This document shows, in pieces, positions 1-34,793 of a DNA stretch of 34,793 nt (the first letter of the stretch is position 1; each line of letters begins with the position of its first letter). The stretch lies in contig NZ_BPMA01000003.1 in the NCBI RefSeq assembly GCF_026005215.1, positions 1-34,793 on the forward strand, in the 5' to 3' direction. Below the pieces are notes generated by a model. That model worked only from the letters and a program-made list of their open reading frames with translations, had not been told where the DNA came from and made no database searches. Position numbers and translations under genes: made by a program. The DNA is from Capnocytophaga catalasegens (GTDB lineage Bacteria; Bacteroidota; Bacteroidia; Flavobacteriales; Flavobacteriaceae).

Positions 1-21
1 AGTGATTACGGATATACAATT
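1..21 (+). mobile_element. Terminal inverted repeat of an IS1595/ISXO2-like element (left copy)
   Basis: The first 21 bases are the exact reverse complement of 34595-34615, which is the end of the IS at the right edge of the window. If this is the same (3') end of the element, bases 3-5 are the transposase stop codon and the rest of the IS lies to the left of the window. It could also be the opposite terminal inverted repeat of another copy, because 21 bp is within the usual repeat length for this family. Identity stops at base 22. Confidence 0.7.
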
Positions 22-198
22 TCATTTTATTTTTATTTAAATTTATCTTTTCTATCTTATTTTGGGTACAAAAATAAAACATTTTTTTTTATTCTACAAA
101 TTTTTTTCCATTTTTTTTATTTATTTTTTTATTTATTAAATGATTAAATGATTAAATAATTAAAATATTAAATGATTGAGTAATTTTTTATTTTATTT

Positions 199-492
199 TT
201 ATATAAAAATATAAGTTTTCACATATCGGGGTTTTTATAAAGCATAAAAACTTATGTTTTTTATATTCGGGGTTATCCCGATTTACAAAAACTTAAGAAT
301 TTACCATTTTTAAATACTAATTTTAATCAAAAACCAAAGATTTTATATAATTTAAAAAATAAAAATAATTAAAACTCTTTGCATTTAGACTTTTTTAAAA
401 TAAAAATCAATTAAAAACCTTTGTATTTATATTTTTTATAAATAAAAAACACTTAAAAACAAAAGAATAAACTATATTTTTATCAAAAATAA
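199..492. repeat. Degenerate 42-bp tandem repeat array, about 7 units
   Basis: The region holds no gene but shows a 42-bp period. Units begin near 199, 241, 283, 325, 367, 409 and 451. Each starts with a variant of AATTAAAAACCTTTGTATTT followed by T- and A-runs; units 367 and 409 are the most alike. The two leftmost units share a GGGG tract at 41-bp offset (228-231 and 269-272) and contain a small hairpin (231-238 with 244-251). Forty-two base pairs equals four helical turns, so the A/T tracts are phased. The stretch 22-198 is only AT-rich sequence with short TTAAATGATT-like repeats. Confidence 0.6.
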
Positions 493-505
493 TATAAAAT
501 ATTTA

Positions 506-527
506 AGGGCGAAAAATATTTCGCCCT
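506..527 (-). terminator. Hairpin terminator after nhaC
   Basis: AGGGCGAAA (506-514) and TTTCGCCCT (519-527) form a perfect 9-bp stem with a 4-nt loop, 52 bp beyond the nhaC stop codon. The following tract on the minus strand is T-rich but interrupted. Confidence 0.65.
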
Positions 528-578
528 CACAAATAAATAAAAATAAATGTATTGATACTATTTTTTGCCCAAAATAAC

Positions 579-2039
579 TTATTTATTTTCGTCTTTAAGC
601 TGTCTTATTTTTATTTTGAATGCCACAAATATAAGAGTCATAAACGGGCTTATTATATTAAAAAACGCATACGGAAGGTAGCTCAATGTAGGAATACCAA
701 GCACTCCACTATTGTAAGCGGCACAAGTATTCCAAGGAACAAGTACTGAGGTTACTGTACCTGAGTCTTCTAAGGTTCTACTTAGGTTTTCGGGAGCAAG
801 TCCTTTGCTTTTATAGGCTTTTGAAAACATCTTACCCGGAATAACCAAAGACAAATATTGGTCAGAAGTAGTCATATTCAGCATAATACAGCTAACGGTG
901 GTACTTGCAAAAAGTCCAAACATAGATGAGAACAAATTAAGTAAAAAAGAAGTAATTCGCTCCAAAGCCCCGATAGCCTCCATTACACCTCCGAATGCCA
1001 TTGCACAGATAATTAACCAAATAGTAGATAACATTCCCTGCATACCCGACGAGGAGAAAAGCTCATTGAGTGTTGGGTTATCAGTAGGTATTTGTGTAGA
1101 GGTCGTTATGGTGTCAATTATTAGTTTATACAACGATTTGAAGTCCAAATAGGTTTTACTTGTTAGTTCTAACAAAAGATTTTGCTGAAAAATAAGTGCA
1201 AAAATAACTCCTAACAGCACTCCGCAGAAAAGCGCAACCAAAGGTTCTGCCTTTTTGTAAATCATTAGCAAAATTATAAACGGAGCAACAAAAACCCACG
1301 GAGTAACATTGAAACGTTCTTTTATAGAAAGCTCAATCGCTGAAGTATCTGATACACCTTGCGAAGAAATTGTAAAGCCAATAATCGAAAATAACACGAT
1401 TGTAATAATAATACTAGGAAGTGTCGTGTAGAGCATATAACGAATATGCGTAAAAACATCAGTTCCCGAAACGGCAGAGGCTAAATTGGTCGTATCACTC
1501 ATTGGTGAGAGTTTATCTCCGAAATATGCACCCGAAATAATTGCACCCCCAATAAGTCCTTCGTGTATTTGGAGTGTTTGACCTATTCCCACCAAAGCAA
1601 TTCCGATTGTTGCCGATGTTGTCCAGCTACTTCCTATGGCAATTGACACCATAGCACAAATAATAACGCAAGCCACCAAGAAAATTGACGGATTTAGAAT
1701 TTGTAATCCGTAATAAATCATCGAAGGAATAATACCACTAAGCAACCAAGTGCCAGAAAGTGCGCCAACGAGCAATAAAATAAGTATAGCACCACTGGTC
1801 GACTTGATATTATCGTATATTTCGTGTGTAATTTCCTTAATCGGTACGTTATTAAACCAACCTATAACTACTGCAAGGGCAGCCCCGAGCAAAAGTATAA
1901 ATTGGTTAGAACCACTTAGCGCTTGGTCGCCATAAACAAAGAAAACATTGTACCCCAATAGTCCTATAAGGAATATAATAGGTAATAATGCTTGGAATAA
2001 CGTTATCTTTTTTCTATTTGTCTGTATTTTTTCTTTCAT
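579..2039 (-). CDS. nhaC: NhaC family Na+/H+ antiporter
   Basis: This is an inner-membrane antiporter of 486 residues, expected to exchange protons for sodium. It is hydrophobic throughout with about 11-12 predicted membrane segments. The family signatures are clear: GSSWTTSATIG at residues 136-146 and AYFGDKLSPMSDTTNLA at 171-187. The length is typical of NhaC. The ATG at 2039 fits a TACATTTG -7 box at 2057-2064, giving a short leader. It stands alone, separated from the upstream ABC operon by a terminator (2171-2215). NhaC-family members can also exchange substrates such as malate/lactate (MleN), so the ion specificity is inferred from the family. Confidence 0.9.
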   Translation of the reverse strand: MKEKIQTNRKKITLFQALLPIIFLIGLLGYNVFFVYGDQALSGSNQFILLLGAALAVVIGWFNNVPIKEITHEIYDNIKSTSGAILILLLVGALSGTWLLSGIIPSMIYYGLQILNPSIFLVACVIICAMVSIAIGSSWTTSATIGIALVGIGQTLQIHEGLIGGAIISGAYFGDKLSPMSDTTNLASAVSGTDVFTHIRYMLYTTLPSIIITIVLFSIIGFTISSQGVSDTSAIELSIKERFNVTPWVFVAPFIILLMIYKKAEPLVALFCGVLLGVIFALIFQQNLLLELTSKTYLDFKSLYKLIIDTITTSTQIPTDNPTLNELFSSSGMQGMLSTIWLIICAMAFGGVMEAIGALERITSFLLNLFSSMFGLFASTTVSCIMLNMTTSDQYLSLVIPGKMFSKAYKSKGLAPENLSRTLEDSGTVTSVLVPWNTCAAYNSGVLGIPTLSYLPYAFFNIISPFMTLIFVAFKIKIRQLKDENK

Positions 2040-2056
2040 TTTCTACTAAATATTGG

Positions 2057-2064
2057 CAAATGTA
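2057..2064 (-). promoter_or_regulatory. -7 box for nhaC
   Basis: TACATTTG on the minus strand matches the Bacteroidota -7 consensus TAnnTTTG. The nearest TTTG upstream is 24 bp away, longer than the ideal spacer, so only the -7 element is well supported. Confidence 0.5.
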
Positions 2065-2170
2065 TAAATAAATTTTATCTTTTGTAATCAAATGTTATAT
2101 TTGTAACAAAATAATTAGACATGTTATATTTCCTTTCGGAAGTTTTCTTAGCTATTTTCTTAAAAAAAAA

Positions 2171-2215
2171 GGTCTTTCTGCCTTAGAATAAAACTATTTT
2201 ACAGACAAAAAGACC
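2171..2215 (-). terminator. Rho-independent terminator after the ABC permease
   Basis: On the minus strand GGTCTTT (2209-2215) pairs with AAAGACC (2171-2177); the stem extends by a further CTG/CAG with a bulge. A run of nine T follows directly (2162-2170). It lies 68 bp past the permease stop and separates that operon from nhaC. Confidence 0.75.
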
Positions 2216-2282
2216 AATATTAAAAACAAGAAAATTTTAAATTTTTAAAAACCAGATATTTTCTTATAAAAGAAACATATAA

Positions 2283-3575
2283 TTAGTAATTACTTTTGAG
2301 CCATTTGTAAAGGTCTTTATAACTTGGTTTCTTTCCGTACATCAATATCCCAATTCGATATATTTTAGAAGCAAACCATATAGTCAGAAAGAAAGTTGCA
2401 TACAAAATAGCTATCGAAAGTAGCATCTCTCCCCAAGAAACACCATACGGGACACGCATTGGCATCGTAATAGGCGAGGTAAAGGGAATGTATGAAAAAA
2501 TAACCGATACTGCCCCGTGTGGGTCTTCCATTGAGGTAAAAAATCCGACATAAATCGCTAGCATCAAGGGAAGTAATACCGGAAAAATGAATTGTTGCGT
2601 ATCGGTTTCGTTATCAACTGCCGCCCCGATAGCAGCATACAACGAGCTGTATAGCAAAAAACCTCCTATAAAGTACAGAAAAAAGGCGACGATAAGTTTT
2701 ATAATCGGAAATTTGAAGAACTCCAACAATATCTCGCTTACCATGCGTGTTGTTTCGGTTTCTAAATTGGGTACTTGCACTGGCGAAGAAGGACTAACCC
2801 CGAAAATACTTGTCAAGATAGTCATTAGTATTCCTCCGATAATGAGCCACATCAGTACTTGGGTTATTCCAACTAACGTAGTACCGAAAATCTTTCCGAG
2901 CATAAGGCGAAAAGGTTTCACCGAAGAGATAATTATCTCGATAATACGATTTGTTTTCTCCTCAATAACGCTCCGCATTATCATATTGCCATAAATTATA
3001 ATAAACATCATAAGCAAATACCCAGCGGCTGCCCCAAAAATATACTTAATAAGGCTCGAAATCTTAGAAGTTCGCTCTCCTGAGTAGGTTTGTAGCTGAA
3101 TATCAACCTTGGGCTTGGCTTTTTTGATATAATCAAGGGAAATATTCTCTTTTTGTAATTCTCTGTAGAAAATAGTTTGTTCCAAAGCTTGGGTAAGTCC
3201 GTTTATCAGGGACGGACTTGGAGAATCTTCCGAGAAAAATTCAATAGTTTGACCCAACGAATCGGTCGTTTTCGGAATGTACAAAAGCCCGTACACTCCC
3301 GAGCTTAGCGCCTCTTTGCGAGTAGGCTCTATTTCTTTCCCCGTTATATAATTATAATGGTATGAAGGCGTATTTTTAAACGTTTCGACAAACAATCCGC
3401 TGTTGTCAAGAATAGTAATGGTGCGCTTCGTATCATTATTCAAGCTGGTAAGGTATCCGATAAGCACCGAAAGGGCAATAATAGCCAGCGGACTTACGAA
3501 AGTCATCACAATAAACGAGCGATTGCGGATTTTGGTCAAATATTCTCGTTGAACGATTAGCCAAAGTTGTTTCAT
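2283..3575 (-). CDS. ABC transporter permease (ABC-2 type, NatB-like)
   Basis: This is the membrane subunit of an exporter, 430 residues. It has an N-terminal membrane segment at about 22-45 (starting MKQLWLIVQREYLTKIRNRS, typical of the ABC2_membrane_3 / NatB family), a large extracytoplasmic domain at about 46-185, and five or six membrane helices from about 185 to 415. It lies 9 bp downstream of the ATPase gene at 3585-4529 and is surely co-transcribed with it. NatAB-type exporters move sodium in Bacillus, but many relatives have other substrates, so the substrate here is unknown. The position next to nhaC makes an ion-homeostasis role possible but does not show it. Confidence 0.85.
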   Translation of the reverse strand: MKQLWLIVQREYLTKIRNRSFIVMTFVSPLAIIALSVLIGYLTSLNNDTKRTITILDNSGLFVETFKNTPSYHYNYITGKEIEPTRKEALSSGVYGLLYIPKTTDSLGQTIEFFSEDSPSPSLINGLTQALEQTIFYRELQKENISLDYIKKAKPKVDIQLQTYSGERTSKISSLIKYIFGAAAGYLLMMFIIIYGNMIMRSVIEEKTNRIIEIIISSVKPFRLMLGKIFGTTLVGITQVLMWLIIGGILMTILTSIFGVSPSSPVQVPNLETETTRMVSEILLEFFKFPIIKLIVAFFLYFIGGFLLYSSLYAAIGAAVDNETDTQQFIFPVLLPLMLAIYVGFFTSMEDPHGAVSVIFSYIPFTSPITMPMRVPYGVSWGEMLLSIAILYATFFLTIWFASKIYRIGILMYGKKPSYKDLYKWLKSNY

Positions 3576-3584
3576 TGGTCAAAA

Positions 3585-4529
3585 TTATAAATTTGTTGGG
3601 TATTTACTTTGTTTCACAGCCTGAATAAAAATATCATTTGCCGTAGGAATTACTTCCGTGAAGTGCGTTATCTCCCCCTTTCCTGCCAAATAATGTAACA
3701 ATGCATTGGGAGATTTATCTTCTATCTGATGTATGAGTAACTTGGTTTCATTGCGAATTGATTTGAAATCGGCTTCGGATATTTGGAATTTTTCAGCAAG
3801 TTCTTGACGTACTCCCTGTGGATTTTCGCAAAGAATGCCTACCTCGTACGTATGGGTTTTGAATTGTCGCTTAATATCGACAAGTTTTCCGTCCAAAATC
3901 TTCCGTGATTGGTCAATTAAGGCAATATGGTCGCACATTTCCTCGACAGACTCCATTCGATGGGTCGAAAAAATAATGGTCGCCCCTTGTTCTCTCAGAT
4001 ATAATACTTGTTCTTTGATTACTTCCGCATTGATGGGGTCAAGTCCACTGAATATTTCATCGAAAATCAGCAATTTTGGCTCGTGTAATACTGTTACTAC
4101 AAACTGAACCTTCTGTGCCATACCCTTAGAGAGTTCTTGTATCTTCTTATTCTTCCAGTGGGAAATCTCTAAGCGTTCAAACCAGAAGTCGAGCTTTTGT
4201 TTTGCCTGCGATTTGCTAAGACCTTTGAGCTGCGCCAAATATAAGACCTGCTCCCCAACTTTCATACTCTTATACAACCCGCGTTCTTCGGGCAAATAGC
4301 CAATCCGACCAATATGCTCCGAGTTCAGTGGCTCATTATCAAACCAAATACGCCCACCATCGGGGTATAGTATCTGATTTAGTATCCGAATAAAGGTCGT
4401 TTTGCCCGCTCCATTAGGTCCTAACAATCCGAAAATACTCCCCTTCTCAATAGAAAGCGAAATATCGGTCAATGCCACCTGATTTCCGTAAGTTTTCGTA
4501 ATATTTTCAGCAACCAAAAGGTTATTCAT
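3585..4529 (-). CDS. ABC transporter ATP-binding protein (NatA-like)
   Basis: This is the cytoplasmic ATPase of the exporter, 314 residues, and the first gene of the two-gene operon. The Walker A motif GLLGPNGAGKTT lies at about 34-45, the signature LSKGMAQKVQ near 138 and Walker B LLIFDEIFSGLDP near 153-165, followed by the switch histidine in STHRM. The last 90 residues form a DUF4162-like extension common in NatA/CcmA-type ATPases. A good promoter (TTG-N19-TATTTTTG) sits just upstream at 4551-4580. Confidence 0.9.
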   Translation of the reverse strand: MNNLLVAENITKTYGNQVALTDISLSIEKGSIFGLLGPNGAGKTTFIRILNQILYPDGGRIWFDNEPLNSEHIGRIGYLPEERGLYKSMKVGEQVLYLAQLKGLSKSQAKQKLDFWFERLEISHWKNKKIQELSKGMAQKVQFVVTVLHEPKLLIFDEIFSGLDPINAEVIKEQVLYLREQGATIIFSTHRMESVEEMCDHIALIDQSRKILDGKLVDIKRQFKTHTYEVGILCENPQGVRQELAEKFQISEADFKSIRNETKLLIHQIEDKSPNALLHYLAGKGEITHFTEVIPTANDIFIQAVKQSKYPTNL

Positions 4530-4550
4530 TTCTTTCTTTTTTTAAAAAGG

Positions 4551-4580
4551 CAAAAATACTACTTTTTTCTTCAATCACAA
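4551..4580 (-). promoter_or_regulatory. Promoter of the ABC exporter operon
   Basis: On the minus strand a TTG (4578-4580) is followed by 19 bp and then TATTTTTG (4551-4558). This fits the -33/-7 consensus with ideal spacing, 21 bp ahead of the ATG at 4529. Confidence 0.65.
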
Positions 4581-4730
4581 GATTATCATACAAAAAATAT
4601 CCATTCTGAATTATTTTTTTTCGATATAATTTAATTTTATAGCTCCTAAAAATCGTTTCAAGAAATCCGAATAAATATATTTGTTCAAAACTTTATTGAA
4701 ATAAATAGCTATCATATCATCTTTTTTTCA

Positions 4731-4738
4731 TACTTTTG
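4731..4738 (+). promoter_or_regulatory. -7 box for ybaB/parAB
   Basis: TACTTTTG matches TAnnTTTG 17 bp before the ybaB ATG. No clear -33 element is seen at the expected spacing. It is divergent from the ABC operon promoter. Confidence 0.5.
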
Positions 4739-4755
4739 CCCGAAAAGATTACACT

Positions 4756-5064
4756 ATGGATTTGATGGGAATGATGGGAAAACTACAAGAAGCCCAGAAA
4801 AAAATTGAAGAAACCAAAACCCGATTAGACACCATTTATATTGACGAAAATGCGGTCAATGGCGCAATTAAAGTATCTGTTACTGCCAATCGAGAAGTAA
4901 AATCAATCGAAATTGCACAAGAATTACTCCAAGATAAAGAACAATTAGAAGATTATCTAATACTTACACTGAACAAAGCCCTCGAAAAAGCAGCGCAAAT
5001 AAGCGAGCAAGAACTTGCGGCCGCAGCCAAAGCAGGAATGCCATCTATTCCTGGCTTATTTTAG
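4756..5064 (+). CDS. ybaB: YbaB/EbfC family nucleoid-associated protein
   Basis: The 102-residue protein matches the YbaB/EbfC family in size and pattern. It has an N-terminal helix with the [14 protein letters not shown]-type start, a central strand region with [19 protein letters not shown], and a C-terminal helix rich in Ala and Glu ending in PSIPGLF. Family members are dimeric DNA-binding proteins associated with the nucleoid. It is 55 bp upstream of parA, so it may share a transcript with the chromosome segregation genes. Confidence 0.88.
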
Positions 5065-5119
5065 ATACATTTTCAGATTTTTAATTCTATATTAAAATAA
5101 ACAAATTTAGTAAAAGATT

Positions 5120-5884
5120 ATGGGAAAAATAATTGCTGTTGCAAATCAGAAAGGAGGCGTGGGAAAAACAACCACTTCTATCAATTTATCGGCTTCCTTG
5201 GGAGTTTTAGAAAAAAAAGTACTCCTGATAGATGCTGACCCTCAGGCAAATGCTTCATCAGGATTAGGAATTGATATCGAACAAGTTACGCAAGGAACTT
5301 ATGAGCTTTTAGAACATTCCATCGCTGTGGAAGAAGCCATCATTAAAACCAATTCACCCAACTTAGATTTAATTCCAGCTCACATTGATTTGGTTGCTAT
5401 CGAAATCGAACTGGTCGATAAACCACGCAGAGAATATATGCTTAAACAAGCCTTAGCTTCTATCAAAGACAAATACGATTATATAATTATCGATTGTGCG
5501 CCATCTCTCGGATTGCTAACTTTGAATGCGCTAACAGCCGCCAATTCTGTTATTATTCCTATTCAGTGCGAATATTTTGCGTTGGAAGGTTTAGGAAAAT
5601 TACTCAACACGATTAAAAGCGTACAGAAAATTCACAATCCAAATTTGGACATAGAAGGTCTGCTTTTGACAATGTACGACTCGCGTTTGAGACTTTCTAA
5701 TCAGGTAGTAGAAGAAGTACAAAAACATTTTAGTGAGATGGTTTTTGAAACTATCGTACAGAGAAATATTCGTTTGAGTGAAGCTCCAAGTTTTGGAGAA
5801 ACTATCATCAATTATGACGCAACAAGCAAAGGAGCTACCAATTACATCAATTTGGCACACGAAATTATAAAAAAGAATAGTTAG
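5120..5884 (+). CDS. parA: Chromosome partitioning ATPase ParA (Soj)
   Basis: The 254-residue protein is a ParA/Soj ATPase that binds DNA non-specifically and moves ParB-bound origins. The deviant Walker A motif KGGVGKTT lies at 11-18, the switch segment DADPQANASSGLG near 40-52 and the Walker B region DYIIIDCAPSLG near 117-128. There is no N-terminal helix-turn-helix, as expected for the chromosomal (short) ParA type. It precedes parB by 4 bp, which indicates coupled expression. No palindromic parS-like site was found in the window by eye. Confidence 0.95.
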   Translation: MGKIIAVANQKGGVGKTTTSINLSASLGVLEKKVLLIDADPQANASSGLGIDIEQVTQGTYELLEHSIAVEEAIIKTNSPNLDLIPAHIDLVAIEIELVDKPRREYMLKQALASIKDKYDYIIIDCAPSLGLLTLNALTAANSVIIPIQCEYFALEGLGKLLNTIKSVQKIHNPNLDIEGLLLTMYDSRLRLSNQVVEEVQKHFSEMVFETIVQRNIRLSEAPSFGETIINYDATSKGATNYINLAHEIIKKNS

Positions 5885-5888
5885 TAGA

Positions 5889-6794
5889 ATGGCAAAAATA
5901 GACAAAGGACAGCGATTAGGGAGAGGACTTTCGGCTTTACTCAAAGACCCTGAAAATGATATTAAAACAATTACTGATAAAAATGCAGATAAAGTTGTAG
6001 GGCATATTGTAGAATTGGATTTAGAGTCTATTGAAGTAAATCCGAATCAACCACGAACTGTTTTTAATGAAGAAGCACTACAAGAATTAGCAACATCTAT
6101 TCGTGAGTTGGGTGTGATTCAGCCTATTACAGTTCGGAAAATGGATTTTAATAAGTATCAGCTTGTTTCGGGAGAAAGACGTTTTCGAGCATCAAAAATA
6201 CTCGGATTAGAAACGATTCCAGCCTATATCCGTATCGCCAATGACGAGGAATCTCTAATGATGGCTTTGGTTGAAAATATTCAACGACAAGACTTAGACC
6301 CTATTGAAGTGGCTCTTTCATATCAGCGAATGATTGACGAAATAAATCTCACACAAGAACAAATGAGTGAGCGTGTTGGTAAAAAACGCTCCACTATAAC
6401 TAATTACTTACGATTGTTAAAGTTAGACCCTATCATACAGACAGGTATCCGAGACGGGTTTATCAGTATGGGACACGGAAGAGCCATCATCAATATTGAA
6501 GATACTGAACAACAAATTGATATTTACAACAAAATTATTGCTCAAAATCTGTCTGTTCGTGATACAGAAGCACTTGTACAAGCGCTTAAAAATCCGAAAG
6601 AAAAAACTATTGTTTTGCCTAAAAAAATAGATATTCCTAATTTTGTAAAAGAAAGTGTAGAACATTTCCGACATTTTTTTAATGCCGATGTAACTATCAA
6701 AATAAGTAAAAATGGAAAAGGAAAATTGGAAATTCCCTTTAAATCGGAAGCAGATTTCAAACGTATTCAAAAATTATTAAAAAGTGAATCATAA
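5889..6794 (+). CDS. parB: Chromosome partitioning protein ParB
   Basis: The 301-residue protein has the ParB layout. An N-terminal RLGRGLSALL motif is the usual ParA-contacting segment. The ParB/Srx CTPase domain covers about 45-135, with the GERRFRAS box and ENIQRQDLDPIE. A helix-turn-helix with LTQEQMSERVGKKRSTITN lies near 158-176, and the C-terminal dimerisation region follows. It ends within the start of the next gene, overlapping it by 11 bp. Confidence 0.95.
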   Translation: MAKIDKGQRLGRGLSALLKDPENDIKTITDKNADKVVGHIVELDLESIEVNPNQPRTVFNEEALQELATSIRELGVIQPITVRKMDFNKYQLVSGERRFRASKILGLETIPAYIRIANDEESLMMALVENIQRQDLDPIEVALSYQRMIDEINLTQEQMSERVGKKRSTITNYLRLLKLDPIIQTGIRDGFISMGHGRAIINIEDTEQQIDIYNKIIAQNLSVRDTEALVQALKNPKEKTIVLPKKIDIPNFVKESVEHFRHFFNADVTIKISKNGKGKLEIPFKSEADFKRIQKLLKSES

Positions 6795-7389
6795 TATAAT
6801 ATTCATAGTATTTTTTTGGGGGGTTAGCTGGCAATTGATTGCTCAGCAAGATAGCTTACAAAGTACTCCAATTGATACAATGAAAGTTCGTAATATGATT
6901 GTTGAAACCAAAGAAATTAGGAAAATAACGTGGAATACTGATCCGCTTTCTCCTTCAAAAGCTGCTTTTTATTCGGCCATTTTCCCAGGTTTAGGGCAAA
7001 TTTACAACAAAAGTTATTGGAAAGTACCTATTGTTTGGGGAGCTATCGGAACGGGAATTTATTTCTATCAGCGAAATGATAAGCAATATGAAAGATATCG
7101 TACTGCCTATAAAAGACGTTTAGATGGTTTTACTGATGATGAATTTTATGAAAATCCTCGTCTGAGTGATGAAGGATTGCGTAGAGCTCAAAAATTTTAT
7201 CAACGAAACAAAGAAATTTCTCTTTTGGTAACAATTGGATTGTATGCTTTAAATATTATTGAAGCTAATGTAGATGCTCATCTTAAACAATTCAACGTTG
7301 ATGAAAATTTAACCATAGAACCTTTTATGGATTTTAATGATTTACACAAAGAACCTCGTTATGGATTAAGTTTGAATTTTAAGTTTTAA
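6784..7389 (+). CDS. DUF5683 domain protein with signal peptide
   Basis: The 201-residue protein starts at a GTG inside the 3' end of parB (11 bp overlap). That start gives a plausible hydrophobic signal peptide up to WQLIAQQ. The body has the DUF5683 core: PSKAAFYSAIFPGLGQIYN at about 58-76, a membrane segment near 80-95 and an NIIEANVDAHLKQF segment near 158-171. Its function is unknown. In many Flavobacteriaceae this family follows parA-parB and is followed by dapB and lepB; here those genes are absent and an alkaline phosphatase comes next. Confidence 0.85.
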   Translation: MNHNIIFIVFFWGVSWQLIAQQDSLQSTPIDTMKVRNMIVETKEIRKITWNTDPLSPSKAAFYSAIFPGLGQIYNKSYWKVPIVWGAIGTGIYFYQRNDKQYERYRTAYKRRLDGFTDDEFYENPRLSDEGLRRAQKFYQRNKEISLLVTIGLYALNIIEANVDAHLKQFNVDENLTIEPFMDFNDLHKEPRYGLSLNFKF

Positions 7390-7427
7390 TTTTTCGAAAA
7401 CTACATCTAATATAAATTAATTACCAA

Positions 7428-8831
7428 ATGAAAAGAAGACAGTTTTTACGCAATTCGGCAATGGCTGGTTTCGGTTCGATTCTTGTACCATCTTTTGCCC
7501 AGGCTGAAATCCTTGAAGAATTCAAAGGAAAATCAACCAAAAACATCATTTACATGGTTAGCGATGGAATGAGTGCTGGTACACTCGTAATGGCTGATTT
7601 ATATTCCAAACGTATTTTGGGAAAACCTTCTAATTGGATAAATTTATACCAGCAAAACTTAGTTACCAAAGCTTATATGGATATGCAGTCTCTCAGTTCT
7701 ATTGTAACAGATTCAGCAGCAGCAAGTTCCTCGTGGGGTGGAGGGCATCGTATTCCTAATGGGCGATTAAATGTAGGAGCCAATGGTGAAGAATATACTC
7801 CTATTCTTCAAAAATTTAAAAAGGCAGGAAAAAAAGTAGGCTGTGTAACTACTGTTATGATTACACACGCTACTCCAGCAGGTTTTTGTGTGAATAGTAA
7901 TGCCCGAAATGCTCAATCGGAAATCGCTGAAAAATATTTACAATTACGATTTGATGTAATGATGGGTGGGGGTAATACCTATTTTGATCAAAATCATCGA
8001 AAAGATAAAAAAGATTTATACAAAGATTTTGTAAATAATGGGTTTTCAGTAGTTCGTAACAAAACTGAAATGCAAAATGCTCCTAAAAATAAACCTCTTT
8101 TGGGAGTTTTTGATGAGGAAGGCTTACCATATTCTCTTGATTTTAAAACTGATACCAATTTGCATAATAAGCCTACGTTAGCTGAAATGACAGCCAAAGC
8201 CATTGAACAAATGAAAGACCATAAAAATGGTTTCGTTCTCCAAGTAGAAGGAGGAAAAGTAGATTGGGCAGCCCACGCCAATGACATAGGTGCCTTATTA
8301 TTTGACCAATTAGCTTTTGATGAAGCTGTAGGGGTTGCTATTGATTTTGCTAAAAAAGACAAAAATACACTTGTGGTTATTACCACAGATCATGGCAATG
8401 CTAATCCAGGTTTAATTTACGGAAAAAATTGTAATCAAAATTTTGATAATTTGCAAAATTTCAAACATACTAATGATTGGGTTTTACAAAATATTCTGCC
8501 TGATAGCTCTACTTCTTTTATTAAAGAATTTGTAGCTGAAAATCTTGGTAATTTGAAACTTACTAACCAACAATCCCAAGAGATTCAGTCTTACTACTCA
8601 GGAGCTGTCAAAGAAGATGGATTATACAATTACAAACATTTACCTTATAGACTCTTAGCCGAAATACAAAAAGAACATACCTCAGTTGGATGGATAAGTA
8701 TGGACCATTCTTCTGACTATGTAGAACTTGCAATGTTTGGACCTGGAAGTGAAAAACTATCTCCTTTTATCAACAACTACGAAATGCACAACTTTTTACT
8801 AAAAGCAGCTGGTGTAAATATGTTAGCTTGA
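7428..8831 (+). CDS. Alkaline phosphatase, exported with a twin-arginine type signal
   Basis: The 467-residue protein belongs to the PhoA-type alkaline phosphatase family, metal-dependent phosphomonoesterases. The first metal-binding Asp is in IYMVSDGMSAG (D46) and the nucleophile Ser is in VTDSAAASSSW near residue 90. The metal ligands EGGKVDWAAHAND, VITTDHGNANP and MDHSSDYVELAMFGPG follow in the usual order. The N-terminus MKRRQFLRNSAMAGFG has an RRxFLR twin-arginine motif and a weak hydrophobic stretch ending near FAQAEI, suggesting folded export by Tat; tatC is encoded at 11565-12377. It lies 38 bp after DUF5683 and ends at a terminator. Confidence 0.9.
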   Translation: MKRRQFLRNSAMAGFGSILVPSFAQAEILEEFKGKSTKNIIYMVSDGMSAGTLVMADLYSKRILGKPSNWINLYQQNLVTKAYMDMQSLSSIVTDSAAASSSWGGGHRIPNGRLNVGANGEEYTPILQKFKKAGKKVGCVTTVMITHATPAGFCVNSNARNAQSEIAEKYLQLRFDVMMGGGNTYFDQNHRKDKKDLYKDFVNNGFSVVRNKTEMQNAPKNKPLLGVFDEEGLPYSLDFKTDTNLHNKPTLAEMTAKAIEQMKDHKNGFVLQVEGGKVDWAAHANDIGALLFDQLAFDEAVGVAIDFAKKDKNTLVVITTDHGNANPGLIYGKNCNQNFDNLQNFKHTNDWVLQNILPDSSTSFIKEFVAENLGNLKLTNQQSQEIQSYYSGAVKEDGLYNYKHLPYRLLAEIQKEHTSVGWISMDHSSDYVELAMFGPGSEKLSPFINNYEMHNFLLKAAGVNMLA

Positions 8832-8855
8832 AAAATTAGAAAAATGTGATAATAT

Positions 8856-8876
8856 AAAGCCCTTTATAAGGGCTTT
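8856..8876 (+). terminator. Terminator after alkaline phosphatase
   Basis: AAAGCCCTT (8856-8864) and AAGGGCTTT (8868-8876) form a 9-bp stem with a 3-nt loop, 24 bp after the stop codon, followed by a short T/A-rich tail. Confidence 0.75.
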
Positions 8877-8965
8877 TCATATTATTATAATAAATACGAC
8901 GTTTGACTGAGTGCATCGGTTTTTTTATATTTTGAAGAAATTAAATATAAAACAAAAGTTTTTTA

Positions 8966-8973
8966 TATCTTTG
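8966..8973 (+). promoter_or_regulatory. -7 box for the LptF/LptG permease
   Basis: TATCTTTG is an exact TAnnTTTG match. The ATG is at 9046, so the leader would be about 70 nt. A TTTG at 8931-8934 is too far upstream to be an ideal -33 element. Confidence 0.5.
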
Positions 8974-9045
8974 CACTTTATTTTTGGCTATAAAATCTTT
9001 CTTTACACAAATTAAATCTGTAATTATGAGATATTTACAAAATAT

Positions 9046-10131
9046 ATGAAAATTCTTGATTGGTATATATTAAAACGCTATTTGGCTACATTTTTTGTTA
9101 TGATGTTGCTGTTTATTCCTATCGGAATAATGGTTGATTTGGCCGAAAAATTTGGAAAAATGTCAAGCCGTAATGTTCCATTAGACGAAATTCTCATTTA
9201 TTATCTGAATTTTATCGTACATTTTTCTAATATTCTTTTTCCGATATTTTTATTTTTATCAGTTATTTGGTTTACTTCAAAGTTGGCAAATCAAACCGAA
9301 ATTGTAGCTATGCTTAGTTCAGGTATTTCGTATAATCGATTTTTGCGTCCGTACATATACGGAGCTGCTTTTTTGGCTGGACTTGGTTTTCTGATGAGTA
9401 TGTTCATAGTTCCTTATTCCAGTAAAATATACAACGAATTCTATGATAAATATCTGAGCAGTGAGGAAAATGCTGGATCTAAAGGAAATAATTTGTACAA
9501 CCAAGTATCTGATAATGAGATTATTTACGTAAGTGAATTCAATTCTAAAACAAATATTGGTAAAAATTTTTCATTAGAATATTTTGAAGGAATTACACTC
9601 AAACAAAAAATAAACGCTGAACAGATTGAATGGATTAAGAATGATAGTTCCCAAACATATCGATTAACAAATTATGTAAAACGAATTATTGGTGAGCGAG
9701 AAGATATTCTTATCAAAGAAATGAGCAAAGATACTCTTTTTCAATTCAAAACAGACGATTTACTTCCGGTAGAATATGCCGCTGAGACAAAGAATTTTTT
9801 TGAATTGAATAAATTTATTGAGCGAGAACGTTTAAAAGGTTCTCCCAATATTCGATTATATGAGATGGTTCGGTACAAACGATGGAGTTTTATGGCAACA
9901 GCTTTCATTCTGACTTTCATTGGAGTGGCTGTATCATCTGTAAAACGTCGCGGAGGAATGGGAATAAATTTGGCTTTTGGTGTTTTAGTGGGCTTTTCGT
10001 ACGTATTTTTTGACCGAATTTTTGGTATTCTTTCTGAAAAATCAGGATTATCACCTCTTATGGCCGTAGTTATTCCAAATTTTATTTTCCTGATTTTAGC
10101 TATAATTTTAATTCGCCAAGCAAGGCGCTAA
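9046..10131 (+). CDS. LptF/LptG family LPS export permease
   Basis: The 361-residue protein has the YjgP/YjgQ architecture: three membrane helices (about 13-33, 57-78, 100-122), a periplasmic beta-rich domain (about 130-270), and three further helices (about 275-295, 303-325, 335-357). The start MKILDWYILKRYLATF and the LSSGISYNRFLRP segment are typical. Such permeases form the LptB2FG complex that extracts lipopolysaccharide from the inner membrane. The sequence alone does not decide between LptF and LptG. Its last 4 bases overlap the end of lptB, read from the other strand. Confidence 0.88.
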   Translation: MKILDWYILKRYLATFFVMMLLFIPIGIMVDLAEKFGKMSSRNVPLDEILIYYLNFIVHFSNILFPIFLFLSVIWFTSKLANQTEIVAMLSSGISYNRFLRPYIYGAAFLAGLGFLMSMFIVPYSSKIYNEFYDKYLSSEENAGSKGNNLYNQVSDNEIIYVSEFNSKTNIGKNFSLEYFEGITLKQKINAEQIEWIKNDSSQTYRLTNYVKRIIGEREDILIKEMSKDTLFQFKTDDLLPVEYAAETKNFFELNKFIERERLKGSPNIRLYEMVRYKRWSFMATAFILTFIGVAVSSVKRRGGMGINLAFGVLVGFSYVFFDRIFGILSEKSGLSPLMAVVIPNFIFLILAIILIRQARR

Positions 10132-10865
10132 AATTTCTTTTTCTTTAATTCAAAATCTTTACCCAAGTACACTTCACGAACTACTGGGTCAGAAGCCAAT
10201 TCTTCAGGAACACCCGCTTTAAGAATACCTCCTTCATACATCAAATAGGTTCTATCTGTAGCTGGCAAAGTAACTTCTACACGATGATCAGTTATCAGAA
10301 TTCCAATATTTTTATTTTTAAGTTGAAAAACAATATTTTGAATATCTTCAACGGCAATAGGGTCAACTCCAGCAAAAGGTTCATCAAGAAGAATAAAATC
10401 AGGACTCGTAGCAAGAGCTCTTGCAATTTCAGTTCGACGTCTTTCTCCTCCGGATAACAAATCACCTCGATTCTTTCGAATATGCCCCAAATTAAACTCT
10501 TCAATAAGTGAATTCATTTTCATAAGTTGCTCTTTTTTAGTGAGTTTAGTCAATTGCAATACACTCAAAATATTTTCTTCAATACTCAATTTACGAAATA
10601 CTGAAGGCTCTTGTGCCAAATATCCGATACCATATTGTGCACGTTTATACATTGGAAATGTTGTTATTTGTGTATTATCGAGATAAATTTGTCCTGCATT
10701 AGGTTTTATAAGCCCCACTATCATATAAAACGAAGTAGTTTTACCTGCTCCATTAGGACCTAAAAGTCCTATGATTTCTCCTTGATTAACTTCTAAAGAA
10801 ACTCCTTTAACAACAGTTCTTCCTTTGTAAGTTTTTACAATATTTTCTGCTCGTAATTTTTTCAC
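10128..10865 (-). CDS. lptB: LPS export ABC transporter ATP-binding protein LptB
   Basis: The 245-residue ATPase powers LPS transport with LptF/LptG. Walker A LLGPNGAGKTTSFYMIVGL is at 34-52, with the SFYMIVGL extension that is characteristic of LptB. The Q-loop is in LAQEPSVFRKLS, the signature is LLSGGERRRTEIARAL near 138-153, Walker B is FILLDEPFAGVDP near 157-169, and the ITDHRV switch follows. It is the last gene of a minus-strand cluster (DUF1599, DoxX-like, tatC, unknown, lptB), 18 bp after the unknown gene. Confidence 0.95.
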   Translation of the reverse strand: MKKLRAENIVKTYKGRTVVKGVSLEVNQGEIIGLLGPNGAGKTTSFYMIVGLIKPNAGQIYLDNTQITTFPMYKRAQYGIGYLAQEPSVFRKLSIEENILSVLQLTKLTKKEQLMKMNSLIEEFNLGHIRKNRGDLLSGGERRRTEIARALATSPDFILLDEPFAGVDPIAVEDIQNIVFQLKNKNIGILITDHRVEVTLPATDRTYLMYEGGILKAGVPEELASDPVVREVYLGKDFELKKKKF

Positions 10866-10883
10866 TTTATGATATTTATTAGG

Positions 10884-11543
10884 TTAAAAATCAAAGCGAT
10901 ATGGTAATTCATTGAGTGCTTTTTCTAAATCTGTCCAATCTGCTACTTTTTCAACTATCGAAAGAACAATATTTTCTGTAAGCGTTTTTCCTTCAAAAAT
11001 ATTTGTAATGCTTTGTAAATCAGCATCTTTCTTCAGAAATGTTTCATCTCCAAAAAAATTCATTGCCCAATCATGATAAAAGTCTGCATCGGCTTGTAAG
11101 TGATTAAAATTATGATATTCTTCTTCCGTTCCCTCTATTTCAAAATTTTCTTCATATTTCCAAGGTTCATTATTTACTGAATAAACGACAAAAGGAATAT
11201 CTTGATTTTCATAATTTTTCTTATAAAATGCGTGAAATTCTTTTGGAATACGTTTTTCAAAAGCCTTATTATCAACACCTTGTGATAAATTACTTTCACT
11301 TGGCACAATCAAACAACTCTTATCGGTAAAATATATGTGTAACGATGTTCCTTCTTCATCTTCAAAGTCAAAACCAATTTGAGCTTCTTCTCCTTCATAT
11401 TCTTCTTGATTACTTTTGAAAAATCGGTGGTATATTTCAAATTCTTGTCCACAAATAATCCAGTCTAAAACAGCAAGTGCTTTACAATTTTTTTTAAGAA
11501 CCTGTCTATCAGGTAGTTGATTGATTAAATTTTTTATGTCCAT
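10884..11543 (-). CDS. Hypothetical acidic cytoplasmic protein between tatC and lptB
   Basis: The 219-residue protein is not recognised. It has no signal peptide or membrane segment and is strongly acidic, with many Glu and Asp, several Tyr and Trp, and a DFEDEEGTSLHIYFTDKS stretch near 59-76. It ends WTDLEKALNELPYRFDF. Position in a tight operon (21 bp after tatC, 18 bp before lptB) and normal start and stop suggest a real gene. The pattern of short strands and acidic loops recalls SMI1/SUKH- or DUF-type small folds, but nothing definite can be said. Codon usage looks like that of the neighbours. Confidence 0.7.
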   Translation of the reverse strand: MDIKNLINQLPDRQVLKKNCKALAVLDWIICGQEFEIYHRFFKSNQEEYEGEEAQIGFDFEDEEGTSLHIYFTDKSCLIVPSESNLSQGVDNKAFEKRIPKEFHAFYKKNYENQDIPFVVYSVNNEPWKYEENFEIEGTEEEYHNFNHLQADADFYHDWAMNFFGDETFLKKDADLQSITNIFEGKTLTENIVLSIVEKVADWTDLEKALNELPYRFDF

Positions 11544-11564
11544 TATTAAATAAAATATTGAATT

Positions 11565-12377
11565 CTATATGATTTTTGTTGTTTTTTTATGTTTGAGAGC
11601 CCAACTACAAATATAAATACTTACTTCGTACAAAATAAATATAGGTATGGCTACAATAATTTGACTTACTACATCGGGAGGGGTAATAATTGCGGAGAAA
11701 ATTAGCACTAAAATAAGAGCATGTTTTCGATATTTTCTAAGAAATTGAGGAGTAATAAATCCCATTTTTGTCAAAAAATATATTATAATAGGAAGTTCAA
11801 ATATAAATCCGCACGAGATAACAGACGAACGAACGATTGAAATATACGAATCTATATCTATCTGATTTACAACCTCTTGACTAATAGAATAATTAGCCAA
11901 AAAATTTATTGACAAAGGTGTAATAATATAATATCCGAAAATTACTCCTACAAAGAACAAAAAAGAAGTAATTATGATAAATCGACTCGCCATTTTTCGC
12001 TCATGTTTATACAATCCAGGGCTAATAAATCGCCATAATTCATATATTAAATAAGGAAAACCAACGATAATCCCTGCCCAAATAGCTGTCCAAATAGATG
12101 CTGAAAATTGTCCTGCCATCGTTCTGTTTTGAATCTTAAAAGGTAGAGTTTCTTTACAAAAATCAGACTCTATGTCAAATATTTTTCCTATATTACAGAA
12201 AAACTGATATGTAGGAAAATCTCCTTTTTTGGGTGCAAATATCACATAATCAAATATATAGCTTTTGAATATAAAAGCAAATAGACCTATAAAAATTACT
12301 GCCATCGTTGAACGTATTAAGTGCCAACGTAAAACCTCTAAGTGGTCTAAAAAAGACATTTCATCATTTTTTTCCAT
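11565..12377 (-). CDS. tatC: Sec-independent protein translocase TatC
   Basis: This is the six-helix inner-membrane receptor that binds twin-arginine signal peptides, 270 residues. The N-terminal motif SFLDHLEVLRWHLIRS at about 8-23 is the TatC F-x-x-H-L-x-x-L-R signature. An insertion loop of about 50 residues lies between helices 1 and 2, as in other Bacteroidota TatC proteins. The conserved YELWRFISPGLYKHERK segment is near 125-141 and a helix-5/6 region with ITPPDVVSQII near 236-246. tatA is not in the window. It is 6 bp after the DoxX-like gene. Confidence 0.95.
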   Translation of the reverse strand: MEKNDEMSFLDHLEVLRWHLIRSTMAVIFIGLFAFIFKSYIFDYVIFAPKKGDFPTYQFFCNIGKIFDIESDFCKETLPFKIQNRTMAGQFSASIWTAIWAGIIVGFPYLIYELWRFISPGLYKHERKMASRFIIITSFLFFVGVIFGYYIITPLSINFLANYSISQEVVNQIDIDSYISIVRSSVISCGFIFELPIIIYFLTKMGFITPQFLRKYRKHALILVLIFSAIITPPDVVSQIIVAIPIFILYEVSIYICSWALKHKKTTKII

Positions 12378-12383
12378 CTATTT

Positions 12384-13481
12384 TTAAGGTTTTAAATCTA
12401 TTTTATCAGCATCTCGATAATTGGCTTTTTGCACAATAGTTCCTTTTTCAACTATCATAACAGCAGGATTGGAGCGAATTATTGTTTTGAGTGTAGTTTG
12501 ATCTGTAAAATAAAAATCGAAATTCAGTTCATATTCTTTAATTATTTCAGCAGTTTTAGACATTGAAGCAGTCATACCAATTACTTTATAGCCTTTTCGT
12601 AAAGCCCTATCTGTCAACGTTTTAATACATTTAAATCCTTCCAAATTGGCTTTATCCAAATCATACGAAATAATCATCATCAATTTGGATTCATCAAGCA
12701 TTTCTTTGGTATAATCTTCTCCATTTTTCTCAATAGTAAAATCGTGAATAGGAGGCTGATATCCTTTTGAAATTAACTCGGTAACAACATCTACAAACTC
12801 TCCATCAACATCTGGATAAGCTCCTTGTGTGGTTATAATTTTTTCCTTATCTCCTATTTTGAATTTCCAATAATAATTAAAAACAGCTTTGGGTGCATTA
12901 TCAGGAATTATCATTCCCTGTTGTATATTATTTCCTATTTTATAAGGACGAAAATCAATTATTGGCAAATGCTTGTTGGTGTAATAAGCAAAAATACCAC
13001 AAAAAAGAATAGAAAATATCGTGATAATTATCGAAATCCGATTATTAAAAATTGGCTTAATGAATTTCTGTCCAAAAAGAAGAAACAATACTAATACAAG
13101 TAAAAACATATCCTTAGTAAAAGATTGCCAAGGAGTAAATTTTACAGCATCTCCAAAACAACCACAATCTGTAACTTTATTATAATACGCTGAATAAAAT
13201 GTTAAAAAACCAAAAAATACAGTTAGTAAAAGTAACAAATATATCGTTATCTTTCGTTGATATCCCAACAAAAGCATTACTCCCAATACGATTTCAAAAG
13301 TTACCATAAAAAGAGCTATAGCGTATGAAAAAGGCATAAAAAAGGGTATATTCAAAACATCAGGAGCAAAATAATCTTGCAATTTGAAAGAAAAACCCAT
13401 TGGGTCTATAAGTTTTACAAACCCACTGATAATGAATATAATACCAACAAAAAATCGAATAACCCGTACTAAATATTTCAT
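12384..13481 (-). CDS. DoxX-like / BT_3928 family membrane protein
   Basis: The 365-residue protein has an N-terminal DoxX/MauE-like half with four membrane helices (about 5-22, 50-72, 79-97, 120-138). The motif DCGCFGD at 105-111 is a possible redox or metal site. A fifth helix lies at about 148-165, and a soluble C-terminal half (about 170-365) looks thioredoxin-like in its EGFKCIKTLTDRALRKGYKVIG segment. The family is common in Bacteroidota operons next to DUF1599. A role in membrane redox or thiol chemistry is inferred from related proteins. It lies 3 bp after the DUF1599 gene. Confidence 0.8.
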   Translation of the reverse strand: MKYLVRVIRFFVGIIFIISGFVKLIDPMGFSFKLQDYFAPDVLNIPFFMPFSYAIALFMVTFEIVLGVMLLLGYQRKITIYLLLLLTVFFGFLTFYSAYYNKVTDCGCFGDAVKFTPWQSFTKDMFLLVLVLFLLFGQKFIKPIFNNRISIIITIFSILFCGIFAYYTNKHLPIIDFRPYKIGNNIQQGMIIPDNAPKAVFNYYWKFKIGDKEKIITTQGAYPDVDGEFVDVVTELISKGYQPPIHDFTIEKNGEDYTKEMLDESKLMMIISYDLDKANLEGFKCIKTLTDRALRKGYKVIGMTASMSKTAEIIKEYELNFDFYFTDQTTLKTIIRSNPAVMIVEKGTIVQKANYRDADKIDLKP

Positions 13482-13484
13482 AAT

Positions 13485-14042
13485 TTATTTTTCTGATTGA
13501 GCATTTTGTTCCTGTAATAAGATAAGAGCAAAAACAGCATAATTTATCATATCTTGATAATTGGCATCAATTCCTTCACTAACCAAAGTTTTTCCTTTAT
13601 TATCTTCTATTTGCTTGATTCTCAATAATTTTTGTAATATCAAATCTGTTAAAGATGTAATACGCATTTCGCGCCACGCCTCTGCATAGTCATGATTTTT
13701 ATTGAGCATCAAGTTTTTCGTGGCTTCTACTTTCTCTTTGTATAGGGTAAGAGCTTGCTCTAAATTCAAATCAGGTTGTGAAGCAATACCTTTTTCTATT
13801 TGAATAAGCGCTATAATCGAATAGTTAATAATGCCAATAAATTCTGACACTTCATCTTCTTCAATTTTTTGTGTTTCATTCTCTTGTAATGAGCGAATTC
13901 GTTGAGTTTTTATAAAAATTTGGTCTGTAAGTGAAGGCAATCTAAGTACTCGCCAAGCACTCCCATAATCTTTCATTTTATTAGTAAATAAACGTTCACA
14001 TTGAGCAATTATAGCATCGTATTGCTTGATAGTTTTTTGCAT
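13485..14042 (-). CDS. DUF1599 (nucleotide modification associated domain 1) protein
   Basis: The 185-residue protein contains two tandem copies of the DUF1599 domain. The repeat core KDYGSAWRVLRLPSLTDQI (about 22-40) recurs as NHDYAEAWREMRITSLTDLI (about 117-136); each is followed by a helix ending in an RI..I/L motif and a second helix with an INY segment. InterPro names the domain for its occurrence near nucleotide modification genes in phages, but the chromosomal Bacteroidota version has no proven function. It is the first gene of the operon that runs to lptB. Confidence 0.85.
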   Translation of the reverse strand: MQKTIKQYDAIIAQCERLFTNKMKDYGSAWRVLRLPSLTDQIFIKTQRIRSLQENETQKIEEDEVSEFIGIINYSIIALIQIEKGIASQPDLNLEQALTLYKEKVEATKNLMLNKNHDYAEAWREMRITSLTDLILQKLLRIKQIEDNKGKTLVSEGIDANYQDMINYAVFALILLQEQNAQSEK

Positions 14043-14228
14043 TGAATATTGAAAAATTTGGTGTAAATTTCGTTCAAAAAATTAAATGTTCAAAAAAAAA
14101 TGACAGAAAAAAAATTTTTTTTTCATATAATACTAATAATCAATGTATTATATTTTATGATTTCAAATAACTTTTATTGAAAAATTCAAAAAAATTACTT
14201 CTATAATTCTCTTTGGTAATCAAAATAA

Positions 14229-14852
14229 TTAAAAAATATAAGAGTATTTTCTATCTATTGAAGCACAACCTATGTATAATTCATTTTTTATAGTAAGAAA
14301 AATTTGAAATTTTTTATTAAGTTCTAAGTCAAAACTGCAACATTCGTCTATGTTTTGAGTCATAAACATCTCAACTATTCCGTGAATGGATTTATCTAAC
14401 GAATGAAAAGAAAAAACTAGTCCCACATCATTCCGTTTTACAATTTTAATCTGCGTATGTAGTGTCTTCCCTTCGCTATTAGTAAAATTTAACTCTTTTC
14501 CATTGAGAGAAAAACTCCAAACAGGTCGATACCCCCCTCCTACTAAATACAATTTATTTTGTGTAAGAAATGGAAAAAAATCATCAATAGGTAGGCTGAA
14601 AATATATTCTTGAATTGGAAATATATCTGTTTTTTTGGTTGAAATATAACTTTCTTTATACAGAGATGGATAAATTTGTTTTTTGGGTTTATAATTGTGA
14701 TTTTCAACAAATTGAATTGAATTATTCTTCCATACTTTTACCCACTTTTCATTCATAGAATATTCTCCTAAAAAAATAATTCGATTGGGTAATTTTTGAC
14801 TATGCCCTATTGTTATTATTAAAAAAAATAATGTGTTAAAAAAATATCTCAT
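14229..14852 (-). CDS. Secreted protein, COG3650-like
   Basis: The 207-residue protein begins with a clear signal peptide (MRYFFNTLFFLIITIGHSQ). The middle has GGGYRPVWSFSLNGKELNFT at about 99-118, which resembles the G-N-E-P-F-W-S motif of COG3650 proteins. The end has an ECCSFDLE segment and LYIGCASI, resembling the final Cys motifs (C-S-D-G-M... G-C-A) of that family. The match is by pattern only and the usual motif residues are partly changed. A periplasmic or outer-membrane location is likely. It has its own -7 box (14875-14882). The flanking stretch 14043-14228 is AT-rich with no visible gene. Confidence 0.6.
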   Translation of the reverse strand: MRYFFNTLFFLIITIGHSQKLPNRIIFLGEYSMNEKWVKVWKNNSIQFVENHNYKPKKQIYPSLYKESYISTKKTDIFPIQEYIFSLPIDDFFPFLTQNKLYLVGGGYRPVWSFSLNGKELNFTNSEGKTLHTQIKIVKRNDVGLVFSFHSLDKSIHGIVEMFMTQNIDECCSFDLELNKKFQIFLTIKNELYIGCASIDRKYSYIF

Positions 14853-14874
14853 TTGTGTTTTTCAATTTAAAATA

Positions 14875-14882
14875 CAAAGGTA
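14875..14882 (-). promoter_or_regulatory. -7 box for the secreted COG3650-like protein
   Basis: TACCTTTG on the minus strand is an exact TAnnTTTG match, 22 bp ahead of the ATG at 14852. No -33 element is obvious. Confidence 0.5.
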
Positions 14883-14996
14883 CTCATTTTTTAAAATAAA
14901 ATCTTAATTATATATAAATTTAACATTATAAAATTATCATTATATAATATTTAAACGATTTTTGAAAGAAAATATAATTTATTGAAAAATATTTTA

Positions 14997-15004
14997 TATC
15001 TTTG
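14997..15004 (+). promoter_or_regulatory. -7 box for sucD
   Basis: TATCTTTG lies 21 bp before the ATG at 15026. It includes the TTG at 15002 that would otherwise be read as an upstream start, so the sucD start at 15026 is favoured. Confidence 0.6.
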
Positions 15005-15025
15005 TTCAATTCAAAATCAAACAAG

Positions 15026-15901
15026 ATGAGCGTATTAGTAAATAAAAATTCTAAAATCCTCGTACAAGGATTTACAGGTAGTGAAGGAACTTTCCACGCT
15101 GAGCAGATGATTGCTTACGGTACTAACATTGTTGGAGGAGTTACTCCTAACAAAGGAGGGCAAGAACACTTAGGGAAACCAGTGTTTAATTCAGTTAAAG
15201 AAGCCGTTACAAAAACAGGGGCTGATGTTTCTATCATCTTCGTACCTCCAGCTTTTGCTGCTGATGCAATAATGGAAGCTGCTGAAGCAGGTATTAAAGT
15301 TATTATTACCATTACAGAAGGAATTCCTGTTGCTGATATGGTCAAAGCTGCCGCTTATGTCAAAGACAAAAATTGTCGACTTATAGGTCCTAATTGCCCT
15401 GGAGTTATTACTCCAGAAGAAGCCAAAGTAGGAATTATGCCTGGATTTGTTTTCAAAAAAGGAAAAGTAGGCATTGTATCCAAATCAGGGACTCTTACCT
15501 ACGAAGCTGCTGACCAAGTTGTCAGACAAGGATTAGGAATTTCTACTGCAATAGGAATTGGTGGAGACCCTATTATCGGGACTACAACCAAAGAAGCTAT
15601 AGAACTTTTTATGAATGATTCCGAAACAGAAATTATTGTTATGATTGGTGAGATAGGTGGGCAACTCGAATCTGATGCAGCTCACTGGATAAAAGCTAAT
15701 GGAAACAAAAAACCTGTTGTAGGTTTTATTGCAGGAGAAACTGCCCCCAAAGGACGTACTATGGGACACGCTGGCGCCATTGTAGGTGGTACTGATGATA
15801 CCGCCGAAGCTAAAAAACGTATTATGAGAGAATGTGGAATCCACGTAGTTGATTCTCCTGCTAAAATAGGTGAAAAAGTTAAAGAAATTATTTCTAAATA
15901 G
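15026..15901 (+). CDS. sucD: Succinyl-CoA synthetase alpha subunit
   Basis: The alpha subunit of the TCA cycle enzyme that makes succinate and ATP or GTP from succinyl-CoA. It has 291 residues from the ATG at 15026, the normal family length. The CoA-binding Rossmann motif [10 protein letters not shown] is at 15-24, [10 protein letters not shown] at 121-130, and the phosphohistidine is H248 in [17 protein letters not shown] at 15002 would add eight residues but lies inside the -7 box. The beta subunit gene sucC is not adjacent, as is usual in this phylum. Confidence 0.95.
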
Positions 15902-15926
15902 TTTTTATTTTATCATTTAAAATTTT

Positions 15927-15954
15927 TAGGCTATTCAGAATTCTGAATAGCCTA
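15927..15954. terminator. Bidirectional terminator between sucD and the acyltransferase
   Basis: A perfect 28-bp palindrome with 14-bp arms (TAGGCTATTCAGAA and its complement) lies between two convergent genes. T- and A-rich tracts flank it on both sides (TTTTT at 15923-15927). Confidence 0.8.
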
Positions 15955-15976
15955 ATTTACTATAATGTAGTGAAAA

Positions 15977-17173
15977 TTAATTATTTACCTTATTAAAAAG
16001 TATAGAAATAAAATTTCTAACCTTATGTACTATCAATCCAAAAATATGATATATTTCGATAAATAATATTTTCGCCTTAGTCTGAATAATATCCAAAACT
16101 TCATCAATAAAAGGTTTTTTCTTATTATATAAAAATGATAATACTAATGTAGTTATAACAAAAATTAGAGCTCCTATTATAGCTTCTATAGGGGTTAATT
16201 GATGGTTAAAAAATCGATAAAGACCTATTCCTGTAAAACTTCCATACAAAATAATGTAATGAATTATATAAATAGAAAGTGTATTCTGTCCTATCGTTTG
16301 TATTCGTTTAGAAGTAATTACATTTCTCAATAAGATAAAAAATGTAAAAACCCAAAGTACATTTCCTAATCGTTGAAATAGATAATTTTCAGCTGAAAGT
16401 AACTTTGCCAATTGTAATTCTGTATTTTGGTAAATAGTAGCAAACAAAGGACTCGTTCCATAAATAAGAAGCCCTCCTAAGACAACCAAGATACCAACAC
16501 TATACGTATAAATATGCTTTTTATCTTTGAATAAATTGAATAAAACTCCCACAAATGCTCCAAAAGAAGCATACCCAAACCATGGGAAAATAGTAAAAAC
16601 AGAACCATTAGCTTGAGTAAAATAATTAGCTAAAAAAATAGGTAAATAACTATAATTCAATTCATTATAAACAGGAGCAAAAATAAAAAGAATTAGTGTC
16701 GTAGCAAGTAAAATAGTAGGCATAAGCCATTTTTTCTTTTGATATGAAAACAAATAAATAGTTATAAGAAATAATAAAGAAAATCCTATACAATGTAAGA
16801 CATCAACCATTCTTACATTCATATCAATATAGTCTGAAAATAACAAATTATTAAGATTTGTTCTAAGCAAATAAGCTACAATAATAAGAGTTATACCTCG
16901 TTTTATACCTTTACGAACACGTACATGTCCCCAACCTGTTTTGTAGGGATCTCGTTCTTTAGCGAGCAAATACATAAAAATAAATCCTGATACAGTAAAG
17001 AATACAGGTGCTGTTATTCCTCTGAAATACAACCATACAGAAAAAAATATATTAGATGTATCTCGATATTCGTTTCCTAATAATCCATCAATAAAATGCC
17101 CTTGTAACATCATACAAATAGCAAAAGCTCTAATGACATCAATAAAAGTTAAACGGAAGACATTTGTTTTCAT
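15977..17173 (-). CDS. Membrane acyltransferase, DUF1624 / heparan-glucosaminide N-acetyltransferase-like
   Basis: The protein has 398 residues from the ATG at 17173 and about ten membrane helices. The start FIDVIRAFAICMMLQGHFID carries the R-x-x-A-I-x-x-M-x-x-x-H pattern of this acyltransferase group, with the conserved His in helix 1. It is followed by FFTVSGFIFMYLLAK and VDVLHCIGFSLL. Family members transfer acetyl or related groups to sugars at the membrane; the substrate here is unknown. An in-frame ATG 19 codons upstream (17230) exists, but the -7 box TACCTTTG at 17190-17197 lies between the two, so 17173 is preferred. Confidence 0.8.
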   Translation of the reverse strand: MKTNVFRLTFIDVIRAFAICMMLQGHFIDGLLGNEYRDTSNIFFSVWLYFRGITAPVFFTVSGFIFMYLLAKERDPYKTGWGHVRVRKGIKRGITLIIVAYLLRTNLNNLLFSDYIDMNVRMVDVLHCIGFSLLFLITIYLFSYQKKKWLMPTILLATTLILFIFAPVYNELNYSYLPIFLANYFTQANGSVFTIFPWFGYASFGAFVGVLFNLFKDKKHIYTYSVGILVVLGGLLIYGTSPLFATIYQNTELQLAKLLSAENYLFQRLGNVLWVFTFFILLRNVITSKRIQTIGQNTLSIYIIHYIILYGSFTGIGLYRFFNHQLTPIEAIIGALIFVITTLVLSFLYNKKKPFIDEVLDIIQTKAKILFIEIYHIFGLIVHKVRNFISILFNKVNN

Positions 17174-17189
17174 TTCATAAAAGTTTGGG

Positions 17190-17197
17190 CAAAGGTA
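17190..17197 (-). promoter_or_regulatory. -7 box for the acyltransferase
   Basis: TACCTTTG on the minus strand lies 16 bp before the ATG at 17173, giving a leader of about 10 nt. It decides between the two possible starts. Confidence 0.5.
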
Positions 17198-17363
17198 CAT
17201 AAATTTTTTATCTAACCTATCTTTTTTCAAAAAAAATACGTAAATTCTATGACAAGCATTTATTCTTCTACTTGTAGCAAATTAAAAAGTTAGCAAAAAA
17301 TTGACATAGTTTTTAACTAATAAAAAAGCCACGTTTATTCGTTTTATTTTTGTAAAAAAATAA

Positions 17364-18968
17364 ATGGATTTCGATAATGAACATAAAAAGCATCTAAATT
17401 TATATCTGAACGGAATAGAACGTTTGTTTTACGATTTGATTGATACCTTAACTCTTTTAGCTCTTCGGGTGCAAATAAAAGATTTCTTCTTTGCTTTTGA
17501 TAAATATTCAAAAATTAAAAAATAAGCAAACAAAAGTCTTTCCATTTTTTACAAGGATTTAGATAATCAAATAAAAAAAAGTATTGATAACGAATGGATT
17601 TTTGCAAATAAAAAGAATGATTTTAATTCGTTTAGAAACAATAACCCTCGCAACCTCGAAGCCTTAGCTGTTTTTTAAAAAACGAAAAATACAGAATTTT
17701 ACAATTTCAGAACGAGTTTGGAATATCACAAAATCAACCAAAAAAGAAATGGAAATGGCTCTCGAAGTGGCTCTTTCAGAAGGTAAAAGTGCAAGCGAGT
17801 TGAGCCGTGAAATTCGTCATTTGCTTAAAAATCCTGATATACTTTTTAGGAGAGTAAAAGATAAACACGGAAATTTGGTTTTAAGTAAAGAAGTCCAAGA
17901 ACTTCATACAGGAAGAGGCATTTATCGAAGTTCTTACAAAAATGCGGTACGACTGGCTTCCAACGAGATAAATGTTGCTTACAAAACTGCTGACCTATTA
18001 CGAATACAACAAAATCCTGATATTGTAGGATACGAAATAGTGTTGTCAAAACAGCACAAGGTATATGATGTATGCGATGAACTTAAAGGAAAATACCCTA
18101 AAAATTTTCAGTTTGCAGGCTGGCACATTCAATGTAAATGCCAGTTAAAACCCATTTTAAAAAGCCAATCGGAACTGATTGCAGAACTGAAAAATGATTT
18201 AGAATTACCTGCTGAAAGTAGCAAAAATTATGTTTCAGATGTTCCTGAAAATTTTAAAAAATGGACTATTGAAAACAAAGAACGTATAAAAAACTGGAAA
18301 ACACAACCCGATTGGTGGGAGAATAATAAAGGTTTTTTGCCGTTTGGCGTGGAAAATAAAATAAAAAGTATTTTAGATATACCAGAAAAGAATACTTACA
18401 TTGCTTTTGAGCCGTTTTCTCCTATTATTATAAACAAATTGAACGAACTAAACAACAATAAGAAAAAGCAAAAACTATTAGCTGAAATAGTAAATGCACC
18501 CGAAGCTAAAATACTTTTTGAAACAGAAAATAATAAAGTTGTTTTGTTTGATAAGCACAAAGGAGTTAAAAAAGATAGTTGGCAAAACACCTTGCAAATG
18601 GCAAAGGCTTTAAGCAAAAATAAAAAAATGTAGCTTTTTTGTCCGAATATGATAATATTTCAAGTGCTGATGTTATTACTATGTTTAGAAACAGATATGT
18701 TATTGCTGATTTTAAATATTCATCAACAGATAACTATAACACTATTGCCGAAGAACTTATTAAAGGGTTTAAACAATCGGATTGCATTGTGCTAAAAATG
18801 GATAAAGGAAATTCAGGAACTTTTAGAAAGATTATAGAGCAAATTGAACGCAAAAAAGTAAAACCAAAAGATTTTATTTTGATCAATAAGTATAATAAAG
18901 TTTTAGAAATATCAAGAAAAGAAATTCAAGAAGGTAAATATAAGGCATTGGTAAAAGGATTTTTATAA
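17364..18968 (+). pseudogene. MuF-type phage head protein with C-terminal CdiA-like nuclease toxin, broken
   Basis: Read across three lesions, this is one gene of about 530 codons. Residues 1-53 (MDFDNEHKKH...) end at an in-frame TAA (17523-17525). The frame continues through ANKSLSIFYKDLDNQIKKS to a frameshift in T6A6 (17671-17682). The next frame carries the Mu gpF/SPP1 gp7 core, with LLKNPDILFRRVKDKHGNLV, YRSSYKNAVRLASNEINVAY and YPKNFQFAGWHIQCKCQ. A second frameshift in A7 (18622-18628) joins ALSKNKKNVAFLSE to a toxin domain with ADVITMF, VIADFKYSS and IKGFKQSDCIVL. This resembles the CdiA C-terminal tRNA nuclease (PD-(D/E)XK-like) group. MuF-toxin fusions are known from temperate phages. 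No neighbouring capsid genes remain. A TATTTTTG -7 box lies at 17345-17352. Confidence 0.85.
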
Positions 18969-18972
18969 AACC

Positions 18973-19091
18973 AAAAAGGCTGTTTTCACAACAGCCTTTT
19001 TAGTGAGCTTCGGGATAAAAGTACCGCTATTACGCTCGGTGGGCTTCACCCTAAACCCCTCTTACGAGTTGTTTAGCTTGTTAATTCAAGC
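18973..19091 (-). ncRNA. Candidate structured small RNA, about 118 nt
   Basis: On the minus strand a complete promoter (19097-19127) is followed by about 90 nt with much higher GC than its surroundings, and then a strong terminator hairpin. No open reading frame of note is present. Visible pairing includes GCTTG-AATTAA-CAAGC near the 5' end, GGGTTT with AAGCCC (one G-U pair) around an AGGGTG loop, ACCG with CGGT, and GAGC with GCTC. Rfam lists Bacteroidota RNAs of similar size, such as Flavo-1; I cannot confirm a match. It does not fold as one long bulged hairpin, so 6S-Flavo is unlikely. Housekeeping or island origin is open. Confidence 0.65.
18974..19000. terminator. Bidirectional terminator of the MuF pseudogene and the small RNA
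   Basis: AAAAGGCTGTT (18974-18984) and AACAGCCTTTT (18990-19000) form an 11-bp stem with a 5-nt loop. It sits 5 bp after the MuF-toxin stop on the plus strand and forms the 3' end of the candidate RNA on the minus strand. Confidence 0.85.
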
Positions 19092-19096
19092 CAGGG

Positions 19097-19127
19097 CAAA
19101 GATACGAATTATTTTTAATTTATCAAA
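19097..19127 (-). promoter_or_regulatory. Consensus promoter of the small RNA
   Basis: On the minus strand TTTG (19124-19127), exactly 19 bp, then TATCTTTG (19097-19104). This is one of the best matches to the Bacteroidota -33/-7 consensus in the window. Transcription would start near 19091. Confidence 0.75.
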
Positions 19128-19218
19128 TGTTTTGCAAAAAAATAAAATATTTTGTAAGTAATTGATTTTCAAAAAAACATCTGTAAAAGATGATTTAACA
19201 TAAATACCCTTTTTAGAG

Positions 19219-19554
19219 TTATAATACTGCTTTTTGCAAGGTTTCTCTAACAAAAGCATTGAGAGATACGCCTATATTAGTAGCTTTTTCTACTACTTTG
19301 GCGTGTAGCTCAGGAGTAAGTCGTACATTAAAACTTCCGCTGTATGATTTATGCAGAGGCAAATTATTTTCTTTACAATGTTCGATATAGTCTTCCACTG
19401 CATTGATAAAATCTTCTTTTAATTCCCCTATGGTAGTTCCTTCGTAAGTGATTAAAGTGCCTTTATTCAGTCCCAGAACCTTACCATATAATGTATTATC
19501 TTGATGTTCTATTTCGATGCTCCCAATAAATCCTTTATGTTTGAGTGTTTCCAT
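19219..19554 (-). CDS. hicB: Type II toxin-antitoxin system HicB antitoxin
   Basis: The 111-residue protein has the HicB layout. A partial RNase H-like domain (about 8-75) contains GFIGSIEIEHQDNTLYGKVLGL, TYEGTTIGELKEDFINAVEDY and CKENN. A C-terminal ribbon-helix-helix DNA-binding domain (about 77-111) contains FNVRLTPELHAKVVEKA and SLNAFVRETLQKAV. It would neutralise HicA and repress the operon. It overlaps the hicA end by 20 bp, with the toxin gene first, which is the usual order. Confidence 0.92.
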   Translation of the reverse strand: METLKHKGFIGSIEIEHQDNTLYGKVLGLNKGTLITYEGTTIGELKEDFINAVEDYIEHCKENNLPLHKSYSGSFNVRLTPELHAKVVEKATNIGVSLNAFVRETLQKAVL

Positions 19555-19822
19555 TTTCTTGTTGGTTTAAAAATTCATTTTCTGTTAGATAATTAACAAT
19601 ATCTTTAAGTGCTTTTTCTTTGATAATATTAGCAGGGTGCGGTTTGTGGGCTAAATATTGTATTTTCTTTTCAGCGTGATAAAATTTAACTCGTGAGCCT
19701 GATGTTTTCCCTTTATTACTTTTTACAAATCCCAAATGAGATAAAAGCGTTTCTAATTCATCAAAAGTAAAGTCTTTTGGTAAATCTTTTATTCGTTGTA
19801 ATAGTTTTTCTTTTCTGCTCAT
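19535..19822 (-). CDS. hicA: Type II toxin-antitoxin system HicA mRNA interferase toxin
   Basis: The 95-residue protein has a dsRBD-like fold of the HicA family. The helix FDELETLLSHLGFVKSN at about 20-36 is followed by the strand motif TSGSRVKFYHA at 40-50 and HKPHP at 59-63, then a helix ending in LTENEFL. The position usually holding the catalytic His after G-S is Arg here, as in a common GSRVxF subgroup in which the His follows a few residues later. A weak promoter (TTG-N20-CATATTTG; -7 at 19846-19853) lies upstream. The pair appears intact within otherwise decayed phage sequence. Confidence 0.9.
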   Translation of the reverse strand: MSRKEKLLQRIKDLPKDFTFDELETLLSHLGFVKSNKGKTSGSRVKFYHAEKKIQYLAHKPHPANIIKEKALKDIVNYLTENEFLNQQENGNTQT

Positions 19823-19902
19823 TGGTTGTAACTAAATTTCAGTTGCAAATATGTAACAACTTTTTTAATTGTGCAAGTTTTTTGATAAAAATTTTTCAAT
19901 AT

Positions 19903-20172
19903 TTACAAAAAACTTACATTTAGGTCTTTTGTATCTTCTTGTTGAAGCTGTTGTATTTGATCTTCGGGATTCGTTATTCCAAAGCGTTGCATACTCTCTC
20001 GTTGAGACATTAAAGGCTTGTTGCCGTTCGCTTCCATTAAAGTACGTATCATTTCTGTATCGTCATCTATATCAAATGGCGTAATAATAGGTGTTATTCT
20101 TTGTTTTTTAATTTCTTTTTCAAAAGATTATGTATCTCCGTTATCACTAATAAAAGAGTTAGTAGCTAAATT
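19903..20172 (-). pseudogene. C-terminal remnant of a phage portal protein (SPP1 gp6-like)
   Basis: A minus-strand frame reads NLATNSFISDNGDT, a stop codon (20128-20130), then SFEKEIKKQRITPIITPFDI, DDDTEMIRTLMEANGNKPLM and SQRESMQRFGITNPEDQI, ending ...DLNVSFL and a TAA at 19903-19905. The segment with multiple Gln near the end and NKPLMSQRES-type motif resembles the end of SPP1 gp6-like portal proteins, where the text I/V-S-x-x-T/S marks the C-terminal region. No N-terminal part remains. A portal normally lies upstream of muF on the same strand; here it is on the opposite strand and on the other side of hicAB, so the phage segment is rearranged. Confidence 0.55.
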
Positions 20173-20259
20173 TTATAAGTCAAAAATAAAAATATACAAT
20201 TGATAACCAAGTGTTTATATTTTATATTTTCAATAAATTATCTCAGAAAAAATCATTTA

Positions 20260-20892
20260 TTACACTAAACGGACATACAATTTTTTTTTTATCTCTTCTT
20301 TTTTTTCATCAATGATATGCCTAAATTCCTTTTTATTAATTTTTTTGTTTTCATAGTTAAAAGATTCATTTTTTAAATATATCTTTTCCCAGTCTTCTAC
20401 CTTTCTAATAAGTTTATTATTATGTTCTTTTAAATTGGCTAAATTTTCATTATTTATACTTAGAGTCTTATCATCATCTACAAAAGTATGTTTTAAACCT
20501 AATTCATGTGCTATTTCATGAAAAACAGCCTCTATAGAAAAACTAAAAATCATAGCTGAAAATAGATAAATATCTTCACGAATTACATAGGCAGCTTTTT
20601 GTTTTATACTATCATCAATAGGACTGATAAAAATAAATATATACTTTTTTAAATCTTCTGGTGAAAAACGTTTATTTTCAATATATTGATTTTCTACTAT
20701 GGATAAATATTTAGAACTATTTAAAATAGAATTATTTAAAAATACCCCTTGATGGATTAATTCTGTATCATTGATTTCTACTTCATCAATATCAAAATTA
20801 GCAGATAAATTAACTCCTATTTTAGGAAGTTGTCTCATCACTAAATTTTTAGTAAATTGATCTAAAGAATCATTTTCATTTAATTCTATCAA
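20260..20892 (-). CDS. Truncated HExxHxxGxxH zinc metalloprotease-like protein
   Basis: The frame from a TTG at 20892 has 210 residues. Its key feature is FHEIAHELGLKH (124-135), an exact metzincin-type zinc-binding motif, preceded by an IYLFSAMIFSFSIEAV helix and followed by a charged helical tail rich in Lys and Glu. The same frame stays open upstream to 21078 and reads LILTIKEEWHGEKGNEVGEY and EIQEDTLVRGIECLIEL without any ATG, GTG or earlier TTG start. This looks like the natural protein continuing, so the gene is probably 5' truncated or frameshifted against the membrane-protein frame at 20949-21350. A secreted effector or toxin role is only a guess. Confidence 0.55.
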   Translation of the reverse strand: MIELNENDSLDQFTKNLVMRQLPKIGVNLSANFDIDEVEINDTELIHQGVFLNNSILNSSKYLSIVENQYIENKRFSPEDLKKYIFIFISPIDDSIKQKAAYVIREDIYLFSAMIFSFSIEAVFHEIAHELGLKHTFVDDDKTLSINNENLANLKEHNNKLIRKVEDWEKIYLKNESFNYENKKINKKEFRHIIDEKKEEIKKKLYVRLV

Positions 20893-20948
20893 ACATTCTA
20901 TTCCCCTAACTAAAGTATCTTCTTGTATTTCAACATATTCATATTCCC

Positions 20949-21350
20949 CTACTTCATTTCCTTTCTCTCCGTGCCATTCTTCTTTGATGGTGAGTATAAG
21001 TTTTTCTTTCTTAAAATTAAAAATAGTAAAAAATATCCTAAGCTTATTGAAACTAATATAAGGACCGTACGGAGAGGTCTATATCCCCAACCCTCAATCC
21101 CAATATATAAAATTAATACTATACAAGGTATGATTGCAACTTTCTTTTTCCACGAAAACAAAATCGTAGTGAAAATTAAACTTATAGGGTATAAATAATT
21201 GAATATAAAATGAATTAATATGCCCCACGACAAGTCTCTTTTAAAAAGATAGTTTTTTTTATAAAAATCAACTCCTAAATTGTGTAGTAAAATAGCCGAT
21301 AACCAAGCTATAAAAATAGACAATATACAATACATTACTTTCCTTGCCAT
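20949..21350 (-). CDS. Small membrane protein, possibly frameshift-joined to the metalloprotease
   Basis: The 133-residue frame has four predicted membrane helices (about 5-22, 46-64, 71-88, 96-112). It ends with a charged tail SPSKKNGTERKEMK that looks unlike the rest. The tail overlaps, in another frame, the upstream extension of the metalloprotease; the change of character falls at the poly-A/T tract 21001-21010. The ATG overlaps the end of a short upstream fragment by 16 bp. No family is recognised. It may be an immunity-type membrane protein or the N-terminal half of a broken membrane-anchored protease. Confidence 0.5.
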   Translation of the reverse strand: MARKVMYCILSIFIAWLSAILLHNLGVDFYKKNYLFKRDLSWGILIHFIFNYLYPISLIFTTILFSWKKKVAIIPCIVLILYIGIEGWGYRPLRTVLILVSISLGYFLLFLILRKKNLYSPSKKNGTERKEMK

Positions 21351-21520
21351 AAGTGCTTGTATTTATTATATTCTACTTCTGTTAGAAAAACACCTAATTC
21401 TTTGGGAGAATAATCTGTTTTTAAAGGTTCGTAACTTTTTTTATATTCCTTTCCAAGAATAGTATGAGAGTATGATTTTTGAATAAATCTTTTTGATGTC
21501 CATATATTTGTTATAAGTGG
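21335..21520 (-). pseudogene. 3' remnant of an unknown gene
   Basis: A minus-strand frame of about 62 codons has no usable start and ends KYKHLWQGK and TAA at 21335-21337. It contains YSPKELGVFLTEVEYNKY, which looks like true protein. It overlaps the next gene's ATG by 16 bp, as in a translationally coupled pair. Its 5' part is missing, cut where the methyltransferase cassette begins. The product is unknown. Confidence 0.4.
21479..21510 (+). promoter_or_regulatory. Possible promoter of the methyltransferase/Mom cassette
   Basis: TTG (21479-21481), 21 bp, then TATATTTG (21503-21510) on the plus strand, 43 bp before the ATG at 21554. The spacer is slightly long. Confidence 0.4.
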
Positions 21521-21553
21521 TCAGAGTTGCAAAATTACAAAAAAATTAGAATT

Positions 21554-22607
21554 ATGAAATATAACTATACTTGGAAATTATCAGAAACAAATTTTACCAA
21601 AGAAAAAGGTAAGGTTTTTAGTTGTTTTGCCTGTGGTGGAGGCTCGACAATGGGGTATAAATTGGTTGGTTTTGACGTGATTGGCTTTAATGAAATAGAC
21701 CCTCGAATGGCAAATTTATACATCAAAAATCATCAACCAAAGTATCAATTTGTGGAAGCTATACAAGATTTTGTGAAATGGGACGAATACCCTGAAGAAC
21801 TCTATCATTTGGATATTTTGGACGGTTCTCCACCGTGTAGCTCGTTCAGCGTTGCAGGCAAACGAGAACAAGACTGGGGTAAAGAAAAGCAATTCTGTGA
21901 AGGACAAGCCAAACAAGTGCTTGATACACTTTTCTTTGATTTTATTGCTTTGGCAGAAAAATTACAACCTAAAAATCGTGATTGCCGAAAATGTCAAAGG
22001 ATTAACCATTGGTAAGGCAAAAGACTATCTATATCGCATTTTGTCCGAATTTGACAAAGCAGGGTACAAGGTAAATCGCTACCTATTAGACGCTTCAAAA
22101 ATGGGAGTTCCACAGCGTAGAGAAAGAGTGTTTTTTGTAGCTGTTCGCAAGGATTTAGCTCATAAAGTAACGGATTTAGTGTTGAATTTTGACCTTTTGC
22201 CAATACCATTCAAAGCGATAAAAACTAATGAAAATACGACAAGTTTTACCGACCACGACCGCCGCATTTGGGACAACCGAAAACAAGGCGACCGTTCCTA
22301 TTCCGATGTTTTAAAACGTATTGAAAACCGAGATAGTAATTTCAATGCTCGGTTTGTATATGATGATAAAGTACCTTCAACCATAGTAGCTTCGAGTGGC
22401 TCTAAAATGACACTTTTTAGCGAACCTCGAAAAATGAACCACACGGAACTGATTAAATGTCAATCGTTCCCATTAGATTATGATTTTGGTACAAAAACGT
22501 ATTCGTTTGTGCAATATGTGCTGGGAATGAGCGTTCCACCCGTAATGATAGCTAATTTAATAAATGAAGTGTATAACCAATGGAAAAATATTTTTATAAA
22601 TGAATGA
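21554..22607 (+). pseudogene. DNA (cytosine-5-)-methyltransferase, frameshifted
   Basis: Both halves belong to one C5-methyltransferase. The first (from ATG 21554) has motif I FACGGGSTMGY at 25-35, the acidic motif II end NEIDP and motif IV DGSPPCSSFS with catalytic C95. The frame is lost in A5 at 21971-21975: the expected ...LQPKIVIAENVKG becomes LQPKNRDCRK and stops at 22015. The other frame resumes with motif VI ENVKG, motif VIII MGVPQRRERVFF, a short target-recognition region (about 22210-22400), and motifs IX-X ending SVPPVMIANLINEVYNQW. Removing one A would give an intact protein of about 350 residues. Its stop overlaps the next start by 8 bp. No restriction nuclease is nearby, so it is a solitary, phage-type methyltransferase. 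Confidence 0.88.
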
Positions 22608-23352
22608 AATAAAACGATTTATCGTACAAAGTAATACAATGGGAAACTTAGTGATAAAGCGAGTTTCCAAAGAGAAAGCAAAACAAATGATTATTGAAAA
22701 TCATTACTCCCACAAGTGGAACAATGCAAGTTTTGGTTTGTTTAATTATGGGATATTTAGAGAACATTACGAAGCTGATAATGAGTGTTTAAGAGTAGCA
22801 GTTTATGGATATATGATGCACCCCAAGGCACATTATTTTACGCACCCAAATCCTATGGCAATGATGTTAGAACTCAATCGTATGTGGATAAGCGATGAGT
22901 TGGGTAAAAATGCCGAAACGATACTTATCAGTCGTTCGCTCAAACTATTACGAGAGGATTGTCTGAATTGTGTTGCGGTTCAGTCTTTTGCTGATGGGCG
23001 TTTAGGTTGTGGAACGATATATAAAGCAGCAAATTTTAAGTACTTCGGGGGTCATAAAACAACTTTCGTTAAAAACAAGCGTACAGGCGAAATCAACCAC
23101 GAAATGAACTTCACCCGCATGGATAGCAAAAGTATCTACCTGCGTAATAATTTGGCATATTTGTTAGGTGATTTGGAGGTTTTTCAAGTAGATACTTATC
23201 GATACATTTTTCCGTTGTGCAAGCGGTTTAGGTATAACAAAGCACAGCAATCTTACCCTGCCTACAACAAAGGGATTACACCCATTAAATGGCAACGAGA
23301 CCGCAAGCTCATCAAAGAACGGCTTATTAAGTTTATCAACGAAATTGAATAA
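22600..23352 (+). CDS. Mom-like DNA adenine hypermodification protein
   Basis: The 250-residue protein has the GNAT-like pattern of phage Mu Mom, which adds a methylcarbamoyl group to adenine in phage DNA to evade restriction. Visible motifs are ENHYSHKWNNASFGLFNYG (33-51), LELNRMWISD (90-99), a helix with ILISRSLKLLRE, and SFADGRLGCGTIYKAANFKYFGG (129-151). These last match the A-D...G-T-I-Y-K-A.N-F segment of Mom. The C-terminus is basic with YNKGITPIKWQRDRKL. The ATG at 22600 overlaps the methyltransferase stop by 8 bp, indicating coupled translation. No com-like regulator is visible. The reading frame is intact. Confidence 0.75.
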   Translation: MNEIKRFIVQSNTMGNLVIKRVSKEKAKQMIIENHYSHKWNNASFGLFNYGIFREHYEADNECLRVAVYGYMMHPKAHYFTHPNPMAMMLELNRMWISDELGKNAETILISRSLKLLREDCLNCVAVQSFADGRLGCGTIYKAANFKYFGGHKTTFVKNKRTGEINHEMNFTRMDSKSIYLRNNLAYLLGDLEVFQVDTYRYIFPLCKRFRYNKAQQSYPAYNKGITPIKWQRDRKLIKERLIKFINEIE

Positions 23353-23354
23353 AA

Positions 23355-23380
23355 AAAACACAGTTTTGAAGCCGTGTTTT
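23355..23380 (+). terminator. Terminator after the Mom-like gene
   Basis: AAAACAC (23355-23361) and GTGTTTT (23374-23380) form a 7-bp stem starting 3 bp after the stop codon, followed by AGAGTTTTATT. Confidence 0.6.
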
Positions 23381-23428
23381 AGAGTTTTATTGTATATTTG
23401 CCATACGATAACAAAATCCTCAAAAAAT

Positions 23429-23465
23429 GTACATTTCATTTTGAAAATTGGTACATTTCATTTTG
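23429..23465. repeat. Direct repeat resembling an IS21-family terminus
   Basis: GTACATTTCATTTTG occurs at 23429-23443 and again at 23451-23465, offset by 22 bp. Multiple TGTACATTT/GGTACATTT repeats are a feature of IS21-family ends. No istA or istB gene is next to it, so it would be an orphan end. It sits at the right border of the accessory island. The surrounding 23381-23567 holds nothing else visible. Confidence 0.35.
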
Positions 23466-23567
23466 CGGAATATACATAATCTGTAAAATTCCAGCATTGT
23501 AAGATTTATCGATTTCGGATATTTCTATATTTTTACTACAAATTATAACCACTATAAAATACAGATT

Positions 23568-24431
23568 TTATGCTTGTTTTTTGATAAAATTATAAATAAT
23601 TTCAATGACTGTCTTGTCAGCCAAAATACGTCTATGTCCTAAGCCTTGTGTTATGAAAAGTTCACTATCAGGTTTATTTTTATGAATGTTATACGCACAT
23701 TTTACAGGGACATCAATATCATCTTGGTCATGAATAATTAATAAAGGTTGCTTGATATTTTTAACAGCTACAGATATTGAATATTCGTTAATTGACTCTT
23801 CCAATTTTTTATCTAAATAATTATGAATACTCTGCCATACCTCTTGATTCATCTGCATTTTTTTGACAAAATCATCAATAATATCTGTTACTAAATCTCC
23901 TCCGCTAATAGCAATAACCCAAGGAGTTTTAAAGCCCAAACGTGTTGCATTGATTGAAGACATTGCTCCTAATGAATGCCCTATTATTCCATCAAAAGTA
24001 TAGTGTTTTCCTATTTCAAGAATACTTAGTACAAATTCTTTCATATAGGTTTTATTTCCTGGAGATTTTCCGTGACAAGGTGCATCAAAACTGATGATTT
24101 CATATCCTTTTGAAACTAAAAAATCTGCCAAAGAGAATAATTGTGTTCCTCGCCCACTCCATCCATGTACAAGTAAAATTCGTTTTTGTCCTTTTCCATA
24201 TTTATATATATTGATTTCTTTTTTTATAGAAGGAATATATAAAAAATATTGTTGGCTATTTTTATCCATCGGATATTCTCGCTTTGGCATCGGAAATTTA
24301 AGAGGTTTAAAAAAAAGCCAGATAGCATATTTTGAAGACAATTTATTAGAAATAAGTTGTAAAAACTTTCCGATTTTTATATATAGTTTAGGAATTTCAA
24401 TAGTTACTTTTGGGTTAGATGTATTATTCAT
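23568..24431 (-). CDS. Alpha/beta hydrolase
   Basis: The 287-residue protein is a serine hydrolase of the alpha/beta fold. The oxyanion segment HGWSGRG is at 89-95, the nucleophile elbow GHSLGA puts Ser at 153, the acid is in HDQDDIDVP (D238) and the catalytic His is H266 in GLGHRRIL. The first 60 residues are basic with a mildly hydrophobic stretch but no clear signal peptide. It resembles the esterase/thioesterase-like BEM46 or YqiA groups; the substrate is unknown. It is the first intact core-type gene to the right of the phage island and stands alone. Confidence 0.85.
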   Translation of the reverse strand: MNNTSNPKVTIEIPKLYIKIGKFLQLISNKLSSKYAIWLFFKPLKFPMPKREYPMDKNSQQYFLYIPSIKKEINIYKYGKGQKRILLVHGWSGRGTQLFSLADFLVSKGYEIISFDAPCHGKSPGNKTYMKEFVLSILEIGKHYTFDGIIGHSLGAMSSINATRLGFKTPWVIAISGGDLVTDIIDDFVKKMQMNQEVWQSIHNYLDKKLEESINEYSISVAVKNIKQPLLIIHDQDDIDVPVKCAYNIHKNKPDSELFITQGLGHRRILADKTVIEIIYNFIKKQA

Positions 24432-24502
24432 AATAATTTTATTATATCAAAATTAAATAAAAAGAAAGAGGGGATTTCCAAATAAATCGTTCAAAAAAAT
24501 GA

Positions 24503-24526
24503 AGCTGTCTTATTGCTAAGACAGCT
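24503..24526 (-). terminator. Rho-independent terminator after rpsA
   Basis: AGCTGTCTTA (24503-24512) and TAAGACAGCT (24517-24526) form a perfect 10-bp stem with a TTGC loop. On the minus strand it is followed by TTCATTTTTTTG. Confidence 0.85.
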
Positions 24527-24558
24527 CCCAAAACAAAAAATTATGAAAAAAAACTAAA

Positions 24559-26316
24559 CTACTTTCCTTTCTCCATTTTATCTTTCAATTCTTGAAGAAT
24601 ATCTAGATCTCCTAAGGTTGATTTCTCTACGTTATTGGCTATATTCGAAGCAGCTTCTTTGGCTACCTTTTCTTCTTCTTCGCGGAAAATAGCTGTATGA
24701 GAACCAACTACTCGTTTGAACTCTTTATTGAATTCAATAATTTTGAAATCAGCTGTATCCCCTTTTCCTAACTTCTTACCATCTTCGGTTTCTAAATGAC
24801 GTGTAGGAATAAAGGCTACGATATCTTTATTAAATTCAACAGTAGCTCCTTTATCAACAAGTTTGGAAATAGTACCTTTGTGAATAGTTCCTACTCCAAA
24901 TTCTTGTTCATATTTGTCCCAAGGATTGGGTTCAATTTGTTTATGACCTAACGAAAGTTTACGTGTTTCAACATCTAATTCAAGAACGACAACTTCCAAT
25001 TTGTCTCCTACATTTACAAATTCTGATGGATGTTTTATTTTCTTAGTCCAAGAAAGGTCAGAGATATAAATTAGTCCATCTATTCCTTCCTCTAATTCAA
25101 CAAATACACCAAAGTTTGTAAAATTACGAACAATACCTATGTGCTTTGAACCCACAGGATATTTAGCCGTAATACCAGCCCAAGGATCTGGGGTTAATTG
25201 TTTAATACCCAATGACATTTTGCGTTCATCTTTATCCAAAGTAAGAACAACTGCTTCTACCTCATCACCAATATTAACAAAATCTTGTGCAGATCGTAAG
25301 TGGGTACTCCACGACATTTCTGAAACGTGGATAAGACCTTCTACACCATCTGCAACTTCAACAAATGCACCATAATCAGCAATAACAACTACTTTCCCTT
25401 TTACTTTATCTCCTACCTTCAAATCTGCTGGAAGCGCTTCCCAAGGATGTTTTTGTAATTGTTTAAGACCTAATTGAATACGCGATTTATTATCATCAAA
25501 ATCAAGGATAACTACGTTTAGTTTTTGGTCTAATTCTAACACTTCTGTTGGATGATTGATGCGAGACCATGAAAGGTCTGTAATGTGAATAAGTCCATCA
25601 ACACCTCCAAGGTCAATAAATACGCCATATGAAGTAATATTTTTAACCACTCCTTCAAGTACTTGACCTTTTTCAAGTTGCCCAATAATTTCTTTTTTCT
25701 GCTCTTCTATATCTGCTTCAATAAGTGCTTTATGAGAAACTACAACATTTTTGAATTCGTGATTGATTTTCACAATCTTAAACTCCATTGTTTTATTAAC
25801 AAATTGGTCGTAATCACGAATGGGTTTTACATCAATTTGAGAACCAGGCAAAAATGCTTCTATTCCGAAGACATCAACAATCATACCTCCTTTAGTTCTT
25901 GCTTTAACAAAACCATTTACTATCTCTCCACTATCATGAGCTGCATTCACTCTATCCCAAGCTTTAATAGCACGTGCTTTACGATGCGACAGAATTAGTT
26001 GTCCGGCTTTATCTTCGCGAATATCAACCAAAACTTCAACTTTATCACCTACTTTGAGATTCGGATTATAGCGAAATTCGTTCAAAGAGATAACTCCTTC
26101 TGATTTGGCATTAATATCAATAATAGCCTCACGATCAGTTAAGTGTGTTACTACTCCCTCTACCAATTCATCGGCTTTGGTTTCAATAAAATTTTTATCA
26201 ACAAGGTCTTCAAACTCTTTAAGTTTGTCTTCTTTTACTTCGTCAATTCCTTGTTCGTACTTGTTCCAATTGAATTCATTTAAGAATTCTTGTTGTTCTT
26301 TTGTAATTTCAGCCAT
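24559..26316 (-). CDS. rpsA: 30S ribosomal protein S1
   Basis: The protein has 585 residues from the ATG at 26316 and six S1 (OB-fold) RNA-binding repeats. They start near VEGVVTHLTDREAIID (about 53), VNGFVKARTKGGMIVD (about 133), LEGVVKNITSYGVFID (about 217), VKGKVVVIADYGAFVE (about 302), HIGIVRNFTNFGVFVE (about 388) and HKGTISKLVDKGATVE (about 474). S1 binds mRNA leaders and helps initiation, which matters in this phylum, where Shine-Dalgarno sequences are rare. An in-frame TTG at 26328 would add MISK, but MAEITKEQ is the usual start. The promoter lies at 26436-26467, giving a leader of about 115 nt that could allow autoregulation. Confidence 0.95.
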   Translation of the reverse strand: MAEITKEQQEFLNEFNWNKYEQGIDEVKEDKLKEFEDLVDKNFIETKADELVEGVVTHLTDREAIIDINAKSEGVISLNEFRYNPNLKVGDKVEVLVDIREDKAGQLILSHRKARAIKAWDRVNAAHDSGEIVNGFVKARTKGGMIVDVFGIEAFLPGSQIDVKPIRDYDQFVNKTMEFKIVKINHEFKNVVVSHKALIEADIEEQKKEIIGQLEKGQVLEGVVKNITSYGVFIDLGGVDGLIHITDLSWSRINHPTEVLELDQKLNVVILDFDDNKSRIQLGLKQLQKHPWEALPADLKVGDKVKGKVVVIADYGAFVEVADGVEGLIHVSEMSWSTHLRSAQDFVNIGDEVEAVVLTLDKDERKMSLGIKQLTPDPWAGITAKYPVGSKHIGIVRNFTNFGVFVELEEGIDGLIYISDLSWTKKIKHPSEFVNVGDKLEVVVLELDVETRKLSLGHKQIEPNPWDKYEQEFGVGTIHKGTISKLVDKGATVEFNKDIVAFIPTRHLETEDGKKLGKGDTADFKIIEFNKEFKRVVGSHTAIFREEEEKVAKEAASNIANNVEKSTLGDLDILQELKDKMEKGK

Positions 26317-26435
26317 TTTGCTGATCAAATTTGTATTCTGTGTGTTTGGTAAGAATATCGATAAACCACAGAAGTTGTTATTTTTTTATATTCTATAAAG
26401 CCTTTTGTCCTTACCTCATCTCTCAAAAGGCGGTG

Positions 26436-26467
26436 CAAAAGTACGGCTCTTTTTGATGAATTCCAAA
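26436..26467 (-). promoter_or_regulatory. Promoter of rpsA
   Basis: On the minus strand TTTG (26464-26467), 20 bp, then TACTTTTG (26436-26443). Transcription from about 26430 gives a leader of about 115 nt before the rpsA ATG. Confidence 0.65.
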
Positions 26468-26661
26468 TTTTTAACACAGAAAATGTATAAAAATTTCTCT
26501 CAGATTAAGAGTACAATTTCTTATTTTCGTTGTCTAGATAATATTTTTAATCCCAAATATTGTTTCGTAAAAATATTTTATATAAATAATTGTTTCGTTT
26601 ACCCAAAATAACCTGATTTATTTTCTTTAAACAATCAAATTTTACAGATTTTTTTCTAGCG
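26468..26661. other. AT-rich intergenic stretch, nothing recognised
   Basis: Between the rpsA promoter and the kinase terminator there is only AT-rich sequence with two TTGTTTCGT-like words (26559-26567 and 26590-26597). No gene, RNA or repeat of note is visible. Confidence 0.5.
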
Positions 26662-26703
26662 AACAAAAACTCCTCTTCTTATCGAAAAAAAGGAGTTTTT
26701 GTT
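26662..26703 (-). terminator. Terminator after the sugar kinase
   Basis: AACAAAAACTCCT (26662-26674) and AGGAGTTTTTGTT (26691-26703) form a 13-bp stem with a 16-nt loop, 25 bp past the kinase stop. The T-run lies within the stem. Confidence 0.75.
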
Positions 26704-26728
26704 ATTTAGTTTTGTTTTAAATTGGGTT

Positions 26729-27784
26729 TTATCCAAAATATTTTTTAGCAATTGCTCTTAATTGTGGTTCTATTTCTTCCAAACGTTGCAATAGAACAAA
26801 CTGATTGCGAGCTCTGATGAAATTCTCTTCGGGATACGATATTTTGAAATACACATCGTTATTGAAATAATCGGTCAAAAAGCGCACACCTATTATAAAA
26901 ATCATATATCGCGCTCCATCAACTATCATTTCTTTTTCTTTTGCTGTCATTACATCTTTCATCACTGAAAATCCTTTGCAAATAGCTTCAAAAAATTCTG
27001 TATTGAACTGAATTTTGGAATCATCAGGTTCATTTTCAGGAGTTGGACTTACCGAAGTTCGTACCAAATCGCCAAAATCAAATAACAAAGTTCCTTGCAT
27101 TACGGTATCAAGGTCTATAACCTTAGCTATATTTCGGTCAGATTTACCAATAAGCACATTGTTTATCTTGGTATCATTGTGAGTAACTCTATAAGGAATA
27201 GACCCTTCTTCTAATCCTTTTTGTACATTTTCAAAAATCACTTTATGGTCTAAGGCATACTGATATAGCTCGGTAGCTTTTTGTATCCTCTCAGGTTTTG
27301 CTCCTTTGTAGGCTTGTTCCAAATGAGCAAAACGCATCATTCCATTATGAAAATTAGGAATTGTATCTTTGAGTTTTGACACATCAACATTGGCAAAAAC
27401 TTTTCCAAAAGTAGCGAAAGCCTGTGCTGCTTTTTCAGCTTTCCAAGCCTCATCAACCAGCTCAAACGACTCATAATCAGCTGCAAACGGAACTGTTCGC
27501 CACAAAGCACCTGCTTCATCTATGCTATATCCACCATCGGTAGTTGGCATCATTTTCAGAATAATATCATTTTTCGGTTGTGTTTCCCAAAGCAAGAGAA
27601 TATTATCAATTATATCAGGTGCTGTTTTAAATACCTGAACGTTAATTCCTTGTAAAACATATGAATCTTGGTCTGTTTTGACAAGATATGTCTGATTGAT
27701 GTGTCCATTTCCGAAAGGTTCTACCGACACAACATTTCCTTTTAAGCAAAATTTTTCAGCAATTTTTCTTACATTTGTATTCAT
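26729..27784 (-). CDS. APH-family sugar kinase (NahK/MdsC-like N-acetylhexosamine kinase)
   Basis: The protein has 351 residues from the ATG at 27784 (MNTNVRKIAEKFCL). An upstream in-frame start (27901) would run 39 residues back into the nucleotidyltransferase gene and is rejected. The aminoglycoside phosphotransferase fold is shown by GNGHINQTYLV (25-35), the catalytic loop THNDTKINNVL (201-211) and the metal-binding DLDTV (224-228). Relatives include Bifidobacterium NahK, which phosphorylates GlcNAc/GalNAc at C1, the MdsC proteins of Bacteroides, and AmgK of the MurNAc recycling pathway. The neighbouring nucleotidyltransferase supports an anomeric sugar-1-kinase. Which hexosamine is used is not shown. 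Confidence 0.8.
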   Translation of the reverse strand: MNTNVRKIAEKFCLKGNVVSVEPFGNGHINQTYLVKTDQDSYVLQGINVQVFKTAPDIIDNILLLWETQPKNDIILKMMPTTDGGYSIDEAGALWRTVPFAADYESFELVDEAWKAEKAAQAFATFGKVFANVDVSKLKDTIPNFHNGMMRFAHLEQAYKGAKPERIQKATELYQYALDHKVIFENVQKGLEEGSIPYRVTHNDTKINNVLIGKSDRNIAKVIDLDTVMQGTLLFDFGDLVRTSVSPTPENEPDDSKIQFNTEFFEAICKGFSVMKDVMTAKEKEMIVDGARYMIFIIGVRFLTDYFNNDVYFKISYPEENFIRARNQFVLLQRLEEIEPQLRAIAKKYFG

Positions 27785-27807
27785 TTTATTGTTTTTAAAT
27801 TGGTTAA

Positions 27808-28671
27808 TTATATTTTTGAAGGATATTTCCCTTGTGATACCAGACGTTTTATTTCGTCTTGTACTAAGACCAAATCTTCTCGATAAGTCATTCCAAACCA
27901 CGCATCATTATTGGGTAATACTTCTATTTTGTAGCCTAAATCATGAGCATGTTGAACAATAATTGGAATATAAAATTCAGATTTTGGATTTTCTTTATTT
28001 TTTTCGACAAATTCAGCAAAAAGTGGAATTGTTATATCGAAAACATCGTGCGAAAACCCCCAAAAATTCATTGACACATAGCTATTTATATCAAATTTTT
28101 GATTTGTTTCTTCATCCAAAGCTGTATTTTCGTCTAATTTACGAAATTTGGTAATTTCTTCGATGGATTGCAAATAATGATTTGCATCAACTAAACAGAT
28201 GCCTCGCGAGACGGTCCCGTTGGCACTAAGCGTATTACGAAGTTTATATCCTGCTGAAAAGAATGTTTTGTCTTTTCCACTACGAAGTGCCTTTGCCATA
28301 TGTACAAAAGCATCTTTTCCGTAGTAATCATCGGCATTGATAATCAAAAACGGATTATTTACTACACCTCTTAGGCACAACAGAGCATGTCCTGTACCCC
28401 AAGGTTTTTTTCGTTCAATTCCTTTGGGAGCTTGCTGATCTTGAAAAACGTATGAAATTTTTACGTTAGGGAATTTTCCTTCAAAATGTTTTTTTACTAA
28501 TGTTTCAATTTCGGAACGAATAATCAAAACTACATCATCAAAACCTGCCTCCAAGGCATCATAAATAGAATAATCAAGCAAGATATTATTGCCATGAATA
28601 TTCTCAATTTGCTTGTCTGAACCAAAGCGAGAACCAAGCCCCGCAGCTAAAATGGCTAATGTTATTTTCAT
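27808..28671 (-). CDS. Sugar-1-phosphate nucleotidyltransferase
   Basis: The 287-residue protein has the nucleotidyltransferase fold. The nucleotide-binding motif LAAGLGSRFGSDKQ is at 7-20, PWGTGHALL near 88-96 and the metal-binding NADDYYG near 110-116. It ends 23 bp before the kinase gene, so the two are expressed together. It would turn the sugar-1-phosphate made by the kinase into UDP- or another NDP-sugar, a salvage route for wall or host-glycan hexosamines. MurU (MurNAc-1-P uridylyltransferase) is a distant alternative. A near-consensus -7 box (TACCTTTA, 28703-28710) lies upstream. Confidence 0.82.
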   Translation of the reverse strand: MKITLAILAAGLGSRFGSDKQIENIHGNNILLDYSIYDALEAGFDDVVLIIRSEIETLVKKHFEGKFPNVKISYVFQDQQAPKGIERKKPWGTGHALLCLRGVVNNPFLIINADDYYGKDAFVHMAKALRSGKDKTFFSAGYKLRNTLSANGTVSRGICLVDANHYLQSIEEITKFRKLDENTALDEETNQKFDINSYVSMNFWGFSHDVFDITIPLFAEFVEKNKENPKSEFYIPIIVQHAHDLGYKIEVLPNNDAWFGMTYREDLVLVQDEIKRLVSQGKYPSKI

Positions 28672-28811
28672 ATTAAATAAATTTTAATCTTTTTTCAGAG
28701 GTTAAAGGTACATTTTCCTGTTAAAGGAAGTCTTTTTACTATTTTTCACTTCAAATACAAATACTTTTTACGGAAAATAGATCATCTATTTTTACTTTTT
28801 TTTTGCTGAAT

Positions 28812-29228
28812 TTAATTCAAAAAACTCTCAATAGCAAGTTCATAACTTTTCAGCCCAAAACCAATAATAATCCCTTTGGCTACCGAAGAAATATATGATT
28901 TATGTCGAAATTGCTCGCGAGCAAATGTATTAGAGATATGCACTTCTACCACAGGAGTTGTGATACTTTTTATAGCATCGTGCAAGGCGATAGATGTATG
29001 AGTATAAGCTCCGGCATTGAGAATAATACCATCAAAAGAAAAACCTATTTCTTGTATTTTGTTGACTAATTCGCCTTCAATATTACTTTGAAAATAAAAA
29101 AGTTCTATTGATGGAAATTTTTTTTTGAGTTGGTCAAAATACGCTTCAAAAGATTGATTTCCATATACTTTTGGTTCTCTTTTTCCAAGTAAATTCAAAT
29201 TTACTCCATTGATAATTATTAGTTTCAT
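28812..29228 (-). CDS. aroQ: 3-dehydroquinate dehydratase, type II
   Basis: The 138-residue enzyme carries out the third step of the shikimate pathway (3-dehydroquinate to 3-dehydroshikimate). The N-terminal INGVNLNLLGKREPKVYG (5-22) carries the active-site Arg/Tyr loop. It is followed by FQSNIEGELV (47-56), ILNAGAYTHTSIALHDAI (69-86) and VEVHISN (93-99) with the catalytic His. The length is usual for the dodecameric type II form. It is divergent from xerD with about 100 bp between them. Confidence 0.95.
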   Translation of the reverse strand: MKLIIINGVNLNLLGKREPKVYGNQSFEAYFDQLKKKFPSIELFYFQSNIEGELVNKIQEIGFSFDGIILNAGAYTHTSIALHDAIKSITTPVVEVHISNTFAREQFRHKSYISSVAKGIIIGFGLKSYELAIESFLN

Positions 29229-29317
29229 ACATTTTTTTTGAAAGTGTAAAAATACGTATTTTTAGAGAAAAAATAAAATTTTACAAAATAAAATTTTATT
29301 TTTTATTTTCAAATTGT

Positions 29318-29325
29318 TATTTTTG
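29318..29325 (+). promoter_or_regulatory. -7 box placed 4 bp before the xerD start
   Basis: TATTTTTG ends at 29325 and the xerD ATG begins at 29330. Transcription in this phylum starts about 4-6 bp after the box, so the mRNA would be leaderless. No good -33 element is seen. Confidence 0.4.
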
Positions 29326-29329
29326 CTCT

Positions 29330-30226
29330 ATGAAATGGGAAACAATTTTAAAAGATTTTCGATATTATTTGAAAATTGAACGAGGAATGTCTGAAAATTC
29401 TATCGTATCATATTCATTAGATATTGAAAAACTAATTTCTTATTTGTCTGATTTTCAAATAATTGAAACTCCTTCTAATATTTCACAAGATACCTTACGA
29501 GAATTTATCTATCACAATGCAAAACTGCTCAATACACGCTCACAAGCTCGACTGATTTCTTCTTTAAAAAGTTTTTTCAAATATATTATCTTCGAAAATT
29601 ATCGAGAAGATTACCCAATGGAACTTATTGATGCTCCCAAAATAGGAATGAAACTTCCTGATACACTTTCGCTGGAAGAAATAGATACTTTAATTGCTGC
29701 TATTGATGTTTCAAGTGAAGAAGGACATCGAAATAGAGCTATTATCGAAGTCTTGTATGGTTGTGGGCTTCGCGTATCTGAACTTGTTTCTCTTCGCTTG
29801 TCCGATTTGTTTTTTGAAGAAGGTTTTGTGCAAATTACAGGAAAAGGAAACAAACAACGCCTTGTACCTATAAGCGAATATACCCAACAACAAATTTTAC
29901 TCTATACAAGCAATCAACGGAAGAAACTCAATATTCAAAAAGGACATGAAAATTTTGTATTTCTCAACAGACGAGGCAAACAACTAACACGTGCTATGAT
30001 TTTTACCATTATTCGCCAACTTGCAGAAAAAATTAATTTACAAAAAGTCATCAGCCCACATACATTTCGACATTCATTTGCTACACATTTGTTAGAAAAT
30101 GGAGCAAACCTGCGAGCAATACAGATGATGCTTGGACATGAAAGTATCACCACAACCGAAGTATATATGCATGCTGACAAAACATATCTTCGCAAAATCG
30201 TGAATCAGTTTCACCCCAGACGATAA
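29330..30226 (+). CDS. xerD: Site-specific tyrosine recombinase XerD
   Basis: The 298-residue recombinase resolves chromosome dimers at dif. The N-terminal SAM-like core-binding domain covers about 1-90. The catalytic domain has R148 (GCGLRVSEL), K172 (ITGKGNKQRLVPI), H244 and R247 (SPHTFRHSFATHL), H270 (MMLGHES) and the nucleophile Y279 (TTTEVYMHAD). All are present. The length matches chromosomal XerC/D rather than an integrase with an arm-binding domain. It is flanked by core genes. Confidence 0.93.
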   Translation: MKWETILKDFRYYLKIERGMSENSIVSYSLDIEKLISYLSDFQIIETPSNISQDTLREFIYHNAKLLNTRSQARLISSLKSFFKYIIFENYREDYPMELIDAPKIGMKLPDTLSLEEIDTLIAAIDVSSEEGHRNRAIIEVLYGCGLRVSELVSLRLSDLFFEEGFVQITGKGNKQRLVPISEYTQQQILLYTSNQRKKLNIQKGHENFVFLNRRGKQLTRAMIFTIIRQLAEKINLQKVISPHTFRHSFATHLLENGANLRAIQMMLGHESITTTEVYMHADKTYLRKIVNQFHPRR

Positions 30227-30260
30227 AAAAATTCGTAAAACTTTCGTTTTACGAATTTTT
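30227..30260. terminator. Bidirectional terminator after xerD
   Basis: AAAAATTCGTAAAAC (30227-30241) and GTTTTACGAATTTTT (30246-30260) form a 15-bp stem with a TTTC loop, followed by TTT. It serves xerD and the convergent gene at 30296. Confidence 0.85.
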
Positions 30261-30295
30261 TTTATTAAACACACTATTTTCAAAATAGTTTATTC

Positions 30296-31195
30296 TTACT
30301 TTAATTGAAACTCAGTTGTTCCAATTTCACGAAGTTGTTCATCAAATACTTTAACTGTATAAAGACCTCCTTCAAAACGAGTATCTTTGTTCGGTTTAGA
30401 AATATATTCACAAACATCAACTGGTTTTTTCTCATAAACGAAACGTGACGTAGTTGTATAATTAACTGTTTTATCTCCTACAGAAACTGTTTCATTTTTA
30501 CCAAGCGTAACCCCAGAAGGACTAAGTACTTGTACGTAAAAAAAGCGGTCTCCCTCAGGTGCAATACGATTTACTGCTACTGTATAGCAAATTCGTATTT
30601 TATCCGAAGCTCTGGAACGCTCTGTTGATACATAACGACCTCCTGATCGCTCTTTAACTCCTTCTACTTCAAATTTTCTCAATACTAAAACAGAACCTTC
30701 TTCAATGGTTTTTGACATTTCGGTATTTCTTTGAGAAACCGAATCAAGCATTGAAGTTCTTACATTCAACACATTGGCTGTACTATCACGCTCTTGTGTA
30801 ATCAAAACATTAGATCTGCGCAATGAATCGTTGATAGCTAACAATTTAGTACGCTCATCTTTAAGCACTTGTACCTGCTGACGATATTTCCAAAGAGCCG
30901 CCACATCGGCTTTTGCAGACTTCAAAGAGTCAATATAAGCTGATATACGTTGCTTTGCTTGTTCTAATTCTTCTGCGTTTCGTCCTGAGGTTTCAATTGC
31001 TTCATCATAATCTTTTTTGAGCAAATTCAATTCATCAATAATTTGATTTTTTTGCTCTGCAAATTGTGATTCATTCTTTTGATTCTTCTGATACAATGTA
31101 AAAGTAAAGAATCCTAATCCTGCCAATACAAGCAGTAATAAAACGCTTAATAGTCCTCCTCCTTTTTTGGAAGTTTGATTCAATTTTTCGCTCAT
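30296..31195 (-). CDS. Membrane-anchored coiled-coil protein of unknown function
   Basis: The 299-residue protein has one N-terminal membrane helix (about 14-35) after a short Lys-rich tail. A long coiled coil (about 40-170) follows, with heptad-like Leu/Ala and Lys/Glu. The C-terminal domain (about 175-299) is beta-rich, with GGRYVSTERSRASDKIRICY and GGLYTVKVFDEQLREIG. It is probably anchored in the inner membrane and faces the periplasm. This type is found in Flavobacteriia with no assigned role. It has an excellent promoter of its own (31225-31255). Confidence 0.75.
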   Translation of the reverse strand: MSEKLNQTSKKGGGLLSVLLLLVLAGLGFFTFTLYQKNQKNESQFAEQKNQIIDELNLLKKDYDEAIETSGRNAEELEQAKQRISAYIDSLKSAKADVAALWKYRQQVQVLKDERTKLLAINDSLRRSNVLITQERDSTANVLNVRTSMLDSVSQRNTEMSKTIEEGSVLVLRKFEVEGVKERSGGRYVSTERSRASDKIRICYTVAVNRIAPEGDRFFYVQVLSPSGVTLGKNETVSVGDKTVNYTTTSRFVYEKKPVDVCEYISKPNKDTRFEGGLYTVKVFDEQLREIGTTEFQLK

Positions 31196-31224
31196 AAAAT
31201 TGTTATTTTAATTATTAGACAGGG

Positions 31225-31255
31225 CAAACTTACAAATTTCTATTTTAACAACAAA
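31225..31255 (-). promoter_or_regulatory. Promoter of the coiled-coil protein gene
   Basis: On the minus strand TTTG (31252-31255), 19 bp, then TAAGTTTG (31225-31232). It fits the consensus with ideal spacing, 29 bp before the ATG at 31195. Confidence 0.7.
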
Positions 31256-31280
31256 CCATAAAATTAAATTTGTTATTTTT

Positions 31281-32474
31281 TTAACAAATAACTCCACTTC
31301 CTATAAGCTCATCATTTTGATACCAAACAGCGAATTGTCCCTCAGTAATGGCACTTTGTGGTTCTTCAAAATGAATATACAATCCATTCTCAACCTTGAA
31401 CAAAGTTGCTTTTTGCAAAGGTTGTCGATATCGGATACGAACCAAAACAGACCGATTTTCTCCATTTTTCAAAACTAAATCAGGGCGTACCCAGTGTACA
31501 TCGGCTTCTTTTATAAATAATGCAGAGCGAAATAATCCACGATGCTGATGTCCCTCACCTACATAGATGATATTTTCTTTTACATCGGTTTCAATAACAA
31601 ACAAAGGTTCAGGAGTACCTCCTACATGTAGTCCCTTGCGCTGTCCTTTAGTAAAATAATGAGCTCCTTGATGCTTTCCAACTACTTTTCCGTCTGTTCT
31701 CTTATATAAAAATCGTTGCGAACGAAATGCTAATTCATTCTCATAACATTCAAAAGACATCTGTTTGTCTTTCTGTATATACCCTTCCCAAGAGGAAGGT
31801 ATTTGAACAATATCACCTTCTTTGGGAAGTAATTTTTGTTGTAAAAATTCGGGCAGACGCACTTTTCCAACAAAACAAAGTCCTTGCGAATCTTTCTTTT
31901 CGGCAGTAATCAAATCTTGTTCTTTGGCAATAGCTCTCACTTGCGATTTTTGCAAATCTCCTATTGGAAAAAGAGCTTTACTGAGTTGTTCTTGTGATAA
32001 TTGACACAAAAAATAAGATTGATCTTTGTTTGTATCTTTGCCTGAAAGAAGCCGATAGACAGATTTTCCCTTTACAAGAATTTCTTCTTTTCGGCAATAA
32101 TGCCCCGTGGCTACAAAATCAGCTCCTAAACTAAGTGCTAATTTCATAAAGACATCGAACTTTATTTCTCTGTTACACAATACGTCAGGATTAGGTGTAC
32201 GACCGTTTTCATATTCACTAAACATATAATCGACAATACGTTGTTTGTATGGTTCGCTCATATCAATAGTCTGAAAAGGAATACCTAATTTTTCGGCAAC
32301 CAAAAGAGCATCATTACTATCTTCAAGCCACGGACATTCGTTGGAAATAGTTACCGAATCGTCATGCCAATTCTTCATAAACAACCCTATAACTTCGTAT
32401 CCTTGCTGTTGTAGTAAATATGCAGCAACACTACTATCCACACCACCAGAAAGCCCTACTACTACTTTTTTCAT
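31281..32474 (-). CDS. mnmA: tRNA 2-thiouridine(34) synthase MnmA
   Basis: The 397-residue enzyme thiolates U34 in the wobble position of Lys, Glu and Gln tRNAs, using ATP and sulfur carried by a persulfide relay. The PP-loop GLSGGVDSS is at 7-15. The catalytic cysteines are C100 ([14 protein letters not shown]) and C200 ([13 protein letters not shown]). TGHYCR and [11 protein letters not shown] follow in order, with a C-terminal beta-barrel (about 290-397). The length is slightly above the usual 360-380. It lies between a hairpin (32534-32564) and the coiled-coil gene. Confidence 0.95.
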
Positions 32475-32533
32475 TGATTTTTATTTTGTATAAATACAAG
32501 TTCATACTAATTTTAAAAATAGACCTTTAACTA

Positions 32534-32564
32534 ACTTAGCCAAAGTTAGATACTTTGGCTAAGT
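32534..32564 (-). terminator. Hairpin between the LysM gene and mnmA
   Basis: ACTTAGCCAAAGT (32534-32546) and ACTTTGGCTAAGT (32552-32564) form a perfect 13-bp stem with a TAGAT loop, about 40 bp after the LysM-gene stop. There is no strong T-run on the minus strand, so termination is likely but not certain. Confidence 0.6.
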
Positions 32565-32604
32565 CTTGAAATTTCTAAAATATATAAAAATAATTCTTCT
32601 TTTT

Positions 32605-34521
32605 TTAATAAATTTCTTTTACTTCCAAATCATCATAACGTACAATATATACACCTTGATTTTCATAACCTCCTCCTTTGAAAGAATTTTTAATATACCG
32701 AAACTTATTTTCTTGATACGAAGTTTCACTAATAGATGAGGTTGCTCCAATGAAATCTCCTGAAATACTTGCTCGTAAAACAGCATCCATCGTTAAATCA
32801 AAACCACGAAAAGCATATCTGCTCGGAGAAATTTTGTATGTATCATAATATTTACGAATAAAAGCATTGGTTTCTCCCGCATATTTATTAATAGAAGGAT
32901 AAGTAAATTTTAATGCTGAAAGTTGTGTATTGGAAATACTATCATGGTCATAAGCCTCTCCTTTACTAAGTGTAGCCATAATTACGTTAAAAGTAGGTGT
33001 TTTTTGACCTATTCCAGAAGTATTATACAAAATACGAATAACATCAGAGAGAAAAACCACATCATCTGACGAAACAAAAACGATGTTGGTACGTTCTTTT
33101 ACAAAAGCATTTCTAATAGCATTGATATTATCAACTACTTTAGCATCAGAAAATGAAGAAGCTAACTTTTCATTAAGGTCTTTGTTCTTTCCATCAGCAA
33201 GTAAAACAATATTAGCATCGGGGTACTTTTGATTGATGAATTGAATCATTTTCTGTTGCTGGTTTTCAATAGTAGGAACCGTTTGAAAAACATTGGGTCT
33301 TAGCTCTATATTTCGATTGGTAATTGGAGCAAGTAGAGCAACATTAGAACTCTGGATAATTTCAGATAATTTATTAAACTCAGGAGCTAAGAAAGGACCT
33401 ATAATTACCTGTGATTGTTTTAGGGATTCACTACTGGCAAGTGCATTGACTCCTTGTACAGTTCCCTGACTATCATATACATTTACATTGAGAGAAAAAC
33501 CAAGTTTTTGCAATGAATCAATTGCCATCAATGCTCCTGAATAGAAATCAGTTGTTATACCTGTTATTTTGTCTTTTTGTAGTTTATTTTTCATATCTGA
33601 AATACTTCCCGAAGAAATATTACCTAATTTGAAAGGTAATACAAATGAAATATTTTTAACCTGAGTCGGACGCATATTTGTTCGCAAATACTCATTAGAA
33701 TCGCATACAGCACTCTGAGTAAGTCCGCCCAAAGTAGCGCTATATTCCATAAAATTATCTTTGGGAATCCAGATTTGAGCTTCTAACTTTATACCATCTT
33801 TTAGTTCTGGATTGAGTGCAATCAATTCTTTTTCTGAAAGATTGAACTTGCGTTCTAAACTCATAAAACCTTCTCCTTTTTCAACCTGATAAAGCACCAA
33901 AGTTCTCTCAGAAGTTGTTGTATTTTGTAAAAGATTTGATTTCCCTGAAGGCACCCATATTTCCATTCCTTCTTTTAATACTTCGGGTAAATTGGAATTT
34001 AGTTTTTCCAACTCCTCTTGGCTAATTCCGTGATTTTGAGCAATTCGCCACTTTCCTTCCTTGGGTTTTACCACATATTTGGTAAGTCCTTCTTTTCCTT
34101 TGGTTACCCCAGTCGGTTCATTTTGTCCGTTATATACAGGAATTGTAAGCTCCTGTCCTATTTGTAATTCTTTGGAATACAACACAATATTATATCTTCG
34201 CAAATCATCTTGGCTTATCTGATATGCTTGAGCTATTCCGTACAGTGTTTCTTTTTCTTTCGCTGTATGATATTTGAATCCCGAAGGTTGTTTAGTACTA
34301 TAATACACTACTTTACTATTAGGAATTACAAGCATCATTCCCTTTTTGAGTCCTGTTTCCAAAGCAGGATTTAGATTTTTTATATCATTAGGCGATACAC
34401 GGAAAATTTTAGCAATAGATTCCAAAGTATCGTTTTCTTTCACTACATAACTATTGTGCTGCTGTGCCCAGATAACACTGCTAGTACTTATCAATAGTGC
34501 AAAAATTATTTTTCGTATCAT
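32605..34521 (-). CDS. LysM repeat protein with C-terminal periplasmic receptor-like domain
   Basis: The protein has 638 residues from the ATG at 34521, with a signal peptide MIRKIIFALLISTSSVIWAQ. Four LysM repeats bind peptidoglycan; they begin near SYVVKENDTLESIAKIF (23), YHTAKEKETLYGIAQAY (85), KYVVKPKEGKWRIAQNH (150) and VLYQVEKGEGFMSLERKF (215). Residues from about 300 form a type 1 periplasmic-binding fold (ISFVLPFKLGN, DFYSGALMAIDSLQKLGF, VIIGPFLAPEFNKLSEI). The layout matches the Bacteroidota PBP1-plus-LysM proteins. It may sense or scaffold at the cell wall; the ligand is unknown. An in-frame ATG at 34614 lies inside the IS and upstream of the promoter and is rejected. Confidence 0.85.
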   Translation of the reverse strand: MIRKIIFALLISTSSVIWAQQHNSYVVKENDTLESIAKIFRVSPNDIKNLNPALETGLKKGMMLVIPNSKVVYYSTKQPSGFKYHTAKEKETLYGIAQAYQISQDDLRRYNIVLYSKELQIGQELTIPVYNGQNEPTGVTKGKEGLTKYVVKPKEGKWRIAQNHGISQEELEKLNSNLPEVLKEGMEIWVPSGKSNLLQNTTTSERTLVLYQVEKGEGFMSLERKFNLSEKELIALNPELKDGIKLEAQIWIPKDNFMEYSATLGGLTQSAVCDSNEYLRTNMRPTQVKNISFVLPFKLGNISSGSISDMKNKLQKDKITGITTDFYSGALMAIDSLQKLGFSLNVNVYDSQGTVQGVNALASSESLKQSQVIIGPFLAPEFNKLSEIIQSSNVALLAPITNRNIELRPNVFQTVPTIENQQQKMIQFINQKYPDANIVLLADGKNKDLNEKLASSFSDAKVVDNINAIRNAFVKERTNIVFVSSDDVVFLSDVIRILYNTSGIGQKTPTFNVIMATLSKGEAYDHDSISNTQLSALKFTYPSINKYAGETNAFIRKYYDTYKISPSRYAFRGFDLTMDAVLRASISGDFIGATSSISETSYQENKFRYIKNSFKGGGYENQGVYIVRYDDLEVKEIY

Positions 34522-34549
34522 GTTGATTGTTTTACCACATTTCAGGGCG

Positions 34550-34579
34550 TAAAAGTACAACTTTTTTTTAAAATCCAAA
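34550..34579 (-). promoter_or_regulatory. Promoter of the LysM/receptor-like gene, beside the IS end
   Basis: On the minus strand TTTG (34576-34579), 18 bp, then TACTTTTA (34550-34557), one base off the -7 consensus. The IS end at 34595 lies only 15 bp upstream of the -33 box. Confidence 0.5.
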
Positions 34580-34594
34580 AATGGAATATTTTTT

Positions 34595-34793
34595 AATTGT
34601 ATATCCGTAATCACTCATAAGCTGTAATATTGGCTAAAACCAATCTGTCAAATAAATGCTCTGCAAAGTAACGACGATTGAGCTTGTAAACAAATTCGTC
34701 TAAGTATAATTGTAAATACTTCCGTTTGATTTTGTGATAGTTACATAATAAATTCCGCTTGGCATTACTGATAACAATATGCACCCATTTCAA
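34595..34793 (-). mobile_element. Partial IS1595/ISXO2-like insertion sequence (right copy)
   Basis: This is the 3' end of an IS, cut by the window edge. It contains the transposase C-terminus and its terminal inverted repeat (34595-34615), whose reverse complement is bases 1-21. The target duplication cannot be seen because only one side is present. Confidence 0.8.
34611..34793 (-). CDS. IS1595-family (ISXO2-like) transposase, C-terminal 60 residues
   Basis: The frame is open to the window edge. WVHIVISNAKRNLLCNYHKI followed by KYLQLYLDEFVYKLNRRYF and a final LFDRLVLANI is the characteristic end of ISXO2-like DDE transposases (IS1595 family). The stop codon (34611-34613) lies inside the terminal inverted repeat. 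The catalytic region lies outside the window. Confidence 0.85.
   Translation of the reverse strand: MKWVHIVISNAKRNLLCNYHKIKRKYLQLYLDEFVYKLNRRYFAEHLFDRLVLANITAYE

Follow-up and report, generated by a model that had tools for sequence, protein, structure and literature searches.

The window (34,793 nucleotides; contig C3 of genome G000, Capnocytophaga catalasegens) very probably carries the right-end DNA modification slot of a Mu-like transposable Capnocytophaga prophage, now a short relic, in which modification enzymes are exchangeable, the C5-cytosine methyltransferase gene is broken and the Mom gene is intact. The enzyme families, the Mom fold, the gene overlap, the position at the right end and the exchange of neighbours were observed directly. 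Compared genomes are designated G### and compared loci or contigs L###.

Mom provides the classic case of adenine hypermodification and is known mostly from Mu; an excerpt of PMC12707154 reports Mu Mom to be toxic on expression. The Mom-family gene of the window (22600-23352, plus strand) was intact and encoded 250 aa. Its product matched PF25680 nearly over the full length (positions 1-201 of 202; E = 8.4e-60; 202 bits, cut-off 27) and phrog_1384 (E = 3e-38), and had the Mom variant of the GNAT fold, the same fold as in structure 8BV8; PADLOC and NCBIfam models did not match it. An intact, Mom-like enzyme had been proposed in the initial annotation, which would have been given up had Mom been matched neither by profile nor by structure, and both matches were obtained. 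Mu Mom and the window Mom were 32% identical. Alignment of Mu Mom with 17 relatives (L025 was left out because its Mom stretch contains a stop) gave 38 invariant columns. At the site of Mu S124, the residue changed in the inactive S124A structure 8BV8, 18/18 sequences had S or T (T107 in the window). The dN/dS of Mom was 0.04-0.08 in 10 of 15 pairs, whereas the other 5, all involving L024, had saturated dS; by these ratios Mom is under strong purifying selection, the comparisons with the window being rough (dS > 1). By homology with known Mom, adenine is a plausible target. Mom occurred in 4/20 genomes of the genus (the window's own, G003, G019 and, as a relic, G006), in 5/395 genomes of the order (own included; 2 of the 5 were fragments) and in 1/395 genomes of the phylum sample, the window's own. 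The Mom of G019 contig C60 matched that of the window at 84%, and L013, a contig of a Capnocytophaga MAG, was equal to C60 in length and match.

The C5-cytosine DNA methyltransferase gene was present in two pieces, both on the plus strand. The N-terminal piece (21554-22015, openable from TTG 21527) had motifs I and IV, matched positions 2-104 of the PF00145 profile (E = 4.2e-16), shared 86% identity with the intact G003 enzyme over residues 1-140 of the latter and ended at a premature stop (22013-22015) past the frame change. The C-terminal piece (21975-22607, stop codon 22605-22607), in another frame, had motifs VI, VIII and X, matched profile positions 105-322 (E = 1.4e-26) and shared 80% identity with G003 residues 140-350. 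Motifs I, IV, VI, VIII and X were assigned to the pieces by the motif patterns of the family. The PF00145 stretches matched by the two pieces, each searched separately, adjoined; PF00145 together with the five catalytic motifs was covered only by both pieces combined, and the gene had no single ORF able to yield an active C5 enzyme. Neither piece alone is expected to be functional, because motifs I and IV are in the first and VI, VIII and X in the second. A C5-methyltransferase with a frame shift had been read from the DNA initially, and both parts of that reading stood, with PF00145 matched by both pieces (E near 4e-16 and 1e-26) and the pieces in different frames.

The frame break lay between motifs IV and VI with a +1 frame relation and homopolymer A runs at the break, and the split fits a one-base change in the A-rich stretch near 21957-21975. 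The intact G003 relative (350 aa; PF00145 E = 1.1e-51) had an identical overlap with mom, and the C5 gene was in a single frame in G003, L062, L063, L109 and L026. Against four intact relatives, dN/dS was 0.05-0.09 and 0.10-0.14 for the two pieces, values which are rough because dS exceeded 1 in every comparison involving the window, and both pieces were free of additional stops. These ratios suggest strong purifying selection on both pieces, which fits either an assembly error or a very recent break. Real decay is favoured slightly, because the surrounding relic is decayed.

The methyltransferase gene ended within the start of mom, with an overlap of 8 bp (22600-22607, plus strand; C5 stop at 22605-22607, mom ATG at 22600). 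The same overlap occurred in G003 and L023 (C5 type) and in G019/L013 (D12 type), and the D12 methyltransferase of contig C19 ended 2 bases before the mom start. Judged by its recurrence in G003, where C5 is open, and in L023, where C5 is internally deleted, the overlap is beyond chance, and the junction of methyltransferase and mom described initially was corroborated. Translation of mom is probably coupled to the methyltransferase, because the methyltransferase gene ends inside the mom start, where Mu has com; if the coupling is real, the early stop at 22013-22015 would reduce Mom too. In Mu, Com is a zinc-finger protein that activates translation of mom mRNA, according to an excerpt of PMC6483171, and com overlaps mom in the Mu record. 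No CxxC-x(8-22)-CxxC pattern of a Com homologue was found within 450 nt upstream of mom in the window, where a Com zinc ribbon gene would be directly upstream in a Mu com-mom arrangement; the Com-type CxxC-CxxC pattern upstream of mom was found only in Mu and PAN70 (2/29 loci checked, of 44 sequences).

Past the mom stop, the right terminus of a Mu-like prophage (23353-23469, plus strand) ended with GCGGA at 23469, and these 117 bp were found again in further genomes of the genus, in most cases immediately downstream of phage cargo genes. Thirteen right ends were aligned, namely 12 of the 13 genus places that matched query 1-122 or more plus the viral contig L063; G016:1275649 was not among them and shorter matches were left out. 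A terminator-like inverted repeat directly 3' of the mom stop (23355-23380, plus strand; from the alignment, arms read by eye) had counterparts in the 13 aligned ends. All 13 shared two copies of GTACATTTCATTTTG or close variants, followed by the common end GCGGA; in the window, the two 15-bp direct repeats were at 23429 and 23451. The sequence ATATA (23470-23474) came after the terminus, and W-TATA came after 13/13 aligned ends and is therefore probably the insertion target, as judged from the right ends. The window thus had the conserved right end and common target of a Mu-like prophage, and the phage origin proposed initially is accounted for by this right end. Mu-like prophages were reportedly treated by Morgan et al. 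in 2002. Within the right end, TATATTTG at 23393-23400 fitted the Bacteroidota -7 promoter element (TANNTTTG), pointed outward and had similar letters in many of the 13 ends. Positions 23472-23541, at or just past the prophage end, were 93% identical to places in G002, G004, G010 and G013 and represent a conserved chromosomal element next to the insertion.

To the left of the cassette were a 5'-truncated Mu F-like gene and small genes. The gene of the phage Mu F-like head protein (17749-18633, plus strand; phrog_7625 head morphogenesis, E = 2.5e-48; PF04233, E = 0.0038, below cut-off) lacked its 5' part and probably represents the left remains of the same relic. It was followed by the gene of a CdiA_C-like small protein (18639-18968, plus strand; PF18451, E = 2.1e-5, just under cut-off); a CdiA_C-like domain was weakly seen at the Mu F C-terminus of L108:8983-10233 (E = 0.002) and L115:3859-5214 (E = 0.0016). 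Neither the scanned ORFs nor the ORF list, read by eye, gave a recognisable transposase or left end in the window, so that the phage assignment draws on the right end and the weak Mu F match. A guessed left end (start of contig G015:C124) had no other match among the compared DNA. Searches of the window with the L108 portal, Mu F and three neighbouring genes, and with the L115 Mu F, gave nothing at E = 0.01, and the relic may therefore derive from another head-gene lineage. The two flanks of the window mapped apart in other species (e.g. G018, G003), and no empty site that would fix the left border was found. A HicB/HicA pair (19219-19822, minus strand) was inside the relic, and a metallopeptidase-like protein (Astacin E = 2.5e-4, below cut-off) was encoded at 20260-20892 on the minus strand.

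The scan for nuclease families covered the cassette and 7 further, larger ORFs at 17749-24431. None of the 7 matched a restriction endonuclease family, which agrees with the absence of a nuclease stated initially, and an endonuclease gene beside the methyltransferase, as in type II restriction-modification, was not found among the scanned ORFs of that interval. In G006:C181 (L010:209-1237), a Mrr_cat-like nuclease gene (E = 0.001, just below cut-off) adjoined C5 and Mom relics.

Judged by its gene content, the right end is an exchange site where such phages swap DNA-marking enzymes. Among the 13 aligned ends, C5-Mom was present in two (window; G003 L105) and D12-Mom in two (contig C19 of G000; G019 L110), C5 with a second kind of D12 enzyme in one (G008), and C5 with ATPase, GNAT and formyltransferase-like genes in two (L063; G015). 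D12 was directly at the end in two (G009; G003 L113, truncated) and followed by other ORFs in one (G019 L115), and the remaining ends had a Mom fragment (G003 L112), a formyltransferase-like fragment (G016 L117) or nothing recognised (G016 L116). Contig C19 of the same genome held a second cassette (L005:109-1688), a D12-class N6-adenine methyltransferase followed by Mom, and terminated at the right end and TTATA. In G014 (C4:375872-376441), a distant C5 methyltransferase match (31%) directly adjoined a short right-end match and is perhaps a further cargo kind.

A methyltransferase or its remains lay directly upstream in 7 of 44 distinct Mom sequences, of the C5 type in the window, G003, L026, L023 (internally deleted) and G006 (both genes relics), and of the D12 type in G019 and C19, giving 5 C5-Mom pairs. 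The other 37 had no adjacent methyltransferase by tblastn and motif search, some of them having less than 1.5 kb upstream or being fragments or distant Moms. Six Moms, that of the window included, were 77% or more identical to the window Mom; 5 of them had a methyltransferase or remains directly upstream, and 4 of these 5 had the 8-bp overlap seen in the window, with both methyltransferase classes represented. The L024 Mom (78%) had none beside it. By annotation, 0/7 other Mom phages had an adjacent methyltransferase, and in one of the 7, Enterococcus phage 159, an annotated methyltransferase was near Mom with a polymerase gene between. The reading of a fixed dual-mark cassette in the initial annotation was not supported, because the neighbour may be C5 or D12, 37/44 Moms had no methyltransferase seen alongside and the C5 family of the window also occurred without Mom (G008, G015, L062, L063).

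The state of the genes differed among pairs. C5 was broken and Mom open in the window, C5 was open and Mom had an in-frame stop in G003, C5 was deleted inside and Mom open in L023, and both were fragments in G006; only in the viral contig L026, of the 5 C5-Mom pairs, were both open, as they were in the two D12-Mom pairs. Intact copies of each gene therefore exist. The initial suggestion of both marks in host DNA found no support, because C5 is broken here and 4/5 C5-Mom pairs have a broken, deleted or fragmentary partner. No C5-Mom pair was found in the full-text literature searched, which excluded subscription journals and preprints; Mom in the right-end slot, its pairing with C5 or D12 and their exchange, none of which was found there, are taken as new.

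In L063 (7240-9057) and G015, the place of Mom was occupied by genes for an ABC-ATPase, a GNAT domain and a Formyl_trans_N protein, which were also present at L109:12212-14009 and in L123-L170. Search with the Formyl_trans_N protein gave 48 viral loci, with GNAT upstream in 48/48 and the ATPase in 46/48, the two loci without ATPase beginning inside GNAT. GNAT was in the -1 frame relative to the ATPase in 49 of the 50 rows holding both, which represent 47 places (L063/L123 and L049/L109 are the same places) and include several close relatives; in 49/49 (raw count), the ATPase/GNAT overlap held an in-frame heptamer, either A AAA AAA or A AAA AAG. The two were fused in one frame in Porphyromonas phage 011a, Gordonia phage Axumite and L039, an unrelated viral contig in which the fusion (6596-7678; phrog_11143) was upstream of Mom with one small ORF between. 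The model of the formyltransferase-like protein (pLDDT 79) matched the folds of 10-formyl-THF hydrolase and Fmt (best Foldseek E = 5e-15); because metabolic formyltransferases share this fold, a DNA target is suggested by position alone. Two Porphyromonas gingivalis phages, compared as L171 (BK068092) and L004 (BK068093), differed in their right ends, with Mom in 012a and ATPase-GNAT with formyltransferase in 011a. It is proposed tentatively, as a possibility, that the Bacteroidota Mu-like right end is an exchange site and the ABC-ATPase/GNAT/formyltransferase-like set an undescribed system of DNA hypermodification, in which conserved -1 programmed frameshifting would join ATPase and GNAT; no such modification system was found in the full-text literature, subscription journals and preprints excluded.

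In a working phage, a single transcript late in infection would give first the methyltransferase and then Mom, and translation of mom would be coupled to the upstream methyltransferase, which occupies the place of com in Mu. The marks would be 5-methylcytosine and a group of the Mu Mom type on adenine, and would shield phage DNA from host restriction. Upstream and downstream enzymes would be exchangeable between phages, and it is plausible that such exchange serves escape from restriction.

Joining of the two methyltransferase frames by programmed frameshifting was rejected as extremely improbable; the frames are one base apart and an A-rich stretch is present, but the relation is +1 and the five relatives are unsplit. 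A working dual-mark cassette is doubtful; on that reading the frame change would be an error of assembly, with 5-methylcytosine and modified adenine both present in host or phage DNA. The low dN/dS of the C5 pieces (0.05-0.14, rough), the lack of a further stop, the known intact relatives and the A runs at the break agree with it, but the surrounding relic is decayed (the 5' part of Mu F gone, no recognisable transposase in the window), the partners in G003, L023 and G006 are damaged differently, and Mu Mom is said in an excerpt of PMC12707154 to be silent in lysogens.

That C5 and Mom are chance neighbours at a cargo site, with no functional link, is unlikely: the 37/44 Moms with no methyltransferase seen alongside, the turnover of cargo and the occurrence of C5 without Mom are as such a reading predicts, but not the upstream methyltransferase in 5/6 close Moms, 4 with the 8-bp overlap. 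A host DNA modification locus, domesticated and retained in a defensive or regulatory role once the phage was lost, is quite improbable. Short right-end relics with cassette genes do persist in more than one genome (window; G003, where about 5 kb precede genes that look chromosomal by eye) and Mom is under purifying selection, but different partners are broken in different genomes, the flanks map apart (e.g. G018, G003) with no common chromosomal place, and Mom is in only 4/20 species of the genus, one a relic. The exchangeable slot of a decayed prophage is the preferred reading. Mom behind exchangeable methyltransferases offers a natural set for testing additive protection by two marks, and a methyltransferase in the place of com allows study of mom control without Com. 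The slot also leads to other enzymes, namely the ATPase/GNAT/formyltransferase set, which may write undescribed DNA marks, and this side finding may matter more than the C5-Mom pair.

The window shares with Mu com-mom (Muvirus) the Mom family, the 8BV8 fold, the position as last gene before the right end and the overlap with the preceding gene; it differs in the 32% Mom identity, the lack of a Com-type pattern and the DNA methyltransferase in the place of com. According to excerpts of PMC7761591, most fF4-like transposable prophages of Bacteroidetes have a DNA modification gene among their final ORFs, close to the right end as in the window, whereas the excerpts name DNA adenine methylase or methyltransferase, with Mom only as a Mu gene and no C5 enzyme. 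Elizabethkingia phage TCUEAP3 and Porphyromonas phages 012a-015a, with records of about 33-34 kb, have a Mom relative (59-63% identity) near the right end of the record, but the two records inspected, those of TCUEAP3 and 012a, had no annotated methyltransferase next to it. In these two phages, as in Mu, the mom gene comes last or almost last. The orphan C5 methyltransferases of Cellulophaga phi18:3 and of the Flavobacterium tooticki and FpV9 phage groups were 51-55% identical to the intact G003 relative of the window enzyme.
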